Positions 1 to 64,000 of a stretch of DNA of 64,000 nt are shown piece by piece. Positions within the stretch are counted from its first letter, which is position 1. Each line of letters starts with the position of its first letter. The DNA is from Micromonospora sp. MP36. Lineage in GTDB: Bacteria; Actinomycetota; Actinomycetes; Mycobacteriales; Micromonosporaceae. The position numbers and the translations under genes are program-made. Location of the stretch: assembly GCF_008119785.1 (NCBI RefSeq), contig NZ_VSFA01000002.1:186001-250000 (forward strand), given 5' to 3'. The notes beneath the pieces were generated by a model that saw only the letters and a program-made list of their open reading frames with translations, searched no databases and was not told the DNA's origin.

Positions 1-2
1 CC

Positions 3-608
3 GACCGGCGGGCGGGGGACGTGGGCCGGCCACTGTCGCTGCCCGCCGGGGCGGTGCTGCGGATCGGTCCCGCCCGCGTCGGGCTGCGTAGCTGGCTGGC
101 CGTCTCCGGCGGGATCGACGTGCCGCCGGTGCTGGGCAGCCGCGCCACCGACACGCTCTCCGGCCTCGGCCCGCCCCCGGTACGCGACGGCGACCGGCTG
201 CCCCTCGGCCGGCCCGCCGGTCACCCCGCCCCGGTGGACGTCACCGCCGGCCCGGCCCTCCCCGACCGGCTGCGACTGACCGTCCGCCCCGGCCCGCGGC
301 ACGACTGGTTCACCCCCGCCGCGCTGGACCTGCTGTTCACCACCGCGTACGCGATCAGCCCGGCGAGCAACCGGGTCGGCGCGCGACTGGTCGGCGCGGC
401 GCTGCCCCGCGCGGTGGCCGGGGAACTGCCCAGCGAGGGCCTTGTCCTCGGCGCGGTGCAGGTGCCGCCCGACGGCCAACCGCTGATCTTCCTGGCCGAC
501 CACCCGACCACCGGCGGCTACCCCGTGATCGGGGTGGTGGACGACGTGACGCCGCTCGCGCAGGCCCGCCCAGGGACTACGGTGACGTTCCATGGACCTC
601 AACGCTGA
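3..608 (+). CDS. pxpC: 5-oxoprolinase subunit C (biotin-dependent carboxyltransferase family), 5'-truncated by the window
   Basis: This is the C-terminal two thirds of a KipA/PxpC-type protein, which with PxpB and PxpA hydrolyses 5-oxoproline to glutamate using ATP. Family blocks visible include GGIDVPPVLGSRATD, RPGPRHDWF, NRVGARL and the stretch around SEGLVLGAVQVPP. The frame is open to the window edge; the methionine-like codon at 21 lies inside the conserved region, so the true start is outside. It overlaps pxpA by 17 bases, consistent with translational coupling in a pxpBCA operon. pxpB is not in the window, so its presence upstream is inferred. Confidence 0.88.
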   Translation, partial: DRRAGDVGRPLSLPAGAVLRIGPARVGLRSWLAVSGGIDVPPVLGSRATDTLSGLGPPPVRDGDRLPLGRPAGHPAPVDVTAGPALPDRLRLTVRPGPRHDWFTPAALDLLFTTAYAISPASNRVGARLVGAALPRAVAGELPSEGLVLGAVQVPPDGQPLIFLADHPTTGGYPVIGVVDDVTPLAQARPGTTVTFHGPQR

Positions 609-1341
609 CCTCGGCGAGGGATTCGGCATCTGGCGACTCGGTGACGACGAGGCACTGCTGGACCTGATCACCTCCGCCAACGTCGCCTGCGGCTTCCACG
701 GTGGCGACCCGTCCACCATGCACCGCGTCTGCGCCGGCGCCGCCGAACGGGGGGTCGCGGTCGGCGCCCAGGTCGGCTACCGGGACCTCGCCGGCTTCGG
801 GCGGCGGCACATCGCGTACGACTTCGCCGAGCTGCGCGACGAGACGATCTACCAGCTCGGCGCGCTGGACGCGTTCTGCAGGCTGTTCCGCACGCGGGTC
901 CGCTACCTCAAGCCGCACGGTGCGCTCTACCACGCGGCCGCCGGCGACGAGGCGCAGGCCGCGGCACTGGTCGCCGCGGTCAACCACTACGACGGCGAGC
1001 TGCCGTTGCTCTGCCCGCCCGGTTCGGTGCTCGCCCAGCTCGCGGCCGGCGCGGGCCTGCGGGTGGTGGCCGAGGGCTTCGCCGACCGCAACTACCTGCC
1101 CAACGGCTCCCTGGTGCCCCGCAGTGCCGCGAACGCGCTGGTCACCGACCCGGAGGAGGTGGCCACCCGGGCGGTCCGGATGGCCACCGAGCGGACCGTG
1201 GTCGCGGTCGATGGCAGCGTCGTCCCGTGTGCGGTCGAGTCGATCTGCCTGCACGGCGACACCCCGGGCGCGGTGCGCTGCGCCGAGCTGGTCCGAGCGG
1301 CCCTCATCGACGCCGAGGTAACCCTCCGCCCGTTCGCCTGA
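592..1341 (+). CDS. pxpA: 5-oxoprolinase subunit A (LamB/YcsF family)
   Basis: A 249-residue protein of normal family length beginning MDLNADLGEGFG and carrying the diagnostic NVACGFHGGDP and YLKPHGALYH blocks of LamB/YcsF proteins. It is the partner of PxpB/PxpC in ATP-dependent 5-oxoproline cleavage, a cytosolic housekeeping repair reaction. The ATG at 592 lies inside the end of pxpC, so the two are co-translated. Last gene of its operon, facing the convergent redoxin gene across the inverted repeat at 1364-1445. Confidence 0.93.
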   Translation: MDLNADLGEGFGIWRLGDDEALLDLITSANVACGFHGGDPSTMHRVCAGAAERGVAVGAQVGYRDLAGFGRRHIAYDFAELRDETIYQLGALDAFCRLFRTRVRYLKPHGALYHAAAGDEAQAAALVAAVNHYDGELPLLCPPGSVLAQLAAGAGLRVVAEGFADRNYLPNGSLVPRSAANALVTDPEEVATRAVRMATERTVVAVDGSVVPCAVESICLHGDTPGAVRCAELVRAALIDAEVTLRPFA

Positions 1342-1363
1342 CCGCCGTTACCCGGCACCGGCG

Positions 1364-1445
1364 TCAAGATCCGCGCAACTTCAGGGAACGAGTCCCCTCA
1401 GCCCGCGAGGAGGCGACGGTTTCCGGGAAACTGCGCGGATCTTGA
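1364..1445. repeat. 82-bp inverted-repeat element between convergent genes
   Basis: Perfect 14-base arms TCAAGATCCGCGCA (1364-1377) and TGCGCGGATCTTGA (1432-1445) enclose a 54-base centre that itself contains weaker complementary blocks. It fills the gap between pxpA and the convergent redoxin gene, so it could terminate both transcripts. The size and layout resemble a dispersed intergenic palindrome (REP/MITE-like) rather than a simple terminator; the dispersed nature is inferred. Confidence 0.7.
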
Positions 1446-1452
1446 GCAGAAA

Positions 1453-3288
1453 TCAGGCCTCGTCGAGGCCGCGGAGGACCAGGGGGAGGCGGGTGGTGCC
1501 GCCGTCGACCACCCGCAGCGGTACGCCCCAGTCCTGCCGGGTCAGGTGGCAGGCCGCGTGCTCGACGTCCGCGTCACAGGTGGCCGCCTGGGCGGTCACC
1601 TGGAGCACGCCCTGCGCCACGTCGCCGTTCACCACCAGCCGGCGGGACAGATCCATGGTCGTCCCGGCCCCCTCGACCAGCAGCTCGGGCGGGGAGGCCG
1701 ACACCACCAGCCGGGTCGACGGGCCGTAGGTCTCGTCCAGCTTCTGCCCCGGCGCGGGCGTGAAGATCACGTCGAGGGTCAGCTCGCCGGCCGCCACGTC
1801 GGTGGGCTTGCGCTCCAGCTTGTGCCGCGGGCCGTCCACGGTGCTCGCGCCGGCCGCGGTGAGCGCGCCCGGGGCCAGCCGGGTCAGCCGGTGCGCGGCC
1901 GACTCGACCACCAGCACCTCGCCCTCGGCGGTGAGCACCACGTCGCTCGGCTCGGCCAGCCCGTCCGCCACCGTGGCGACCTGGTCGGTCGCCGGGTCGA
2001 AGCGGCGCACCGCGCCGTTGTACGTGTCGGCGATCAGCACCGAACCGTCGGGCAGCGCGCAAACCCCCAGGGGGTGCTGGAGCAGCGCCCGGTCGGCGGG
2101 GCCGTCGACGTGCCCGAAGTCGAAGAGGCCCTGCCCCACCGTGGTGTGCATCACCCCGTCCTCGACGTACCGGACCGCACTGGTCTCGCTGTCGGCGATC
2201 CACAGCCGGGTGCCGTCGACCGACACCGAGAGGCCGGAGGGCTGGGCCATCCAGACGTCCGGCAGCGGGCCGTCGCGCAGCGCCTCCACCGTCGTGCCGG
2301 CGTACATGCCGGCGGTCCGCTTGATCGGGTCGAACCACCAGAGCTGGTGGATGCCGGCCATGGCGATGACGACCTTGTCGTCGTACCAGGCGACGTCCCA
2401 GGGCGAGGAGAGGTCGACCGCGCGCGCGTCGTGGGCGTGGTCGTCGACCGTCGAGCGCCACTGCCGGCCGGTGCCGGCGACCGTGACCACCTCGCCGGTG
2501 GCCAGCTTCACGCCGCGCAGCAGGTGGTTGACGGTGTCGGCGACGACCAGGTCGTACCCGGCCACCTCGGCGATGTGCGCGGGCAGCAGGCAGAGCCCCT
2601 GCGGCTCGGAGAAGGTGGCGCTGCCCGCCGGGCCGTCCGTGTGGCCGCGGGTACCGGCGCCGATCCGGCGGAGCACCTGCTCGCCGTCGGGGGCCAGCTC
2701 GACCAGGGAGTGCCGGGCCGAGTCGGAGACCAGCAGGTTGCCGCCGTCGAGCACCACGGCCTTGCCGGGGAAGCGCAGCGCGGTCTCCGGCTCGGCCGGC
2801 GGCACGTACGGACCCTCGCCCCGGTGCAGGGTGCCCTTCGCCTCGTGGGCGGCGATCAGCTCGTCGATCAGCCGGGCCAGCCCCTCGGCGTGTCCCTCGC
2901 CGGCCATGGTGGCGACCACGTACCCCTCGGGGTCGACCACCGAGAGCGTCGGCCAGGCCTTGGCCGCGTACTGCTGCCACATGTCGAGGTCGGGGTCGTC
3001 GAGCACCGGGTGGTGCACGCCGTACCGCTCGACGGCCGCCGCCAGCGCCGCCGGGTCCTTCTCGTGCTCGAACTTCGGCGAGTGCACGCCGATCACGACC
3101 AGGACGTCACCGTACTTCTCCTCGAGCGGGCGCAGCTCGTCGAGCACGTGCAGGCAGTTGATGCAGCAGAAGGTCCAGAAATCTAGGACGGTTACACGAC
3201 CTCGAAGGTCGGCCAAGCGGAGGACCTTTCCGCCCGTGTTCAGCCAGGCCCGGCCCCGCAGTTCGGGGGCGCGTACGCGTGCGCTCAT
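1453..3288 (-). CDS. NHL-repeat thioredoxin-fold protein with element-supplied 5' end
   Basis: A 611-residue protein with an N-terminal thioredoxin/TlpA-like domain (DFWTFCCINCLHVLDEL, CINC as the redox pair, about residues 40-55) followed by NHL/six-bladed propeller repeats. It is probably a soluble thiol-disulphide or sensing protein; substrate unknown. The start chosen is the ATG at 3288 (MSARVRAPELRG), because the same peptide begins the stranded copy at 11288. The frame stays open to 3654, so a longer product fused to an element-encoded peptide is possible. Everything 5' of about 3180 is element DNA: the first ~35 codons differ by about a quarter of bases from the stranded host copy. The catalytic cysteines lie on the host side. 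Confidence 0.85.
   Translation of the reverse strand: MSARVRAPELRGRAWLNTGGKVLRLADLRGRVTVLDFWTFCCINCLHVLDELRPLEEKYGDVLVVIGVHSPKFEHEKDPAALAAAVERYGVHHPVLDDPDLDMWQQYAAKAWPTLSVVDPEGYVVATMAGEGHAEGLARLIDELIAAHEAKGTLHRGEGPYVPPAEPETALRFPGKAVVLDGGNLLVSDSARHSLVELAPDGEQVLRRIGAGTRGHTDGPAGSATFSEPQGLCLLPAHIAEVAGYDLVVADTVNHLLRGVKLATGEVVTVAGTGRQWRSTVDDHAHDARAVDLSSPWDVAWYDDKVVIAMAGIHQLWWFDPIKRTAGMYAGTTVEALRDGPLPDVWMAQPSGLSVSVDGTRLWIADSETSAVRYVEDGVMHTTVGQGLFDFGHVDGPADRALLQHPLGVCALPDGSVLIADTYNGAVRRFDPATDQVATVADGLAEPSDVVLTAEGEVLVVESAAHRLTRLAPGALTAAGASTVDGPRHKLERKPTDVAAGELTLDVIFTPAPGQKLDETYGPSTRLVVSASPPELLVEGAGTTMDLSRRLVVNGDVAQGVLQVTAQAATCDADVEHAACHLTRQDWGVPLRVVDGGTTRLPLVLRGLDEA
3178..3183. other. Left attachment core (attL)
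   Basis: GAAATC inside the matching context TCCxGAAATCxAG shared with 11175-11186. To its left is host redoxin sequence (codons for WTFCCINC); to its right is the element-borne version of the gene start. The exact crossover dinucleotide cannot be fixed from one genome. Confidence 0.65.
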
Positions 3289-3654
3289 GACCCCATCGTG
3301 CCGCACCATCGGCCCCCAGCCCGCGCGACGGGGCGGCGGGAGAGGCGAACGCGACACCGCCTCGCCGAAGGTCAGCACGGCGGACGTCGTCCGATACCGG
3401 CCGTTACGCAGTCGGTAGACCTCCGGAGGGCCGACGGGCCGCGACAGGTCGCCGGTCGCAACTAGCGCGGTGTGGTCGCGATTACGGCACGGCTCGCCGT
3501 GCTCGACACGGCGGACGATCACGGTCGTAAGGCTGGCCCGGACCACGACCGCCGGGTAGGCGTCGTCGCCGACAACAATCGTCGCGGGTGAGCCAACGGC
3601 CAAGCGAAGGCTCTGGGGCGCGGGGATCTGGACGGCGAGGGGCATAAGCGACAA
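3289..3654 (-). CDS. Element-encoded small protein, in frame with and lacking a stop before the redoxin gene
   Basis: About 122 codons read without a stop straight into the redoxin start at 3288. The peptide has a beta-rich opening (SPATIVVGDDAYPAVVVRA) and a GRYRTTSAVLTFGEAV block that resembles small hypothetical proteins of actinomycete integrative elements, where that block lies close to the C terminus. I infer that this was a separate element gene whose stop was lost or lies past the recombination point, making a potential 733-residue fusion. Whether it is translated separately, fused, or at all is not determined. Confidence 0.4.
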
Positions 3655-3714
3655 CGTAGCCGTGGGCGGCGACAGATGTGGGCCCAGCGCCTCGCCGAGA
3701 TCGCGGCCGAGGTT

Positions 3715-3924
3715 CTAGTCCGAGCTCTCCTCGGCGAGGTCCGGGCGGTGCTCCCTGATCCATCGCTCGACGTCGGTCCGCCGCCATATCTGGCCCATCT
3801 TCAGGACTTGGTATGGCGGCGGGAAGTCGCGCCGGGAGGCGATCACACCGGCACGCGCCCGCGACACGAGGTCGGTCCTCTGCCCGTGACGGGGGCTCCA
3901 ATGTCCGACGGGAGCCCCCGTCAC
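3715..3924 (-). CDS. Small helix-turn-helix / excisionase-like DNA-binding protein
   Basis: A 69-residue frame ending RRTDVERWIREHRPDL after SRARAGVIASRRDFPPP. This is the pattern of AlpA/MerR-like winged helix proteins of actinomycete elements (recognition helix, then FPxPxxxLxMGxxWRRxDVExW). Such proteins act as excisionases or repressors, which fits its position at the end of the element opposite the recombinase. The first codons fall inside a perfect hairpin (3886-3924) and the usual N-terminal helix is poorly kept, so the true start may be internal or the gene may be trimmed. Confidence 0.55.
   Translation of the reverse strand: MTGAPVGHWSPRHGQRTDLVSRARAGVIASRRDFPPPYQVLKMGQIWRRTDVERWIREHRPDLAEESSD
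3886..3924. promoter_or_regulatory. Perfect 14-bp inverted repeat between divergent element genes
   Basis: GTGACGGGGGCTCC (3886-3899) pairs perfectly with 3911-3924 across an 11-base loop. It lies between the leftward HTH gene and the rightward 2-TM gene, so it is not at a 3' end. An operator, or an RNA structure over the start of the HTH gene, fits better than a terminator. Confidence 0.5.
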
Positions 3925-4069
3925 CTAAGGCGAGACGCGTGGCTGCGTCTAATCGCGCCGAGTGGGGCATAGACGGGCGGGGCAGGATGCCTGTACTCCG
4001 TTGTCCACAGGCCGCCTCGGGCGCTTGCCCCGGGTAGCTCCAGTTGCACCTAACCGTCACAATCCGGGG

Positions 4070-5005
4070 GTGCGTTTGAACTGGCTGCGCGGTCTTGACC
4101 TGTGGGTGGTTGTCGCCACCGTCGCGGGCATCGGAACCCTCCTCGCCGCGCTCGCGATGACCTCGGACGGTCTCGGCGACTGGGGTGCCGGAGTGCTCGT
4201 CAACATCGGTGCGTCGGTGCTCTTGATCGTGCCGGTGTACATCCTGACCAAGCGCTTGGACAAGCGGATCGAGCGCGTAGGTTCAGAGACCCGATCCAGC
4301 GTTCAGGCCCTAGCGGATCGCGTCGAGACCTTTGAGCAGGACGTGGAGCGACGAATTGAGGATGTGGCAGCCTCGGTGGCGGCCCAACTGGAGCAGGAGC
4401 GCCACGAGGACAAGGCAGCCTTCACTGCACTCGGAAGCGCGCCGTCCCGAGATTCCGTGCTTGAAGCGCTGCGCCGTGCGAATGAGCTTGGGTTGATATC
4501 GCAGAGGAGAGGGCCACGCGTGTGCGTTTCGGACGCCTGGCGCATCTTCGTTCGGATCGACTTTAACGAGGCTCCGGATAGGTACTTTGACGAGGAGGAA
4601 GTCAGCTTCACCCTAGAGACGTTCGACGGGAACATGTTGGCAGTCGTTCTGTGGCCTGAGGACCAGGACGTCGAGGCGGTCATGGTGAAGCTCGGCCGCT
4701 CCCTGCTACGGGAGACCTCGGGCGAACAGTTGGACGTGAGGGGGCTCTTTGAAGGGATGAGCCGGGCGCTGTCAATTGCTCAGACCGATCCGGAACGCCG
4801 GCCGATTTGGCAAGTCTGCCCCCCGCAATGGGTCGTGACTGAACATGGCATTCACACCTACGGCGGCGCTCCTTACTACGGCGCTGCCACCCGGGCCCTA
4901 GAGGGGAACGCTCGTCTGGCGACACATATCGCCGAGAAGACTTGGGTCGATCCTGACTCGTTGGACGACGCGGTCGCAGTCGCTCTGGCTCTGTCGAAGC
5001 CGTAA
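4070..5005 (+). CDS. Membrane-anchored coiled-coil protein of the element, unknown function
   Basis: A 311-residue product from the GTG at 4070. Two membrane helices come first (about residues 11-30 VVVATVAGIGTLLAALAM and 38-58 GVLVNIGASVLLIVPVYIL). A charged heptad-like coiled coil follows (about 60-125), then a soluble C-terminal domain of about 180 residues with no motif that I recognise. The frame is open back to 3962, but upstream residues look non-coding. Codon use is less GC-biased than in chromosomal neighbours, consistent with transfer. The membrane hairpin plus cytosolic sensor-like layout resembles effectors of phage exclusion, but no catalytic site is visible. It stands alone in rightward direction within the element. 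Confidence 0.75.
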   Translation: MRLNWLRGLDLWVVVATVAGIGTLLAALAMTSDGLGDWGAGVLVNIGASVLLIVPVYILTKRLDKRIERVGSETRSSVQALADRVETFEQDVERRIEDVAASVAAQLEQERHEDKAAFTALGSAPSRDSVLEALRRANELGLISQRRGPRVCVSDAWRIFVRIDFNEAPDRYFDEEEVSFTLETFDGNMLAVVLWPEDQDVEAVMVKLGRSLLRETSGEQLDVRGLFEGMSRALSIAQTDPERRPIWQVCPPQWVVTEHGIHTYGGAPYYGAATRALEGNARLATHIAEKTWVDPDSLDDAVAVALALSKP

Positions 5006-5096
5006 GGAGCGCCCGCCGTTCGGAGCGGCTTCACTCGACCTCCATGCCCGTACAGACAGCGAGGCGCTATGCCGCTTCGGTGAGGGAGGGGGCCGA

Positions 5097-5113
5097 GGGG
5101 GGAGTCACCCCCC
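5097..5113. terminator. G6/C6 hairpin between convergent element genes
   Basis: GGGGGG (5097-5102), loop AGTCA and CCCCCC (5108-5113), inside a homopolymeric stretch after the 2-TM gene and before the leftward gene ending at 5123. Likely a bidirectional terminator. Confidence 0.45.
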
Positions 5114-5122
5114 CCCAGGGGA

Positions 5123-5338
5123 TCACGCTGCGTTGTCGTCGCTGGTCGCGAGGTCGCGGCGAAGCTTCGCGAGGAGGTCGCGGGCCCAGCCTTCCCGGTC
5201 CTGGGCGGGCGGGATGCCGTGGGCGTAGCCGGACCGGTTGGGTAGGTGCCGGTAGCAGGCGGCGACGGGACGGCCGTCGACCAGGACCACGCCCGAGGAC
5301 GCGGACCGGCACGGACGGCGAGGGCCGCCGACTGGCAT
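5123..5338 (-). CDS. Possible small element protein, start or frame uncertain
   Basis: A 71-codon frame whose second half (VVLVDGRPVAACYRHLPNRS, then REGWARDLLAKLRRDL) looks protein-like. Its first codons do not. The overlapping frame starting with GTG at 5427 has a plausible basic N terminus (RRTRRRLSLARRVRREVGFRC). The two together look like one gene of about 100 codons split by a frame change near 5335. I cannot tell whether this is a real frameshift, a sequencing error or chance. Confidence 0.35.
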   Translation of the reverse strand: MPVGGPRRPCRSASSGVVLVDGRPVAACYRHLPNRSGYAHGIPPAQDREGWARDLLAKLRRDLATSDDNAA

Positions 5339-5508
5339 CGGAAGCCAACCTCACGGCGGACACGACGGGCGAGGGACAGTCGGCGGCGGGTGCGCCGGGT
5401 CGGCGCGGGGGCGGCGGGGCTGGACACGGGAGGGCCTTTCGCGAGGAGGGGAGCGGGTACGGCGAAGGCCCCCGGGGTCGGTTCCCGAGGGCCCTCGCGT
5501 CGATTCGG

Positions 5509-5778
5509 TCAGTCGTCGGCGGTGCGCCCGACGTCGGCCTCGGCGGCGGCGAGTCGGGACCGCTCCAGGGCCAGGGCGCGGGCCTCGCGCTGGATCTCAG
5601 TCGCGCCGCTCCCCGTGATCCGGGCGGCGTCCTCCTCGCCGAGGCCGTAGCGCTTGGCGGCGTCCCGGACGAGGTAGGCCCGGTCAGCGCGGGGTTGGTT
5701 GGCCCTCGCCCGCTGCGTCTCCTCGGCGGCGGCTACGGCCCGGGCGATCCGGTCGCTGATGTTGTCGGAAACCGCCAC
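5509..5778 (-). CDS. Small helical protein, scaffold-like motif
   Basis: An 89-residue alpha-helical protein. The central segment (RDAAKRYGLGEEDAARITGSGATEIQREA) has the spacing Y-G-L-x3-D-A-x2-I-x-G-x4-E-I seen near the C termini of some phage scaffold-like proteins; this resemblance is weak and from memory. It starts 2 bases after the stop of the 226-residue gene, so the two are one transcription unit. No enzymatic motif. Confidence 0.65.
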   Translation of the reverse strand: MAVSDNISDRIARAVAAAEETQRARANQPRADRAYLVRDAAKRYGLGEEDAARITGSGATEIQREARALALERSRLAAAEADVGRTADD

Positions 5779-5780
5779 GG

Positions 5781-6461
5781 TCAGGCCCCCTCGGCGTACG
5801 GGTCGACCACGATGCGGTCGGCCGGGATGCCCGTCGCGACGGCCTCAATGTCCTGCCACGCCAGCGGGAGTCGGACCGACCGGCCGGGGTAGTTCACCGG
5901 ATCGGCCTGGCGGATCGCCCTCGCCCGGCGGTCGATCGCGGCCATCTGCTCGGGCGTGGCGCTGCGGCGCATCCGCCGGACGTTGTCCAGGGACACGATC
6001 GCCTGCGTCAGGGCCTCGGCCTCCTGGTACGCCTGGCGGGCCTCGCGGAACGCACGGGCGGACGTCGCGGCGGCCTCGGGGACGCGGGCGGCCAGGATCG
6101 GGCGCAGCGCCTCGTGGTGCTCGGGGGTCACGGCCTCGGCCGCCTTCACGGCGGCGTACGCGCGGTTGCGGGCGGCCCGGACACGCATCTCGCCCTGGCG
6201 GGTCTGCTCCTCGGCGACGTCCTGTGGGATCGCGGCCGGAACCTTCCGGCCGTCCCGGATCGCGGCGGCGATCGCGGCCCGGTTCGCCGCCAGGGTGTCG
6301 CCGATCGCGTCGACCTTGTCCCGCTCGGCCGAGGTCTCGGCATTCGCGGCGTCTAGGGCGGCGAACGCTTCCCGCACGGCGGGCGGACAGGCGGGGTCGT
6401 CCAGGACCCACGCGGGGATCGTCCAGTCCGGCTCTACCAGGTCACCAATACTGGTCGGCAC
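5781..6461 (-). CDS. Helical protein of unknown function, element operon
   Basis: A 226-residue, largely alpha-helical, alanine/arginine-rich protein with an acidic N terminus (SIGDLVEPDWTIPAWVLDD) and a non-helical C-terminal tail (LPLAWQDIEAVATGIP). I do not recognise the family. It is transcribed leftward immediately before the 89-residue gene, suggesting a stoichiometric or chaperone-like pairing. No signal peptide, membrane segment or catalytic motif. Confidence 0.7.
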   Translation of the reverse strand: MPTSIGDLVEPDWTIPAWVLDDPACPPAVREAFAALDAANAETSAERDKVDAIGDTLAANRAAIAAAIRDGRKVPAAIPQDVAEEQTRQGEMRVRAARNRAYAAVKAAEAVTPEHHEALRPILAARVPEAAATSARAFREARQAYQEAEALTQAIVSLDNVRRMRRSATPEQMAAIDRRARAIRQADPVNYPGRSVRLPLAWQDIEAVATGIPADRIVVDPYAEGA

Positions 6462-6535
6462 GTTGTCTCCTCGGGTGATTGCGACCCCCGCCAGGCCAGT
6501 CCTGGCGGGCGATCGGGGCGGTCAGGGGGTACGGG

Positions 6536-6853
6536 CTAGGGGCGCGGCATACGGGCGGTCTCGGGCCTCGTCTCGCCAGGAATGGCGACCAGGCGGAAGA
6601 CCCACTCGCGACGGCGAAGGTCGGGGGTCGGCTTGTAGCGGCAAACCGCGATCCCCAGCGCGCCGAGGTTGGCCAGGGCCCAGCGGACATAGGTCGCGGC
6701 GGCGGCGGGACTCTCGGCGGCCGGGCTGTCAGGGATGTGCCGGCGGAACAGGCCGAACAGGTGGCCCGTGTTGGCCCGGAACTCACCGCGTCGGCGTAGG
6801 ACCTCCTCGGCGATCAGGCGGGCAACGTCGGGGTCGGGCGGCGTGTGGGTCAC
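6536..6853 (-). CDS. Hypothetical element protein
   Basis: A 105-residue product from GTG 6853. That start overlaps the TGA stop of the upstream CxxC gene (GTGA at 6850-6853), which decides it over an in-frame ATG at 6883. A helical N-terminal half (VARLIAEEVLRRRGEFR) precedes a block with HLFGLFRRH and a basic strand-rich C terminus (RRREWVFRLVAI). Could be a small DNA-binding or adaptor protein; family not recognised. Confidence 0.6.
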   Translation of the reverse strand: MTHTPPDPDVARLIAEEVLRRRGEFRANTGHLFGLFRRHIPDSPAAESPAAAATYVRWALANLGALGIAVCRYKPTPDLRRREWVFRLVAIPGETRPETARMPRP

Positions 6854-7071
6854 GGGCGGGGCTTCCGGGTCGGGTGGCGGCAAGGGCAGGTCACGCGGGG
6901 GATGCCGTCGGCGTCGCGGTCACGTTCCGCGTCGGCTGGCGGCACTGTTCGCAGCGTCGCCCTCGCGCGGCCTACCGGTCGTCGTTTAACAGACCGGCCC
7001 CGGCATGTCTTGCAACGAGAAGACAGCGTGCCGAGACGGACTGGGGCTAGAGGACGCAGCGGCCCGGCCAC
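6850..7071 (-). CDS. Small zinc-ribbon-like protein
   Basis: The frame encodes SSRCKTCRGRSVKRR and, 30 residues on, RVTCPCRHP, four cysteines arranged like a zinc ribbon. Very basic, as expected for nucleic-acid binding. The stop overlaps the GTG of the next gene (GTGA), supporting this frame. The start is uncertain: GTG 7071 is proposed because no ATG is suitably placed, and the ATG at 7140 would run 40 bases into the divergent gene at 7100. Confidence 0.5.
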   Translation of the reverse strand: MAGPLRPLAPVRLGTLSSRCKTCRGRSVKRRPVGRARATLRTVPPADAERDRDADGIPRVTCPCRHPTRKPRP

Positions 7072-7099
7072 GTGGCTCGTGAATGAGAGAGTCGGGAGT

Positions 7100-7480
7100 G
7101 TGGACCCCTTCGAGGAACAGGCCGCCGCAATCAAGGCCAACCCGGATCAGTACCGGGAGCTTGACCGGCTGACGTGTGACTGTTCCAAGCCACACACCAC
7201 GATCGCCGTCCTGTACGCCGCTGAGGGCGGTCAGGTCTGGTTATGGACGCCTGCCGGGCGAGGCGCAATGAATCGCCCCGATCAGCCAGCAGACGGCCCG
7301 CTCGTGCCAGGGCGGTGGCCGCCGCGTGCGGTTCCGCTCCCGCGCCGTCCGGGCGATGTTGCCCACTCGGCGCTCGCGATCTGTTCCCGTTGCCGGCGCG
7401 GGTTCTTGCTGTTGCCCGGGGTCGGCAGCATCCAACACATACGCCTTGGCGCGCCGACCTGGGCGCGCGTCGCCGAGTAG
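7100..7480 (+). CDS. Cysteine-pair protein of the element, unknown function
   Basis: A 126-residue product from GTG 7100, with a GAG-containing ribosome site just upstream. CDC near residue 24 (LTCDCSKPH) and CSRC near residue 98 (AICSRCRRGF) form a likely zinc site. The frame is open much further upstream, but that part overlaps the divergent gene. No family recognised; probably a small structural or regulatory zinc protein. Confidence 0.55.
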   Translation: MDPFEEQAAAIKANPDQYRELDRLTCDCSKPHTTIAVLYAAEGGQVWLWTPAGRGAMNRPDQPADGPLVPGRWPPRAVPLPRRPGDVAHSALAICSRCRRGFLLLPGVGSIQHIRLGAPTWARVAE

Positions 7481-7592
7481 GTGCCGCGCCCGGGGTACGC
7501 TTCCCGTAGAACTTCATGCCTGACCGGGATCGGCGAACCTGACTCGCGTGCCTTGGCCGCCGCGAGGTTGACCCCAAGGGGGTTGCTTCGCC

Positions 7593-7766
7593 GTGCCTGT
7601 ATTCGAGCCGTTCCTCACTGCCGGGCCGTGGGCACTGGTCGCCGTCGGGCTGATCTACGCCGTGCCACGTCTCATCGTCGCGTTGGTCGCGCTGTTCAGG
7701 GTGCCCCCGGACAAGCTGCCGGCCGTCCTGCGCGCGCTGGCCGAGCTGTTCCGCTTCCGGCGGTAG
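7593..7766 (+). CDS. 57-residue single-pass membrane peptide
   Basis: GTG at 7593 to TAG at 7764-7766. The product starts VPVFEPFLTAGPW, has one hydrophobic helix (about residues 13-36, ALVAVGLIYAVPRLIVALVAL) and ends in a short amphipathic basic helix (LPAVLRALAELFRFRR). A purine-rich AAGGGGG lies about 14 bases upstream. Short membrane peptides with this layout occur in phage and plasmid exclusion, holin or toxin roles; none can be assigned here. Confidence 0.55.
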   Translation: MPVFEPFLTAGPWALVAVGLIYAVPRLIVALVALFRVPPDKLPAVLRALAELFRFRR

Positions 7767-8602
7767 CGACCCTGTCGGGCCGTTCGAGCGCGTCGCCGAT
7801 TGGCCCCACCTTCGCTGCGAGGGCGGTCGCAGAGGTTCAGCCGATGCTGAGCGAGGTCGAGCGGGCGCAGCCGCCATGATTCGCACAAACAGTCAAACCA
7901 TGACGAGGTGTGAGCGTTTGTCCGCCGCAGTCTGGCACTGACTGGCATCGGCGGAGCTAACTACCCGTCGAGGCCTAATGCGTAGAGATGATGACGCGCA
8001 GCCAGCGACGGCCAACTTGACCTCGCGTCCCTTACCGTCTGCAATGGATGTAGCAGGGATCAGGGCGTAAGTCGCCTACAGGTTGGGTCCGACTACCAGG
8101 GCCTGGCAGAGGAAGGCGACGATCGCGAGTCGTGCAGAGGAGGGCGTCCAGAATCGGGTGCCACGGCTATGACGCCCACGCGGGCTAGGCTCGCTCCGGC
8201 GGCGAGGAATCGCTTCCACTCCACTGTGGTCATCAGTGCCCCAAGCGGGGCGCACGAGAGACCGAAGGGAGGTGATCAAGTCGAGCCGGAGGAGGAAGCC
8301 CCAGGGCCTAGGGAGGCCCCAAATCCTGCAAGCCAGCTCAAGCAAGTGGCAGAGCAGGGGGACAGGGGCAGCGATTTTGCTGCAAGTGACGTACTGGGCG
8401 CTGAAGCTGGTCAGCATCTTGACCGACTTCACGCGGGGTGGGCCCGCCTAACCCATCGGGTAGGCGAACCCACGCCAGCGACTACAAGCCGTCGCCATGA
8501 GTTTCCAGGCCCTAGGCGACTGGCCCTTGTAACAGGGTGTATCGCGGAGCGCTTTACAACGCGTTACATCCTCGAGTGTAGGTCTCTGAAGGAATGAGTC
8601 AA
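7767..8602. other. Non-coding, less GC-rich stretch of the element
   Basis: About 830 bases with no convincing gene on either strand; longer frames lack ribosome sites and coding character. It contains GGAGGTGATC (8268-8277), a 10-base complement of the actinobacterial 16S 3' end, but no start codon at the proper distance. It is followed by two tandem terminators on the + strand, so a transcript probably ends there. A structured RNA or decayed genes are possible. Confidence 0.4.
8272..8451 (+). CDS. Possible 59-residue basic/hydrophobic peptide
   Basis: A frame from GTG 8272 gives a basic N-terminal half (IKSSRRRKPQGLGRP) and one hydrophobic helix (AAILLQVTYWALKLVSIL). The purine-rich ribosome-site-like run overlaps the start codon, which is poor geometry. 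Kept only because it is the best frame in this stretch and the two terminators lie downstream. Confidence 0.2.
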   Translation: MIKSSRRRKPQGLGRPQILQASSSKWQSRGTGAAILLQVTYWALKLVSILTDFTRGGPA

Positions 8603-8633
8603 CGCAGAGGGGGGGATTTCTTTCCCCTCTGCG
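8603..8633 (+). terminator. First of two tandem hairpins
   Basis: CGCAGAGGGG (8603-8612) pairs perfectly with CCCCTCTGCG (8624-8633) around an 11-base loop containing ATTTCTTT. Confidence 0.6.
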
Positions 8634-8645
8634 GAAGACTGGCGG

Positions 8646-8677
8646 CCGGGGGCGGCGGTGCTGTCGCCCCCGGTTTT
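8646..8677 (+). terminator. Intrinsic terminator
   Basis: CCGGGGGCG (8646-8654) pairs with CGCCCCCGG (8665-8673) and is followed at once by TTTT, a textbook intrinsic terminator reading rightward. Confidence 0.7.
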
Positions 8678-8832
8678 GCCTAGTCAGCCATCAGATGTGC
8701 CAGCGCGGCGGTCCGCCTGGGCGATTGTGGCGGGGGTCTTGTCCTCGCCCGTTGGCAGGGGCGTCAGCGCGGGCGGAACCGGGCGAGCTACGGGCTGCGG
8801 CGAGGCGGTCGCCTGGGCGGCCTCGGGCGGCG

Positions 8833-9029
8833 CTACGGCCGCCGGGCGGTCCGCCGGGTCGCAGCCCGGCCCGCGTCGGTCAGCGTGGCGACCGTGCCAG
8901 CGCGGACATGGTCACCAGACCGTGCCGGGCGAGCGCGGCGAGCGTGGCCGGGGAGATCGTTCCGGCGTAGACCATGCCGGCCGGGTCGTAGGATGCGGCG
9001 CGTAGCGCGGAACGCTGCGGGCGGGTCAC
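8833..9029 (-). pseudogene. Small element gene, apparently frameshifted
   Basis: GTG at 9029 overlaps the TGA of the preceding gene (GTGA), so it is a genuine coupled start. The frame reads AASYDPAGMVYAGTISPATLAALARHGLVT and then stops at 8880 after 49 codons. A neighbouring frame continues with VATLTDAGRAATRRTARRP to a stop at 8833. That is the natural continuation of a winged-helix-like pattern (TLAALxRxGLV...ATLTDAGR). I infer a one-base frameshift near 8895. A truncated but functional product is the alternative. Confidence 0.5.
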
Positions 9030-9322
9030 CGGGTCACCGCCAGCGCCTCGGCGAGGGTCGCGATCGGCACGCCGTACAGCTCGGCCGTGACCGGCTCGAA
9101 CAGCGCCGCGCAGTCGCCGACGGTCACCAGGGCGTCCGCAGAGGCGACGGCGTTCAGGTCGTCAGCGACGACCGAGACCAGGTCGTCTGGGTCGATCGTG
9201 TCGGCGACGGTCGCCGAGGTCACTAGGAAGCCTGCGGCGAGCAGGGCGGCAGTCGCGGCGGCCAGCTCGGCGGCGCTGTGAGCGGCGGCGGCGAGGTACA
9301 GGCGGGTAGGGTTGGGGGTCAT
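9026..9322 (-). CDS. Small nucleoside 2-deoxyribosyltransferase-like (DUF4406-type) protein
   Basis: A 98-residue protein with the flavodoxin-like order RLYLAAAAHSAAELAAATAALLAAGF, a central DDLNAVASADALVTVGD and a C-terminal EPVTAELYGVPIATL. This is the pattern of small 2-deoxyribosyltransferase-fold proteins in phages and elements (substrate-binding D...DALV, then E..xA...GxP). Enzymatic activity is uncertain: the usual glycine/serine before the conserved glutamate is replaced by CAALFE. It is translationally coupled to the frameshifted gene at 9029. Confidence 0.55.
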   Translation of the reverse strand: MTPNPTRLYLAAAAHSAAELAAATAALLAAGFLVTSATVADTIDPDDLVSVVADDLNAVASADALVTVGDCAALFEPVTAELYGVPIATLAEALAVTR

Positions 9323-9403
9323 GGCGGAAGCTCCGTTTCCGTCTAGGGCCCTGGTCAGCGGCGGAATCGCTAGGCCGGGGCCTGTCTTATTGGGTTGGAT
9401 GAG

Positions 9404-11131
9404 TCAGTGCGCGGCGGGGAGTAGCGATCGCGCCGATTCGAGGTAGCGCCGGGCGGTCCGGGGCTTCCGGCCGATTGCCTCGGCTACCGCCTCGACAGTG
9501 ATCGCGGGGTTTTCGGCGAGCAGGGCGCAGACCTTCTCGGTCGTCTTGTCTGGTAGGTCGGCCGGGTGCGAGGTGGTCCCGTCGGCCCACACGATCAGAA
9601 GCCGCTCGGACGCCTTGAAGCGGACCCCCCGCGTTCCGGCGCGGGTGGGCCGGACCTCGGCGATGGCGAGCCCGAGGAGGGCCCGGCGTTCGGCTTCTGG
9701 GAGATCGAAGAAGGCCGGGACGCTTTGGGCGAGATCCAGGAGAGGCGAAATATCAGCCTCGGGAACGGGGATGCGGGCGAGGGCGTCTTCGGCGGCTTTG
9801 ACCTTCGCCCGCAGCTCGGGCATGACCTCGGCGGCGTCCTCTTCGGTGAACGTGCCGGCCGCGACCAGCCGACGCACCCGGGCGAGGTCGGCGCGGGCCT
9901 CGTCTAGGACATCCTGAGCCGCGTCTCGGGCCTCGATGTCGTCGTGAGCGACCCGGGCGGTCCAAGCATCCGCCACGGCCTCTAGAAGCGGGTCGCCCGG
10001 CTCCAGCGTGGCGAGCCTCCAGAGAAAGGCCAGCGAGACTGCCTCGTCGGTTTCCGCCATCGGAACGGTGAAGCCGTCGCAGGTTCGGCCGTTCCCGTAG
10101 CTGCCGCAGCGGTAGACCTTCCGGTCGGCGGCCCCGCTCTGCGCCGAGCGGCCATCGCAGTACGGGCAGCGAAGAGCATCGGCGAGGATCGTCGCTGAGC
10201 GGCGGTCGCCTCGGCTGACGAAGCGCCCGTGCTGGATCATGGTCGCCGACCTGTCGCCGATGGCGTGCAGGATGCGCGCTCGCTCGGCAGGCGTGATCAC
10301 GCCCTCGCCCACGCTGACCGTCTGGCCGCGCTCGTCGCGGTACAGCTCGGCCGTGTGCCGCCATCGGCCGGAAGCCGTTCGCTTTCGGATGGACTGGAGA
10401 CCCGCCCAGCCTGGCGAGCGGACGAGAGCCGCGACCGTGCCCACGCCCCAGGACTTGCCGCGCGGCGAGGGGATGCCGTCTTCGTTCAGGCCCTTCACGG
10501 TCGCCCAGATCGTCGACCCAGTCAGAAGCTCATCGGCGATCCGGCGAGCGGTCGGGTAGGTCTCGGGGTCGTGGGCGAGCTGGCCGTCTTCGATCCGCAG
10601 GCCAAACGGCGGGGGGCCGCCGAGCCAGCGGCCCTCGGCACGACGGAACTTCTTCGTACGACTGACCCGGCGCGACAGGTTCTCGACCTCTTCACGCGCG
10701 ATCTCGGCGCGGATGATCAGCTCTAGCCGGCGGCGGGGGTCGCTGGTGTCAGTGCCGTCCGCCCCGACGATCCGTCGCGAGCCGTCGGCGTGCTCGTCCA
10801 GAAGCCGGCCGATCTCGACCGCGCCACGACGGTCAGCGCGGTCAAGCGACCAGGCGAGGAGCGTCCGGAAGCGGTCGCCGACCCGAAGCGATTCGAGCGC
10901 CTTTGTCCACTCGGGACGGGCCTTCATAGAGAAGCGGGACGCGCCGGTCCCTTCCCGCTCAACGAAGACATAGAGAACGACGAGACCGAGGCGGGCGGCC
11001 AGCTCGCGAAGCTCGGCTTCCTGCTCGGCGAGTGAACGGCCGTTGCGGGCGTCGCCTTCGGCGTTGCGGTGAGAGCGGCGCAGGTAGAGGGCGCAGCATC
11101 GGGACGGGTCGGGGACCTCGGCGGGTTGCAT
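9404..11131 (-). CDS. int: Large serine recombinase (site-specific integrase)
   Basis: A 575-residue protein with an N-terminal resolvase catalytic domain: nucleophile Ser20 in LYLRRSHRN, SLAEQEAEL, and arginines in RTLLAWSLDRADRR. A recombinase domain follows (PPFGLRIEDG...GLNEDGIPSPRGKSWGVGTV), then a zinc ribbon (CPYC about residue 321, CGSYGNGRTC about 339-348), a coiled-coil segment and a terminal HTH (ITVEAVAEAIGRKPRTARRYL). It catalyses attP x attB recombination through 2-base staggered cuts and should have made the redoxin-gene insertion, only 20-40 bases from its start codon. The domain set is complete, so it is probably active. Confidence 0.95.
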   Translation of the reverse strand: MQPAEVPDPSRCCALYLRRSHRNAEGDARNGRSLAEQEAELRELAARLGLVVLYVFVEREGTGASRFSMKARPEWTKALESLRVGDRFRTLLAWSLDRADRRGAVEIGRLLDEHADGSRRIVGADGTDTSDPRRRLELIIRAEIAREEVENLSRRVSRTKKFRRAEGRWLGGPPPFGLRIEDGQLAHDPETYPTARRIADELLTGSTIWATVKGLNEDGIPSPRGKSWGVGTVAALVRSPGWAGLQSIRKRTASGRWRHTAELYRDERGQTVSVGEGVITPAERARILHAIGDRSATMIQHGRFVSRGDRRSATILADALRCPYCDGRSAQSGAADRKVYRCGSYGNGRTCDGFTVPMAETDEAVSLAFLWRLATLEPGDPLLEAVADAWTARVAHDDIEARDAAQDVLDEARADLARVRRLVAAGTFTEEDAAEVMPELRAKVKAAEDALARIPVPEADISPLLDLAQSVPAFFDLPEAERRALLGLAIAEVRPTRAGTRGVRFKASERLLIVWADGTTSHPADLPDKTTEKVCALLAENPAITVEAVAEAIGRKPRTARRYLESARSLLPAAH

Positions 11132-11156
11132 GCCGAGGACGCTAGCAACGAGTTAG

Positions 11157-11288
11157 TTAGACCGTAAGAGGCGTCCCGAAATCGAGCAGAACGATCTTGC
11201 CGCGCAGGTCGGCCAGGGTGATGGCCTTCCCGCCGGTGTTCAGCCAGCCCCGGCCACGCAGCTCAGGTGCCCGTACTCGTGCGCTCAT
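11157..11288 (-). pseudogene. Stranded original 5' end of the redoxin gene
   Basis: ATG at 11288 opens MSARVRAPELRGRGWLNTGG and continues through LADLRGKIVLLDF, matching the current redoxin N terminus at 3288. It then enters element sequence at the attachment core and stops at 11157 after 43 codons. This is the host gene start cut off by integration. The 5' flanking DNA to its right presumably holds the native redoxin promoter, now driving only this stub and then element DNA. Confidence 0.85.
11178..11183. other. Right attachment core (attR)
   Basis: Second copy of GAAATC, 8,000 bases from the left one, at the point where similarity to the redoxin start ends. Element-side flank reads TTAGTTAGACCGTAAGAGGC. 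Confidence 0.65.
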
Positions 11289-11362
11289 GCGTTCAGTCTG
11301 CCGGACCGGGGGCCGCGATCCGGCCGGCACCCGGCGCGGGGTGGATCACATCCGGAACGGAC

Positions 11363-11399
11363 GACGGCGGGGTCACGGACAATCCGTGACCCCGCCGTC
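11363..11399. terminator. 17-bp perfect hairpin after the LppU-like gene
   Basis: Arms 11363-11379 and 11383-11399 are perfectly complementary around a 3-base CAA loop, 8 bases past the stop of the leftward gene ending at 11408. Confidence 0.8.
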
Positions 11400-11407
11400 G
11401 GGAACTG

Positions 11408-13996
11408 TTACTGACCGGCCGCGGCCGGCTTCAGGCAGAGCACCCGGTCCGCCCCGTCGCCGGGGAGCACCACGTGCGGCTGTGCCGGGTCGCCGCACTT
11501 CTCCTTGGCGTCGACCTTCGCGAGGACCTTGAAAGCGCCCTGCTCGCCGCAGTCGACGGCCGCCACGCCGTTGGTGCCGGCCTGCTTGACGCAGGAGCCC
11601 ACGGCCGGGTTGAACGCAGCCGGCTCGTTGTCGCCGCCGAGCTTGCCGAGCAGCTTGAGCGTGCCGAGCGGGATGGCCAGGATCAGCACCGCCACGATGA
11701 GCACGACGGCCAGCACCCTGCCGTTGCGTACCTTTGGCGTGGGCGCCTCGGTCTGCGGCTCGGCCTCCGGCTTGAACGCGTCGAAGCGGCCCTGGTCCGG
11801 CTGGTTGGCCGGGCCCGGCTGCCAGGCTGGCGGCGCCTGCTGGGGCGGCGGCGGGAACGGGGGCGGGAAACCGCCCGGTCCCGGCTCGCCCATCGGCCCC
11901 GACCCGGGTACGGCGACCGCCGCGCGGCCGCCACCCGGCGCGCCGTACGGGTCGCCTGGGCCGCTGAACTGCCCGCCGTACGGGTCGTGCGAACCGCCGG
12001 GACCTCCAGGGGTGCCGCCGAACGGGTCGTGCTGACCGCCGGGGCCGCCGAACGGATCACTCGGGCCGGTGCCGCCGAACGGGTCGTGGTGACCGCCGGG
12101 GCCGCCGTACAGGTCCTGTGCGCCGCCGCTGTGCTCGTCGCTCTGCGGGTGCACCCCGTTGACGGGGCGGGTATTGCCGGACGGGTTGCTGAAGGACGGC
12201 ATGCCGGGCGGGAACGGCGGCGGGCCGGCGGGCGAGGACGGCGGGCCGAACGGCACCGGGGGCGCCTCGGCGAAGCCGTTCGGGCGGTCCGGCTCGTCCG
12301 TCCGCGACTGCGGGCCGTGCTCGTCGAAGCGCGGGCCCGGCTCCGGGAAGTCGTCCGACCCCGGGGCGTCCTCCGGCTCCGGGCGGCTGGGCCGGCCGTA
12401 CACCCGGGGCTGCGGGGCCGGTACGCCGCCGGTGTGCAGCGCCTGGTCGGCCGGGGGCGTCACCCGGCTGGCCACCGGCACCGAGGCGCTGGCGGAGACG
12501 TGGCCGCCCGCCTCCGGCGAGGTACGCGGGCCCGGGACCATCGGCCCGGCCGGCGACTGCGGATCGTTGTGCGGCGGCTCCGGTGCACCCCAGCCGCCCG
12601 ACTGCTCCGGCTCGTACGGGTCCCGGTCGGCCGGGGCGAACTGCGCGGGCGGCAGGTAGTCGCCGGGTGGCGACGCGGCCAGCGCCGCACCCGGTACGCG
12701 CTGCTCCTGCGGCGGCAGCGGTACGGCGTTGGCCGGGGAGATGCCCGGGCCCGGGGCCGGCTGGTAGATCGGCGGCTCCCCGGGCTGGGTCTCGGTGGCC
12801 CGGCCCCACGCCTCACCCGGCGCCCACGGTTGGGCGTCCGGGATGGCCGGCTGCTCCGGGGTCCACGGAGCGGGGTTGTCCTGGTTGCCGCCCCAGGCGG
12901 ACGGCGAGTCGGGGGGCGTGACCGAGGCGCTGGCCCGGGCCGGGGCCTCCGCCGACGGCCAGGCCCCGGAATCCGGCCGGTCGCCGGGCGTCGGGACGGC
13001 GGCGGAGCCCCAGCCGGGCTGCTGGCCGGCCTCGGCCGCCCGCCCCGCGGCCCAGCCGCCGGAGCGGTCCGGGTCGTCGTGGTGCGGGGTGGCCGCCCCG
13101 GTCTCCCAGCCGCCCGAGCGGACCGGGTCGTCCTGGGCCGGCCAGGCGTTGTCGGCCTGCGCCCCGGATACGGAGACCTTGGCGGCGGCGCGCGCGGCCG
13201 GCTCGGCGGGTGCCCAGGCGGGCGCGGCCTGCTCGCCCTGCTGGCCCCAGGCCGGCTGCTCCTCCTGCGGGGCCGCGCCCCAGCCACCCGAGCGGTTCGG
13301 GTCGTCGTGCTGCTGGGCGGCGGTCCCGGCGGCCCAGCCGCCGGCGCGGTCGTCCTGCGGGCCGGCCGCGGCGGGCCAGCCGTCCGAGCGTGCGGGGTCG
13401 TCGCCCTGCGGTCCGGTGGCCCATGCCTCGTGCGGCGGGGTGGCGGGCGCGGGGACCGAGGCGGCGCCGCGGGCGCCCCCGTCACCGGACTGCGCCCAGG
13501 CCGGCTGCTCGCCGTGCGTGCCGGCCGGCGGAGCGGCGGCCCAGGCGGGGCCGCCCGGCGTGGCCCCCCAGGCGGGTGGGCCCGGCTCGGCGGAAGCGCT
13601 CGACGGGCCGGCACCCCAGGCGGCCGGCGGCTGCTCCGTGGGCGGAGCCGGTGGGCCGGCGGCCCAGGCGGGCGCGCCCTGTTCCTGGGCTGCCCAGGCG
13701 GGTTGTGCGGGGCCACCCCAACCCTCAGCCGGCGGCGGCACCTGCGCGGTGGCTCGGCCGGCGGTCTGGCCGCCGGGTGGCGTCCAGGCGGGGGGCTGGT
13801 CGTCCGGCGCACCCCAGGCGGGGGCGGACGGGGCGGGGTGACCGGCTGGCGGGGGCGGGGCCCAGCCGAGGTCGGGAGCGCCGCGGTACCCGTTGTCCTG
13901 CTGCGCCGGGCGGTCGCCGTACGGCGCCGGTCCGCCGGCGCCCGACGACGTCTCGCCCGGCTCCTGGCCAGGGCGGTTCGGGGCCTCGGACGTCAT
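11408..13996 (-). CDS. LppU-like proline-rich membrane protein with repeat-rich N-terminal region
   Basis: An 862-residue protein: about 730 residues of Pro/Gly/Ala/Trp-rich cytosolic sequence, one membrane helix (GRVLAVVLIVAVLILAIPLG) and a C-terminal extracytoplasmic domain with four spaced cysteines (GSCV, VDCG, EKCG, VLCL). This matches the LppU/SCO3897 family. Two repeat types occur in the long arm: DDPxRSGGW-like units (six variants) and GGPGGxHDPFGGT-like units near the membrane. ATG 13996 is chosen because GAGGAGG lies 7 bases upstream; the frame extends to 14152 without one. Role unknown, probably cell-envelope. Confidence 0.85.
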   Translation of the reverse strand: MTSEAPNRPGQEPGETSSGAGGPAPYGDRPAQQDNGYRGAPDLGWAPPPPAGHPAPSAPAWGAPDDQPPAWTPPGGQTAGRATAQVPPPAEGWGGPAQPAWAAQEQGAPAWAAGPPAPPTEQPPAAWGAGPSSASAEPGPPAWGATPGGPAWAAAPPAGTHGEQPAWAQSGDGGARGAASVPAPATPPHEAWATGPQGDDPARSDGWPAAAGPQDDRAGGWAAGTAAQQHDDPNRSGGWGAAPQEEQPAWGQQGEQAAPAWAPAEPAARAAAKVSVSGAQADNAWPAQDDPVRSGGWETGAATPHHDDPDRSGGWAAGRAAEAGQQPGWGSAAVPTPGDRPDSGAWPSAEAPARASASVTPPDSPSAWGGNQDNPAPWTPEQPAIPDAQPWAPGEAWGRATETQPGEPPIYQPAPGPGISPANAVPLPPQEQRVPGAALAASPPGDYLPPAQFAPADRDPYEPEQSGGWGAPEPPHNDPQSPAGPMVPGPRTSPEAGGHVSASASVPVASRVTPPADQALHTGGVPAPQPRVYGRPSRPEPEDAPGSDDFPEPGPRFDEHGPQSRTDEPDRPNGFAEAPPVPFGPPSSPAGPPPFPPGMPSFSNPSGNTRPVNGVHPQSDEHSGGAQDLYGGPGGHHDPFGGTGPSDPFGGPGGQHDPFGGTPGGPGGSHDPYGGQFSGPGDPYGAPGGGRAAVAVPGSGPMGEPGPGGFPPPFPPPPQQAPPAWQPGPANQPDQGRFDAFKPEAEPQTEAPTPKVRNGRVLAVVLIVAVLILAIPLGTLKLLGKLGGDNEPAAFNPAVGSCVKQAGTNGVAAVDCGEQGAFKVLAKVDAKEKCGDPAQPHVVLPGDGADRVLCLKPAAAGQ

Positions 13997-14281
13997 GGGA
14001 ACGCCTCCTCCATCACATGTCGGCCACCGATGCCGATCGGGACCGTCGGCACGGTTGCCGGCGTCGCCGGCAAGTACCGGCCGGGCGGGCTCCCCGCACC
14101 GTATCGGGTGGCCGCCGGGAGGCGCCCGGGGGGAGCACCGGTCGTCACTCACCGTGACCGGACTTTGTCGATCGGTTTCTGTCGGTGCGATCGGTCCGGC
14201 GGCGGGCGGGGTGGCGACCGAGCCCCACCGTACCGGGCGGTGCGGCGAGGTGGAATCCCGGTGTCAATCGACGTGAAACGC
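13997..14281. other. Upstream region of the LppU-like gene
   Basis: About 285 bases without a gene. It holds the 5' region of the leftward LppU-like gene, with GAGGAGG at its left end; I see no clear -10/-35 pair or operator. Confidence 0.4.
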
Positions 14282-14315
14282 CGAAGACCCGCCCGGGTGA
14301 CCGGGCGGGTCTTCG
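14282..14315. terminator. 15-bp perfect hairpin after the 45-residue gene
   Basis: CGAAGACCCGCCCGG (14282-14296) pairs with 14301-14315 around GTGA. It lies about 30 bases past the stop of the small gene and before the LppU-like promoter. Confidence 0.75.
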
Positions 14316-14347
14316 AACTGGAGGAGGTGAGGAAAGTAGTTGGAGCG

Positions 14348-14485
14348 TCAGCTCATGTGACGCTGGGCGATGGCGAGGAGCTCCTCGCGGACCGCGGGGG
14401 AGTTGGCGGAGCGCAGCGCCTGCTCGATGGCGCGGGCGCGGCGGTTGGCGTCGCGGCGGGTGCGGATTCGCTCGATCATGCTCAT
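14348..14485 (-). CDS. 45-residue basic helical protein
   Basis: ATG at 14485 preceded by GGAGGAG at 8 bases; stop at 14348. The product begins MSMIERIRTRRDANRRARA and ends ELLAIAQRHMS, a single amphipathic helix pair rich in Arg. It has its own strong ribosome site and terminator, so it is a genuine independent gene of the kind often missed in annotation. No family or function recognised; a DNA/RNA-binding or adaptor role is possible. Confidence 0.7.
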   Translation of the reverse strand: MSMIERIRTRRDANRRARAIEQALRSANSPAVREELLAIAQRHMS

Positions 14486-14644
14486 CTGGGTCTCTCCTCC
14501 TGGCTATTCGGTTGTCAGCCCCTTGATGTCTCTATTGAACCGCATAACGCCGCCAGCTTCCATCGATTATTAGGTGAGCTGAGCCACGTACCGAAGGATC
14601 GTAGGTTGGAGCCCATCCCGGGCCGATGATTTGGTCTCCCAACG

Positions 14645-14692
14645 GCAACGGCCGGTGTGCCGGGCGTTCACCCGTGGCACACCGGCCGTTGC
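14645..14692. terminator. 17-bp perfect hairpin ending the dehydrogenase operon
   Basis: Arms 14645-14661 and 14676-14692 are perfectly complementary (GCAACGGCCGGTGTGCC) with a 14-base loop, 17 bases past the stop of the E2 gene. Confidence 0.8.
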
Positions 14693-14708
14693 CTGGTGCA
14701 GCGGACCA

Positions 14709-16184
14709 TCAGGTCCAGGCGAGCAGCGCCGCCTCCGGATCGGCCAGGAAGTCCCCGATGTCGCGGAGGAACTTCGAGCCCAGCTCACCGTCGATGATCC
14801 GGTGATCGAAGGAGAGGCCCAGCGTGGTGACCAGGCGCGGCTTGACCTTGCCCTTGTGCACCCACGGCAGCTCCCGTACGGCGCCGAAGGCGAGGATCGC
14901 CGACTCGCCCGGGGGCAGGATCGGCGTACCGGTGTCGACGCCGAAGACGCCGACGTTGGTGATGGTCAGTGTGCCGCCGGACATGTCGGCCGGGGAGGTG
15001 CGGCCGGCCTTCGCCGTCTGCACCAGCTCGGTCAGCGCGTCCGCCAGCTCGCGCAGCGAGAGCCGGCCGGCGTCCTTGACGTTCGGCACGATCAGGCCGC
15101 GCTCGGTGGCCGCCGCGATGCCCAGGTTGACGTAGTCCTTCACCACGATCTCGTCGCCGGCCCAGGTCGAGTTGACCATCGGGTGGCGCTTGACCGCCAG
15201 CAGCACCGCCTTGGCGACCAGCAGCAGCGGCGAGATGCGGACCTCCCGCCACTCGCGCCGCTCGCGGAGCCGGTCCAGGGCCTTCATCGCGCGGGTCACG
15301 TCGACGGTCAGGAACTCGGTGACGTGCGGCGCGGTGAACGCCGAGCGGGACATGTTCTCCGCGGTGAGCTTGCGTACCCCCTTGACCGGGATGCGCTGCT
15401 CGCGGTCGGCGCCGAAGCTCGCGGCCGCCGGGGCCGCGGCCGCCAGCGGCTCGGCCGCCGCCGGGGCCGACGCCGCCCGCTGTACGTCCTCCCGGGTGAT
15501 CGAGCCCAGCGGGCCCGAGCCGGTCAGCGCGGTCAGGTCGATGCCCAGGTCCTTGGCCAGCTTGCGCACCGGCGGCTTGGCCAGCACCGGGCCACCGGAC
15601 CGGCCGGTGCCGTTGACCGCCGGCGCGGCCGGGGCGGCCGGCGCCGGAGCGACCGGCGCGGGCGTCTGCGCCACAGGCGCGGGCGCCGAGGCAGCCGGCG
15701 CGGGCCCGGCCTGGGCCGGGATGGCCCCCTTGCGCGGGCGCCGCTTGGCCGGCGCGTTCCGCGGGCCGTAGCCGACCAGCACGGCGGTACGCCCGCCCGG
15801 TGCCACTCCGCCGATCAGGCCCGGCTCGACCATGCCCTCCTCGGGCGCGATCTCGACGGCGGCCAGCGACGCCGCCGACGGGGTGGGCAGGCCGGCGGCC
15901 GGTGCCCCGGTCGTCGACTCCTCGATCGGCCCGGCGCCCGGGTCGGTGTCGATCGCGATGATCGGGGTGCCGACCTCGACGGTGGCGCCCTCCGGGTGGA
16001 AGATCGCCTGCACCTGGCCGGCCCACTTCGCCGGGATCTCGACCGCCGCCTTGGCGGTCTCCACCTCGACGATCGGCTGGTTCAGCTCGATGACGTCGCC
16101 CACCTTGACCAGCCAGGCGAGGATCTCGCCCTCGGTCAGGCCCTCACCCAGGTCGGGGAGGTTGAACTCCTTGATCCGCGACAT
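14709..16184 (-). CDS. 2-oxoacid dehydrogenase E2 (dihydrolipoamide acyltransferase)
   Basis: A 491-residue protein with one lipoyl domain (residues 1-78, lipoyl Lys45 in VETAKAAVE), an Ala/Pro linker, a peripheral subunit-binding domain (PVRKLAKDLGIDLTALTGSG...ITREDV) and the catalytic acyltransferase domain ending with SFDHRIIDG (His and Asp of the active site). It transfers acyl groups from E1 to CoA in the multienzyme core. Start ATG 16184 (MSRIKEFNLPDLGEG) is 5 bases after the E1-beta stop; the frame extends upstream within E1-beta but without similarity. Pyruvate versus branched-chain substrate cannot be decided from sequence alone. Confidence 0.93.
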   Translation of the reverse strand: MSRIKEFNLPDLGEGLTEGEILAWLVKVGDVIELNQPIVEVETAKAAVEIPAKWAGQVQAIFHPEGATVEVGTPIIAIDTDPGAGPIEESTTGAPAAGLPTPSAASLAAVEIAPEEGMVEPGLIGGVAPGGRTAVLVGYGPRNAPAKRRPRKGAIPAQAGPAPAASAPAPVAQTPAPVAPAPAAPAAPAVNGTGRSGGPVLAKPPVRKLAKDLGIDLTALTGSGPLGSITREDVQRAASAPAAAEPLAAAAPAAASFGADREQRIPVKGVRKLTAENMSRSAFTAPHVTEFLTVDVTRAMKALDRLRERREWREVRISPLLLVAKAVLLAVKRHPMVNSTWAGDEIVVKDYVNLGIAAATERGLIVPNVKDAGRLSLRELADALTELVQTAKAGRTSPADMSGGTLTITNVGVFGVDTGTPILPPGESAILAFGAVRELPWVHKGKVKPRLVTTLGLSFDHRIIDGELGSKFLRDIGDFLADPEAALLAWT

Positions 16185-16189
16185 GCCGC

Positions 16190-17179
16190 TCACCAGCCGA
16201 AGGTGCGGTCGACGGCGTCGAGCACCCGGTCGAGGTCGGGGAGGTACTCCTCCTCCACCCGGGCGGCCGGGTAGGGGGTGTCGAAGCCGGTGACCCGCAG
16301 CACCGGGGACTCCAGGGAGTAGAAGCACTCCTCGGTGATCCGGGCCGCGATCTCGGCGCCGAGGCCCAGGTTGCCCGGGGCCTCGTGGACGACCACGCAC
16401 CGGCCGGTGCGCTTCACCGACTCGTACGCGGCGGTCAGGTCCAGCGGGGAGAGCGAGCGCAGGTCGATGACCTCCAGCTCCCGGCCGTCCTCGGCGGCGG
16501 CGGTGGCCGCGTCGAGGGCGGTCCGCACCATCGGGCCGTACGCCAGCACGGTGGCGTCGGTGCCCGGCCGGGCGACCCGGGCGGCGTGCAGCGGGTACGC
16601 GTCGGCCAGCGGGCCGTCCAGCTCGACCTGGCCCTTCTCCCAGTAGCGCCGCTTCGGCTCCAGGAAGACGATCGGGTCGTCCGAGGCGATCGCCTGCTGG
16701 ATCATCGAGTACGCGTCCTGCGGGCTCGCGCAGGTCACCACCTTCAGGCCGGCGGTGTGCGCGAAGTACGCCTCGGGCGACTCCGAGTGGTGCTCGACCG
16801 CGCCGATGCCACCGCCGTACGGGATCCGGATGACCATCGGGATCCGGACCTTTCCCTGCGAGCGGTAGTGCATCTTCGCCACCTGCGACACGATCTGGTC
16901 GTACGCCGGGTAGACGAAGCCGTCGAACTGGATCTCGCAGACCGGGCGGAAGCCGCGGATGGCCAGGCCGACCGCGGTGCCGATGATGCCGGACTCGGCG
17001 AGCGGGGTGTCGATCACCCGCTGGTCGCCGAAGTCCTTCTGCAGGCCGTCGGTGATCCGGAAGACGCCGCCGAGCTTGCCGACGTCCTCGCCCATGATCA
17101 CGACCTTCGGGTCGTGCTCCAGGGCCTTGCGCAGGCCGGCGTTGAGGGCCTTGCCGAGGGTGAGCGTCTCCGTGGCCAT
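16190..17179 (-). CDS. 2-oxoacid dehydrogenase E1 beta subunit
   Basis: A 329-residue transketolase-like beta subunit: GEDVGKLGGVFRIT, DTPLAESGIIGTAVGLA and EIQFDGFVYPAYDQI are the typical blocks contacting thiamine diphosphate, and the C-terminal domain (ATVLAYGPM, RCVVVHEAPGNLGLG) is complete. It pairs with E1-alpha to decarboxylate the 2-oxoacid and load the E2 lipoyl arm. Its ATG overlaps the E1-alpha stop by one base (TGATG), giving coupled 1:1 synthesis. Confidence 0.94.
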   Translation of the reverse strand: MATETLTLGKALNAGLRKALEHDPKVVIMGEDVGKLGGVFRITDGLQKDFGDQRVIDTPLAESGIIGTAVGLAIRGFRPVCEIQFDGFVYPAYDQIVSQVAKMHYRSQGKVRIPMVIRIPYGGGIGAVEHHSESPEAYFAHTAGLKVVTCASPQDAYSMIQQAIASDDPIVFLEPKRRYWEKGQVELDGPLADAYPLHAARVARPGTDATVLAYGPMVRTALDAATAAAEDGRELEVIDLRSLSPLDLTAAYESVKRTGRCVVVHEAPGNLGLGAEIAARITEECFYSLESPVLRVTGFDTPYPAARVEEEYLPDLDRVLDAVDRTFGW

Positions 17180-18357
17180 CAGTGCGCGCTCCCCTCGAAC
17201 GACTCCAGGTACTTGGTGAACTGGGCCCGCTGCTCGTCGAGCTCCGGCGAGCCGTTGGGGTAGACGTGGTCGAACATGGTCACCGGCTCCGGGTTGGGCA
17301 TGGCGAGCACCCGCTCGCGCAGGTGCACCGACTCGGCACGAGCCTGCTCGTCCACCTCGGCGAAGAACGACTCGTCGGCGAGCTGCTGCCTGGTCAGGAA
17401 CGCCTTCATCCGGGCGATCGGGTCCTTGGCCTGCCAGGCCTCGACCTCGCTGGCGATTCGGTAGCGGGTCGGGTCGTCGGAGGTGGTGTGCGCCCCCATC
17501 CGGTAGGTGTAGGCCTCGATCAGGCTCGGGCCCTGGCCGTGCCGCGCGTTGTCCAGCGCGTGCCGCGTCACCGCGTACGACGCGAGCACGTCGTTGCCGT
17601 CCACCCGGACTCCGGGGAAGCCGAAGCCGCCCGCCCGCTGGTAGAGCGGGACGCGGGTCTGCCGCTCCAGCGGCTCGGAGATGGCGTACTGGTTGTTCTG
17701 GCAGAAGAAGACCAGCGGGGTGTTGAAGACGCTGGCCCAGACGAACGCCTCGTTGACGTCGCCCTGGCTGGTGGCGCCGTCACCGAAGTACGCGATCACC
17801 GCCTCGCCGTCGTCGCTGCCGGTCTTGCCGTCCATGGCGACACCCATGGCGTACCCGGTCGCGTGCAGGGTCTGCGCCCCGATGACGATCGTGTACATGT
17901 TGAACTTGAACTCGTTCGGGTCCCAGCCGCCCTGGTCGACGCCGCGGAACAGGCCGAGCGGCATGATCGGGTCGATGCCGCGGCAGTAGAGGACGCCGTG
18001 CTCCCGGTAGGTCGGGAAGGCCATGTCCTGTGCGCGCAGCGCGCGGCCGGAGCCGACCTGCGCCGCCTCCTGGCCCAGCAGGCTGGCCCAGAGGCCCAGC
18101 TCGCCCTGGCGCTGCAGCGCGGTGGCCTCGGCGTCGAGCTTGCGGACCAGCACGAGGTCGCGGTAGAGCCCGCGGTACTCCTCGTCGGTGAAGTCCACGC
18201 GGTACTCGGTCCCGTCCGGGCCGAGTGCGCTCTCGATCCGCTCGCCCTCGGGCGTGAGCAGCTGTACGAGTTCCGGCTCGCCTGCTACGGCGGCACGCTT
18301 GGAACGGGGTGCGGCCCGCCGGCCGCGGCTGGTGACCCCGGGGTCGCCCTTTGCCAT
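17179..18357 (-). CDS. 2-oxoacid dehydrogenase E1 alpha subunit
   Basis: A 392-residue protein with the thiamine-diphosphate motif GDGATSQGDVNEAFVWASVF...NN, the FPTYREHGV block and the phosphorylation-loop-like YRMGAHTTSDDPTRYR. First gene of the E1a-E1b-E2 operon; no E3 gene is present, so lipoamide dehydrogenase must be encoded elsewhere. Context favours a pyruvate or branched-chain 2-oxoacid dehydrogenase (pdh or bkd type); no adjacent Lrp-type regulator helps to decide. Confidence 0.93.
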   Translation of the reverse strand: MAKGDPGVTSRGRRAAPRSKRAAVAGEPELVQLLTPEGERIESALGPDGTEYRVDFTDEEYRGLYRDLVLVRKLDAEATALQRQGELGLWASLLGQEAAQVGSGRALRAQDMAFPTYREHGVLYCRGIDPIMPLGLFRGVDQGGWDPNEFKFNMYTIVIGAQTLHATGYAMGVAMDGKTGSDDGEAVIAYFGDGATSQGDVNEAFVWASVFNTPLVFFCQNNQYAISEPLERQTRVPLYQRAGGFGFPGVRVDGNDVLASYAVTRHALDNARHGQGPSLIEAYTYRMGAHTTSDDPTRYRIASEVEAWQAKDPIARMKAFLTRQQLADESFFAEVDEQARAESVHLRERVLAMPNPEPVTMFDHVYPNGSPELDEQRAQFTKYLESFEGSAH

Positions 18358-18845
18358 CCGTCTCTCCCTGTCTGGTCTGCCGGCGCCGGGGGTGACCCGT
18401 GCCGCCGCACATCATGCGCCGCCCGGCTCGAGCCGGGCTGGTCCTGGCGGCCGCGCCTAGCCCCGGTGAGGGTTGCCGCGCGGCGTGAGCCGGGTCCGTG
18501 GAGGAACCCGACCCGGGAGCGCCGGCGCCGTTCCGCACCCGCCGCGAGGTGCGCGGAGGTGGCGGCTGCGTTGCCGTCGTGCCTGAATGATTGCAGAGGA
18601 GGTGAGTCGGCCCACAGTACGGCCTCCCCTGGCGGTGAAGTTCCGTCTGGTTCGCGACGCATGGGTTTTTTGTCGCGCAGAACCTGCACCGGGCGACGGA
18701 CACGAGGTGTGTCGACACGCGGTGATGCCTGGTGAACTGAGTGTGGCTGGTCCAAGCTGACTGGTGTTTCTGGTGGGGCATTTGGTGGCCTTTTGTCCCC
18801 GCTTGGACGAGCGTGCCGCCGGGTCGACGTACGAGGAGTGGGTGG
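18358..18845. other. Divergent promoter region
   Basis: About 490 bases without a gene between the leftward dehydrogenase operon and the rightward Pro-rich gene. It contains a 10-base perfect palindrome GTGTCGACAC (18709-18718) that could be an operator, and a GGTTTTTTG run at 18664. No convincing promoter pair seen. Confidence 0.45.
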
Positions 18846-19571
18846 GTGTCCGAGCCAGCAGAGGGTCCCGGGGCTCCGCTCCTCGGGAGCCACCGGGCGG
18901 GATACCGCCGGGTGGTCGGAGCGCACCGCGCGCACGGCCTGGGCACCCCGAGCCGGGGCTACCTCTTCACCGTCGCGTTGCTCGCCGGCACCGCGTCCAT
19001 GCCGATCCTGGCCGCGATCAGCGCCGGGTCGGCGACCGTGGGCAACAGCGCCCTTCCGGACAGCAGCACCGCGTTCATCCCGACCCCCTCGGTCGGCCCG
19101 GTGGTCATCCCGCTGCCCGAGGGCACCCAGCCCCCGGTCCTCCCCAGCCGGACGCCCGTGGCCGACGCCACCAGCCTGCCGGCGCACCCGGCCGGCACCC
19201 CGGCGCTGCGCGACGACAGCGACCTCGGCTCGCGCCGGCGGCCCCAGCCGGCCGCACCGAAACCGCCACCCACCCGGCCCACGCCGACCGTCTCGCCGCG
19301 CCCCTCGCCCTCGCCGTCGCCCTCCGACCCGGCCACGCCGGATCCGACACCGAGCCCCACGGCCGAGCCGACCAGCACCTTCTCCGGGCCGGCCACCGAT
19401 CCACCGACCACCCCGAGCGCGGAGCCCAGCGCGACCACGACACCGGACGCCTCTCCGGCGCCGCCCACCGCGCCGCCCGAGGAGACGTCCCTGCCGAACC
19501 CCCGCCCCACCCCCGATCCGGGCCCGAGCACCACCGCACCGGCCGCCGACCAGAGCCCGTGCAGGGCGTAG
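18846..19571 (+). CDS. Membrane-anchored or secreted Pro/Ser/Thr-rich protein
   Basis: A 241-residue protein from GTG 18846 (GAGGAG seven bases upstream). A basic N terminus is followed by one hydrophobic helix (GYLFTVALLAGTASMPILAAISAG, about residues 30-53) that could be a signal anchor. The remaining 185 residues are low-complexity Pro, Ser, Thr and Asp, typical of cell-wall-spanning, often glycosylated stalks. There is no C-terminal domain, so any function rests in the stalk. An overlapping leftward frame is an arginine-rich shadow. Confidence 0.65.
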   Translation: MSEPAEGPGAPLLGSHRAGYRRVVGAHRAHGLGTPSRGYLFTVALLAGTASMPILAAISAGSATVGNSALPDSSTAFIPTPSVGPVVIPLPEGTQPPVLPSRTPVADATSLPAHPAGTPALRDDSDLGSRRRPQPAAPKPPPTRPTPTVSPRPSPSPSPSDPATPDPTPSPTAEPTSTFSGPATDPPTTPSAEPSATTTPDASPAPPTAPPEETSLPNPRPTPDPGPSTTAPAADQSPCRA

Positions 19572-19600
19572 CCGCGCGCATCGTGGGGCGGGCACGTCGG

Positions 19601-19646
19601 TGATCGGCCGGGCCCGACGTGGCTGATCGGTCGGGCCCGACGTGGC
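19601..19646. repeat. 23-bp tandem direct repeat between convergent genes
   Basis: Two head-to-tail copies (19601-19623, 19624-19646) differ at one base. Each carries GGGCCCGACGTGGC. CACGTCGG just upstream can pair with CCGACGTG within the first unit, so it may also terminate transcription. Confidence 0.7.
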
Positions 19647-19656
19647 GGGAGCCGGG

Positions 19657-20880
19657 TCAGGCCGGGTCGTCGGTGAGGCGGTGCCGGTTCGCCTCGATCC
19701 AGGCGTCCAGGGCGGCCGGATCGTCGGGGTCGACACCATCCGCCATGAGCTGGGCGACCGCCGCAGTGGCGGGGCTGCGCCGCTCGCCGGTGCTGTAGAG
19801 CCGGGCGAACTCCGGGACCATCTCCTCGATCGCCTCGTCCGTCCGCCGGGCCGCCGCCGCCGGCAGGCCGCGCTGGCGGGCCGCGTACGCCGCCCAGCCG
19901 CGCAGCACCCGGGGCAGCATCGCCGCGTCGTCCATGTCCAGCACGGCCCGCCGGTGCACCCAGTCCAGCAGGAACAGCTCGGCCACCGCCGGGCTCCACC
20001 GCAGCGGGTCGGCGTCCGGGAAGCTGGCCGCGTGGTCGAGCAGCAGGCCCAGGCAGAAGTGCAGCGAGGCCAGCTCCGCGTCGGCCACCGCGTCCAGGCC
20101 GAACCGGGCGGCCTCCGGCGCGGCGAGGAAGGCCCGGACCAGCCGGGTCCGCTCCGCGTCCGTGGCCGGCGGGACGTCCCCGGCACCGGCTGTCCCGGCC
20201 CGGCCCGGCAGGACGGCCAACCGCGCGCCGACCAGCGCCCGGTCGGTGGCCAGGGAGCCCTGGGCGGGCAGTTCCCCGAGGTCGTCGGTGACCGCGAGGT
20301 GGCGGGTCACCTCCGCGTGCATCCGGGCCGGGTCCTCGGTGCGGAACCAGGTGAACTCGTCCTCGGTACAGATCTGCCGGGCCTGCTCGACGATCCGCCC
20401 GGCGGGACCGCCGACGAAGACGTCCTTGGTGATGCCGATGTTGTGGTCGACCAGGGCCACCAGGGCGTGCTCCGGGCCGCCCTCGGCGTCGTCGTAGGCG
20501 AAGGTGGCCAGGTAGGAGGTCTGGTCGCCGTACACGTCCCCGTACGCCCAGGTGCCGGTGAGGTGCACCCGCCCGAGCTGCCCGGCCCAGGCCGGGGAGT
20601 ATGCGCCGGGGCGGATCCGGGCGGCGCCCTCGGCCTCCGGCACCAGCGTGGCGAAGACGGCGCGGATGGTGGTGGCGGCGGCGCTGCGGCGGCGGGACGT
20701 GGCGGCCAGGAAGCCGGCCACGAACTCGCGGACGGCGGCCTCCCGGTCGGTCTCGGCGACGGCGTAGACGCTGCCCAGCAGCGCGGCGCCGAGCATCTCC
20801 GCGTCGAGGGCGGAGTCGAGCCTCGTCACGTCGCGAGCGGCGTGCAGCACCGCCTCGTAGGGGGTCTGTGGCGTGGCCAT
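19657..20880 (-). CDS. Conserved actinobacterial protein of unknown function
   Basis: A 407-residue, mostly helical soluble protein (MATPQTPYEAVLHAARDVTRLDSALDAEMLGAALLGSVYAVAE at the start). No signal peptide, membrane helix or catalytic motif is evident; YDDAEGGPEHALVALVDHNIG in the middle suggests an alpha/beta core. It lies directly downstream of the paired GTPase genes (54 bases) on the same strand, so it may be co-transcribed with them. I do not assign a function. Confidence 0.75.
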   Translation of the reverse strand: MATPQTPYEAVLHAARDVTRLDSALDAEMLGAALLGSVYAVAETDREAAVREFVAGFLAATSRRRSAAATTIRAVFATLVPEAEGAARIRPGAYSPAWAGQLGRVHLTGTWAYGDVYGDQTSYLATFAYDDAEGGPEHALVALVDHNIGITKDVFVGGPAGRIVEQARQICTEDEFTWFRTEDPARMHAEVTRHLAVTDDLGELPAQGSLATDRALVGARLAVLPGRAGTAGAGDVPPATDAERTRLVRAFLAAPEAARFGLDAVADAELASLHFCLGLLLDHAASFPDADPLRWSPAVAELFLLDWVHRRAVLDMDDAAMLPRVLRGWAAYAARQRGLPAAAARRTDEAIEEMVPEFARLYSTGERRSPATAAVAQLMADGVDPDDPAALDAWIEANRHRLTDDPA

Positions 20881-20933
20881 GCATCGACCCTACGCCGGTC
20901 GGCCGCTCCGGGCACCGTCCAGCGCGCCCGGGC

Positions 20934-22706
20934 TCACCGTCGCGCGGCGTCCTCCAGTGCCTGCCGGGCCTCGGCGTAGCGGCCCAGCACCGCCCAGACC
21001 GGGTCCAGCACGTACTTCTCGCCGATCCGGCCCACCGAGATCAGCAGCCGCTCCTCGGCCCGCCGCCGGGCGCGTCCGGCAGCCCACCGGATCACCGGCC
21101 GGCTCAGCGCCGCCACCAGCAGCCCGGCGAGCAGGCCGCCGAGGAGCAGCACGGTCGGCCAGGGCACCTCGCCGAGCCTCGGAGGTTGCAGCGCCGGCAG
21201 GCCCAGCGCGCGCAGCGCGTAACCCAGCACCAGCCACCCCAGCCCGGCCAGCGCGGCGAGGGTGACCAGCCACTGCAGGCCGCCGACCACCCGCCACCAG
21301 GTCGGGCGCCGGGTCATCCCCAGGTCGGTGGCGGCCACCGCGTGGTCCAACGCGTCCGGCAGGTCGGCCAGGCGGGACCGGGCCGCCGTGGTCACCGCGG
21401 CCGGCCAGGGTGCCGGCAGGTCGGCGGCGGAGCGGTCCACCACCGCGCGGATGGCCAGGTTGAGCGCCGACCGCTGCGCGGCCGTGGCATCGGGTACGGA
21501 GGTCGCCGCGACAAGACTCTCCGCCGGCGCGTCGGGATCCCCGCCGGGCAGGTGCAGCCGGCGCAGCGGGTCCGGCCGGAGTCTCCGCCAGCCGCGGACC
21601 AGCGGCCAGCCGGTCGCGCCCCCGGCCCGATGCCGGTACGCCGCCTCGACCGCCTCGGCCACGGTCGGCACGCCGGCCGCCCCGGCCAGCGCCGCGGTCA
21701 GCTCCTCAGCCGCCGGGCCGTCCGGGCCGGTACGCGGCGGCTCCGGCCCGACCAGCTCCGCCAGCCCGGCCACCACGGCGTCCACGTCGCCGGCCAGCCG
21801 GCGCAGGGCGGCCTGCCGTTCGGCGACCGTCTTCTCCAGTTCGGCGCGCAGCCCGTCCAGCCCGGCCGGGTCCACCGCCACGGTCGGCAGCAGCGGCACT
21901 CCGGCCAGCCCGTCGGCGTCGAGCAGCCGGCGCAGGTCGCCCAGCACCTTCGGCAGCTCGGCCGGGGGCAGCCGGTCGGCCTGGTTGAGCACGACCACGG
22001 TCACGTCCCGGTGCCGGTGGAACTCGCGCAGGTAGCTGGTGTGGATCACGCGGTCCGCGTACTTCTGCGGGTCGACCACCCAGACGACCAGGTCGACCAG
22101 GCCGAGCAGCCGGTCCACCTCCAGCCGGTGGGCGGGCTGCACCGAGTCGAAGTCGGGCAGGTCCAGCAGGACCAGCCCGTGCAGGGCCGACTCGTCGTCG
22201 CCGTCGAGGGCGCTCTCCCGGACGAACCGGTGCCGGGGCAGCACCCCGATCCAGTCGAGCAGCCGGGACGCGCCGTCCGGCGGCCCCCAGACGCAGGCGT
22301 GCGCCACCCCGGTGGTCGGCCGGCGTACGCCGACCGGCGAGAGGTCCAGCCGGGCGAGGGCGTTGAACAGGCTCGACTTGCCGCTGCCGGTCGCCCCGGC
22401 CAGGGCGACCACGGTGTGGTGCCCGGACAGGGCGAGCCGGGTGCCGGCCCGCTCGACCACGGTGTGCGCGGTGACCAGTTGGATGTCGGGCACCTGGCCG
22501 TCCACCGCCTGGAGGAAGCGCTGGACCGCCTGCAGGCGCGCGACCAGGACGTCCGGGTCGACCCGCTGGTCACCCCGGAACGCCTCGCGCATCCGATCGA
22601 CGATGTTGCTCACCTCGGCCCACCTTCGTCTCCGGCCCGCCTGGCCACGCGGCGTCTCGCCCGGTCCCCGGCCCGGCCTCCCGTCGGCGTGGTCACCGGC
22701 GGCCAT
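20934..22706 (-). CDS. Dynamin-like/YfjP-family membrane GTPase (second of pair)
   Basis: A 590-residue protein with a GTPase domain: P-loop GATGSGKSSL (about residues 108-117), switch threonine in RRPTTG, DLPDFDSV as G3 and NQAD as G4. A helical region follows, then two C-terminal membrane helices (LVTLAALAGLGWLVLGYAL and TVLLLGGLLAGLLVAAL). Such proteins remodel membranes. The ATG at 22706 overlaps the end of the upstream GTPase by 14 bases; GTG 22613 (VSNIVDRMREAF), with GAAGG upstream, is an equally good start. Works with the neighbour as a tandem dynamin pair, by analogy with actinomycete two-gene dynamin systems. Confidence 0.82.
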   Translation of the reverse strand: MAAGDHADGRPGRGPGETPRGQAGRRRRWAEVSNIVDRMREAFRGDQRVDPDVLVARLQAVQRFLQAVDGQVPDIQLVTAHTVVERAGTRLALSGHHTVVALAGATGSGKSSLFNALARLDLSPVGVRRPTTGVAHACVWGPPDGASRLLDWIGVLPRHRFVRESALDGDDESALHGLVLLDLPDFDSVQPAHRLEVDRLLGLVDLVVWVVDPQKYADRVIHTSYLREFHRHRDVTVVVLNQADRLPPAELPKVLGDLRRLLDADGLAGVPLLPTVAVDPAGLDGLRAELEKTVAERQAALRRLAGDVDAVVAGLAELVGPEPPRTGPDGPAAEELTAALAGAAGVPTVAEAVEAAYRHRAGGATGWPLVRGWRRLRPDPLRRLHLPGGDPDAPAESLVAATSVPDATAAQRSALNLAIRAVVDRSAADLPAPWPAAVTTAARSRLADLPDALDHAVAATDLGMTRRPTWWRVVGGLQWLVTLAALAGLGWLVLGYALRALGLPALQPPRLGEVPWPTVLLLGGLLAGLLVAALSRPVIRWAAGRARRRAEERLLISVGRIGEKYVLDPVWAVLGRYAEARQALEDAARR

Positions 22707-24531
22707 CCTGGTCGACGGCGGGCAGCACCGGCCCGTCTGTACGGGTCAGGCCGCTGCGGTGCCGGGCCTTCTCCACCTCGTTGGCGGCCCGGCGCAGGTC
22801 GGCACCGGTCTCGGCGGCCGGGCGGGCCGCCTCGGTGCGGGCGAGGAAGCGGGCCGCCTCCTCGGCCAGCAGCGTGCCGATCCGGTCGAGCAGGTCCTCC
22901 CGGGCCTTGGTCGCCAGGTTCCGGACCGCCTGGTCCCCGAAGATCGCCTGCAGCACCGCCTGCCCGGCGACCGCGGTGCCGGCGCCGGTGGCGACCTCCA
23001 GCCCGGTCGGGATGAAGGCGGTGGAGGCGAAGACCCCGATCATGACCGCCAGCCCGGTGGCGTTGACCGCGTACGCGGCGGTGCGGGCCACGAAGCGGCG
23101 GTCCCCGCCCTCGGTGCGGACCAGCTCCAGCACCCCGCGCTGCCAGTCGCGGACCAGCCGCTCGGCGCGCTCGGGCAGGTCGTCGGAGGCGCGGGCGAGT
23201 TCCGGTTCGAGCAGCGCCGCCCCGGCCGGGTGCGCCTTCCACCCGGTGTACGCGTGCTCCGCCGCCTCGGCGGCCACCCCGCGCAGCAGCGTCACGAGCT
23301 GGGACTCGATGGCCGTCCGTAGCTCGGCGGCGGGGGCCGGACGCCCGGTGAACGCGCCGACCACCCGGTCGCGCAGTCCGCTGACCCGGGCTTCCAGGGT
23401 GCGGAAGAACTCGCCCGTGCCGACGAACTCCTGCCAGCGGGCCAACACCTCGCCGCGGAGCAGCCGGCCGTCCCGGAGCCCCTCCGCGACGGTCCGCTCC
23501 GCTCCCCGGTACGCCGCCCGTACCCGCTCGTCCAGCGCGTCGGCGGCGGCCACCTGCTCGTCGGCGGCGTCGGCCAGCCCGTCGACGGCGGGGTGCAGGG
23601 CGGCCAGCGCGCCGTCCAGGGTCTGCCGGACCACGGCGGAGCGGGCCTCGGCGTCCGCGGCGAGCCGGGCGAACCAGGCGCTCAGCGGGGCGGTGACCTT
23701 GTCGGGGAGTAGCCCCTGGCCGTCGACCCAGGTCTCGGGCAGCACGAAGAGCGGCGCGGCGCCCAGGTCCTGGGCGGCGAGCATCTCCGACAGGTGGGCG
23801 GCGATCTCGTCGGCCGCCTCCGGCGGCACCCGGTCGAGAACCATCGCGATCACCGTGCCCCGGGCCCGGGCGCTGCGCAGCAGCTCCCAGGGGACGGCGT
23901 CGGCGTAGCGGGCGGCGGTGGTGACGAAGAGCCAGAGGTCGGCGGCGGCCAGGAGTTGCCCGGCGAGCGCCCGGTTGGCGTCGACCACCGAGTCGATGTC
24001 GGGCGCGTCGAGGAAGGCCAGCCCGGCCGGGAGCGCGGGCGCGGTGACCAGGTGCAGGGTGCCCGGGTGCTCGCTCGGCTCGTTGGTCCTGGTCAGGCCC
24101 GGCAGCAGGTCGCCCCGGCGGAACCAGGCGGCGTCGGCCGGGTTGCAGACCAGCACCGGCGAGCGGGTGGTGGGCCGGAGCACCCCGGCGGCGCTCACCC
24201 GCGCCTGGACGAGGCTGTTGACCAGGGTCGACTTGCCGGCGCCGGTCGAGCCGCCGACCACCACCAGCAGCGGGGCGTCGAGGCGGGCGAGCCGGGGCAG
24301 CAGATAGTCGTCGAGCTGGTTGGTGAGGCCGGCGGCGGCGCGCCCGGCCGGCTCCGCCGAGGGCAGGGTGAGCGGAAACCGCGCCACCCCGATCGCGGCC
24401 CGCAGGCCGGCGAGCGCGGCGGGCAGGCCCTCCGCGCTGGTGGCGGGCCGGTCCTCCCCGGCGTCGGATCCGGAGCGGGCTGCGACGGCGGGCGCGCCGG
24501 AATGGGTGGCGGAATCGCCATGCGTCGTCAC
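22693..24531 (-). CDS. Dynamin-family GTPase (first of pair)
   Basis: About 612 residues with P-loop GGSTGAGKSTLVNSL, switch RPTTRSPV, DAPDIDSV as G3 and a G4 region MVLDRVPP lacking a canonical NKxD. A long helical stalk follows and a hydrophobic segment near residue 500 (ATGLAVMIGVFASTAFIPTG...GTAVAGQAVL) consistent with membrane insertion. The start is uncertain: GTG 24531 or an upstream TTG at 24567; neither has a good ribosome site. Divergent from dnaK. Different G4 motifs in the pair suggest functional specialisation. Confidence 0.8.
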   Translation of the reverse strand: MTTHGDSATHSGAPAVAARSGSDAGEDRPATSAEGLPAALAGLRAAIGVARFPLTLPSAEPAGRAAAGLTNQLDDYLLPRLARLDAPLLVVVGGSTGAGKSTLVNSLVQARVSAAGVLRPTTRSPVLVCNPADAAWFRRGDLLPGLTRTNEPSEHPGTLHLVTAPALPAGLAFLDAPDIDSVVDANRALAGQLLAAADLWLFVTTAARYADAVPWELLRSARARGTVIAMVLDRVPPEAADEIAAHLSEMLAAQDLGAAPLFVLPETWVDGQGLLPDKVTAPLSAWFARLAADAEARSAVVRQTLDGALAALHPAVDGLADAADEQVAAADALDERVRAAYRGAERTVAEGLRDGRLLRGEVLARWQEFVGTGEFFRTLEARVSGLRDRVVGAFTGRPAPAAELRTAIESQLVTLLRGVAAEAAEHAYTGWKAHPAGAALLEPELARASDDLPERAERLVRDWQRGVLELVRTEGGDRRFVARTAAYAVNATGLAVMIGVFASTAFIPTGLEVATGAGTAVAGQAVLQAIFGDQAVRNLATKAREDLLDRIGTLLAEEAARFLARTEAARPAAETGADLRRAANEVEKARHRSGLTRTDGPVLPAVDQDGRR

Positions 24532-24642
24532 CGCTAAAGCGTGCCCGACCGACGCAAGGGAAGACAACCGGACGGTAATAACGGTCAGGTTGCGTCGGGT
24601 CGACTCAACCTCGACTTGCGGTTTGCCGGCCGCGTGGCACTA

Positions 24643-24661
24643 TTGAGTCCGGTCCACTCAA
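24643..24661 (+). promoter_or_regulatory. HAIR operator for HspR, with dnaK promoter
   Basis: TTGAGT-N7-ACTCAA matches the HspR-associated inverted repeat core (consensus CTTGAGT-N7-ACTCAAG) at 24643-24661. Just upstream, TTGCGG (24616-24621) and CACTAT (24638-24643) at 16-base spacing form a plausible promoter whose -10 abuts the operator, so HspR binding would block initiation. The dnaK start is 90 bases downstream. Confidence 0.85.
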
Positions 24662-24750
24662 CTTGTGGTGCGGTCGCTGCGGGCGACCCGCCGGGCAGCT
24701 CGGGGGCAAGGCCCCTGACCTGCTCACCGTTACGAAGCGAGGAAGCGAAC

Positions 24751-26619
<1,869 letters not shown>

Positions 26620-26667
26620 CCTTTCCGTCCCGGACACGTACGCACGGCAGAAGGATGAGGTAGCCGC

Positions 26668-27429
26668 ATGACGGAGAAGCCACGAGCGGCCGACCCGGGC
26701 TCCACCGGGTCGGCGCCGGGTGGCTCGGCGACCGCCGGGCAGGGCGCCGGCGACGAGCCGCGGATCGTCATCCGAGACAAGCGCAAGATTGGCAAGACCA
26801 CCGAGCAGCCCGCGGCCGACGCTGCGGCCGCGGACGCCGCGGCCGACGCGCCCGCCGAAGGGCTGGTCGAGGAGACCGAGGTCGTGGTCGACGAGATCGA
26901 GACCGAGGCGCCGGTCTCCGGACCGCCGGTGGTCGACGCGCCGGCCGAGCCGACCGAGGAGGCCGAGGAGGTCGTCAAGGCGGGCGGCCCGCTCGGCGCC
27001 GAGCTGGAGGCGCTCCGGGCCGAGCTGGACGAGCGGACCAGGGACCTGCAGCGGGTGACGGCCGAGTACGCCAACTACCGCAAGCGGGTCGACCGGGACC
27101 GCAGCCTGGTCCAGGAGCAGGCGACCGGCTCGGTGCTGACCGCGCTGCTGCCGATCCTCGACGACCTGGACCGGGCCCGCGAGCACGGCGACCTGGTGGG
27201 CGGGTTCGGCTCGGTGGCCGAGCAGCTCATCACCACGCTGGGCAAGTTCGGCCTGACCGCGTTCGGCGAGCAGGGCGACCCGTTCGACCCGACCCGGCAC
27301 GAGGCGGTGGCCCACCAGACCTCCGCCGACGTGACCGAGCCGACCTGCGTGCAGGTCATGCGCCGGGGCTACCAGCTCGGCGAGCGGCTGCTGCGGCCGG
27401 CCCTGGTCGCGGTCGCCGATCCGGAGTAG
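26668..27429 (+). CDS. grpE: Nucleotide exchange factor GrpE
   Basis: A 253-residue protein with an extended acidic, alanine-rich N-terminal arm (to about residue 105), a long coiled coil (ELDERTRDLQRVTAEYANYRKRVDRDR) and the C-terminal beta wing (FDPTRHEAVAHQ...VMRRGYQLGERLLRPALV). It accelerates ADP release from DnaK. Second gene of the operon, 48 bases after dnaK, and followed by a strong hairpin before dnaJ. Confidence 0.96.
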   Translation: MTEKPRAADPGSTGSAPGGSATAGQGAGDEPRIVIRDKRKIGKTTEQPAADAAAADAAADAPAEGLVEETEVVVDEIETEAPVSGPPVVDAPAEPTEEAEEVVKAGGPLGAELEALRAELDERTRDLQRVTAEYANYRKRVDRDRSLVQEQATGSVLTALLPILDDLDRAREHGDLVGGFGSVAEQLITTLGKFGLTAFGEQGDPFDPTRHEAVAHQTSADVTEPTCVQVMRRGYQLGERLLRPALVAVADPE

Positions 27430-27443
27430 TGCCGACCCGTGAC

Positions 27444-27474
27444 GTCCCGCCCGCCCGCACCGGGCGGGCGGGAC
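27444..27474 (+). terminator. Intra-operon hairpin between grpE and dnaJ
   Basis: GTCCCGCCCGCCCG (27444-27457) pairs perfectly with 27461-27474 over a 3-base loop. It sits 15 bases after grpE and 35 before dnaJ. As the genes are co-directional it probably acts as a partial terminator or processing/stability stem that lowers dnaJ-hspR expression relative to dnaK-grpE. Confidence 0.65.
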
Positions 27475-27508
27475 GACCGGGGTACGTCCCGTGGAAGGGG
27501 GTGGACGG

Positions 27509-28690
27509 GTGAGTTCCAAGGACTGGATCGAGAAGGACTACTACGCCGCGCTGGGCGTGGAGAAGTCCGCCTCCTCAGACGAGATCAAGAAGTCGTACCG
27601 GAAGCTGGCCCGGGAGTCGCACCCGGACCACAACCCCGGTGACCCGAAGGCCGAGGAGCGGTTCAAGGCCGTCTCCGAGGCGTACGCCGTGCTCGGCGAC
27701 GAGAAGAAGCGCCGCGAGTACGACGAGATGCGGTCGCTGTTCGGCTCCGGCGCGTTCCGCCGCAACGCCCGCGGCGGGGGCCAGCCGGGCGGCATGCCGT
27801 TCGACGTCTCCGACCTGTTCGGCGGGGCGGCCGGCGGCGCCGACACCCGGTTCGGTGGCGGCGGGTTCACCGACCTGTTCAGCTCGATCTTCTCGGGTGG
27901 CGGTGGCGGTGCGGCCCGCGCGCGCGGCCCGGCGCGTGGCCGGGACGTCGAGGCCGAGGTGGCGCTCGACTTCGAGGACGCCGTACGCGGCGTCACGCTG
28001 CCGCTGACGCTGCGCGCTCCCGGGGTCTGCGACACCTGCCACGGCAACGGCGCGAAGCCGGGCACCCAGCCGGTGGCCTGCCCGGTCTGCCACGGCGCCG
28101 GGGTGACCACCCGCAACCAGGGGTCGTTCAGCTTCTCCGAGCCGTGCCGCAACTGTCAGGGCGTCGGCACCATCGTCGAGGAGAAGTGCCCGGAGTGCCA
28201 CGGCACGGGCGGGGTCACCAAGACCCGCACGCTGAACGTGCGCTTTCCCGCCGGGGTGGCCGACGGCCAGCGCATCCGGCTGGCCGGGCGGGGCGAACCC
28301 GGCGAGCGCGGCGGCCCGGCGGGTGACCTGTTCGTCCACGTGAAGGTCCGCCCGGACGAGCTGTTCGGGCGCACCGGGGACGACCTGACCCTGACCGTGC
28401 CGATCACGTTCGCGGAGGCGGTGCTCGGCACCGACCTGCGCGTACCGACCCTGGACGGGACGGTGACCCTGCGGGTGCCGCCGGGTACTCCGAGCGGGCG
28501 GGTGCTGCGGGCTCGGGGCAAGGGCGTCGTACGCAAGGACGGCCGCACCGGTGACCTGCTGGTCACCCTCGACGTGGTGGTCCCGGCGAAGGTGTCGGAC
28601 GAGGCGCGGGCGGCGCTGGAGGCGTTCGCGGCACAGACCCCGCCGGCCGCGCGGGAACATCTCGACGCCCGGGTGCGTCGATTCAGTTGA
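27509..28690 (+). CDS. dnaJ: Chaperone DnaJ (type I Hsp40)
   Basis: A 393-residue protein: J domain with HPD (ARESHPDHNPGD, about residues 36-40), Gly/Phe-rich segment, four zinc-finger repeats (CDTCHGNG, CPVCHGAG, CRNCQGVG, CPECHGTG) and C-terminal substrate domains. GTG 27509 (VSSKDWIEKDYYAALGV) is chosen over 27491 because GGAAGGGGG lies about 8 bases before it and family members begin the same way. It delivers substrates to DnaK and stimulates its ATPase. Confidence 0.96.
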   Translation: MSSKDWIEKDYYAALGVEKSASSDEIKKSYRKLARESHPDHNPGDPKAEERFKAVSEAYAVLGDEKKRREYDEMRSLFGSGAFRRNARGGGQPGGMPFDVSDLFGGAAGGADTRFGGGGFTDLFSSIFSGGGGGAARARGPARGRDVEAEVALDFEDAVRGVTLPLTLRAPGVCDTCHGNGAKPGTQPVACPVCHGAGVTTRNQGSFSFSEPCRNCQGVGTIVEEKCPECHGTGGVTKTRTLNVRFPAGVADGQRIRLAGRGEPGERGGPAGDLFVHVKVRPDELFGRTGDDLTLTVPITFAEAVLGTDLRVPTLDGTVTLRVPPGTPSGRVLRARGKGVVRKDGRTGDLLVTLDVVVPAKVSDEARAALEAFAAQTPPAAREHLDARVRRFS

Positions 28691-28718
28691 CCGGTCAAGG
28701 CAGCGGAGGTGAGCGGGG

Positions 28719-29159
28719 ATGTCACAGGAGTTCGTCGGCTCGGGTGACCCTGCCTACGAGGCCAAGGTCCTGATGATCTCGGTCGCGGCGCGGATGGCGG
28801 GGATGCACCCGCAGACCCTGCGCCAGTACGACCGGCTGGGCCTCGTGCAGGCCGGCCGGGCGGCCGGCGGCGGTCGCCGGTACAGCGTCCGGGACGTGGT
28901 GCTGCTCCGCGAGGTGCAGCGACTCAGCCAGGACGACGGCATCAACCTGGCCGGGGTCAAGCGGATCATCGGCCTGGAACGGCTGCTGGAGGAGGCCCAG
29001 CAGCGGTTGGCCCGGCTGGAGGCGGAGCTGGACGCCGCGTACCGCCGGATCGCCGAGCTGGAGTCGCTGGGCCGGTTCTCCCGCGGCGACCTCGTGCCCA
29101 CCAACCGCACCTCGACGGCGCTGGTCGTCTGGCGGCCGCGCCGCACCGGCGACCGCTGA
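28719..29159 (+). CDS. hspR: Heat-shock repressor HspR (MerR family)
   Basis: A 146-residue MerR-type regulator: MISVAARMAGMHPQTLRQYDRLGLVQ is the winged HTH, followed by GGGRRYSVRDVVLLREVQRLSQDDGINLAGVKRI and a coiled coil. It represses its own dnaK operon and clpB by binding HAIR repeats, both of which are found in this window (24643-24661 and 36355-36373). Last gene of the heat-shock operon; GGAGG lies 8 bases before the ATG. Confidence 0.96.
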   Translation: MSQEFVGSGDPAYEAKVLMISVAARMAGMHPQTLRQYDRLGLVQAGRAAGGGRRYSVRDVVLLREVQRLSQDDGINLAGVKRIIGLERLLEEAQQRLARLEAELDAAYRRIAELESLGRFSRGDLVPTNRTSTALVVWRPRRTGDR

Positions 29160-29187
29160 TCCCACCCTCTGCCGCCCACCGACGCGG

Positions 29188-29219
29188 GCCGGCGCGTGCC
29201 CCGACCGGGCCGCGCCGGC
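29188..29219 (+). terminator. Terminator of the dnaK operon
   Basis: GCCGGCGCG (29188-29196) pairs with CGCGCCGGC (29211-29219), 14-base loop, 28 bases after the hspR stop. Confidence 0.6.
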
Positions 29220-29431
29220 TCTTGCCGTATCTGGCCCCCATTCTCGGCGCGCCACGGCCCGCCGCGCCGTCGGTGGAACACCATGTACGTCTCAGCGGGC
29301 CGGAGACCTCCATGGCGTTCCACCCGCGGTCGCGGGGTTGAGGAAACGGGCTGCGGAAGCTGGGTGGCCCGCTAAGCTGTGAATCAGGCCCAACCAACTC
29401 AATCCGGACTCCGAACTTGGCAGGGGGAGCC

Positions 29432-29638
29432 ATGACGGAATCGGCGAAGAAGGTGGCGCAGGAGGCGGAGGACCGGCTGGAGAAGGTGGCCGCGAACATC
29501 CGCGAACGGTTCGATCGGGTCGCCCAGGGCAGCTTCACTGACAAGATCAAAGAAGGTCGCTTCGCCGACCAGTTGGACCACGGCGTCGACCGGGCCAGAG
29601 CCGACGAGCGGCGCAAGAAGCAGGGCGGATCGACATGA
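29432..29638 (+). CDS. Small charged helical protein
   Basis: A 68-residue product from ATG 29432, with AGGGGGAG shortly upstream. It is helical and very hydrophilic (ESAKKVAQEAEDRLEKVAANIRERFDR, then KIKEGRFADQLDHGVDRARADERR). It vaguely resembles small Rv0909-type antitoxin-like or stress-associated proteins of actinobacteria, but no toxin gene is adjacent. It has its own terminator (29651-29687). Confidence 0.65.
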   Translation: MTESAKKVAQEAEDRLEKVAANIRERFDRVAQGSFTDKIKEGRFADQLDHGVDRARADERRKKQGGST

Positions 29639-29650
29639 CGATCCGTCGAC

Positions 29651-29687
29651 GAACGGGCCGGGACCCACGGGGGGTCCCGGCCCGTTC
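29651..29687. terminator. 16-bp perfect hairpin between convergent genes
   Basis: GAACGGGCCGGGACCC (29651-29666) pairs with 29672-29687 around a 5-base loop, 12 bases after the small gene. Confidence 0.8.
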
Positions 29688-29760
29688 GCCGTCACATGTC
29701 GTGCGGGCCGGGACGCGGTGCCGCCGCGAGGCACGGCGGGGCCACACCCGACCAGACCAA

Positions 29761-30189
29761 CTAGAGCCGGCGGTTCTCCCGCACCAGGCCGCCCTCGCAC
29801 CAGTCGCGGTAGACGAAGAGGTCCGGCCGGGCGAGCAGCACCCGGCTGTTGTGCGCCCAGTTGCGCATCAGCTCGTCCCCGGTCCGCTCGGCCTGCTCGA
29901 CGAGCTTGCGGAAGCGGCGCTTGGGGTGGGCCCGGAAGTTCGTCCGGATGCCGTCGGCGGCGTAGATGTAGAGGCAGTGCAGGGCGAACCGGCGGGCCGG
30001 GCAGGCCGTGTCCATGGCCAGTTCGAAGAGCGTCTGCACCAGGTGGTCACCGGCGACCAGCAGGTCCCAGTCCGGGGGCATGGAGGTCAGCGGTACGGAG
30101 TCGGGGTGGTACGCCCACGCCCGCAGCTCGGCCGGCGAGGGATCTACGGGGTTGGCGAAGCCGTGGAACGTCGACTCCTGCACGCTCAC
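29761..30189 (-). CDS. Conserved hypothetical protein
   Basis: A 142-residue protein from GTG 30189, with GGAAGG about 8 bases upstream; the frame runs to 30312 but the extra codons look non-coding. It is rich in aromatic and charged residues (WAYHPDSVPLTSMPPDWDLLVAGDHLVQTLFELAMD; CLYIYAADGIRTNF; NWAHNSRVLLARPDLF). Probably an all-helical soluble protein. Family known to me only as actinobacterial hypothetical; no function assigned. Confidence 0.7.
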   Translation of the reverse strand: MSVQESTFHGFANPVDPSPAELRAWAYHPDSVPLTSMPPDWDLLVAGDHLVQTLFELAMDTACPARRFALHCLYIYAADGIRTNFRAHPKRRFRKLVEQAERTGDELMRNWAHNSRVLLARPDLFVYRDWCEGGLVRENRRL

Positions 30190-30360
30190 CGGCCAACCTT
30201 CCGTTTCCGCTGGCGGGGGGCATCCGGCCACCCGCGGACGCTGGCTGCTGGGGCGACACGGTAACGCGGTTCCGCGCACCGGCGGTAGGCCTTCCCGGAA
30301 GCAATTCGGCAACCGTTGGCCGGGCCGGGTCCACCGTACGGTCGACCCGGCCCGACCAGG

Positions 30361-31569
30361 TCAGTCGGGTGCCGCCACCGGGACGGGTCGCCGGGCGGCG
30401 GTGCGCTGGCGCAGCCAGCGCTTGAACCAGGGCAGGTCGGGCAGCCGGGCCAGCATCGGCCCGGTCACCACGGTGATCAGCACGTACGCGGTGGCGAGCG
30501 CCGCCAGCTTGGGTTCGACCGGGTGCGCGGCGGCGACGGCGAGCCCGGCGATGACGATGGAGAACTCGCCGCGCGGGGTGAGCGCGAAGCCGGCCCGCCA
30601 GCGACCGGGCTCGGCGATCCCGGCCCGCCGGGCGGCCAGCCAGCCGGTGAGCAGCTTCGTCCCCATGGTGACCACGGCCAGCCCCAGCGCCGGCAGCAGC
30701 ACCGGGGGCATGTCCAACGGGTTGGTGACCAGCCCGAAGAACACGAAGAAGACCGCGGCGAACAGATCCCGCAGCGGGGAGAGCAGCTCGGTCGCGTGGT
30801 GTGCCACCGGGCCGGAGAGGGCGATGCCGACCAGGAACGCCCCGACCGCCGCGGACACCTGGAGCTTGGCCGCGACGCCGGCGACCAGCAGGGTCAGGCC
30901 GAGCACCCCGAGCAGCAGCGCCTCGGGATCCTTCGCGGAGAGCGCCGAGGAGATCAGGTGGCCGTACCGGATGGCGACGAACAGCACGGCGACCACCGTG
31001 AGCACCGCGACGGCGAGCGCCACACCGCCCTTGACCAGGCCGACGCCGGCGAGCAGCGCGGTGAGCAGCGGCAGGTAGAGGGCCATCGCCAGGTCTTCGA
31101 TGACCAGGACGGAGAGGATCACCGGGGTCTCCCGGTTACCGACCCGGCCGAGGTCGCCGAGCACCTTGGCGATCACGCCGGACGAGGAGACCCAGGTGAC
31201 GCCGGCGAGCACCACCGCGGCGATCCAGCCCCAGCCGAGCAGCAGTGCGAAGGCGAAGCCGGGCAGCGCGTTGAGCACCGCGTCGATCAGGCCGGCCGGG
31301 GCCGCCGAGCGGAGGTTGCCCACCAGCTCGTTGGCGCTGTATTCCAGGCCGAGCATGACCAGCAGCAGGATCACGCCGATCTCCGCGCCGACGGCGAAGA
31401 ACTCCTCGCTGGCGTTGAGCGGCAGCAGGCCGCCGTGGCCGAAGGCGAGCCCGGCGAGCAGGTAGAGGGGGATGGGCGAGACGCCGAACCGGCGGCTGAG
31501 CCGGCCGAGCAGGCCGAGCAGGAGCAGCAGCGCGCCGACCTCGACGAGCAGAGTTGTGGTTTCGTGCAT
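30361..31569 (-). CDS. Cation:proton antiporter (CPA2/KefB type)
   Basis: A 402-residue integral membrane protein with about 12 helices, starting MHETTTLLVEVGALLLLLGLLG. Typical Na+/H+ exchanger blocks are SPIPLYLLAGLAFGHGG, VMLGLEYSANELV, TWVSSSGVIAKVL, VLVIEDLAMALYLP (the ED ion-binding region) and LTPRGEFSIVIAG. It lacks the cytosolic nucleotide-binding domain of Kef; regulation comes from the separate protein encoded next. It likely exports K+ or another monovalent cation in exchange for protons. Confidence 0.9.
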   Translation of the reverse strand: MHETTTLLVEVGALLLLLGLLGRLSRRFGVSPIPLYLLAGLAFGHGGLLPLNASEEFFAVGAEIGVILLLVMLGLEYSANELVGNLRSAAPAGLIDAVLNALPGFAFALLLGWGWIAAVVLAGVTWVSSSGVIAKVLGDLGRVGNRETPVILSVLVIEDLAMALYLPLLTALLAGVGLVKGGVALAVAVLTVVAVLFVAIRYGHLISSALSAKDPEALLLGVLGLTLLVAGVAAKLQVSAAVGAFLVGIALSGPVAHHATELLSPLRDLFAAVFFVFFGLVTNPLDMPPVLLPALGLAVVTMGTKLLTGWLAARRAGIAEPGRWRAGFALTPRGEFSIVIAGLAVAAAHPVEPKLAALATAYVLITVVTGPMLARLPDLPWFKRWLRQRTAARRPVPVAAPD

Positions 31570-31574
31570 CCGCG

Positions 31575-32075
31575 TCAGCCGTCCGGGTCGGTGTCGGCGA
31601 GAATCGCGCTCACCCCGTCGAGGCCCTGGCGGGTGCCCACCACGACCACGACGTCACCGGCCGCGAAGCGGAAGGTGGGGTCCGGCGAGACGATGACCTC
31701 GCCGTCCCGCAGCACCGCCACGATGGAGGCGCCGGTGCGGGTACGCGCCTTCGTGTCGCCCAGCCGCTTGTTGACGTACTTCGAGCCGGCCGTGATGGCG
31801 ATCTGCTCGGTGAGCAGCCCCGCGGCCTGCTCGCGCAGCCCGGAGAGCTGGCCGAGCATCAGCGACGCGCCGAGGATGTCGGCGAGCGCCTCCGCCTCGT
31901 CGTCGGTCAGCGGGATGTCCGCCTGACAGGAGTCGGGATCGTCCGGGTCGTAGAGGACCAGGTCCCGGCGGCCATTGCGGTGGGAGACCACGCCGACCCG
32001 GCGGCCCGATTCCGTCACCAAGTCGTGACGTACGCCGATCCCCGGTAGGGCAGTCTGTTCGACACGTACTCGCAC
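31575..32075 (-). CDS. Regulatory subunit of the cation:proton antiporter (KhtT/TrkA-C type)
   Basis: A 166-residue protein: N-terminal block EQTALPGIGVRHDLVTESGRRVGVV, then linker, then an RCK_C/TrkA-C domain (GASIVAVLRDGEVIVSPDPTFRFAAGDVVVVVGT) that binds a nucleotide ligand in KhtT-like proteins. GTG 32075 is chosen because the in-frame TTG at 32117 would overlap the divergent lipoprotein gene. Its stop is 5 bases before the antiporter start, so regulator and transporter form one operon, as in khtTU. Confidence 0.87.
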   Translation of the reverse strand: MRVRVEQTALPGIGVRHDLVTESGRRVGVVSHRNGRRDLVLYDPDDPDSCQADIPLTDDEAEALADILGASLMLGQLSGLREQAAGLLTEQIAITAGSKYVNKRLGDTKARTRTGASIVAVLRDGEVIVSPDPTFRFAAGDVVVVVGTRQGLDGVSAILADTDPDG

Positions 32076-32104
32076 CCAGGTGAGGCTACCCGGTTGGAGC
32101 TCGG

Positions 32105-33178
32105 ATGGATTCTGCAAGATCCCGCCGCCTGGTCGCCCTTCTGCTGCTGCCCGCGCTGACGGCCTGCTCGATCGGCGACGTCCGCCGGCCGCCGCCGAAC
32201 CGGGCGTCCGCGACCGCGCCGCCGGTCGCCGACGTCGACGAGGTACGCCACGTGCAGGTCGCCGTCCCCGACCGGTACGACCCGCCGTTCGTCGAGTTCG
32301 TCGACGCCGACCAGGCGTACGCCCTTTTCGCCACCTGCGACGGCCGGCCGCCCGGCCGGGACTGCCCGGCGCTGCTCTTCGCCACCCGGGACGGTGGGCA
32401 ATCCTGGCGGTCGCTGCCGCACCCCCGGCCGGTCGCCGCGAGCCAGCAGCTGTACGCCCCGCAGGGCCTGCTGGTGCTCGGCGCCGAACCGTTCGGCTGG
32501 TACGCCTCGACCGACGGCGGCGTCACCTTCACCCACCACCTGGGCGCCGCGCCGCCGCCGATGTTGGTGGGTGCCGACGGCCGTTTCCAGGTGACCGAGG
32601 ACGCCGGCAAGGTGGCCCGCTGGGACGGGCGGCGGCTGCGACCGTTGGCTGCCCAGCCCGGACTGCCGGTCGTAAACACGGTGCGCGAGGTCGGCGGCAT
32701 GTTGATCGCGGCGGGCGCGGCCGACGGCCGCCCGTACGCCGCGGTCTCGATGGACCAGGGACGGAGCTGGCAGCGGACGCCGGTGCCGGCGCCCGACGGC
32801 GAGGTGGGTGTGCTGCGGGTGACCCGTTCGCCCGACGGCGAGGCCTGGCTGGTCGGGGAGCGGCCGGACCGGACGGGCTTCCCGGCGCTCTGGCGCTATC
32901 AGGGCAACTGGGCGCTGGTGCGTGCCGACGGCCATCCGGACCGGATGGGCTCGGTGGCCCCCGTGGGTGCCGGGCGGCTGGCGGTGACCGGGCCGGACGG
33001 CGTGGGGGTGGTGGTCGACGGCCGGTATCAGCGGGTCGACTGGCCGGTCGGCCCCGAGCACTACCTGTCGCTGCTGGCCGACGGCACGCTCGCGGCCCGC
33101 GCCCCAGACGAGACGGTGCTGGCCGTCGGCCCGGTCGGCGCCCGGCGATGGATCCGGGTGGTCCTGGCCGGCGACTGA
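32105..33178 (+). CDS. Lipoprotein with BNR/Asp-box beta-propeller
   Basis: A 357-residue protein with a lipoprotein signal (RRLVALLLLPALTAC, lipidated Cys21). Repeats ending in Asp-box-like turns TRDGGQSW, STDGGVTF and SMDQGRSW are typical of sialidase-type propellers, here without evident catalytic residues. Exported and anchored outside the membrane; probably a binding or sensory protein. It is divergent from the antiporter operon, with the two starts only 29 bases apart. Confidence 0.82.
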   Translation: MDSARSRRLVALLLLPALTACSIGDVRRPPPNRASATAPPVADVDEVRHVQVAVPDRYDPPFVEFVDADQAYALFATCDGRPPGRDCPALLFATRDGGQSWRSLPHPRPVAASQQLYAPQGLLVLGAEPFGWYASTDGGVTFTHHLGAAPPPMLVGADGRFQVTEDAGKVARWDGRRLRPLAAQPGLPVVNTVREVGGMLIAAGAADGRPYAAVSMDQGRSWQRTPVPAPDGEVGVLRVTRSPDGEAWLVGERPDRTGFPALWRYQGNWALVRADGHPDRMGSVAPVGAGRLAVTGPDGVGVVVDGRYQRVDWPVGPEHYLSLLADGTLAARAPDETVLAVGPVGARRWIRVVLAGD

Positions 33179-33299
33179 CGGCCTCCAGGGTTGCCGCCGC
33201 TGTTCCGGGCGGCGCTCCGGCGACCCGTACCTGTGGTGGTGGCGTCCTTTGGAGCTGAATCGCTTGTGCCACCGGCTAGCTGAGGCGGATCTCTTCGCC

Positions 33300-33518
33300 C
33301 TACTCAGGCTTGGCGACGAAGACTCCGACGCCTTCGAGGGTCTCGGTCAGACCGGTCGCGCGCAGGATCATCATCGCCTTGCCGACCACGGTGTCCGACA
33401 CGCCGTATTCCTTGCACAGCTGTGACCGGCTCGGCAGCTTGGTGCCGGGCGGCCACTCTCCCGAATCGATCTTGCTCTTCAGCTCGTCTGCGAGCACCTG
33501 GTACTGCTGCTTGGGCAT
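33300..33518 (-). CDS. GntR-family winged-HTH regulator without effector domain
   Basis: A 72-residue protein consisting only of the GntR DNA-binding domain: YQVLADELKSKIDSGEWPPGTKLPSRSQLCKEYGVSDTVVGKAMMILRATGL, then a short wing. ATG 33518 is chosen since GGGGAG lies 5 bases upstream; GTG 33524 is the alternative. Such mini-GntR proteins are common repressors in actinomycete elements (KorSA-like). It faces the DivIVA gene divergently across an inverted repeat likely to be its operator. Confidence 0.87.
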   Translation of the reverse strand: MPKQQYQVLADELKSKIDSGEWPPGTKLPSRSQLCKEYGVSDTVVGKAMMILRATGLTETLEGVGVFVAKPE

Positions 33519-33562
33519 ACACACTCCCCGGATGGCACGCCCATTCGATCACGCAGCAACCT

Positions 33563-33619
33563 CCAACCTCAAGCAATCGCGGGTTGGTCGTTGACCTACA
33601 ACCGCTACCGATTGTAGGT
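33563..33619. promoter_or_regulatory. Inverted repeats in the GntR/DivIVA divergent region
   Basis: ACCTACAA (33594-33601) and TTGTAGGT (33612-33619) form perfect 8-base arms 10 bases apart; a second pair CCAACC/GGTTGG lies at 33563-33587. Position between divergent genes fits autorepression by the GntR protein. The rest of 33519-33834 (about 315 bases) contains no gene that I can support. Confidence 0.6.
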
Positions 33620-33834
33620 TCCCTGTGAACGCTTCCGGATGGCACTGGGGCGCTCATCTGGTCGGGACGGGCATCCCCCGTGGTCCGTCCCGACCTGGCG
33701 GATCTGGCCTACTGTCCGCCGCTGGCCGCCGAGCAGGGCTGCGGTGGCAGGACGGGCGGCCTGGCTGATCAATGGTGCTTGGCTGGGCCGCTGCCCTCTG
33801 CCTCGATCACTGATGTCGAGAAGGGATCAGCATC

Positions 33835-34152
33835 GTGCGCAACTTCCTGCGACCCCGGTCGAAGCGCCGGAACGCCGGTCCGGCTTACCAGCCGCCGGCC
33901 GGGGCGTACCGCTCGACGTCGTACCTTCCGCTGCGGCCGTGGCAGGTGCGGAGCCGCACCTTCGCCACCCGCCGGCGCGGCCTGGACCCGGTCGAGGTCG
34001 CCGCGTTCCTCGACCGGGTCGCCAGCGACCTCGCTGCCGCCGAGGCCGAGGTGATCCGGAGCCGAGCGGAGACGGCCCGGATCAAGGACGCGCTCCGCGA
34101 GTGGCAGTCCCGCCAGGCTCCGACGATGCGCGACCTGGCCAGGCAGCCGTGA
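33835..34152 (+). CDS. Small DivIVA-domain protein
   Basis: A 105-residue protein from GTG 33835, with AAGGGA about 9 bases upstream. After a basic, aromatic N terminus comes the DivIVA-like motif (RSRTFATRRRGLDPVEVAAFLDRVASDLAAAEAEVIRSRAE), a short curvature-sensing coiled coil. It is much shorter than cell-division DivIVA/Wag31, so it is an accessory protein. Coupled by GTGA overlap to the next gene and divergent from the GntR gene: a three-gene unit seen repeatedly in this lineage (inference from memory). Confidence 0.8.
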   Translation: MRNFLRPRSKRRNAGPAYQPPAGAYRSTSYLPLRPWQVRSRTFATRRRGLDPVEVAAFLDRVASDLAAAEAEVIRSRAETARIKDALREWQSRQAPTMRDLARQP

Positions 34153-34400
34153 CCGGCCGCTACGTGATCCACCTGCCGGTCCGGGCACCCGACCTGGCCC
34201 GCGCGAAGATGCTCGGCCGGACGGCAGGCCGCTCCCTGGCCTTCCTCGCGGCCGTCGACCTCGGCGGGATCACCGTCTCGACCGAGGACAATCAATGCGT
34301 ACGTCACTGGGTTTTCTGTGACCGAAAGCTCGACGGCGGCCGGCGTTGCGTCCTGCGCGCCGACCATGAAACCCCCTGCACGGCCCGCCTGCCTCGCTGA
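34149..34400 (+). CDS. Small protein coupled to the DivIVA-domain gene
   Basis: An 83-residue product from GTG 34149, overlapping the previous TGA. It begins VTGRYVIHLPVRAPDLARAKMLG and ends with a cysteine/histidine-rich tail (HWVFCDRKLDGGRRCVLRADHETPC) that could bind zinc. The frame is open far upstream, but the overlap decides the start. No domain recognised. Confidence 0.65.
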   Translation: MTGRYVIHLPVRAPDLARAKMLGRTAGRSLAFLAAVDLGGITVSTEDNQCVRHWVFCDRKLDGGRRCVLRADHETPCTARLPR

Positions 34401-34463
34401 TCCGGCCAGCGCGCCGTGCCCGGCCGAAAGCAGTCTCCGGCCGGGCACGTGAGCGGCCGAGGC

Positions 34464-35600
34464 TCAGCGAAGCGAGGCGAAGAATTCGCGGATGTCGCCG
34501 ACCAGCACGTCGGTCGCCTCGTGGGCCGCGTAGTGGCCGCCGACGTCACCGCGCCCCTCGACCTCGGTCTGGTACGCCGTCCACCGCACGATGTTGCCGT
34601 GGTCCCGCTCGGCGAAGCGGCGGATCGACTGGAAGTCGCCGGGGAACATGGCCAGCGCCGTGGGCGTGGTGGTCGGCCCGGTCGGGTGCTCGGCGGTGTG
34701 CGCGTCCTCCCAGTAGAACCGCATCGACGAGGCGGCCGTGCCGGTGAACCAGTAGATCGCCACGTTGGCCAGGATGAAGTCGGCGTCCAGGCTCTCGTCG
34801 AAGAGCTGCGCGTTCCAGGCGAGCAGCCCGACCGGCGAGTCGGCCAGCGCGAACGCCAGGGTCTGCGGCTGCTGGCTGTGCACCTGGTTGAAGGAGAACT
34901 TGTTCTCGTAGAACCACTGCAGGTGCTTAAGCGCGGCCTGGTCGGCCTCGGAGAGTCCGGCGAACTCGGCCGGGTCGCCGGACGGGAACGAGAAGAGCTG
35001 GGTGACGTGCACGCCGAGCACATGCTCCGGGTCGATCCGGCCGACCTCGGGCGACACCAGGGAGCCACCGTCGTTGCCGACCGCGCCGTAGCGGTCGTAG
35101 CCGAGGCGGGCCATCAGCTCGGCCCAGGCGCGGGCGGTGCGGTAGCGGTTCCAGCCTCCGGTGCGGGTCGGGCCGGAGAAACCGAAGCCGGGCAGCGACG
35201 GGATGACCAGGTGGAACGCTGGCGAGTCCGGGTCGGCCGGCGCGGTCAGCGGGGCGATCACGTCCAGGTATTCGACCACCGAGCCGGGCCAGCCGTGGGT
35301 GAGCACCAGCGGGACGGCGTCCGGCCGGGACGACCGGACGTGCAGGAAGTGGATGTCCTCGCCGTCGATCTCGGTGACGAACTGCGGGTACGCGTTGAGC
35401 CGCGCCTCGACCGTCCGCCAGTCGAACGTCTCCAACCAGTGGTTCACCAGCTCACGGACCCGGTCGGTCGGCATGCCGTACGCCTCGCCGGCGCCGGGCA
35501 GTTCCCCGGGCCAGTTGACGCGGCGCAGCCGGACGGCCAGGTCGTCGAGCGCGGCCTGCGGGATCTCGACGCGGAACGGGCGGATGGCGGTGCTGGACAT
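34464..35600 (-). CDS. Epoxide hydrolase family protein (alpha/beta hydrolase)
   Basis: A 378-residue protein with the N-terminal lid characteristic of epoxide hydrolases (FRVEIPQAALDDLAVRLRRVNWPGE...), oxyanion motif THGWPGS, nucleophile elbow GNDGGS with Asp as nucleophile, and a terminal catalytic His in GGHYAAHE. It opens epoxides to diols. Divergent from a TetR regulator with two operator-like repeats between them, so it is likely de-repressed by its substrate or a related compound. Confidence 0.9.
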   Translation of the reverse strand: MSSTAIRPFRVEIPQAALDDLAVRLRRVNWPGELPGAGEAYGMPTDRVRELVNHWLETFDWRTVEARLNAYPQFVTEIDGEDIHFLHVRSSRPDAVPLVLTHGWPGSVVEYLDVIAPLTAPADPDSPAFHLVIPSLPGFGFSGPTRTGGWNRYRTARAWAELMARLGYDRYGAVGNDGGSLVSPEVGRIDPEHVLGVHVTQLFSFPSGDPAEFAGLSEADQAALKHLQWFYENKFSFNQVHSQQPQTLAFALADSPVGLLAWNAQLFDESLDADFILANVAIYWFTGTAASSMRFYWEDAHTAEHPTGPTTTPTALAMFPGDFQSIRRFAERDHGNIVRWTAYQTEVEGRGDVGGHYAAHEATDVLVGDIREFFASLR

Positions 35601-35618
35601 GCGCTGCTCCTTTAGAAC

Positions 35619-35666
35619 GGAATGCTTCGTTCCGTTTCACGATAGCAGAGCGGAACGATCCGTTCC
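35619..35666. promoter_or_regulatory. Two TetR-type operators between epoxide hydrolase and tetR
   Basis: GGAATGCTTCGTTCC (35619-35633) and GGAACGATCCGTTCC (35652-35666) share the consensus GGAAYGMTYCGTTCC and start 33 bases apart, three helical turns. The first lies within a longer palindrome with arms AACGGAA (35616-35622) and TTCCGTT (35630-35636). They flank the likely divergent promoters. Confidence 0.75.
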
Positions 35667-35683
35667 ACTGCTAGTCTGGATCC

Positions 35684-36334
35684 ATGCCCAACCCGACCGA
35701 GGCTCCCGAGGCTCCCCAGCTCCCCGGCCGCCGTGCCCAGGCCGCCCGGAACGACGCGGTGATCCTGGAAGCCGCCCGCGCGGTCTTCCTGGACGATCCG
35801 AAGGCGCCCATCGCCGCCGTCGCCGAGCGCGCCGGCGTCGGCATCAGCGCCCTCTACCGGCGCTACGCCGGCAAGGAGGACCTGCTCCGCAAGCTCTGCC
35901 ACGACGGCCTGCGGCGCTACATCGCCGTGGCCGAGGAGTCCGCCGCCGACCCGGACGGCTGGCGGGCCTTCGCCGGGTTCCTGGAGCGCGTCGTCGATGC
36001 CGACGTGCACTCGCTGACCGTGCAGCTCGCCGGCACCTTCACGCCGACCGAGGAGATGGGGCGGGACGCGGTGCGCTCCGGGGAGCTCACCGCGGAGCTG
36101 GTCGAGCGGGCCAGGGGCACCGGCCGGCTCCGCGCCGACGTGGTGGTGCAGGACGTCGGGTTGCTGCTGGAGGGGTGTGCCGCGATCCGCGTACCCGATC
36201 CGGAGCGGACCCGGCAGTTGCGTCGCCGGCACCTGGCGCTGCTGCTGGCCGGTCTCGCCGTGGCCGAGCCGCCACTGCCCGGGCCGCCGCCGGCCGCTGG
36301 GGAGTTCGACTGGCGGTGGCGACGCTCCGAGTGA
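35684..36334 (+). CDS. TetR-family transcriptional regulator
   Basis: A 216-residue protein: N-terminal HTH (ILEAARAVFLDDPKAPIAAVAERAGVGISALYRRYAGKEDLLRKL, about residues 28-70) and a C-terminal ligand domain of normal size. It lies divergent to the epoxide hydrolase and 17 bases past the second operator, so it is expected to repress both itself and the hydrolase. Ligand unknown. Confidence 0.92.
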   Translation: MPNPTEAPEAPQLPGRRAQAARNDAVILEAARAVFLDDPKAPIAAVAERAGVGISALYRRYAGKEDLLRKLCHDGLRRYIAVAEESAADPDGWRAFAGFLERVVDADVHSLTVQLAGTFTPTEEMGRDAVRSGELTAELVERARGTGRLRADVVVQDVGLLLEGCAAIRVPDPERTRQLRRRHLALLLAGLAVAEPPLPGPPPAAGEFDWRWRRSE

Positions 36335-36354
36335 GTCAGCTCACACCGCTGGAG

Positions 36355-36373
36355 TTGAGCGGAATAGACTCAA
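36355..36373 (+). promoter_or_regulatory. HAIR operator for HspR upstream of clpB
   Basis: TTGAGC-N7-ACTCAA matches the HspR repeat with one deviation in the left arm (C for T), 47 bases before the clpB start. Arm sequence and 7-base spacing agree with the repeat upstream of dnaK. Confidence 0.8.
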
Positions 36374-36419
36374 CTCTGGTTGTGTCGTTCCCAGTGGACA
36401 CGCCGATCCGGGGGAGCCC

Positions 36420-39011
36420 ATGAACACGGAACGCCTCACCACCAAGAGCCGCGAGACCATCACCGGCGCCGTCGCGCTGGCGAATCAGCGCGGCCACGCC
36501 ACCGTGGAGCCCTGGCACCTGCTGCTGTCGCTGCTGGACACCGAGGGCTCGACCGCTGCCGGCCTGCTGCGCGCCGTCGGGGCCGACCCCGCCGAGCTGC
36601 GTCGGGTCGCCCAGCGCTCGGTCGACGCCCTGCCCGCCGCGCACGGCTCCAGCATCGCCGAGCCCACCCTGGCCCGCGAGTTCGTCAACGCCATCGGCGC
36701 CGCCGAGCAGATCGCCCGGCCGTTGGGCGACGAATACACCTCGACCGAGCACCTGCTGGCCGGCCTGGCCCGGGTGGGCGGCGCGGTCTCCGTCGTGCTG
36801 AAGAACTCCGGCGCCACCGAGGAGAACCTGGTCGCCGCATTCCCGACCGTCCGCGGCGGGGACCGCCGGGTCACCACCGCCGACCCCGAGCAGACCTACC
36901 AGGCCCTCGCCAAGTACGGCGTGGACCTGACCGCCAGCGCCCGCGAGGGAAAGATCGACCCGGTCATCGGCCGGGACTCCGAGATCCGCCGGGTGATCCA
37001 GGTGCTGTCCCGGCGTACCAAGAACAACCCGGTGCTGATCGGTGAGCCGGGCGTCGGCAAGACCGCGATCGTCGAGGGCCTGGCCCAGCGGATCGTCGCC
37101 GGTGACGTGCCCGAGTCGCTGCGGGACAAGAAGCTCGTCTCGCTCGACCTGGGTGCCATGGTGGCCGGCGCGCAGTACCGCGGCCAGTTCGAGGAGCGGC
37201 TGAAGTCCGTGCTGGAGGAGATCAAGAACTCCAACGGGCAGGTCATCACCTTCCTCGACGAGCTGCACACCGTGGTCGGCGCCGGCAAGGGCGAGGGCTC
37301 GATGGACGCCGGCAACATGCTCAAGCCGATGCTGGCCCGCGGTGAGCTGCGGATGGTCGGCGCGACGACGCTCGACGAATACCGCGAGCACATCGAGAAG
37401 GACCCGGCGCTGGAGCGCCGCTTCCAGCCGGTGCTGGTCGGCGAGCCGACCATCGAGGACACCATCGGCATCCTGCGCGGCCTCAAGGAGCGCTACGAGG
37501 TGCACCACGGCGTACGGATCACCGACGCCGCGCTGGTCGCCGCCGCCTCCCTGTCCGACCGCTACATCACCGACCGGTTCCTGCCCGACAAGGCGATCGA
37601 CCTGGTCGACGAGTCCGCGTCCCGGCTCCGGATGGAGATCGACTCCCGGCCGGTCGAGGTGGACGAGATCGAGCGGGCGGTCCGCCGGCTCGAGATCGAG
37701 GAGATGGCGCTGGCCAAGGAGCCGGACGCCGCCTCCGCCGAGCGGCTGGAGCGGCTGCGCAAGGAGTTGGCCGACAAGCGTGAGCAGCTCACCGCCCTGT
37801 CCGACCGGTGGAAGCTGGAGAAGGACCACATCACCAAGCTCTCCACGGCCAAGGAGGAGCTGGAGCGGCTCGGCGGCGAGGCCGAGCGGGCCGAGCGCGA
37901 CGGCGAGCTGGAACGCGCCGCCGAGCTGCGGTACGGCCGGATCCCCGCCCTCAAGGCCGAGCTGAAGCAGGCCGAGGAGGAGCTGGCCCGGCTCCAGGCC
38001 GACGGCGCGATGCTCAAGGAGGAGGTCGGCGCGGACGACATCGCCGCCGTGGTCGCCTCCTGGACCGGCATCCCCGCCGGCCGCCTGCTGGAGGGGGAGA
38101 CCGCCAAGCTGCTCCGGATGGAGGAGTCGCTGGGCTCGCGGGTGGTCGGCCAGTCCGAGGCGGTCGGCGCCGTCGCCGACGCGGTCCGCCGCGCCCGGGC
38201 CGGTGTCGCCGACCCGGACCGTCCGACCGGCAGCTTCCTCTTCCTCGGCCCGACCGGGGTCGGCAAGACCGAGCTGGCCAAGGCGCTCGCCGAGTTCCTC
38301 TTCGACGACGAGCGGGCCATGGTCCGCATCGACATGAGCGAGTATGGCGAGAAGCACTCCGTTGCCCGCCTGGTCGGTGCCCCGCCTGGGTACGTCGGCT
38401 ACGAGGAGGGCGGCCAGCTCACCGAGGCGGTGCGCCGCCGGCCGTACTCGGTCGTGCTGCTGGACGAGGTGGAGAAGGCCCACCCCGACGTCTTCGACGT
38501 GCTGCTCCAGGTGCTCGACGACGGCCGGCTCACCGACGGTCAGGGCCGCACGGTGGACTTCCGCAACGCGATCCTGATCCTCACCTCGAACCTGGGGTCG
38601 TCGGTGATCAGCGACCTGACGCTGACCGAGGAGCAGCGCCGGGAGGGCGTCCTCGCGGTGGTCCGGTCGCACTTCAAGCCGGAGTTCCTCAACCGCCTCG
38701 ACGACATCGTGGTGTTCGCCGCCCTGCAGGGCGAGGACCTGCGGGCCATCGTCGACATCCAGCTGGACCGGATGCGCCGCCGGCTGGCCGACCGCCGGCT
38801 CGGCCTGGCGATCACCGACGCGGCCCGGAGCTGGCTCGCCGAGCACGGGTACGACCCGATCTACGGGGCCCGTCCGCTGCGCCGGCTGGTGCAGTCGGCG
38901 ATCGGTGACCAGCTCGCGAAGGCGCTGCTGGCCGGCCAGATCCGCGACGGCGACACGGTCAAGGTCGACCTGGCCGACAGCAAGGAGGGTCTGGCCGTCA
39001 CGGCCGCCTGA
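36420..39011 (+). CDS. clpB: Disaggregase ClpB
   Basis: An 863-residue AAA+ protein: Clp N domain, first ATPase module with GEPGVGKT, a coiled-coil middle domain (about residues 405-525) and second module with GPTGVGKT and [15 protein letters not shown]. It rescues aggregated proteins together with DnaK/DnaJ/GrpE, also encoded in this window. ATG 36420 has GGGGGAG just upstream. The HspR operator upstream predicts heat induction. The 1,107-codon opposite frame is a shadow. Confidence 0.97.
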
Positions 39012-39020
39012 CCCGTCCGC

Positions 39021-39052
39021 CCGGCCCCGCCCCACCGCTGGGGCGGGGCCGG
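39021..39052 (+). terminator. clpB terminator
   Basis: CCGGCCCCGCCCCA (39021-39034) pairs perfectly with 39039-39052 over CCGC, 10 bases after the clpB stop. Confidence 0.8.
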
Positions 39053-39192
39053 CCCTGCTCCTGGGCCGGCACCTACATCGACATCCACATCCTGCGGTCC
39101 CGCTGCGTCCCGGCTCGCGCCGGTTGTTGCGACCAACGACAACTTCCCGATCAACGGGTAGTAGGTGGGGCGTTCGGGGAAAGGATGGAGCC

Positions 39193-39567
39193 ATGGTGGG
39201 GAACGGAAAGGACCGGGAGCTGGAGGCGGCCGTCGAGGAGTTGGCCCGGGCGGACACGCTCGCGTTCGGCGGGGTCGGCTTCGCGGGCACGCTGCTGCCC
39301 GAGACCGAGGCGTACCGGCGGGTCGAGCAGGCGCTGGACGAGCATCCCGACGCGGCCCGCAAGCAGGTCGACTGGCTGCTCAACCACGGGTCGCCGGCCG
39401 GGAAGGCGTACGCCGCCACGCTGCTGGACCAGGCCGACGTGGCGGCGGGGCGCGCGGCCTGGACGAAGCTGCGGAACGACGAGGCCCAGTTCACCACGTT
39501 CACCGGCTGCCTCATGGGCCGGGCCAGCCTGCGCGAGTACGCCACGGAACGCCTCGCCGGACGGTGA
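39193..39567 (+). CDS. Small conserved hypothetical protein
   Basis: A 124-residue, helical, soluble protein (MVGNGKDRELEAAVEELARADTLAFGGVGFAGTLLPETEAYRR...). HPDAARKQVDWLLNHGSPAGKAYAATLLDQ has the repeat feel of a HEAT/ARM-like helical hairpin, but the domain is not certain. The frame is open upstream into clpB; ATG 39193 is the first sensible start after the clpB terminator. No function assigned. Confidence 0.65.
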   Translation: MVGNGKDRELEAAVEELARADTLAFGGVGFAGTLLPETEAYRRVEQALDEHPDAARKQVDWLLNHGSPAGKAYAATLLDQADVAAGRAAWTKLRNDEAQFTTFTGCLMGRASLREYATERLAGR

Positions 39568-39625
39568 CCACCGGTCGGCCGGAAAGGGGACTCCGGAAAC
39601 CGGTGGGTGCCCGTAGCTTGCCGGG

Positions 39626-40456
39626 ATGACCTTGACCGCCGCCCCGCCGGCCCGCCCACCCCGCCCCACGGCCGTCACGACCGCGTCCTGGATGCAGCTC
39701 GCCGCGGCGGCCCTGCTGCTGGTGGCGGCCGGTCTGTTGGTGTGGCACGCGATCTGGTGGGACGGCGAGATCGACCACGCGGCCCGGCTGGTGCCTGATG
39801 CCGACCCGGCCGAGGTGGACGGTGAGCGCTTCGGCAACGTCATGATGTCCTGCGTGCTGGGGGTGCCGGTGCTGCTGTTCGCGGCCCTCCTCGGCGTCGC
39901 CGCCCGGGGTGTCCGGCGGGGCAGCAACGGCGCCCGGATCGCCGTCTTCGTGGCCGGCGGCCTGCAACTGCTGGTCGGCGTCGGCCAAGGCTGCTGCGCG
40001 GGTGCGGCGCTGCCGTTCTTCTTCGCGTTCGGCGCCCCGATGGAGGCGGGAGACGTGCCCCCCGAGTTCCTTCCCGAGGAGTCGACGTTCAGCCAGACTC
40101 TCTACGGCACCGATCCACAGGGGGACCTCTTCTTCGCCGGCGGCGGACTGATCGCGCTGCTGGTCCTCGGTCTCACCGTCACGGCCGTCGTGCTGTTGGC
40201 GCTGCCCACGTCCCACCGTTGGTTCGTGCCGCAGGCCGCCGAACCACCCCGCCTGCCAGCCGGCTATCCGGCGCCGTCCGCCTTCCTGCTGCCGCCCGGC
40301 TACATGATCTGCCCCGATCCCCGGGCCCACGGCGTGCCGGGGCAGTACGGTCCGGCCGCCCCGGGTCCGGCCGCGCCCGCCGCGCCCATCGATCCCGCCG
40401 CGGCGCCCGACGGGCCGCCCACCGATCCCACCCAGGGGGTGAGCGACGCCGGGTAG
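39626..40456 (+). CDS. Four-helix membrane protein with Pro-rich tail (paralog A)
   Basis: A 276-residue protein with four membrane helices (starting AAAALLLVAAGLLVWHAIWW; GVPVLLFAALLGVA; GARIAVFVAGGLQLLVGVGQGCCAGA; LIALLVLGLTVTAVVLLAL) and a cytosolic Pro/Ala-rich tail. The block NGARIxxFVxGxxxxxxxGxxCC and the layout recur in the genes at 45031 and 45877, so these are three members of one family. Function unknown; possibly envelope homeostasis. Confidence 0.75.
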   Translation: MTLTAAPPARPPRPTAVTTASWMQLAAAALLLVAAGLLVWHAIWWDGEIDHAARLVPDADPAEVDGERFGNVMMSCVLGVPVLLFAALLGVAARGVRRGSNGARIAVFVAGGLQLLVGVGQGCCAGAALPFFFAFGAPMEAGDVPPEFLPEESTFSQTLYGTDPQGDLFFAGGGLIALLVLGLTVTAVVLLALPTSHRWFVPQAAEPPRLPAGYPAPSAFLLPPGYMICPDPRAHGVPGQYGPAAPGPAAPAAPIDPAAAPDGPPTDPTQGVSDAG

Positions 40457-40540
40457 CTGACCACACACTCAGCGAACGGCGTTTCGGCCGGCGTGCCTCC
40501 GGTTGTTACCGTCTCCGCCGACGCGTGTGGGGAGGCGGTC

Positions 40541-41170
40541 GTGAACGGAACGCTGGCGTATCTACTGGTGACCCTGGGGTGTCTGGTCGGGGTGGCCGGT
40601 GTGGTGATCGCCGTGGTGGCGCTGCGCAAGGCCCGCACCGGGCCCCGCCCGCAGACCCCCGGCGACCCGTTCCGCGACCGGGACGCCGACGCGCTCCGCG
40701 GCGACCCCCGCCAACTCAAGCCCGGCGACATCGTGGAGATCCGCCAGGTCCCGTACACCGTCCGCGGCTCGGTGCATCTCGTCGAGGGCGGCTGGAGCTG
40801 GGCGGAGCACCTGCTCGATGACGCGGGCGGGGTGAAGCGCTGGCTCTCCGTCGAGTCGGACCCGGACCTGGAACTGGTGCTCTGGACCAGCGAACCGTCC
40901 GCCACGGTCACCCCCGGTGCGCCCACCTTGGACGTCGCCGGCCGTCGCTACACCTGGGACGAGTCCGGCCAGGCGCGCTACACCGCCACCGAGGGCACCG
41001 GCCTCGACCCCCGCGGCACCATGCGCTACCACGACTACCAGGCGCCCGGCGGGGCCCGGCTCTCCTTCGAGGCGTACGGGGAGGCCGGCTGGGAGGTGAA
41101 CCTCGGCGAGAAGCTGCACCGCGCCGAGGTGATGATCTACCCGCAGGGCGGTCCGGAGCAGGTGGCCTGA
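40541..41170 (+). CDS. DUF4178 protein with N-terminal membrane helix
   Basis: A 209-residue protein from GTG 40541, preferred over 40493 because GGGGAGG lies 5 bases upstream. One membrane helix (LAYLLVTLGCLVGVAGVVIAVVAL) is followed by a cytosolic beta-rich DUF4178 domain (LKPGDIVEIRQVPYTVRGSVHLVEGGWSWAEHLLDD...KRWLSVESDPDLELVLW). First gene of a tightly packed six-gene operon. DUF4178 proteins are known from comparative genomics to neighbour PspA-like, DUF350 and spermidine-synthase genes; molecular role unknown. Confidence 0.85.
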   Translation: MNGTLAYLLVTLGCLVGVAGVVIAVVALRKARTGPRPQTPGDPFRDRDADALRGDPRQLKPGDIVEIRQVPYTVRGSVHLVEGGWSWAEHLLDDAGGVKRWLSVESDPDLELVLWTSEPSATVTPGAPTLDVAGRRYTWDESGQARYTATEGTGLDPRGTMRYHDYQAPGGARLSFEAYGEAGWEVNLGEKLHRAEVMIYPQGGPEQVA

Positions 41171-41172
41171 GC

Positions 41173-41664
41173 GTGCTGGTCGCCCTGGACGCCCCGTACG
41201 TCGACACCCGCGCCGCCGACCTGAGCCTGACCCTCGGCGGCCCGGAACGTCCCGCCCTGCACGTCCGCGAGCTGGCCCTGCCCGGCGGCATCCGACTGCG
41301 GCTGCGCCTGCTCGGTGCCTCGCACCAGGTGGTCTGCGGTGAGCTGGTCGAGACCGTCGCCTGCCTGCCCGGCCGCCCGCCGCACCTGCCGGAGACCCTG
41401 TACGACGAGGACGCCGGCTACCGGTTCACCGCCACGGTGCTGCGCCCGGAGGGCGACGGCCTGCGTACCCGCGTCGCCGCGCTCCGCGCCGACCTGGCCG
41501 ACGACCCGTACGCGCTGGTCGGGGTCTTCCCCGGTGACGTGGACGCGGTCACCGCGCTCTCCGTCCGCCCCGATCCGCCGGACGGCTCGATGGCCTGGCG
41601 CACCTGGCACGCGTACCCGCAGACCAACGAGCTGGTCCTGACCGAGACGGTGGTGGAGCTGTGA
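41173..41664 (+). CDS. DUF2617 protein
   Basis: A 163-residue soluble protein from GTG 41173, 2 bases after the previous stop. Beta-rich sequence with the family blocks LVALDAPYVDTRAADLSLTLGG, LGASHQVVCGELVETVACL and YRFTATVLRPEGDGLRTRV. Uncharacterised family; here always within the spermidine-synthase operon. It overlaps the next gene by GTGA. Confidence 0.82.
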   Translation: MLVALDAPYVDTRAADLSLTLGGPERPALHVRELALPGGIRLRLRLLGASHQVVCGELVETVACLPGRPPHLPETLYDEDAGYRFTATVLRPEGDGLRTRVAALRADLADDPYALVGVFPGDVDAVTALSVRPDPPDGSMAWRTWHAYPQTNELVLTETVVEL

Positions 41665-42086
41665 CGTACCGACGGTGGTTCGTGGTGGGGGTGGCGGTCG
41701 CCGTGGTCGGCGCGCTGATCGCCGCCTTCGCCGTCTTCTACGGCAACTTCTCCCCGCGCGGCTACGTCGAGGACCACTACGCCCGGGCGGCCAGCCGGGA
41801 CATCGGCTCCGGCGCGCTCGCGTACACCTCGACCCGGCCGCCCAGCCAGGTGGCGAAGGAGGTCACCGACGCCTGGCAGCCGGCCGACGAGTACGTCGAC
41901 GGCAGCGGCGTCTACCTGCGCTACGACGACGACTCGGTGGTGATCCTGCCGGTCGCCGCCGGCTCGCTGATCCTGCTGGAACGGATGACCACCGCCTACC
42001 CCCGCTACCACCACGTCGTCGGCCGCGGCTGGGGCTGGGGCCGTGGCAGCACCGTCCGGGGCGGTGGCCCCGGCGCCGGCAAGTAG
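41661..42086 (+). CDS. DUF4247 protein
   Basis: A 141-residue protein: one N-terminal membrane helix (FVVGVAVAVVGALIAAFAVFY) and an extracytoplasmic domain (SPRGYVEDHYARAASRDIGSGALAYTS...GVYLRYDDDSVVILPV) ending in a Gly/Arg/Trp-rich tail. This corresponds to DUF4247. The overlap with the DUF2617 gene implies coupled translation. Function unknown. Confidence 0.82.
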   Translation: MTYRRWFVVGVAVAVVGALIAAFAVFYGNFSPRGYVEDHYARAASRDIGSGALAYTSTRPPSQVAKEVTDAWQPADEYVDGSGVYLRYDDDSVVILPVAAGSLILLERMTTAYPRYHHVVGRGWGWGRGSTVRGGGPGAGK

Positions 42087-42116
42087 CCCGTCCGACCCCT
42101 CACCCTGGAGTCCCCT

Positions 42117-42539
42117 GTGCAGCATCTCGTCACCGATCTGCTGGTCACTCTCGCCTACGGCGTGGTCGGCGTCGTCCTGATGGGCATCGGCTACCTGCTG
42201 GTCGACCTGGCCACCCCGGGCCGGCTCGACCAGCTCATCTGGACCGAGCGCAACCGCAACGCGGCGCTGCTGCTCGCCTCCAACCTGGCCGGCGTCGGCA
42301 TCATCGTGGTCGCCGCGATCGCCGCCAGCCCGGACGACTTCCTGCTCGGCCTGGTCGGCGCGGCGGCGTACGGCATCCTCGGTCTGGTCATCATGGCGGC
42401 GGCGTTCGTGCTGCTGGATGTGGCCACCCCCGGCAAGCTGGGCGAACTGCTGGTCGACCCGGAGCCGCACCCGGCGGTCTGGGTCAGCGCCGTCGTGCAC
42501 CTCGCCACCGGCGCGATCATCGCCGCCGCGATCAGCTGA
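42117..42539 (+). CDS. DUF350 (YjfL-like) membrane protein
   Basis: A 140-residue protein of four membrane helices in two repeated halves: LAYGVVGVVLMGIGYLLVDLATPGRLDQLIW matches AAYGILGLVIMAAAFVLLDVATPGKLGELLV, an internal duplication typical of DUF350. Probably a small channel or scaffold. It ends in TGATG shared with the next gene. Confidence 0.88.
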   Translation: MQHLVTDLLVTLAYGVVGVVLMGIGYLLVDLATPGRLDQLIWTERNRNAALLLASNLAGVGIIVVAAIAASPDDFLLGLVGAAAYGILGLVIMAAAFVLLDVATPGKLGELLVDPEPHPAVWVSAVVHLATGAIIAAAIS

Positions 42540-43375
42540 TGGGCGGCGGGACGCGACCGGCTGCGGCCAGGTCAACAGGCCGGAAGTCGACGTCGCTGGA
42601 GGCGGCCCTGGTCCGCGTGATCGTCCCGGGGGTCGCCGGCCTCTGCCTCGCCGGCTGTGCGAGCGGATCCGACCTCGACGTCCCCGCGCCGGCGACCGAC
42701 GAGCGCACCGACACCGTGCCGATCCTGCGGGAGGCCTTCACCAGCCAGGGGATCTGCTACGGCTGGCGACTGACCGACGGGTACGACGTGGTGAGCGTCG
42801 GCTCGAACCTCGGCGACGGGACGGCGGTCGGGGACGCGCCGGACTGCCCGCGCTGGATCGAGGTCAGCGCGGACATCACCTACACCTCGGAGAGCAGCGA
42901 GGCGAACGACTCCGCCTACATCCAGGTGGAGGGTTCGGACGACATCGACTTCGCCGACCTGTCCGGCATCGCGCGGGGGCTGGACCGGTTCGGGCTCGAC
43001 GAGGACACCTTCATCGACGACCCCGGCTGGGCGATCACCCGGGCCGCCACCACGCTGCCGCTGCTCGCCGCCGAGGCGGGTCTGGCCGCACCGGCCGCCA
43101 CCCCGACCGCCGGCTCGGCGGCTTCGGCGAGCCCACTGCCGGACGCCGGCAACGACTTCTGGCGGGACCGCTGGGGCTGGCTGCTCGCCACCGTGGCGCT
43201 CCTCCTGCTCGCCGCGCTCTTCGTCACCGTGGGGGTGGCGCAGCGCCGGACGACTGCTCCGGGTCGCGGCGCGGCGGCAGACGCGCCGAGCCGGAGTGGT
43301 CGCAAGCCCCGGGGACGCGTGCCCGGGCAGCGCGCCGGGGCGGGAGCCGCCGGGCGTACCCGGGAGGAGGCGTGA
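42539..43375 (+). CDS. Lipoprotein-like protein with C-terminal membrane helix
   Basis: A 278-residue product from ATG 42539, overlapping the DUF350 stop. A hydrophobic segment ends in LCLAGC, a plausible lipobox at Cys40. An acidic domain follows with GICYGWRLTDGYDVVSVGSNLG and CPRWIEVSADITYTSE, then a second membrane helix (GWLLATVALLLLAALFVTVGV) and a basic tail. The double anchoring would span the outer face of the membrane. No family recognised; context ties it to the operon. Confidence 0.75.
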   Translation: MGGGTRPAAARSTGRKSTSLEAALVRVIVPGVAGLCLAGCASGSDLDVPAPATDERTDTVPILREAFTSQGICYGWRLTDGYDVVSVGSNLGDGTAVGDAPDCPRWIEVSADITYTSESSEANDSAYIQVEGSDDIDFADLSGIARGLDRFGLDEDTFIDDPGWAITRAATTLPLLAAEAGLAAPAATPTAGSAASASPLPDAGNDFWRDRWGWLLATVALLLLAALFVTVGVAQRRTTAPGRGAAADAPSRSGRKPRGRVPGQRAGAGAAGRTREEA

Positions 43376-44940
43376 CCACCGACGCGCCGGCGCCGCCGCG
43401 ATGGCGCGCGGCCCGCGCGGCGGTCCTGCTCGCGGTCTTCGTCTGCGCGGCCTGCGGTCTCGTGTACGAGCTGGCGCTGGTCGCCCTCGGCAGCTACCTG
43501 ATCGGTGACGCCGTCGGCCAGGCGTCGATCGTGCTCGGCGTGATGGTCTTCGCGATGGGCGTCGGCGCGCTCGCCGCGAAGCCCTGGCAGTCCCGGGCGG
43601 CGGCCGCGTTCGCCGCGGTCGAGCTGACCCTCGCGCTGCTCGGCGGCCTCTCCGTGCTCGGCCTGTACGCCGCGTTCGCCTGGCTCGACCTCTACGGGCC
43701 GGCGCTGGTCGGCACCGCCTTCGTGCTCGGCCTGCTGATCGGCGCGGAGATCCCGCTGCTGATGGTGCTGCTGCAACGCATCCGCGAGCAGTCCGCCGGC
43801 AGTGCGGTGGCCGACCTGTTCGCCGCCGACTACGTCGGCGCGCTGCTCGGCGGGCTGGCCTTCCCGTTCCTGCTCATGCCGGTCTTCGGCCAGCTCAAGG
43901 GCACCCTGGTGGTCGGCGCGGTGAACGCGGTCGCCGGCCTCGCGCTGGTGTGCACGGTCTTCCGGGCCGACCTCGGCCGCCGGGCGCGGCTCGCGCTGGG
44001 CGCCGGCTCCGTCGTGGTCGCCCTCCTGCTCGGGTACGCCTGGGTCACCGCGCACGACTTCGAGGTGACCGCCCGCCAGCAGCTCTACCGCGACCCGGTG
44101 GTGCACGCCGAACGCAGCCGCTACCAGGAGATCGTGCTGACCCGGTCGGTGCGGGAGATCGGCCACGCCGACACCGACCTGCGGCTCTTCCTCAACGGCG
44201 ACCTCCAGTTCAGCTCGGTCGACGAGTACCGCTACCACGAATCGCTGGTGCATCCGGCGCTGCGCGGCCCGCGCGGCGAGGTGCTGGTGCTCGGCGCCGG
44301 GGACGGGCTGGCGCTGCGGGAGATCCTGAAGTACCCGGACGTGCGCCGGGTGACCGTCGTCGACCTCGACCCGGCCGTGGTGCGGCTGGCGGAGACCGAG
44401 CCGCAGCTGCGCGAGCTCAACCACCACGCGTTCGCCGACCCCCGGGTGCGGGTGCTCAACCTGGACGCGTTCGGCTGGCTGCGTACCGCCACGGAACGCT
44501 TCGACGTGGTGGTGGCCGACCTGCCCGACCCGGACGAGACGGCCACCGCCAAGCTCTACACGGTCGAGTTCTACGCCCTGATCCGCTCGGTGCTCGCCCC
44601 CGACGGGCGGCTGGTGGTGCAGGCCGGGTCGCCGTACTTCGCGCCGAGGTCGTACTGGTCGATCGAGCGGTCGGTCCGCGAGGCCGGCTTCGGCACGGTG
44701 CCGTACCACGTGGACGTGCCGAGTTTCGGCGACTGGGGTTTCGTGCTGGCCGCGCCGGGCACCGCCCCGCCGGCGCCGGAGCTGCCCGCCGACGCTCCGC
44801 CGCTGCGCTTCCTCACCCCGTCGGTGCTGGCCGCGGCGACCACCTTCCCCGCCGACCGGGCCCGGGTGGACGTGCCCGCGTCCACTTTGCTGCAACCCCA
44901 CGTGCTGGAGTACGCCCGCGCGGAGTGGCGCGGCTACTGA
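43372..44940 (+). CDS. Membrane-fused spermidine-synthase-like aminopropyltransferase
   Basis: A 522-residue protein from GTG 43372, with GGGAGGAGG directly upstream and a GTGA overlap. Six to eight membrane helices (residues 15-215) precede a spermidine-synthase domain. That domain has YQEIVLTRS, LRLFLNGDLQFSSVDEYRYHESLVHPAL, VLVLGAGDGLALREILKY, VTVVDLDPAVVRLA and DVVVADLPDPD. The catalytic base region DLPDP and the GAGDG nucleotide motif are intact. It would transfer an aminopropyl group from decarboxylated S-adenosylmethionine to an unknown, perhaps membrane-linked, acceptor. Last gene of the operon. Confidence 0.9.
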   Translation: MTTDAPAPPRWRAARAAVLLAVFVCAACGLVYELALVALGSYLIGDAVGQASIVLGVMVFAMGVGALAAKPWQSRAAAAFAAVELTLALLGGLSVLGLYAAFAWLDLYGPALVGTAFVLGLLIGAEIPLLMVLLQRIREQSAGSAVADLFAADYVGALLGGLAFPFLLMPVFGQLKGTLVVGAVNAVAGLALVCTVFRADLGRRARLALGAGSVVVALLLGYAWVTAHDFEVTARQQLYRDPVVHAERSRYQEIVLTRSVREIGHADTDLRLFLNGDLQFSSVDEYRYHESLVHPALRGPRGEVLVLGAGDGLALREILKYPDVRRVTVVDLDPAVVRLAETEPQLRELNHHAFADPRVRVLNLDAFGWLRTATERFDVVVADLPDPDETATAKLYTVEFYALIRSVLAPDGRLVVQAGSPYFAPRSYWSIERSVREAGFGTVPYHVDVPSFGDWGFVLAAPGTAPPAPELPADAPPLRFLTPSVLAAATTFPADRARVDVPASTLLQPHVLEYARAEWRGY

Positions 44941-45030
44941 TCCCCGGGCGCGGCGGGTCCCGGCTCTCGTGCCGTGCCCTGCTGGCCGGGTCTCGTTACG
45001 GTGGTCGTGTGATCTAGGGAAGGAGAAACA

Positions 45031-45804
45031 ATGGTCGATGCCCAGGGGCCCCCGGCCCGTACCCGCCGCCCGGGTGTGGTGACGCTCTCCAGTTGGCTGC
45101 TCATTCTCGTTGCCGCCATCCAGGTGGTGAACCTGATCCTGACGCTCACCACCATCGGCACCGTCCGGAACGTCCTGCGGGACGCCTACCGGGGCACCGC
45201 CGCCGAGCAGGCGGCCGATTTCGCGTACGCGGCCGCCCTCGGGGGCGCCGTGCTCTCGCTGCTGTTCGCGATCGGGCTCGTGGTCCTCGCGCTGCTGAAC
45301 AACCGGGGCAAGAACGGCGCCCGGATCACCACCTGGGTGGTGGGCGGCATCCTGTTCTGCTGCAACGGCGGCGGCCTGGTGAGCAACGCGACCGGCGGCC
45401 TGACCGGCGGCGGCGCGCCCGGCGGCAACATGCCGAGCCCGGAGGAACTCCAGCGCCGGCTCTCCGACGCCCTGCCATCCTGGTACGGCCCGGTCACCCT
45501 CCTCCTCGGCCTGCTCAGCCTGCTCGCCCTGCTGGCCGCCCTGATCCTGCTGGCGTTGCCGAAGTCCAACGAGTTCTTCCGCAAGCCGAAGCCGGCCTGG
45601 GAGTCGCCCGTGCCGGGTGGCGCCTACCCGGCCTACCCGCCCGCCCCGGGCTACCCGGGTCAGCCGCCGGCGCCCGGCTACCCGTCGGCCCCGGACTACC
45701 CGCCCGCTCCAGGCCAGCCCGGTCAGCCCGGTCAGCCCGGGCCGTCGGGTCCGTCGTCGGCCCCCGAGGACCGGCCCGGCCCCCAGCCCCCATCCGGAAG
45801 TTGA
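45031..45804 (+). CDS. Four-helix membrane protein with Pro/Gly/Tyr-rich tail (paralog B)
   Basis: A 257-residue protein from ATG 45031 with a strong AAGGAG. Four membrane helices (SSWLLILVAAIQVVNLILTL; GAVLSLLFAIGLVVLALL; GARITTWVVGGILFCCNGGGL; LLLGLLSLLALLAALILLAL) and a tail of about 60 residues with repeated PGYP/PGQPGQ units. Same architecture and GARIxxxVxGxxxxC block as the genes at 39626 and 45877. Confidence 0.78.
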   Translation: MVDAQGPPARTRRPGVVTLSSWLLILVAAIQVVNLILTLTTIGTVRNVLRDAYRGTAAEQAADFAYAAALGGAVLSLLFAIGLVVLALLNNRGKNGARITTWVVGGILFCCNGGGLVSNATGGLTGGGAPGGNMPSPEELQRRLSDALPSWYGPVTLLLGLLSLLALLAALILLALPKSNEFFRKPKPAWESPVPGGAYPAYPPAPGYPGQPPAPGYPSAPDYPPAPGQPGQPGQPGPSGPSSAPEDRPGPQPPSGS

Positions 45805-45828
45805 CGCCCCGATAAGAGCGACTCCGAC

Positions 45829-45872
45829 GATCCCTCCGAGTAGGTTGCAAGCCGACGCCTACCGGAGGGATC
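45829..45872 (+). promoter_or_regulatory. Hairpin that masks the ribosome site of the 45877 gene
   Basis: GATCCCTCCG (45829-45838) pairs perfectly with CGGAGGGATC (45863-45872), extended by TAGG/CCTA (45841-45844 with 45858-45861). The right arm contains the GGAGGG ribosome site, and the GTG start lies 4 bases beyond. In this folded state translation would be blocked. Confidence 0.6.
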
Positions 45873-45876
45873 TGTC

Positions 45877-46797
45877 GTGTCGTACCCCGTTCAGGCTCCG
45901 CCTCGCCGTCCGGGGGCGGTGGTCGCGGCGGCGGCGGTGCTGCTGCTGCTGATGGCGGTCGGCGCCGTGGCGTACGCGATCGCCAACCTGGCGGTCACGC
46001 CCGGCACGGTGGACCGGTTCCGGGTGGCGGCGCGGGCCACCGGCGCCGGCGCGAGCGAGGTCGACCCGTTGGTGTCGCTGCTGCGTGCCTCCACCGCGCT
46101 GGCGGCCGTGGTCGGCGTGGTCGTCGGGCTGGTGCTCGTCGGGCTCGCTCTCGGGCTGCTCGCCGGTCGCCCCGGTGCCCGGGTGGGCACCTGGGTGGTC
46201 TCCGGCCTGGGCCTGCTCTGCGGCTGCTGTGCCCTGGCGGTGCTGGTCGGCCAGCGGGCCGCCCCGCTGCGCCTCGGTGCCGACGAGCGGGTCACCGCCG
46301 ACCTGCTCGCCCGCCTCGGCGACACCTACCCGGGCTGGTGGATCCCGCTGAACGCGGCGCTGTCGGTAGCCCAGATCCTCGGCTACCTGGTGGTCGCCGC
46401 CCTGCTGATGCTGCCCGGCGCGAGCGCCTTCTTCCGCCGCGCCGTGCCCACCGCGCCGGCCTCCGGCCCGCTGCCTCCGGCCGGACCGGTCCCGCCGGGC
46501 GGGCCGACCACCCCGCCGACTGGGCCGACCACCCCGCCGGCTGGGCCGGCCTACGGTCCGCCGAACTCCGGCCCGGCGGCCTCGCCGTACTCCGGTCCGC
46601 CCGCGTCGTCGTCGCCCTCCTACGGTCCGCCGGCTTCGGCGCCGCCGCCCGCCGGTTCGCCCGCCGACGGATCAGGTTCGCCCTGGGGCCCGCCCGTGCC
46701 GCCGCACATCGGGTCTGGCCCGGCGGGCCCGCCGCCCACCCCGCCGGCCGCGTCGGCGGAACCCGGACCGACGCCACCCCCCGAGGACCGCCCGTGA
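45877..46797 (+). CDS. Four-helix membrane protein with Pro-rich tail (paralog C)
   Basis: A 306-residue protein from GTG 45877. Four membrane helices (VVAAAAVLLLLMAVGAVAYAI; LAAVVGVVVGLVLVGLALGLLA; ARVGTWVVSGLGLLCGCCALAVLVG; VAQILGYLVVAALLML), then about 125 residues of PxGPTTPP/YGPPxS repeats. GARVGTWVVSGLGLLCGCC corresponds to the conserved block of paralogs A and B. GTGA overlap couples it to the dehydrogenase gene downstream. Confidence 0.78.
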   Translation: MSYPVQAPPRRPGAVVAAAAVLLLLMAVGAVAYAIANLAVTPGTVDRFRVAARATGAGASEVDPLVSLLRASTALAAVVGVVVGLVLVGLALGLLAGRPGARVGTWVVSGLGLLCGCCALAVLVGQRAAPLRLGADERVTADLLARLGDTYPGWWIPLNAALSVAQILGYLVVAALLMLPGASAFFRRAVPTAPASGPLPPAGPVPPGGPTTPPTGPTTPPAGPAYGPPNSGPAASPYSGPPASSSPSYGPPASAPPPAGSPADGSGSPWGPPVPPHIGSGPAGPPPTPPAASAEPGPTPPPEDRP

Positions 46798-47603
46798 CCG
46801 ACGAACCGCACCCCGCTCCGCGCCGTGCGCTGATCACCGGTGCCAGCCTGGGCATCGGCGAGGCGTTCGCCCGCCGACTGGCCGCCGACGGCTGGGACCT
46901 GATCCTGGTGGCCCGGGACGCCGGCCGGCTCGACGCCCTGGCCGCCGAACTCACCGAGCGGCACGACCGCCGGGTTGAGACGATCTCCGCCGATCTGTCC
47001 AACGACGACGGCTGTGCCCTGGTGGAACGCCGCCTCGTCGCCGAGCCGCCGGTCGGGTTGCTGGTGAACAACGCGGGTATCAGCCTGAACACCCCGTTCG
47101 TCCGCTCGGCGGTCGAGGACGAGGCTCGGCTGCTGCGGTTGAACGTGCTGGCCGTGCTCCGGCTGACGCACGCCGCCCTCCCACCGATGATCGAGCGAGG
47201 CGCCGGGGCAGTGATAAATGTCTCTTCGGTTGCGGGTTTCGGAGTGCCCATGCCCGGGTCGACCTACTCGGCCAGCAAGGCGTGGGTGACGAATTTCAGT
47301 GAGTCGATCGGCCAGTCGGTGGCGCCGCTCGGCGTCCGCGTGATGGCCCTGTGCCCCGGCTACACCCGCACCGGCTATCACGAGCGCGCCGGCATCGACA
47401 TGTCGCGTACGCCCGGCTGGATGTGGCTGCGGCCCGCCGAGGTGGTCGACGAAGGACTGCGTGACCTGGGAAAAGGCAAGCTGGTCAGCGTGCCGAGCTG
47501 GAAGTACAAGCTGGCCGTGGCGGGCCTGCGGCACGCGCCGCGACGGCTGCTGCGCGGCGTCTCCCGGGACACCCGAGGGCGGGTCGGTCGGGGTCGGGAC
47601 TGA
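46794..47603 (+). CDS. Short-chain dehydrogenase/reductase
   Basis: A 269-residue SDR: cofactor motif TGASLGIG (NAD(P)H), NNAG at about residue 90, catalytic Ser in NVSSVAGFG and YSASK with the Tyr/Lys pair. The basic C terminus (HAPRRLLRGVSRDTRGRVGRGRD) is unusual. Classical SDR of unknown substrate. Translationally coupled to the membrane protein at 45877, which suggests action near the membrane. Confidence 0.9.
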   Translation: MTDEPHPAPRRALITGASLGIGEAFARRLAADGWDLILVARDAGRLDALAAELTERHDRRVETISADLSNDDGCALVERRLVAEPPVGLLVNNAGISLNTPFVRSAVEDEARLLRLNVLAVLRLTHAALPPMIERGAGAVINVSSVAGFGVPMPGSTYSASKAWVTNFSESIGQSVAPLGVRVMALCPGYTRTGYHERAGIDMSRTPGWMWLRPAEVVDEGLRDLGKGKLVSVPSWKYKLAVAGLRHAPRRLLRGVSRDTRGRVGRGRD

Positions 47604-47769
47604 CCGCCGGCCCACCGGATGAGCGTCCCGTGGCCGGGATCGGCGGCCGGGAATCCGGATGGACGGTCGCACAGCGTAATCGGGTATAGCCAGTCGTCGG
47701 TCGCCCGCAGGGTTGACCCAGGAGGACCCCACACACGCCTCCCAGACTTGCGAAGTACCCTCTATCGCC

Positions 47770-48309
47770 ATGGAGGACCACGACGACCTGCGTAAATTCA
47801 TCACCGACCTGGCTGTGGTCCATGGCCGCGTGGTGCTCTCGTCCGGCCGCGAGGCGGACTGGTACGTGGATCTGCGGCGCGTCACGCTCCATCACCAGGC
47901 GGCACCGTTGGTCGGTCGGGTGATGCGCGACCTCACCGCGGACTGGGCGTACGACGCGGTCGGCGGGTTGACCCTGGGGGCCGATCCGGTCGCCGCCGCG
48001 ATGCTGCACGCCTCGGCCGGGACCGACCGGCCGCTGGACGCGTTCGTGGTCCGCAAGGCGGGGAAGGCCCACGGTCTGCAGCGGCGCATCGAGGGGCCGG
48101 ACGTCGCGGGTCGCCGGGTCCTGGCCGTCGAGGACACCTCGACCACGGGGGGCAGCGTGTTGACCGCCGTCGAGGCGTTGCGTGAGGCCGGGGCCGAGGT
48201 GGTGGGTGTTGCGGTTATTGTTGATCGTGGCGCCGGCGACGCGGTGCGAGCCGCCGGACTGCCGTATCGGGCGGCCTATACGTTGGCTGACCTCGGCCTT
48301 GTGGCGTAA
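47770..48309 (+). CDS. pyrE: Orotate phosphoribosyltransferase
   Basis: A 179-residue protein from ATG 47770 (MEDHDDLRKFITDLAVVHGRV), normal for the family; an in-frame TTG at 47713 would add 19 residues. Blocks: LSSGREADWYVDLRRVTLH, GGLTLGADPVA and the PRPP-binding loop VLAVEDTSTTGGSVLTAV. It forms OMP from orotate in pyrimidine synthesis. It stands apart from other pyr genes here. Confidence 0.92.
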   Translation: MEDHDDLRKFITDLAVVHGRVVLSSGREADWYVDLRRVTLHHQAAPLVGRVMRDLTADWAYDAVGGLTLGADPVAAAMLHASAGTDRPLDAFVVRKAGKAHGLQRRIEGPDVAGRRVLAVEDTSTTGGSVLTAVEALREAGAEVVGVAVIVDRGAGDAVRAAGLPYRAAYTLADLGLVA

Positions 48310-48366
48310 AAGTTTGCCGATTCGGACTTGCTGATATGCAGGCGGATCGATGCTGCTGGTGGAAGG

Positions 48367-48744
48367 ATGGAATACGTGGGAACTGCGTTGGCTGAAATGA
48401 CCATGCCTCAGATCTCGCCGCTTGCCGGCGAGCCGATCGAACGTGCCGACGCCGAGCGGCTCGCGGGGGTCCTGAAGGCCCTCGCCGACCCCGCCCGGCT
48501 GCGGCTGCTCAGCCTGATCCAGTCGGCCCCCGAGGGCGAGGCGTGCGTGTGTGACCTCACCGCGCCGCTCGGCCTCTCGCAGCCGACGGTCAGTCACCAC
48601 CTGCGCATCCTCACCGAGGCCGGCTTGCTGGAGCGGGAGAAGCGCGGTGTCTGGGCGTACTACCGGCTGGTGCCGACCGCGATCGCCACGATCGCGGATC
48701 TGCTGACCCCGCCGCGTAAGCGGGCCACCAAGAAGGCCCGCTGA
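48367..48744 (+). CDS. ArsR/SmtB-family metalloregulator
   Basis: About 125 residues: winged HTH with LADPARLRLLSLIQS, ACVCDLTAPLGLSQPTVSHHLRILTEAGLLE and EKRGVWAYYRL. The CVCDL motif on the recognition-side helix is the thiol metal site of ArsR-type sensors (arsenic, cadmium/lead class). The start is uncertain (ATG 48367 or GTG 48379). No transporter gene is adjacent, so its targets may be elsewhere; the upstream neighbour is pyrE. Confidence 0.88.
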   Translation: MEYVGTALAEMTMPQISPLAGEPIERADAERLAGVLKALADPARLRLLSLIQSAPEGEACVCDLTAPLGLSQPTVSHHLRILTEAGLLEREKRGVWAYYRLVPTAIATIADLLTPPRKRATKKAR

Positions 48745-48862
48745 CACCGGACCTGTCCGAGGTCCCGCCGGGCTGGTGACTGGTGGCGTGCAGGGGTGGC
48801 GTCACCAGCGGGCGATGACGGCTGCCCGTCATCCGCACCACCCGCAGAGCGACAGGTCGTAA

Positions 48863-48901
48863 GCCGATGGCCGGCCCCCGATGAGGGGACCGGCCATCGG
48901 C
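48863..48901. terminator. Bidirectional terminator
   Basis: GCCGATGGCCGG (48863-48874) pairs perfectly with 48890-48901, with an inner CCCC/GGGG stem, between the convergent ArsR and DedA genes. Confidence 0.8.
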
Positions 48902-48910
48902 GTATGTCGG

Positions 48911-49687
48911 TCAGCGGTCCTGCGGCCCGCGGCGTCGCTGGTCGTCGTCCTGGACGGCGTTCCGGAAGGCGTCGGCCGCGCCCGCCGCGCTGGACGCGGC
49001 CACCACCGCGGCGGCCTCGCCGCGCTTGCGTGCCCGCCGGTCGCGGAGGAACTCGAAGAAGATCGGCAGCACCGAGATCACGATGATCAGGGCGACCACC
49101 GGCAGGATGTACCGGTCGATCTTGTCGCCGATCGCGTTGTAGATCTGGTCGGCCAGCAGGTAGCCGACCAGCAGGATGCCGTCCACCCAGAGGATCGCGC
49201 CGACCACGTTCCAGAGCAGGAACTGCCGGGCCGGCATACCGAGCACCCCGGCCACCGGGTTGAGGAAGGTCCGCACGATCGGGATGAAGCGGGCCAGCAC
49301 CACGGCCTTCGCCGGCCCGAACTTCTGGAAGTAGTACTCGGCCTTCTCCACGTACTCCCGCTTGAACAGGCGGGAGTTGGGGCGGTCGAACATCCGCCGG
49401 CCGTACCGGTGGCCGAGCCAGTGCCCGAGCTGCGCGCCGAGAATCGCGCAGATCGGCCCGCCGATCAGCAGCGCGGCCAGCGGCAGGCGGGTGCCGGCGC
49501 CGAAGATCGCGTCCGCCACCGGCGAGGCGGCCACCCCCGCCAGGAAGAGCAGCGAGTCGCCCGGAAAGAAGAAGCCGACCAGCAGGCCGGTCTCGGCGAA
49601 GAGGATCGCCCAGACGCCGATCAACCCGAAGGTGTGGATCAGGTCCTTCGGGTCGAGCGGGTTCAGCGCCACGCTTTCGGAGAGCAT
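48911..49687 (-). CDS. DedA-family membrane protein
   Basis: About 258 residues from ATG 49687; GTG starts up to 49747 are possible. Typical DedA blocks: FAETGLLVGFFFPGDSLLFLAG, GAQLGHWLGHRYGRRMFDR, RFIPIVRTFLNPVAGVLGMPARQFLLWNVVGAILW. Four to six membrane helices. The family is implicated in lipid scrambling/flipping and proton-motive-force homeostasis. The charged C-terminal tail (RRARKRGEAAAV...) is cytosolic. Confidence 0.92.
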   Translation of the reverse strand: MLSESVALNPLDPKDLIHTFGLIGVWAILFAETGLLVGFFFPGDSLLFLAGVAASPVADAIFGAGTRLPLAALLIGGPICAILGAQLGHWLGHRYGRRMFDRPNSRLFKREYVEKAEYYFQKFGPAKAVVLARFIPIVRTFLNPVAGVLGMPARQFLLWNVVGAILWVDGILLVGYLLADQIYNAIGDKIDRYILPVVALIIVISVLPIFFEFLRDRRARKRGEAAAVVAASSAAGAADAFRNAVQDDDQRRRGPQDR

Positions 49688-49766
49688 CCGGGTCTTTTCG
49701 GCTGTGTCCACGGCCACAAAGGGTACCCGGGCCCGGTCCGGCCTCACGCCGGACCGGGCGTACCGG

Positions 49767-52283
49767 TCACAGCCGCGGGTCCAGCGGCTCGGACTCGCAG
49801 GCGAGGATGGCGAAGACCAGCTCGTGGCGGCGCCAGAGCGGGGCGTCCTCGGCCAGGGCGTCCAGGGCGGCCAGGCCCAGGCCGTGCTCGCGCAGGGCCA
49901 GCCCCCGCTTGCGCCCCAGCGAGCGCTTGCGCAGCGCGGCGAGCTGCCCCGGCTCGGTGTACCCGGGACCGTAGATGATCCGCAGGTACTCCCGGCCCCG
50001 GCACTTGATCCCCGGCTGGAGCAGCGCGCCCTTCGGCGAGCGGGCGGCGAGGCCGGCGTACGGCTTGACCACCATTCCCTCGCCGCCGGTCGCGGTGAGC
50101 GCCAGCCACCAGTCGGTCGCCGCCGTCACCGCCGCCTCGTCGGTCAGGTCGACCACCTGCCGCCGGGTCGCGGTGAAGAACTCCGGGTCCGCCGCGCAGA
50201 GCCGGTCGGCCAGGGCCAGGTGCCAGCCGTGGTCCCGGTCGGCGTAGCTCGCCCCGGCCCCGGCCAGCACGGCGAACGGCGCCAGGGTCACCCCGCGCAG
50301 CCCGTCGGTCGGCCCGACATACGCCCGGTACGCCGCCGAGTACGCCCGGACCTCGGACGCCCGGTCGGCCATCCGGCCGCGCAGCTCCCCGACCGGCAAC
50401 CCCCGCCCGGCGGCGGCGTCCAGCGCGGCGAGCACCGCCGGCAGTGCCGCCCGGCCGGCCGCGCCCACCCCGGCGTACTGCTCGCGGATCAGGCCGCCCG
50501 CCTTCGCCGACCAGGGCAGCAGCTCGCAGTCGAGCAGCAGCCAGTCGGTGTCCAGCTCCGCCCAGAGCCCGGCTGCGGTGACCGCCGCGCGGACCCGGGC
50601 CAGCAGTTCGTCGTCGAGCGGCGGGCCGAAGAACGGGCGACCGGTGCGGGTGTGCACCGCCCCGCCGGTGAACCGTCCCGGCTCCCGCTCCACCAGCACC
50701 ACGGCCCGCGAGCCCATGTGCTTCTCCTCGCATACCACCCGCTCGACCCCGGCCGAGCGGTAGTCGGCGAACGCCTGCTCCGGGTGCTCCAGGAACCCGT
50801 CCACCGTCGACGTCGAGCAGGGCGCCATGGTCGGCGGCAGCCAGACCAGCCGGCCCGGGTCGACCGCGTACCGGCTCATCACCTCCAGCGCGGCGGCGGC
50901 GTTCTCCGCCGGCACGGTCAGCGTCCCGTACGCGTGTGTGAGGTGCCGCCGCCCGGTGACGTCGGCCAGGTCCAGCACGGTGTCCGGGCGGGCCGGCGCC
51001 GGCGCGACCAGCGGGCGGGCCGGGGCGTACCACTCCTTCGCCGCCGGGACGGAGACCAGCTCCTTCTCCGGGTAGCGCAGCGCGGTGAGCCGCCCGCCGA
51101 AGACGCAGCCGGTGTCGATGCAGATGGTGTTGTTCACCCACTCCGGCTCCGGGGTGGGGGTGTGCCCGTACACGACCGTGGCCGAGCCCCGGTAGTCGCG
51201 CGCCCACGGGTAGCGCACCGGCAGGCCGTACTCGTCGGTCTCGCCGGTGGTCTCCCCGAACAGCGCGAAGGCGCGGACCCGGCCGGACGCGCGGCCCTGG
51301 TAGGCCTCCTTGAGGCCGGCGTGCGCGACCACCAGCCGGCCGCCATCCAGCACGTAGTGGCTGACCAGACCGTCGATGAAGGCCGCCGCCTCGGCGACGA
51401 AGCGCTCCGGCTCCGCCGCCAGCTGGTCCATCGTCTCGGCCAGGCCGTGGGTGAGCCGCACGTCCCGGCCGCGCAGCTTGCGCAGCAGCTTCTGCTCGTG
51501 GTTGCCCGGCACGCAGATCGCGTGGCCGGCCGCCACCATGCCCATCACCAGGCGGAGCACGCCGGGGGAGTCCGGGCCGCGGTCCACCAGGTCGCCGACG
51601 AAGACCGCGGTACGCCCGGCCGGGTGCACCGCGTCCACCGGGCGGCCCGCGTCGTCGCGATGCAGCGTGTAGCCGAGCCGGAGCAGCAGCGCCTCGAGTT
51701 CCTCCCGGCAGCCGTGCACATCGCCGACGATGTCGAACGGCCCGGTCAGCTCGCGCCGGTCGTTGAACAGCTTCTCGTAGCGGATCTCGGCGGCGTCGAT
51801 CTCGTCGACCCCGCGCAGCACGTGCACCTTTCGGAAGCCCTCCCGGGCCAGCCGCCCGTACGACTGCCGCAGGTCCCGCTGCATCCGGGCGAGCACCTGC
51901 CGGCCGTGCGTCCGGTCGGCCCGTCCCTGCGTACGTTCCCAGGCCAGCGCCTCCGGCACGTCCAGCACGATCGCCACCGGCAGCACGTCGTGCTCGCGCG
52001 CCACCTTCACCAGCGCGGCTCGGGCGTGCGGCTGGAGGTTGGTCGCGTCGACCACGGTGAGCCGGCCCCGGCGCAGCCGCAGCCCGGCGACGTGGTGCAG
52101 CGCGTCGAACGCGTCGCCCGAGGCGGACTGATCGTTCTCGTCGTCGGCCACCATCCCGCGGAAGGCGTCCGAGGAGAGCACCTGACTGGGCCGGAAGTGC
52201 CGCCGGGCGAAGGTGGACTTGCCCGACCCGGAGACGCCGACCAGCGCCACCAGGGCGAGCTCGGGAATGTCCAGGGTGGTCAT
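49767..52283 (-). CDS. pnkp: Polynucleotide kinase-phosphatase-ligase of the RNA repair system
   Basis: An 838-residue three-module enzyme. The N-terminal kinase has Walker A GVSGSGKST (residues 16-24). The central metallophosphoesterase has GDVHG, GDLVDRGPDS and GNHEQ. The C-terminal ligase/adenylyltransferase-like module carries the nucleotidyl lysine in EEKHMGSRAV. It heals broken RNA ends (5' phosphorylation, 2',3'-cyclic phosphate removal) and, with Hen1, seals them. Its ATG overlaps the hen1 stop (ATGA), giving the canonical hen1-pnkp operon. Confidence 0.95.
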   Translation of the reverse strand: MTTLDIPELALVALVGVSGSGKSTFARRHFRPSQVLSSDAFRGMVADDENDQSASGDAFDALHHVAGLRLRRGRLTVVDATNLQPHARAALVKVAREHDVLPVAIVLDVPEALAWERTQGRADRTHGRQVLARMQRDLRQSYGRLAREGFRKVHVLRGVDEIDAAEIRYEKLFNDRRELTGPFDIVGDVHGCREELEALLLRLGYTLHRDDAGRPVDAVHPAGRTAVFVGDLVDRGPDSPGVLRLVMGMVAAGHAICVPGNHEQKLLRKLRGRDVRLTHGLAETMDQLAAEPERFVAEAAAFIDGLVSHYVLDGGRLVVAHAGLKEAYQGRASGRVRAFALFGETTGETDEYGLPVRYPWARDYRGSATVVYGHTPTPEPEWVNNTICIDTGCVFGGRLTALRYPEKELVSVPAAKEWYAPARPLVAPAPARPDTVLDLADVTGRRHLTHAYGTLTVPAENAAAALEVMSRYAVDPGRLVWLPPTMAPCSTSTVDGFLEHPEQAFADYRSAGVERVVCEEKHMGSRAVVLVEREPGRFTGGAVHTRTGRPFFGPPLDDELLARVRAAVTAAGLWAELDTDWLLLDCELLPWSAKAGGLIREQYAGVGAAGRAALPAVLAALDAAAGRGLPVGELRGRMADRASEVRAYSAAYRAYVGPTDGLRGVTLAPFAVLAGAGASYADRDHGWHLALADRLCAADPEFFTATRRQVVDLTDEAAVTAATDWWLALTATGGEGMVVKPYAGLAARSPKGALLQPGIKCRGREYLRIIYGPGYTEPGQLAALRKRSLGRKRGLALREHGLGLAALDALAEDAPLWRRHELVFAILACESEPLDPRL

Positions 52284-53746
52284 GCGCTGATCTCCCCCTT
52301 CCGGGTCGTGTGTTCCGTGCTGGTCAGCACCGCTATCTGCGTCGGCCTACCCACCTCCGGGTCCTCGTCGCCGACGCCGTCGATGGTGGCGGTGTAGCCG
52401 TGGGTCGTCGACACCCGCTCGACCCATGCGGCGAACTCGGCCCGCGTCCACTCGAACCGGTGGTCGGTGTGCCGGAACCGGCCCGCGCCCAGCCCCTCGT
52501 AGCGGACGTTGTACTCGACGTTCGGGGTGGTCACCACGACCGTGCCGGGCCGGGCGTGCCCGAACACCGCGTCCTCCAGCGCCGGCAGGCGCGGCGGGTC
52601 GACGTGCTCGATCACCTCCATCAGCACCGCCGCGTCGTACCCGCGCAGCCGGTCGTCCCGGTAGGTCAGCGCCGACTGCCACAGCCGGATCCGCTCCCGC
52701 TGCCGCTCCGGCAGCCGGTCCAGCCGTAGCCGCCGGGCGGCCAGGGTGAGCGCCTGGCTGGAGACGTCGGTGCCGACGATCTCGGTGAACCGCCGGTCGG
52801 CGACCAGCGCGGTGAGCAACGCCCCGCCCCCGCAGCCCAGGTCCAGCACCCGGCCGGCCCCGCTGGCCCGCAGCGCGGCCAGCACCGCCTCGCGCCGACG
52901 TACGGCCAGCGCGGCGCGGGGTGCCTCGCGCGGCTGGTCGTCGTCGACGCTGTTGTCGTCAACGCTGTCGTCGGCGGGCGCCTCGTCGGCGAGGCGCAGC
53001 TCGGCCAGCCGGGCCAGGGCCTCGCCGGCCAGTGCCCGGCGGTGGGCCAGGTAGCGGCGGCTGATCAGGCCCCGCTCCGGGTGGTCGGCCAGCCAGCCCG
53101 CGCCGGCCCGGAGCAGCTTGTCCACCTCGTCCGGCGCCACCCAGTAGTGCTTGGCGTCGTCCAGCACGGGCAGCAGGACGTACAGGTGGTTGAGGGCGTC
53201 GGCGAGCCGCAGCGTGCCGGCGAGGGCCAGGTCCACGTAGCGGCTGTCGCCCCACTCCGGGTACGCCTCGTCCAGCGGGATCGGGGTGGCCGTCACCGTC
53301 CAGCCGAGCGGGGCGAAGACCCGCACGGCCAGCTCGGCGCCGCCCCGGCAGCGCAGCACCGGGACGCGTACCTCCAGCGGGATCGGGGTGGCGGCCAGCT
53401 CCGGCCGCTCGCGGGACTCGCCGCGTAGCGCCGACCGGAACACCTTGGCCAGGGCAGAGGAGAGCAGGCTCGACGCGGCGTACGGGCGGTCGTTGACGTA
53501 CTGGCCGAGGGTGAAGGTCTCCGGGGTGGCCGCCTGCGCCCGGCCGCGACCGCGACCGCCGCCCAGCCGCAGCGGGTCGATCTCGACCAGCAGCGCCGCG
53601 CTGCACCGATGCTCGTCCGCCTCGGGGTAGAGCACGTGCGCGGTGCCCGCCGGCAGGTCGAAGCTCTGCACGCGGTCCGGGTGCTTCACGAGGAGGTGGC
53701 CGAGGTCGGTCGCGGGGCGGTGGGTCGTGGTCAGGGTCAGCAGCAC
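52280..53746 (-). CDS. hen1: Bacterial Hen1, RNA 3'-terminal 2'-O-methyltransferase and ligase-activating partner
   Basis: A 488-residue protein from GTG 53746 (VLLTLTTTHRPATDLGHLLVKHPDR). The N-terminal half (to about residue 230) is the Pnkp-activating domain. The C-terminal methyltransferase has VLDLGCGGGALLTAL and the metal-binding signature MEVIEH with a downstream His in RHTDHRFEW. It methylates the 2'-OH at the repair junction so the RNA cannot be cut again. Upstream in-frame codons to 54070 cross a 24-bp inverted repeat and are not convincing. The DDSVDDNSVDDD linker is an acidic insertion. Confidence 0.93.
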   Translation of the reverse strand: MLLTLTTTHRPATDLGHLLVKHPDRVQSFDLPAGTAHVLYPEADEHRCSAALLVEIDPLRLGGGRGRGRAQAATPETFTLGQYVNDRPYAASSLLSSALAKVFRSALRGESRERPELAATPIPLEVRVPVLRCRGGAELAVRVFAPLGWTVTATPIPLDEAYPEWGDSRYVDLALAGTLRLADALNHLYVLLPVLDDAKHYWVAPDEVDKLLRAGAGWLADHPERGLISRRYLAHRRALAGEALARLAELRLADEAPADDSVDDNSVDDDQPREAPRAALAVRRREAVLAALRASGAGRVLDLGCGGGALLTALVADRRFTEIVGTDVSSQALTLAARRLRLDRLPERQRERIRLWQSALTYRDDRLRGYDAAVLMEVIEHVDPPRLPALEDAVFGHARPGTVVVTTPNVEYNVRYEGLGAGRFRHTDHRFEWTRAEFAAWVERVSTTHGYTATIDGVGDEDPEVGRPTQIAVLTSTEHTTRKGEISA

Positions 53747-53787
53747 GGTTTCGATGCTCTCAGGGGTGTCGATTTCTTTTTGTCGGT

Positions 53788-53861
53788 GGGTTTCCGGGGA
53801 GCCCCGCCCGCTCCGGGCGGTCAGGCTTGATCCCGCCGCGGGCGGGGCTCCCCGGAAACCC
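53788..53861. repeat. 24-bp perfect inverted repeat upstream of hen1
   Basis: Arms 53788-53811 and 53838-53861 are fully complementary (outer end GGGTTTCCGGGGAGC...), with a 26-base loop. It lies 42 bases upstream of the hen1 start and 136 bases past the stop of the LPXTG gene. There is no U-run on the hen1-coding strand. It could be a regulatory stem in the hen1 leader or a MITE-like insertion. Confidence 0.7.
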
Positions 53862-53940
53862 GTCGGGGCCGCCGTCCGGGCCTTGCGGGTTGGTGCTGCT
53901 GCCGCTGATGGTGGCGCTGTCGGGGTGGCCTGGATATGAC

Positions 53941-53973
53941 GGTGCCCCGCCGACCGGGGGTCGGCGGGGCACC
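53941..53973. terminator. 15-bp perfect hairpin after the LPXTG gene
   Basis: GGTGCCCCGCCGACC (53941-53955) pairs with 53959-53973 over GGG, followed outward by CTTGGTTT on the + side; 24 bases past the stop of the leftward gene. Confidence 0.8.
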
Positions 53974-53996
53974 TTGGTTTCGTCGGGTGCCTGCGG

Positions 53997-55565
53997 TCAG
54001 GCGACGAAGCGGGTCTTGCGGCGGCGGGCCACCACGTAGCCGCCCAGCCCGGCGACCAGCAGGAGGGCACCGACGCCGGCGATCAGAGCGGTGGAGCTAC
54101 CGGTGATCGGCAGGCTGCCGCCGTCCCCGCCGCCCTGGCCACCGCCGCCCTGGCCGCCGTCGCCCGGGGTACCCGCGCCGGTCGGGTTGACGACGATCTT
54201 GGCGGTGTTGTTCTGCGTGTTCGGGTCACCGGCCAGCTTCGTGGTGATGGTGCCGGTGGCGTCCGGCAGCACCTTGTCGATGCGAAGCCCGAACTCGTAC
54301 GGGTTGTTCATGTCCTTCGGGCTCTCGGTGACCTGGCAGGCGTACTCCTTGGCGCCCGGCTCGCCCCAGCCGGCGTTCCACGGGTCCCATTCCTTGCCCG
54401 GCGCGTACGGCACGCAATCGAACGGCGCCTCGACAGCCGTGGTGCCCTCCGGGATGGAGATCCGGACCGGCAGGTCCTCGAGCTCGATGCCCGGCGTCCC
54501 CTGGCCCTGGTACTCAAGCACAGCCGGCCCCAGGTTGGTGAAGCTCGGTCGGACGGTGACGACGTCACCCTTCTTGCCCTTGGCCGTGGCGCCCTTGGCC
54601 TCCAGGTCCGCCGGGTTGTTGCCGGTCACCCGGACCATCGCCAGGGTCATGTTGTTCAGCTTGTCCAGGTCGGTCTGCGGCACCCGCGCCGCGCGCGGAG
54701 TCTGCTCGACCAGCCGGAGTTCGCCGCCGCTGCCGGGCTTGATGTCGTCCTGCGGCCAGTCCTTGAACGCCTGGTTCCAGTCGTCCGTGGTCCACCAGTC
54801 CAGCCAGATCGGGAACTTGGCCCCGGTACGCGTCTCGGGCCGCAGCTTGATCGGCAGGTTCTCCGAGAGCTGGTACGACTTGCCCGGCTCGATCTTGGTG
54901 TCGAAGGTGCAGAAGGCGTACATGCCGAACTCGTCCGACTTGCAGTTGGAGAAGTCGCCGCCGTAGGAGGCGAGCCAATCGGCCTGCACGACGAGAACGG
55001 TGCCGTCGACGGTGGTGTCACCGGCGTTGCGCACGACGCCCGGCACGCCCGCGCGGGTGCCCGGGGCCCCGCTGGCCTCGACGGTCTCGTCGCTCACCAG
55101 GTCGACACCCTCGGCGATCGTGATGCCGGCCGTCGCGGTGGCCGTCTTGCCGCCGGAGGTGATGCTGATCGCCAGATCACCCTGCTGCCCCGGCTTCGCG
55201 TTGTCCTTGCCCGTGACCATGTAGTCGAACCATGGCTCTTCGCCGTCCAGGAGGTCGGCCTCGCAGTGGAGCTTCGTCGGCGACACGTCGCACGTCCAGC
55301 CCCAAGACGGCTCGACGGTGGCGAAGTCCGCGACCTTGGAGAGGTCGATGTCCACGGTGGTGCGGCCGAACTTCGGCTTGGACTCGGAGTCGGTCGAGTG
55401 TGCGAAGAACCAGCCGTAGTCCATGTGGCCGGGCGCGACGAGCAGGTCGTGCGTGACGATCTCGAAAGGCGCCTCGGCGGCGGCGGCGGGGGTGGCGGAG
55501 GCGGCGACGAACGCGCCTGCTACGCCCAACCCGGCGAGCCAGCGCCGGGTGGAGTTGCTGAGCAT
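53997..55565 (-). CDS. LPXTG-type sortase-anchored surface protein
   Basis: A 522-residue exported protein: signal peptide (RRWLAGLGVAGAFVAASATPAAAA, about 1-30) and a large beta-rich ectodomain with several tryptophan/cysteine-containing segments. Then come a Gly/Gln-rich linker, the sorting motif LPITG (residues 485-489), a membrane helix and a basic tail (ARRRKTRFVA). A sortase should link it to peptidoglycan. The ectodomain contains DUF11-like repeats of unknown role. It is transcribed divergently from a sigma factor gene. Confidence 0.88.
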   Translation of the reverse strand: MLSNSTRRWLAGLGVAGAFVAASATPAAAAEAPFEIVTHDLLVAPGHMDYGWFFAHSTDSESKPKFGRTTVDIDLSKVADFATVEPSWGWTCDVSPTKLHCEADLLDGEEPWFDYMVTGKDNAKPGQQGDLAISITSGGKTATATAGITIAEGVDLVSDETVEASGAPGTRAGVPGVVRNAGDTTVDGTVLVVQADWLASYGGDFSNCKSDEFGMYAFCTFDTKIEPGKSYQLSENLPIKLRPETRTGAKFPIWLDWWTTDDWNQAFKDWPQDDIKPGSGGELRLVEQTPRAARVPQTDLDKLNNMTLAMVRVTGNNPADLEAKGATAKGKKGDVVTVRPSFTNLGPAVLEYQGQGTPGIELEDLPVRISIPEGTTAVEAPFDCVPYAPGKEWDPWNAGWGEPGAKEYACQVTESPKDMNNPYEFGLRIDKVLPDATGTITTKLAGDPNTQNNTAKIVVNPTGAGTPGDGGQGGGGQGGGDGGSLPITGSSTALIAGVGALLLVAGLGGYVVARRRKTRFVA

Positions 55566-55607
55566 GTGGGGGTTCCTCCAGTGAATTTTCAGGGGGAGCC
55601 CGTGGAG

Positions 55608-55624
55608 CTTAAAGAATCCTTAAG
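55608..55624. promoter_or_regulatory. AT-rich inverted repeat in the divergent promoter region
   Basis: CTTAA (55608-55612) and TTAAG (55620-55624), 7 bases apart, in an otherwise GC-rich gap between the surface protein gene and the sigma factor gene. Candidate operator or promoter element. Confidence 0.35.
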
Positions 55625-55743
55625 TCGCGTCGCTGTCCCGATTGGCTGGTCGGCCCGCCGAACCGACCGAAAGGTTGATCGCCGCCGGTGCAATGTTCGG
55701 TCGCCCCGGGTCCGTCAACAAGGCGGGACACCGGGAGGTGCAG

Positions 55744-56229
55744 GTGACGTACGAGGAGTTCGCCGACGCGCGGCTGGGTGCTCTGCTGCGGTACGCGGTG
55801 ATGCTGACCGGCGATCCGCACCAGGCGCAGGACCTGGTGCAGGAGACCATGGTGCGGGTCCAGCTGAACTGGCGGCGGGTGGCCCGCACCGACGCCCCGG
55901 AGCGGTACGTCCGCCGGATGCTCACCAACCAGTACGTCGACTGGCGGCGCGGCTCGTGGGCCCGTCGGGTGCTGTTGCGCAGCGACCCGGACGAGGCGGT
56001 GCCGGCGCCGACCGACCACGCGCAGTCCGCGGTGGACCGCGACCAGGTCTGGTCCTGGCTGTCCCGGCTGCCCCGCCGGCAGCGCGCCACGCTGGTGCTC
56101 CGCTACTACGAGGACCTGCCCGACGCGGAGATCGCCGAGATCCTCGGCTGCGCCGTCGGGACGGTCCGCTCCTGCATCTCCCGCGCGCTGGCCACCCTCC
56201 GAGCCGAGTACGTGGAGGTCTGCTCATGA
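55744..56229 (+). CDS. SigE-family ECF sigma factor
   Basis: A 161-residue sigma-70-type factor from GTG 55744 (GGGAGG 5 bases upstream). Region 2 reads LLRYAVMLTGDPHQAQDLVQETMVRV...YVRRMLTNQYVDWRR; region 4 reads LPRRQRATLVLRYYEDLPDAEIAEILGCAVGTVRSCISRAL. It belongs to the actinobacterial SigE-like group, usually controlled by a co-encoded membrane partner. Here the partner position, with ATGA overlap, is taken by an LCP protein. Confidence 0.92.
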   Translation: MTYEEFADARLGALLRYAVMLTGDPHQAQDLVQETMVRVQLNWRRVARTDAPERYVRRMLTNQYVDWRRGSWARRVLLRSDPDEAVPAPTDHAQSAVDRDQVWSWLSRLPRRQRATLVLRYYEDLPDAEIAEILGCAVGTVRSCISRALATLRAEYVEVCS

Positions 56230-57275
56230 TCGAGGACGACCTGCGGGCCGCCTTCGCCCGGCACGAGTCGCTGGCCCCGCCCGCCGGTCCGGTCCGGGCC
56301 GCCATCGACCAGACCGTGGTCCGCCGCCGGCGCCGCCTCCGGCTCGCCGGTACGGCGATGGCGGTGGTCGCCGCGGCCCTGACCGGCTTCACCGCGATCG
56401 CTCCCCAGCACCGCGAGGCCGGGACCCTGCTGGCGGAGCCCACCGCCTCGGCACCCACCGGCGCGCTGAACGTGCTGCTGCTCGGCGTCGACGCGGCCGG
56501 CCCCGACGAATCCCGCCGGGCCGACTCCATCCTGCTGGTGCATGTTCCAGCGGATCGGAGCCGGCTCTACCTCGTCTCGCTCCCGCGTGACCTGCTGGTG
56601 CCGATCCCCGGACAGGGGACGGACAAGCTCAACAAGTCGTTCACCTCCAGTGCCACGTCGGGCAACGGCGACCTGACCCGCGGCTACGACCGCACCCGAC
56701 AGGTGGTCGCCCAGCTCACCGGCGTACGGATCGACGCGGGTGCGGTGCTGACGTACCGGGCGGCGCGCGACCTCACCGACGCGGTCGGCGGCGTACCGGT
56801 CTGCCTGCCCGCCCCGGTGCGCTCGGTGCACACCGACCGGCGCTTTCCGGCCGGCTGTCAGCAACTCGGCGGCGGCGAGGTGGTAGACCTGCTCCGCCAG
56901 CGCTACGGCCTACGTGACGCGGCCCGGGACCGGGACCGCAACGCCGAACGGTACGCGGCCGGGCTGCTCCGCCAGATCCACGAGCGCGGTGGACTGACCG
57001 ATCCCGTGCTGTTCTCGAAGCTGATCGGGCAGGTCGGCTCCGGCCTGGTAACCGACACCGGGGACCTGTCCCTGCCCAGTCTGGTGTCGATGGCCGGGCA
57101 GGCGGCCGACGCCGAGCCGGTCGGGCTCGGGCTGCCAGTCCGGTATGTGGATAAGCCGACCATCGGGTTCGGCCTCGACCCCGCTCTCGCCCCGGGCTTC
57201 CTCGACGCGCTGCGCAACGACCGGCTCGGCGAGTGGACGGAGGCCCACCCGGACCAGGTCAACACGCTGCGCTGA
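56226..57275 (+). CDS. LytR-CpsA-Psr (LCP) family protein coupled to the sigma factor
   Basis: A 349-residue protein: a cytosolic N terminus (MIEDDLRAAFARHESLAPPAGP...RRRRRLRLAG) and one membrane helix (TAMAVVAAALTGFTAIA). The extracellular LCP domain follows, with NVLLLGVDAAGPDESRRADSILLVHVPADRSRLYLVSLPRDLLV and later DLTDAVGGVPVCL and RQRYGLRDAARDRDRNAERY (the family arginines). LCP enzymes transfer glycopolymers to peptidoglycan. The N terminus resembles those of anti-sigma partners, so a dual enzyme/anti-sigma role is possible (inference). Confidence 0.88.
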   Translation: MIEDDLRAAFARHESLAPPAGPVRAAIDQTVVRRRRRLRLAGTAMAVVAAALTGFTAIAPQHREAGTLLAEPTASAPTGALNVLLLGVDAAGPDESRRADSILLVHVPADRSRLYLVSLPRDLLVPIPGQGTDKLNKSFTSSATSGNGDLTRGYDRTRQVVAQLTGVRIDAGAVLTYRAARDLTDAVGGVPVCLPAPVRSVHTDRRFPAGCQQLGGGEVVDLLRQRYGLRDAARDRDRNAERYAAGLLRQIHERGGLTDPVLFSKLIGQVGSGLVTDTGDLSLPSLVSMAGQAADAEPVGLGLPVRYVDKPTIGFGLDPALAPGFLDALRNDRLGEWTEAHPDQVNTLR

Positions 57276-57276
57276 C

Positions 57277-57304
57277 GTGGGAGGGGCGCCGCGGCCCCTC
57301 CCAC
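57277..57304. terminator. 11-bp hairpin between convergent genes
   Basis: GTGGGAGGGGC (57277-57287) pairs with GCCCCTCCCAC (57294-57304), 1 base after the LCP stop and 4 before the next stop. Confidence 0.7.
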
Positions 57305-57308
57305 GGCG

Positions 57309-57521
57309 TCAGCGGTAGTCGTCCTCGTCGGCGGTGACCACCCGGGCCTGTTCCATCGCGTCCCAGTCGTCGACCTCCATGCCGCGGTGCGGCTCGATCT
57401 CGCCGTCCTCCGGGTTGATCACCGTCGCCTGCTCGACCGCGTCGGCCGGCTCCGCCTCCAGATCCCGCTCCTCCGGAGCGAGGTGGTCACTCGGGGCGAA
57501 GTCCTCGTCGGGCTGACCCAT
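57309..57521 (-). CDS. Small acidic hypothetical protein
   Basis: A 70-residue, strongly acidic, probably disordered protein (MGQPDEDFAPSDHLAPEERDLEAEPADAVEQ...). DAVEQATVINPEDGE and DAMEQARVVTADEDD form an internal repeat of about 28 residues. ATG 57521 follows GGGAGG. Function unknown. Confidence 0.65.
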   Translation of the reverse strand: MGQPDEDFAPSDHLAPEERDLEAEPADAVEQATVINPEDGEIEPHRGMEVDDWDAMEQARVVTADEDDYR

Positions 57522-57712
57522 CGTCCCTCCCTGGATCTCGGTGCGGACAGTTACCACCACACCGTACGGGCTGGCTCCGGTCCCCGCTCGGAGCCGGACC
57601 GAACCAGCGCGGCCGGGGCCGGCGGGCCTGGCGGCCGGCGGGCCCGGACCGCCGCCCGGGCGAGTCGGCGGATTGTCCCTCCGGGCCCGGTTTCCGATGC
57701 CAGGATGGTGGC

Positions 57713-58096
57713 GTGGGCCTCCTGATCCGACTGGTGATCACCGCGTTCGCGCTGTGGATCACCACGCTGATCGTGCCCGGAGTGGAGGTGACCGGGCGCA
57801 CCGGTGCGGACACGGTGCTCACCCTGGTCGTGGTGGCGCTCATCTTCGGCGTGGTCAACGCGGTGCTCAAGCCGGTCATCAGGGTGTTCGGCTGCGTGTT
57901 CTACCTGCTCACGCTCGGTCTGTTCGCGCTCGTGGTCAACGCCCTGCTGTTCCTGCTCACCGGCTGGATCGCCCGGCAGCTGCAGTTGCCGTTCCAGGTG
58001 GACGGCTTCTGGGCCGGCTTCTGGGGAGCGATCGTGATGGCCGTGGTGAGCTGGCTGATCAACGTCGTGGTGCCGGACCGGCCGGATCGCCGGTGA
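57713..58096 (+). CDS. Phage-holin-superfamily-like (Phage_holin_4_2) membrane protein
   Basis: A 127-residue protein with four membrane helices: LLIRLVITAFALWITTLIVPGV, DTVLTLVVVALIFGVVNAVLKPVIRV, FYLLTLGLFALVVNALLFLLTGWIA and GFWAGFWGAIVMAVVSWLINVVV. The NAVLKPVIRVF and GFWAGFWGAIVMAVVSW blocks are characteristic of this widespread chromosomal family. Despite the name there is no phage context; a membrane-homeostasis role is likely. Confidence 0.9.
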   Translation: MGLLIRLVITAFALWITTLIVPGVEVTGRTGADTVLTLVVVALIFGVVNAVLKPVIRVFGCVFYLLTLGLFALVVNALLFLLTGWIARQLQLPFQVDGFWAGFWGAIVMAVVSWLINVVVPDRPDRR

Positions 58097-58227
58097 GCGG
58101 TTCCCGGGCCGGTTGTGCCGGTCGCCGCCTCCTACGGGATACTGCCCGCGGTGGACAGCGCGGTCCGGCGCACCCAAGGAAGACAGCGGCCTGCACGGCC
58201 GACAGTGGTAAGTAAGGAGCGTTCGAC

Positions 58228-59253
58228 ATGCCCATCGCTTCCCCCGAGGCTTACGCGGAGATGCTGGACCGCGCCAAGGCCGGCCACTACGCGTACCCCG
58301 CCATCAACGTGACTTCGTCGCAGACGCTGAACGCGGCGCTGAAGGGCTTCGCCGACGCGGAGAGCGACGGCATCATCCAGGTCTCCACCGGTGGCGCCGA
58401 GTACCTCTCCGGGCCGTCCGTGAAGGACATGGTCACCGGCGCGACCGCGTTCGCCCTGTACGCCCGCGAGGTGGCGAAGAACTACCCGGTCAACATCGCC
58501 CTGCACACCGACCACTGCCCGAAGGAGAAGCTGGACAAGTTCGTCCGGCCGCTCATGAAGATCTCGCAGGAGCGGGTGCAGCGCGGCGAGGAGCCGCTGT
58601 TCCAGTCGCACATGTGGGACGGCTCGGCCGTGCCGGTGGCGGAGAACCTGGAGATCGCCGCGCAGCTGCTCGACGAGGCGGCCAAGGGCAAGATCGTCCT
58701 CGAGATCGAGGTCGGCGTGGTCGGCGGCGAGGAGGACGGCGTCGAGAACGCGATCAACGAGAAGCTGTACACCACCGTCGAGGACGGCCTGGCCATGGTC
58801 GACGCGCTCGGCCTCGGCGAGAAGGGCCGCTACATGGCGGCGCTGACCTTCGGCAACGTGCACGGCGTCTACAAGCCGGGCAACGTCAAGCTGCGTCCCG
58901 AGGTGCTCAACCACATCCAGGTGGCGGTCGGCGCCAAGTACGGCAAGGAGAAGCCGCTCAGCCTGGTCTTCCACGGCGGTTCCGGCTCGCTGCTGTCGGA
59001 GATCCGCGAGGCGCTGGACTACGGCGTGGTGAAGATGAACATCGACACCGACACCCAGTACTGCTTCACCCGGCCGGTGGTGGACTTCATGTTCCGCAAC
59101 TACGACGGCGTGCTCAAGGTCGACGGCGAGGTCGGCAACAAGAAGATGTACGACCCGCGGGTCTGGGGCAAGGCCGCCGAGGCCGGCATGGCCGCCCGGG
59201 TCGTCGAGGCCTGCGAGGCGCTGCGCTCCACCGGCACCACCATGAACAAGTAG
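58228..59253 (+). CDS. fbaA: Class II fructose-bisphosphate aldolase
   Basis: A 341-residue protein of the long class II type: zinc ligands in LHTDHCP and in HGVYKPGNVK and FHGGSGS; EIEVGVVGGEEDG forms the loop near the active site. It reversibly cleaves fructose 1,6-bisphosphate in glycolysis and gluconeogenesis. AAGGAG lies 8 bases before ATG 58228. DUF3151 and LOG-family genes nearby form the usual actinobacterial context. Confidence 0.97.
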   Translation: MPIASPEAYAEMLDRAKAGHYAYPAINVTSSQTLNAALKGFADAESDGIIQVSTGGAEYLSGPSVKDMVTGATAFALYAREVAKNYPVNIALHTDHCPKEKLDKFVRPLMKISQERVQRGEEPLFQSHMWDGSAVPVAENLEIAAQLLDEAAKGKIVLEIEVGVVGGEEDGVENAINEKLYTTVEDGLAMVDALGLGEKGRYMAALTFGNVHGVYKPGNVKLRPEVLNHIQVAVGAKYGKEKPLSLVFHGGSGSLLSEIREALDYGVVKMNIDTDTQYCFTRPVVDFMFRNYDGVLKVDGEVGNKKMYDPRVWGKAAEAGMAARVVEACEALRSTGTTMNK

Positions 59254-59271
59254 TCCGCCAGCACGTCGCGG

Positions 59272-59300
59272 CGGCCGGCTCCCGGATCGGGGGCCGGCCG
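59272..59300. terminator. fbaA terminator
   Basis: CGGCCGGC (59272-59279) with GCCGGCCG (59293-59300), and inner CCCG/CGGG, between convergent fbaA and LOG-family genes. Confidence 0.7.
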
Positions 59301-59308
59301 TTCGTGTC

Positions 59309-60523
59309 TCACCCGGCGGTGAGCAGCCGGACCGCCTCCCGTACGTCGTCGGTGAGGTGCACGGTGGACGACAGGTCGCCGAACGGGGACGCGGCCAGCA
59401 GCGGCCGCAGCAGCGCCTCGACCGGTAGCTCGGTGGTCCAGTAGGTCCGGTCGAGGAAGACGTACGCCCCGCTCGCGCCGTCGGTGCCGTAGTAGGTCTT
59501 GGTGGCCGCCTGGAACACCTCCTGCACGGTCCCGGCCCGGCCGGGCGCGAACACGATCCCGCCCCGGGCCAGCCGCAGGATCGTGTCCTCCCGGATCGCG
59601 TTGGAGAAGTACTTGGCGATCCGCCCGGCGAACAGGTTCGCCGGCTCGTGCCCGTACAGCCAGGTGGGGATGGCCAGCCCACCCGAGCGGGCCCACTCGG
59701 TGCCGGCCGCGGCGGGACGCGGCGCGGGCAGCGTCGGCCCGGCGCCGTACCGCTCCCGGACCCGGAGCGCCACCTCCGTGTAGCGGTCGTGGTCGGTGAA
59801 GTCGGGGGCGGTGGCGAGCAGGTCGATCGCCCCGGTCAGCTCCTCCGCCGGCCAGGCCGCGAGGAACGCGCCCAGGTTGGCCGCCTCCATCACGCCGGGC
59901 CCGCCGCCGGTCACCACCAGCCGGTCCGCCCGCGCCAGCTCCCAGCCCAGCACCGCCGCCATCCGGTACGCGGCGCTGCCGCGCGGCACCGCGTGCCCGC
60001 CCATCACGCCCACCACGGACTGCGGCCCGTGCACCGCCAGCCAGGTCCGGGTGGCGTCCGCCAGGGCGTTGTCCACCCCGTGGTCGTGCAGCCGCTGGCC
60101 GAGCGCCTCCCGGACGTCCGGCAGCGCGCCGCCGTGCGCGCGGAAGTGCGCGTACACCCGGGTGTCGTACATCCCGGCGAAGCCGCCGTCGGCGAAACCG
60201 GCGGCCAGGTCGTCGGCGGTGTAGAGGTGGGCCGGCTGGGTGGGGTAGGGCAGCCCGGAGAAGGGCGGGACCACGTTCGCGCCGCGCCGGACCAGGTCCG
60301 CGCCGACCTCCCGGCCGGCGAACCGGCAGCCCACGAAGAGGGCTCCGGCGACCTCGACGTCGCGCAGGTCGGGGACCGGGTCGAGGTCGAGGCGGAGGCC
60401 CTGCACGGTCAGGCCGGCGAGGGTCCCCTCGGCCAGCCGCCGGTCGAGCTCGGCCCGGGTCTCGATCTCGTCGATGCTGGTGTCGTGCGGCTCGATGACG
60501 TCCGCGGGAGGTGGGGTCGGCAC
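59309..60523 (-). CDS. LOG-family protein (putative nucleotide ribosyl-hydrolase-like fold)
   Basis: A 404-residue protein. Its C-terminal half is a Rossmann-like LOG domain with VVGVMGGHAVPRG, LVVTGGGPGVMEAANLGAF and a PGGxGTxxE-type motif that reads APGRAGTVQE. The second Gly is replaced by Arg, which may alter phosphoribohydrolase activity. The N-terminal 150 residues are an extra domain. LOG enzymes release cytokinin-like bases from nucleotides; in bacteria the physiological substrate is mostly unknown. Confidence 0.85.
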   Translation of the reverse strand: MPTPPPADVIEPHDTSIDEIETRAELDRRLAEGTLAGLTVQGLRLDLDPVPDLRDVEVAGALFVGCRFAGREVGADLVRRGANVVPPFSGLPYPTQPAHLYTADDLAAGFADGGFAGMYDTRVYAHFRAHGGALPDVREALGQRLHDHGVDNALADATRTWLAVHGPQSVVGVMGGHAVPRGSAAYRMAAVLGWELARADRLVVTGGGPGVMEAANLGAFLAAWPAEELTGAIDLLATAPDFTDHDRYTEVALRVRERYGAGPTLPAPRPAAAGTEWARSGGLAIPTWLYGHEPANLFAGRIAKYFSNAIREDTILRLARGGIVFAPGRAGTVQEVFQAATKTYYGTDGASGAYVFLDRTYWTTELPVEALLRPLLAASPFGDLSSTVHLTDDVREAVRLLTAG

Positions 60524-60573
60524 GAGATCATCCTGCCCCGGCCGGGCAAGCCGGCAAACTCCGGCCGGACGGA

Positions 60574-60606
60574 CAGGAGCCCGGCGACCAGGCCACCGGG
60601 CTCCTG
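60574..60606. other. Hairpin in the gap between LOG-family and DUF3151 genes
   Basis: CAGGAGCCCGG (60574-60584) pairs with CCGGGCTCCTG (60596-60606). The 261-base gap lies between two divergent starts and also contains an AT-rich run near 60637 (CTTTAGTTTTAG). Role unclear: a leader structure or a terminator of a short transcript. Confidence 0.4.
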
Positions 60607-60784
60607 CGTAACCGGGTCCTGGGGAGGCTCCGGATCTTTAGTTTTAGTGGAAAGCATCTCCGCGTGGCATGGGCCGCGGGTATGTGCCGGCGCGCCGCAG
60701 GCGTGACGAACCCCTCAGCCGTTCAGTTGACCGGCTCGCCGGACCCCCTCGCGTACCCCCGCGCGAAGCGGGTTGAATGGGGCG

Positions 60785-61213
60785 ATGCAGAACCTGTTGC
60801 CTGAGCCACCGGCCACCCTCCTGCCCGCGCACGAGGAGGCCGACGCCGCGCTGGCCGCCGCCGCCCAGCAGGACACCGATGGGGCGTACCAGGACGTCGC
60901 GGCCCACTTCCCGGTCTACAGCGCGGGCTGGGCGGCGCTCGCCGCCCGGGCGCTCGCCGCGGGCCAGGTGATCCCGGCGTACGCCTACGCGCGTACCGGC
61001 TACCACCGGGGGCTGGACCAGCTGCGCCGCAGCGGCTGGAAGGGATTCGGCCCGGTGCCCTGGTCGCACAAGCCCAACCGGGGCTTCCTCCGCTGCCTCT
61101 ACGTGCTCTCCCGAGCGGCCGGCGAGATCGGCGAGGCGGACGAGGCGGCCCGCTGCGCCCAGTTCCTCCGCGACTGCGACCCGGCCGCCGCAGACGCCCT
61201 CGCCAGCCTCTGA
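60785..61213 (+). CDS. DUF3151 protein
   Basis: A 142-residue soluble helical protein from ATG 60785 (MQNLLPEPPATLLPAHEEADAAL). Family blocks are YSAGWAALAARALAAGQVIPAYAYARTGYHRGLDQLRRSGWKGFGPVPW and NRGFLRCLYVLSRAAGEIGE. Conserved across actinobacteria beside fba; function unknown. TPR-like helices suggest protein binding. Confidence 0.9.
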   Translation: MQNLLPEPPATLLPAHEEADAALAAAAQQDTDGAYQDVAAHFPVYSAGWAALAARALAAGQVIPAYAYARTGYHRGLDQLRRSGWKGFGPVPWSHKPNRGFLRCLYVLSRAAGEIGEADEAARCAQFLRDCDPAAADALASL

Positions 61214-61219
61214 CCTGCG

Positions 61220-61260
61220 GCGACGGCCAGTCCGACCCATCCGGTCGGGCCGGCCGTCGC
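61220..61260. terminator. Branched hairpin between convergent genes
   Basis: GCGACGGCC (61220-61228) pairs with GGCCGTCGC (61252-61260); inner CCGACC/GGTCGG stem. Follows DUF3151 and the leftward ATPase gene. Confidence 0.7.
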
Positions 61261-61266
61261 GCCGGT

Positions 61267-63597
61267 TCACAGGCCTTCCGCCACCGCGGCGGCGATCTTC
61301 AGCCAGGCGTCCCGGGTGGCCGAGGAAAGGTGCCCGTACCGGATCGGCTCGCCGGTGTCGATGAGCCGCTCGTACGGCGCGAGCAGCACCGCCCGGGTCC
61401 GGGCGGCGAAGTGCCCCTGGATGGCCGGCAGGTCGATCTCCTTGCGCGACGGCGGCATCGACACCACCGTCACCGCCTGCCGGACCAGCCGCTGCCGGCC
61501 GCTCTGCTCCAGGTGGTCGAGCATCCGCGCGGCGGTCTCCGCCGAGTCGTTCCGGGCCGACATGGTGACCACGAGCTGGTCGGTGGCGTCCATCGCGGCC
61601 TGCCAGTTCTGCGCCCGGACGTTGTTCCCCGTGTCCACGAAGATCAGCTTGTAGAAGCGGCTGACCACCTCGCGGATCTCGGCGAACGCGGCGGCGGTGA
61701 GCATCTCGCCGCCGGTCGCCGACTCGTCCGAGGCGAGCACGTCGAACATCCCCTCGCCCTGCGAGCGGACGTACTGCGACAGGTCGCCGACCCGCCCGTG
61801 CGCGCCCTGGAACTGGGCCAGGTCGCGCAGCATGTCCCGCACCGTACGTGAATGGAAGTCCTGCTGGGCCCGCATGCCGAGGGTCCCCTGGGTCTCGTTG
61901 TTGTCCCAGGCCAGCACGTAGCCGCCGCGCTTCTGACCGAAGGTCATGGCGAGCAGCAGGATGGCGACCGTCTTGCCGGCGCCACCCTTCGGGTTGACCA
62001 CGGTCACCTGGCGCAGCCCGCCGAAGTTGCGCCGGACCATCTCGATGTCGCGCCGTACCTCCTGCTCGTGCCGCCCGGGCGGGAGCCGGACCAGGCCGAT
62101 CCGGTTCACCACCGCCCGGACGCCCATGGTGGCCACCGGATCGACCGGCCTGGCCTGCCGGCGCCGGGCGAAGTCCTCGGCGGTCGGGGTGGCTCCGCCC
62201 TCCGGCGTCCAGGCGGGCTCCGGGAACCCGGCCGGCGCCGGCTGCTGCTGCATCGGGGGGCCGGGCTGCTGCGGCGGGGTCCCCGGCTGGGGTGCCGGTG
62301 GGCCGGGCTGCTGCGGCGGAGTGCCCTGCTGCGGCCAGGCGGGCGGATACCAGCCCGGCGACGGGCTGGGCGGCACAGGCCCGCCCGCCCCGGGCGGCGG
62401 GTACGCCGACTGGTCCGGCTGCCCGTATCCGACCGGCCCCGGCGGGTACGCGTTGCCGTTCCCGTACGGGGACGGCGGGGGCGGCACGCCCCGGGAAGGC
62501 GGGAACGGCCCAAGCCGGGGCGGCGGCGGAGCGTCCGGCTGCCCGTCGGTGGGCGGTCCGGCGGCGGGCGGTCCGGCGCTCGGTGCGGCAGGGCTGGGCG
62601 TCGCCGGAATGGGCGGTCCGGTGGCGGGTGTGGGGCCGGTGGCGAGGGGTTCGGCCGGCGGGGTCGCGGTGCCCGGTCCTGGCGTGTCGGTGGCCGACTC
62701 GGCCGGCGCGGTGGTCGACCGCTGCGGCGGCTGGGCCCAGGGCGAGTCCGTCCGGCTGCCGGTGCTGGCCGGGGTGTCGCCGGCCTGGCCCGACCCGTTC
62801 GGGGACCGGTCCGGGTCGCCGGTTCCGCCGTCCGCTCCCGCGCTGCCCGCTGCCGACCCGATCGCCGGGGTGCCGGCCGACGTGTCAGCGGCGCCCGTGG
62901 ACGTGCCTCCGGCGACTGCCGGGGCGGCGCCGGTCGCGGGCTGGTCGAGGGGCGTGCCTGCGGTGACTGCCGGGGCGGCGCCAGTCGCGGGCTGGTCGAG
63001 GGTGAACGGGAGATCCAGGTCGACCGGAAGCTGCGCCGCGCGGGGCGCGGGCACCCCGTTGCCGGCGCCGCCCGCCCGCGTCCCGTGGTCCGCGGCCGCG
63101 CCGGTGGCCGTGGCGTCGCGGGCCGGTCCCGTGGCCGCCCGTTCCGGCGCCGCCCCGGCCACGCCGTCCGGGGCCGGATCGGATGGGCCGTTCGGGCCCG
63201 CGCCCGCCGCGCCGTTCGGGCCCGCACCCGCCCCGCCGTCCAGGCCCGCGCCCGTCGCGTTGTCCGGGGCTGCGGCGGCCGCGCCGTCCGGGGCCGGATC
63301 AGGCAGGCCGTTCGGACCCGTGCCCGCGACCCCGTCCGGGGCCGCACCCGCCGCGCCGTCCGTGGCCGGTGCGGTGGCCGGGCCGTCCACCGTCGCGCCG
63401 GGCGGTCTACCCGGCGCGGGTGCCGGTGCGGTGGCGTCCGGGGGCGGGGCCGGCCAGGCGGGCGCGCCCGGTTGGGTGGGGGCCGCCCAGGGCGGAACGC
63501 GGTCGGTCTGCTCCGGCGGCCAGAGCGGTTCGATGTCCCGCTCCGGCACCTGCGGTTGGCCCGGTACGTGGGCCCGGTCGGCGTTCTCGTGCACCAC
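61267..63597 (-). CDS. EspI-like proline/alanine-rich MinD/ParA-type ATPase
   Basis: A 776-residue protein. About 500 residues are low-complexity Pro/Ala/Gly sequence with internal repeats, including a tandem LDQPATGAAPAV unit and multiple GAAGAGPNG/PAPDG-like units. A C-terminal SIMIBI ATPase domain follows (NPKGGAGKTVAILLLAM, WDNNETQGTLGM, FVDTGNNVRAQNWQAAMDATDQLVVT). The layout matches mycobacterial EspI and related ATPases associated with type VII secretion. No esx/ecc genes are visible in the window, so that link is an inference. Start GTG 63597 has GGGGAGGAACC just upstream. Confidence 0.85.
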   Translation of the reverse strand: MVHENADRAHVPGQPQVPERDIEPLWPPEQTDRVPPWAAPTQPGAPAWPAPPPDATAPAPAPGRPPGATVDGPATAPATDGAAGAAPDGVAGTGPNGLPDPAPDGAAAAAPDNATGAGLDGGAGAGPNGAAGAGPNGPSDPAPDGVAGAAPERAATGPARDATATGAAADHGTRAGGAGNGVPAPRAAQLPVDLDLPFTLDQPATGAAPAVTAGTPLDQPATGAAPAVAGGTSTGAADTSAGTPAIGSAAGSAGADGGTGDPDRSPNGSGQAGDTPASTGSRTDSPWAQPPQRSTTAPAESATDTPGPGTATPPAEPLATGPTPATGPPIPATPSPAAPSAGPPAAGPPTDGQPDAPPPPRLGPFPPSRGVPPPPSPYGNGNAYPPGPVGYGQPDQSAYPPPGAGGPVPPSPSPGWYPPAWPQQGTPPQQPGPPAPQPGTPPQQPGPPMQQQPAPAGFPEPAWTPEGGATPTAEDFARRRQARPVDPVATMGVRAVVNRIGLVRLPPGRHEQEVRRDIEMVRRNFGGLRQVTVVNPKGGAGKTVAILLLAMTFGQKRGGYVLAWDNNETQGTLGMRAQQDFHSRTVRDMLRDLAQFQGAHGRVGDLSQYVRSQGEGMFDVLASDESATGGEMLTAAAFAEIREVVSRFYKLIFVDTGNNVRAQNWQAAMDATDQLVVTMSARNDSAETAARMLDHLEQSGRQRLVRQAVTVVSMPPSRKEIDLPAIQGHFAARTRAVLLAPYERLIDTGEPIRYGHLSSATRDAWLKIAAAVAEGL

Positions 63598-63669
63598 GGT
63601 TCCTCCCCATTCCTCCCGCCGAGGATAGGAGGTCCGGCTGACCGGGAGGCGCCACGAGATCGACGGAGG

Positions 63670-63969
63670 TCAGGCCGTCCAGACCGCCCACGCGCCCGGC
63701 TCGGTCCACCAGGACCGCTTCCGGCTCAACTCGCCCTCGACGCCATCGTCGAGGAAGGGCACCTTCTCATCGCGGGGCACGACCGCCACAGCCCGGCCCC
63801 GGGCCCGGCGCACCTCAAGGCGTACCCGCTTCCTGCCCAGCGCGGAGCGGGTGACCACGGGAACGGCCACCGCCACCTCGACCCGGCCGTCGGTCGGGTC
63901 CGGGTCAGCCAGCAGCGTCACGTCGTCGAGGCGCGCGTACCCGGCGGCGTTGCCGATCGCGCAGGCCAT
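63670..63969 (-). CDS. Hypothetical protein at the window edge
   Basis: A 99-residue frame from ATG 63969 (MACAIGNAAGYARLDDVTLLAD), with GAGGAA 6 bases upstream, which argues for this start. The frame is also open to the window end and the preceding codons (ILSDGEEPI) look protein-like, so it may be the C-terminal part of a longer gene. Beta-strand-rich (RVEVAVAVPVVTRSALGRKRVRLEVRRARGRAVAVV). No family recognised. Confidence 0.55.
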   Translation of the reverse strand: MACAIGNAAGYARLDDVTLLADPDPTDGRVEVAVAVPVVTRSALGRKRVRLEVRRARGRAVAVVPRDEKVPFLDDGVEGELSRKRSWWTEPGAWAVWTA

Positions 63970-64000
63970 GATCGGTTCCTCGCCGTCGGAGAGGATCGCG

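Follow-up and report, generated by a model that had tools for sequence, protein, structure and literature searches.

The closest described relatives of the locus analysed here are polyamine-linked variants of the PSP system. In the available sections of Ravi et al. 2024 (PMC11237479), a fusion of seven transmembrane (TM) segments with spermidine synthase is described with DUF350, DUF4178 and a lipoprotein, as is a variant with DUF4247 and DUF2617 where the CesT/Tir-PspA dyad would otherwise stand; DUF2617 is said there to conserve two histidines, one aspartate and one glutamate. These sections neither call DUF2617 an AdoMet decarboxylase nor mention a lysine-ended tail. A second group of relatives are the membrane-SpdSyn fusions. 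According to the portion at hand of a 2025 article (PMC12803844), bacterial homologs of a fungal membrane-aminopropyltransferase fusion have been shown to play no part in spermidine/spermine synthesis, and no acceptor is named in that portion. Like our enzyme, such fusions join a membrane domain to an aminopropyltransferase-like domain; the actinobacterial enzymes considered here, however, go together with DUF2617 instead of SpeD. Membrane-SpdSyn fusion proteins were reportedly treated by Li et al. in 2019, probably the source of the finding on spermidine/spermine synthesis. A third comparison is offered by YgiBC and YjfMC of E. coli (a DUF1190 protein and a peptide--spermidine ligase, product names as annotated in NC_000913.3), in which a partner with a C-terminal tail also stands beside a polyamine-attaching enzyme; both partner tails end in Gly-Gly, and the neighbouring YjfL is a DUF350 protein. 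The ligase is an ATP-grasp enzyme (PMC11237479, same sections), whereas the locus described here has an aminopropyltransferase and a terminal lysine instead.

The window (the whole 64,000-nucleotide stretch of Micromonospora sp. MP36 DNA that was analysed) holds, as an initial annotation had claimed, a real and tight six-gene operon: all genes of positions 40541-44940 lie on the same (+) strand with gaps of 2 nt and 30 nt and overlaps of 4, 1 and 4 nt, and five of the six have a Pfam identity (Table 1). Pfam found neither PspA, the mark of a PSP system, nor ATP-grasp among the six genes, just as had been stated. When Pfam calls are set against the published description, the operon corresponds to the DUF4247/DUF2617 variant and shares DUF350, DUF4178, lipoprotein and fusion enzyme with the polyamine-linked systems, as far as the available sections go. 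The system can hence not be called undescribed, since its PspA-free DUF4247/DUF2617 layout is already found in those sections (PMC11237479). The two proteins claimed to be exported do carry hydrophobic segments by hydropathy, namely one N-terminal segment in DUF4247 (residues 3-31) and two in the lipoprotein (the second at 211-237); the latter has a LAGC lipobox (read by eye), matched no Pfam family and has a tail without terminal Lys. Genome counts revealed co-inheritance of DUF2617 and the enzyme far beyond chance, with DUF2617 in 104/108 enzyme genomes vs 1/67 enzyme-less genomes (G461 being the sole case), but the lipoprotein is restricted to a part of the loci and ‘six-gene’ therefore denotes a local form. 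Joint action of the genes and a membrane-associated acceptor both agree with our results, the acceptor still being a candidate only. Overall, the interpretation given in the initial annotation is partly supported.

Table 1 Features of the operon, with positions in the window.
Feature	Position	Strand	Remarks
DUF4178 protein	40541..41170	+	PF13785, 125.6 bits; N-terminal hydrophobic segment (hydropathy); accessory, in 38/80 related loci
DUF2617	41173..41664	+	PF10936, 166.5 bits; 2-nt gap after DUF4178
Ser50-His51 (GASH motif), DUF2617	41320..41325	+	Proposed equivalent of SpeD Ser63-His64 (pyruvoyl serine); motif match only
Cys64, DUF2617	41362..41364	+	In 72/73 sequences; proposed equivalent of SpeD Cys83, motif match only
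Thr127, DUF2617	41551..41553	+	Invariant, 73/73; aligned to SpeD Ser55, T. maritima numbering (hhalign)
His146-x-Tyr-Pro149, DUF2617	41608..41619	+	Invariant, 73/73; aligned to SpeD His68-x-Trp/Tyr-Pro71 (hhalign)
DUF4247	41661..42086	+	PF14042, 71.1 bits; overlaps DUF2617 by 4 nt
C-terminal tail RGGGPGAGK, DUF4247	42057..42083	+	Last residue Lys, the proposed aminopropyl acceptor
DUF350 (YjfL-like) membrane protein	42117..42539	+	PF03994, 93.5 bits; 30-nt gap after DUF4247
Lipoprotein-like protein	42539..43375	+	Overlaps DUF350 by 1 nt; in 24/80 loci
Membrane-fused aminopropyltransferase	43372..44940	+	PF01564, 111.2 bits; 4-nt overlap with lipoprotein gene
Seven hydrophobic segments, residues 18-223	43423..44040	+	Positive-inside pattern N-in, C-out
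Spermidine-synthase domain, residues 238-466	44083..44769	+	Predicted extracytoplasmic, cysteine-depleted

The enzyme is recognised by NCBIfam NF002956 (PRK03612), ‘polyamine aminopropyltransferase’, with 689.5 bits over residues 5-520 (the curated whole-protein cut-off being 472 bits), and most of its sequence relatives in the PDB are aminopropyltransferases. The annotated combination of intact motifs and a polytopic N-terminal region was borne out: D311, D333 and D383 align with D88, D110 and D158 of E. coli SpeE, which we take to be donor-site and catalytic residues, and 97-99% of 114 actinobacterial rows conserve them. SpeE shares these aspartates, but only the present enzyme has a fused TM domain and a cysteine-depleted catalytic part predicted to lie outside. 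The family-wide Lys/Arg profile (114 rows) alternates from N-in to C-out over the membrane domain, and the catalytic part contains 0.14 Cys per 100 residues vs 1.33 in the TM part and 1.10 in ten relatives, which were matched over the catalytic part only. From this charge pattern and the cysteine depletion, we assign the transferase domain a probable position on the outer side. The retained SpeE residues and the name carried by NF002956 could also point towards an ordinary free polyamine (of spermidine type, or aminopropylagmatine), made at the membrane to stabilise the envelope, which would be near the published reading of polyamines in membrane dynamics. We regard such a product as improbable, given the predicted extracytoplasmic, cysteine-depleted catalytic domain, the presence of a partner with a Lys-ended tail and the reported non-involvement of bacterial fusions in spermidine/spermine synthesis (PMC12803844, portion at hand).

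SpeD, the decarboxylase making the aminopropyl donor, was not detected in the genome carrying the window. Among 108 enzyme genomes, 95 hold DUF2617 only, nine DUF2617 plus a SpeD homolog, four SpeD only and none lacks both. The four genomes without DUF2617 trace back to two distinct losses in the tree of the enzyme, and in one genus with 41 genomes the single SpeD was found in the single enzyme-bearing genome without DUF2617. Where both proteins co-occur, two of the nine SpeD homologs are intact, and in the other seven Cys83, His68 or the entire motif is missing. Against a complementary distribution count G518 and G524 (one genus) and also G615, in which DUF2617 is found together with an intact SpeD, as well as G254, whose SpeD comes as a fusion with a SpeE domain of its own. 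PF01564 was present in 10 of 14 control genomes, eight of which hold SpeD and the other two, Corynebacterium glutamicum and Haloferax volcanii, DUF2617 in its place; through Haloferax, the complement reaches another domain. On proteobacterial and related plasmids, SpeD lies in the flanks of 8/10 enzyme loci (one of the eight is weak), the relatives near SpeD coming from proteobacteria and Gemmatirosa, and DUF2617 matched no plasmid record in the plasmid search. We thus consider DUF2617 to be probably a divergent AdoMet decarboxylase which substitutes for SpeD, and it would fill a gap in the many Actinomycetia that have this ‘polyamine aminopropyltransferase’ and no recognised donor source. If the transferase instead used AdoMet itself, for methyl or aminocarboxypropyl transfer, a decarboxylase would be unneeded and DUF2617 might e.g. 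modify or present the acceptor. The 95 enzyme genomes with undetected SpeD would agree with such a change of donor, as would the missing whole-fold match of DUF2617 to AdoMetDC among the best 50 listed. It appears quite unlikely to us nonetheless, as plasmid-borne relatives lie near SpeD, all four enzyme genomes without DUF2617 hold SpeD and the complement extends to Haloferax.

Likeness of DUF2617 to class 1b SpeD is found in its C-half. The C-half profile scores 22.16 against SpeD, a value reached by 0/150 column shuffles (best shuffle 16.7), and 19 other profiles from these loci, including that of DUF4247, which stems from a drifted model, reach at most 15.05. Thr127 and His146 fall on Ser55 and His68 in this alignment, and Ser50 and Cys64 of the N-half resemble Ser63 and Cys83. 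Ser50-His51 is invariant in 73/73 sequences, but its match to SpeD is non-significant by profile, and Ala precedes Ser50 where Glu would be expected from SpeD; 57/73 sequences have Gln where the alignment puts SpeD Glu72. The N-half with the proposed pyruvoyl serine and cysteine showed no significant similarity to SpeD (131/150 shuffles score as high), its helix is only very short in the model, and DUF2617 of the window matched PF10936 only and not PF02675 (SpeD), even at E up to 10. The cysteine of class 2 AdoMetDC is likewise located in the N-half. This eukaryotic class resembles DUF2617 in that its C-half aligns directly with SpeD and its N-half does not, the pyruvoyl serine lying in strand 4 and the histidine in strand 12 (PMC1282579, sections available).

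The C-half model (pLDDT 93, beta-alpha-beta4) matches residues 5-78 of human spermine synthase (Z 6.8, rmsd 2.8, 67 aligned), whose N-terminal domain is described as structurally very similar to class 1b AdoMetDC (PMC12803844, portion at hand). This match ranks 13th, level with many Bet v 1-like folds, in a list headed by Ups1 (Z 8.6), in which 382/1000 chains have a Z of at least 5. AdoMetDC itself is absent among the best 50 matches listed for the C-half and among the best 50 listed for the whole model (best Z 5.2). Asp11, His51, Glu60 and His146 also belong to the residues invariant in 73 sequences and, together with the conserved two His, Asp and Glu described by Ravi et al. (PMC11237479, same sections), would suit a metal enzyme or a binding protein, the complement with SpeD then being a coincidence. 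We hold this to be unlikely; a metal site needs neither the invariant Ser50 and Thr127 nor the near-invariant Cys64, and the profile match of the C-half to SpeD speaks against it.

For DUF4247, we propose from its sequence features a role as membrane-anchored exported partner that carries the acceptor lysine. A C-terminal Lys on a Gly-rich tail is present in 74/74 loci with a DUF4247 core match, and these comprise 51 distinct tails. Anchored substitutes with Lys-ended tails were found in 6/9 proteobacterial-type loci, the small tail proteins being chosen by eye among Lys-ended ORFs and two of the six coming from one genus, and further ones at L155, L158, L161, L164 and L084. Carriers of the tail range from short anchored peptides and DUF4247 to a lipoprotein of 510 aa, and what they share is mainly a membrane anchor, a Gly-rich stretch and a terminal Lys. 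Against the proposal, a C-terminal Lys is by itself not unusual (8/28 E. coli genes in one stretch), and a DUF4178 gene of locus L109 has one as well. Three Burkholderia loci yielded no Lys-tail gene with a TM segment, and 29/80 DUF2617 loci showed no Lys-tail gene in the interval from DUF2617 to the enzyme. Under a strict rule, Lys-tail and DUF350 go together (76/89 vs 1/45). The tail might itself stay unmodified, serving instead for docking or recognition by DUF350, the transferase or some further partner, or for binding anionic lipid; its presence follows DUF350 and not the transferase alone, and bare DUF2617-enzyme loci show no tail gene. Against this, anchor, Gly-rich stretch and terminal Lys recur in unlike proteins, as expected of a substrate tag, and we do not think it likely that the tail stays unmodified.

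With the tail as acceptor, the operon would form a complete module for attaching an aminopropyl group to a partner that is exported and anchored in the membrane. DUF2617, as a divergent fused-double SpeD-type enzyme, would probably decarboxylate AdoMet, and the seven-TM transferase, somewhat less firmly, is likely to have its spermidine-synthase domain facing outwards from the membrane. The donor would then have to cross the membrane, perhaps (and speculatively) via the TM domain or DUF350; since the donor is a cation, its exit would run against the membrane potential, which counts against the mechanism. We know of no extracytoplasmic enzyme with an AdoMet-derived donor. The C-terminal lysine of DUF4247 is tentatively assigned as aminopropyl acceptor, and as the side chain of Lys presents an aminobutyl amine, just as putrescine does, a protein-linked spermidine-like product would result; DUF350 and DUF4178 would work with the tail protein. 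The outline of a DUF2617-made donor and an acceptor on the exported partner, with the exact site left open, falls only slightly short of an even chance. That all parts hold together, i.e. an unrecognised second AdoMet decarboxylase family plus outer-face aminopropylation of the C-terminal lysine of an anchored tail, seems doubtful to us, and equally doubtful is the same full reading as a system spread over Actinomycetia with SpeD in place of DUF2617 on proteobacterial replicons.

Three points go beyond the initial annotation, namely that SpeD goes undetected in the genome, that DUF2617 probably stands in for it, and that DUF4247 offers a candidate acceptor in its Lys-ended tail. DUF2617 as donor maker, the DUF4247 tail as acceptor and a transferase domain outside the membrane look new. 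If true, a protein would here be modified outside the cytoplasm at the expense of a donor derived from AdoMet, and a Lys-tail acceptor would turn a vague link between polyamines and the envelope into a defined protein modification. Such a modification would parallel the annotated peptide-spermidine ligase genes near DUF350 in E. coli and would unite DUF350, DUF4178 and DUF4247 under a common purpose. As a separate observation, the Novosphingobium plasmid locus L109 matches the band-7 variant described in the available sections of PMC11237479.

The operon consists of six same-strand genes in the order DUF4178, DUF2617, DUF4247, DUF350, lipoprotein and membrane-fused aminopropyltransferase (the enzyme), with overlaps at three junctions (4, 1 and 4 nt) and gaps at the other two (2 and 30 nt). 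Profile matches bore out the family assignments of the initial annotation, including that of the enzyme (689.5 bits against NF002956), and the nearest named relatives of the DUF2617 protein are from Micromonospora (best identity 85%). The proposal that the operon is undescribed did not hold, as PMC11237479, in the parts available to us, covers all four DUF names and reports operons in which DUF350, DUF4178 and a lipoprotein accompany a 7TM-spermidine-synthase fusion, as well as a variant in which a CesT/Tir-PspA pair is replaced by DUF4247 and DUF2617. Thus, the operon in the window is a variant already described. DUF2617 is not named a decarboxylase in the available parts of PMC11237479 or PMC13118837. 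Likewise, neither a complementary occurrence of DUF2617 and the AdoMet decarboxylase SpeD nor a Lys-ended tail on DUF4247 was met in the accessible portions of the open-licence papers examined. Taken together, these two features constitute a specific mechanism open to testing. Three ORFs flanking the operon match no Pfam family; they look alike, each carrying a Pro-rich tail behind its hydrophobic segments.

Positions of the operon, its flanking ORFs and individual genes at comparison loci
Feature	Sequence	Positions
Six-gene operon	window	40541-44940
Flanking ORF	window	39626-40456
Flanking ORF	window	45031-45804
Flanking ORF	window	45877-46797
DUF2617 with Tyr for Cys64 and adjoining broken transferase	L096 (G273)	5753-6247 and 6520-8064
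SpeD fused to SpeE domain	L208 (G254)	5831-7054
DUF2617 in genome without detected fused transferase	L220 (G461)	3841-4386

Aminopropyltransferases use decarboxylated AdoMet, the product of SpeD, as donor. We searched each genome with profiles for the enzyme (NF002956), SpeD (PF02675) and DUF2617 (PF10936) in three sets, comprising 36 genomes with and 20 without the enzyme, 68 with and 12 without, and 39 further members of the genus g166 (4 with, 35 without). DUF2617 was found in 104/108 enzyme-bearing genomes, alone in 95 and together with SpeD in 9, and none of the 108 lacked both. All four enzyme-bearing genomes without DUF2617 (G049, G254, G544 and G232) encode SpeD. The 67 enzyme-free genomes, chosen from named listings plus 35 of one genus and not a random sample, contained DUF2617 once (G461) and SpeD once (G390). 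Since the genomes are related, the values obtained with Fisher's exact test are descriptive (DUF2617 absence against SpeD, 1.3e-4; enzyme against DUF2617, 4e-42). In the enzyme tree, the four DUF2617-free genomes occupy two separate supported positions, each sister to a DUF2617-bearing copy, and among the 41 genomes of g166 the sole SpeD sits in the sole enzyme-bearing genome without DUF2617. No second Spermine_synth domain was detected at 1e-5 in G049, G544 and G232, and their SpeD therefore has no other evident partner; in G254, a 408-aa ORF joins SpeD to a SpeE (Spermine_synth) domain of its own.

Starting from named DUF2617 loci, we found the enzyme in 79/80, the remaining locus lying on a contig that ends early. 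SpeD was matched in 3/24 named DUF2617 genomes, one of which, with the match at the same position as in G524, probably is G524. Eight further enzyme-bearing genomes, outside all tables and searched for SpeD alone, yielded no SpeD (0/8). Among the enzyme-free genomes, G461 is the sole DUF2617 carrier of the 67, and in G390 (locus L221) SpeD and Spermine_synth adjoin as separate genes. In some genomes of the family f4, a DUF2617-transferase pair exists alongside another, more complete operon that includes DUF350 (L081 and L082; L097 and L098; G315, G385, G415 and G532).

The 14 control genomes contained Spermine_synth rings in 10, accompanied by SpeD in 8/10 and by DUF2617 in the other 2/10 (C. 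glutamicum and Haloferax volcanii), without overlap. On plasmids of proteobacteria and Gemmatirosa, SpeD flanks a relative of the enzyme in 8/10 fetched loci (the match in L193 being weak), including three Burkholderia loci with SpeD on the opposite strand at a distance of ~3 kb; DUF2617 gave no match in the plasmid records searched.

But how intact are the co-occurring SpeD copies? Having scored SpeD by PF02675 match, we then scored it by Ser63, His68 and Cys83, named as essential in the available part of PMC10407285. All three residues are kept in the four DUF2617-free enzyme genomes (with Gln preceding Ser in G232), while 7/9 copies accompanied by DUF2617 are altered and 2/9 (G518 and G524) intact. 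The alterations are Cys83 to Tyr in G023, G258, G401 and G450, His68 to Ser in G339 and G428, and a missing motif in G517. The homologs of G258, G023, G401 and G450 (loci L108, L212, L215 and L217) share ASH for ESH along with Tyr for the catalytic Cys and possibly represent an inactive or repurposed SpeD family.

DUF2617 is a candidate AdoMet decarboxylase. Its profile scored 21.5 against SpeD with hhalign (0/150 shuffles as high, best shuffle 19.4) and its C-half alone 22.2 (0/150, best shuffle 16.7), compared to a maximum of 15.05 for 19 other profiles. This alignment places Phe119, Thr127, His146 and Pro149 opposite T. maritima SpeD residues Phe49, Ser55, His68 and Pro71. Thr127, His146 and Pro149 are invariant in 73 DUF2617 sequences, as are Asp11, Ser50, His51, Glu60 and Tyr148, and Cys64 is kept in 72/73. 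The exception, L096, adjoins a transferase broken by an in-frame stop. The N-half was not significantly similar to SpeD (131/150 shuffles as high), its best local match placing GASH over SESH, nor to its own C-half by profile comparison, and the DUF2617 profile matched no PDB sequence. According to the part of PMC1282579 available, C-halves of eukaryotic AdoMet decarboxylases align directly with prokaryotic enzymes, while N-halves were superimposed via secondary structure and few residues; DUF2617 is alike in having a C-half alignable to SpeD and an N-half that is not. Models were predicted with pLDDT 94 (whole) and 93 (C-half). The C-half adopts a beta-alpha-beta4 arrangement in its model and matched human spermine synthase over 67 residues of the N-domain (rank 13, Z 6.8), a domain described as structurally very similar to class 1b AdoMetDC in the accessible part of PMC12803844. 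However, Ups1 and Bet v 1-like folds scored equally or higher, and no AdoMetDC was among the best 50 matches listed for either model with Foldseek or VIA, and the fold evidence for a decarboxylase is therefore weak.

A Gly-rich tail with terminal Lys was present on DUF4247 in 74/74 loci with a core-profile match (51 distinct 14-residue tails), of which up to 13 are profile seeds retained only if Lys-ended, the last 18 residues lying outside the profile. Since the locus sets behind the tail, charge and DUF350 counts share some genomes (e.g. L103 and L151, L154 and L225), the loci are not all independent. Across 80 loci, 52/8150 ORFs end in Lys with at least four Gly in the preceding nine residues, each with GGG, GGP or GGS, and terminal Lys is rare in the other operon genes (DUF2617 0/123, enzyme 0/130, DUF350 0/86, DUF4178 2/62, lipoprotein 1/25). 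An assignment of DUF4247 to 80/80 loci was rejected because the profile behind it had drifted onto ORFs lying out of frame across DUF2617; a clean core profile gave 47/80. In 4/80, a Lys-tail protein unmatched by this profile fills the gap, and none was found in 29/80 DUF2617 loci (Streptomyces, Kitasatospora and similar). Short anchored proteins with a DUF4247-like Lys tail occur in L155, L158, L161 and L164 (Nocardiopsis, Streptomonospora) and in L084. Of nine proteobacterial-type loci, six encode Lys-ended anchored substitutes (ORF starts inferred), namely a 510-aa lipoprotein-like protein in Alteromonas ending in FRNRGPSSGK and short one-TM proteins ending in GPSHK, GPTHK, GGGPESGK, NSNRVK and FRHGK; none was found in the three Burkholderia loci. 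By a strict rule, the tail accompanies DUF350 in 76/89 loci compared to 1/45 without DUF350, and the 13 failing loci proved Lys-tailed on inspection. L076 has the tail with DUF350 not detected.

E. coli YgiB and YjfM, whose adjoining genes are annotated as peptide--spermidine ligase, end in Gly-Gly, whereas the DUF4247 tail ends in Lys. The tail is a candidate acceptor. Like putrescine, the side chain of lysine is an aminobutyl amine, and aminopropylation of the terminal Lys would therefore yield a spermidine-like end group. K/R counts alternating across the seven hydrophobic segments of the enzyme (114 rows) predict an outside location of the catalytic domain, to which the donor would have to be exported. 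This domain contains 0.14 Cys per 100 residues, compared to 1.33 in the TM part and to 1.10 in 10 relatives from the phylum for which the match covered the catalytic part alone. DUF4247 is anchored by a single N-terminal segment, and in L070 by an apparent lipobox.
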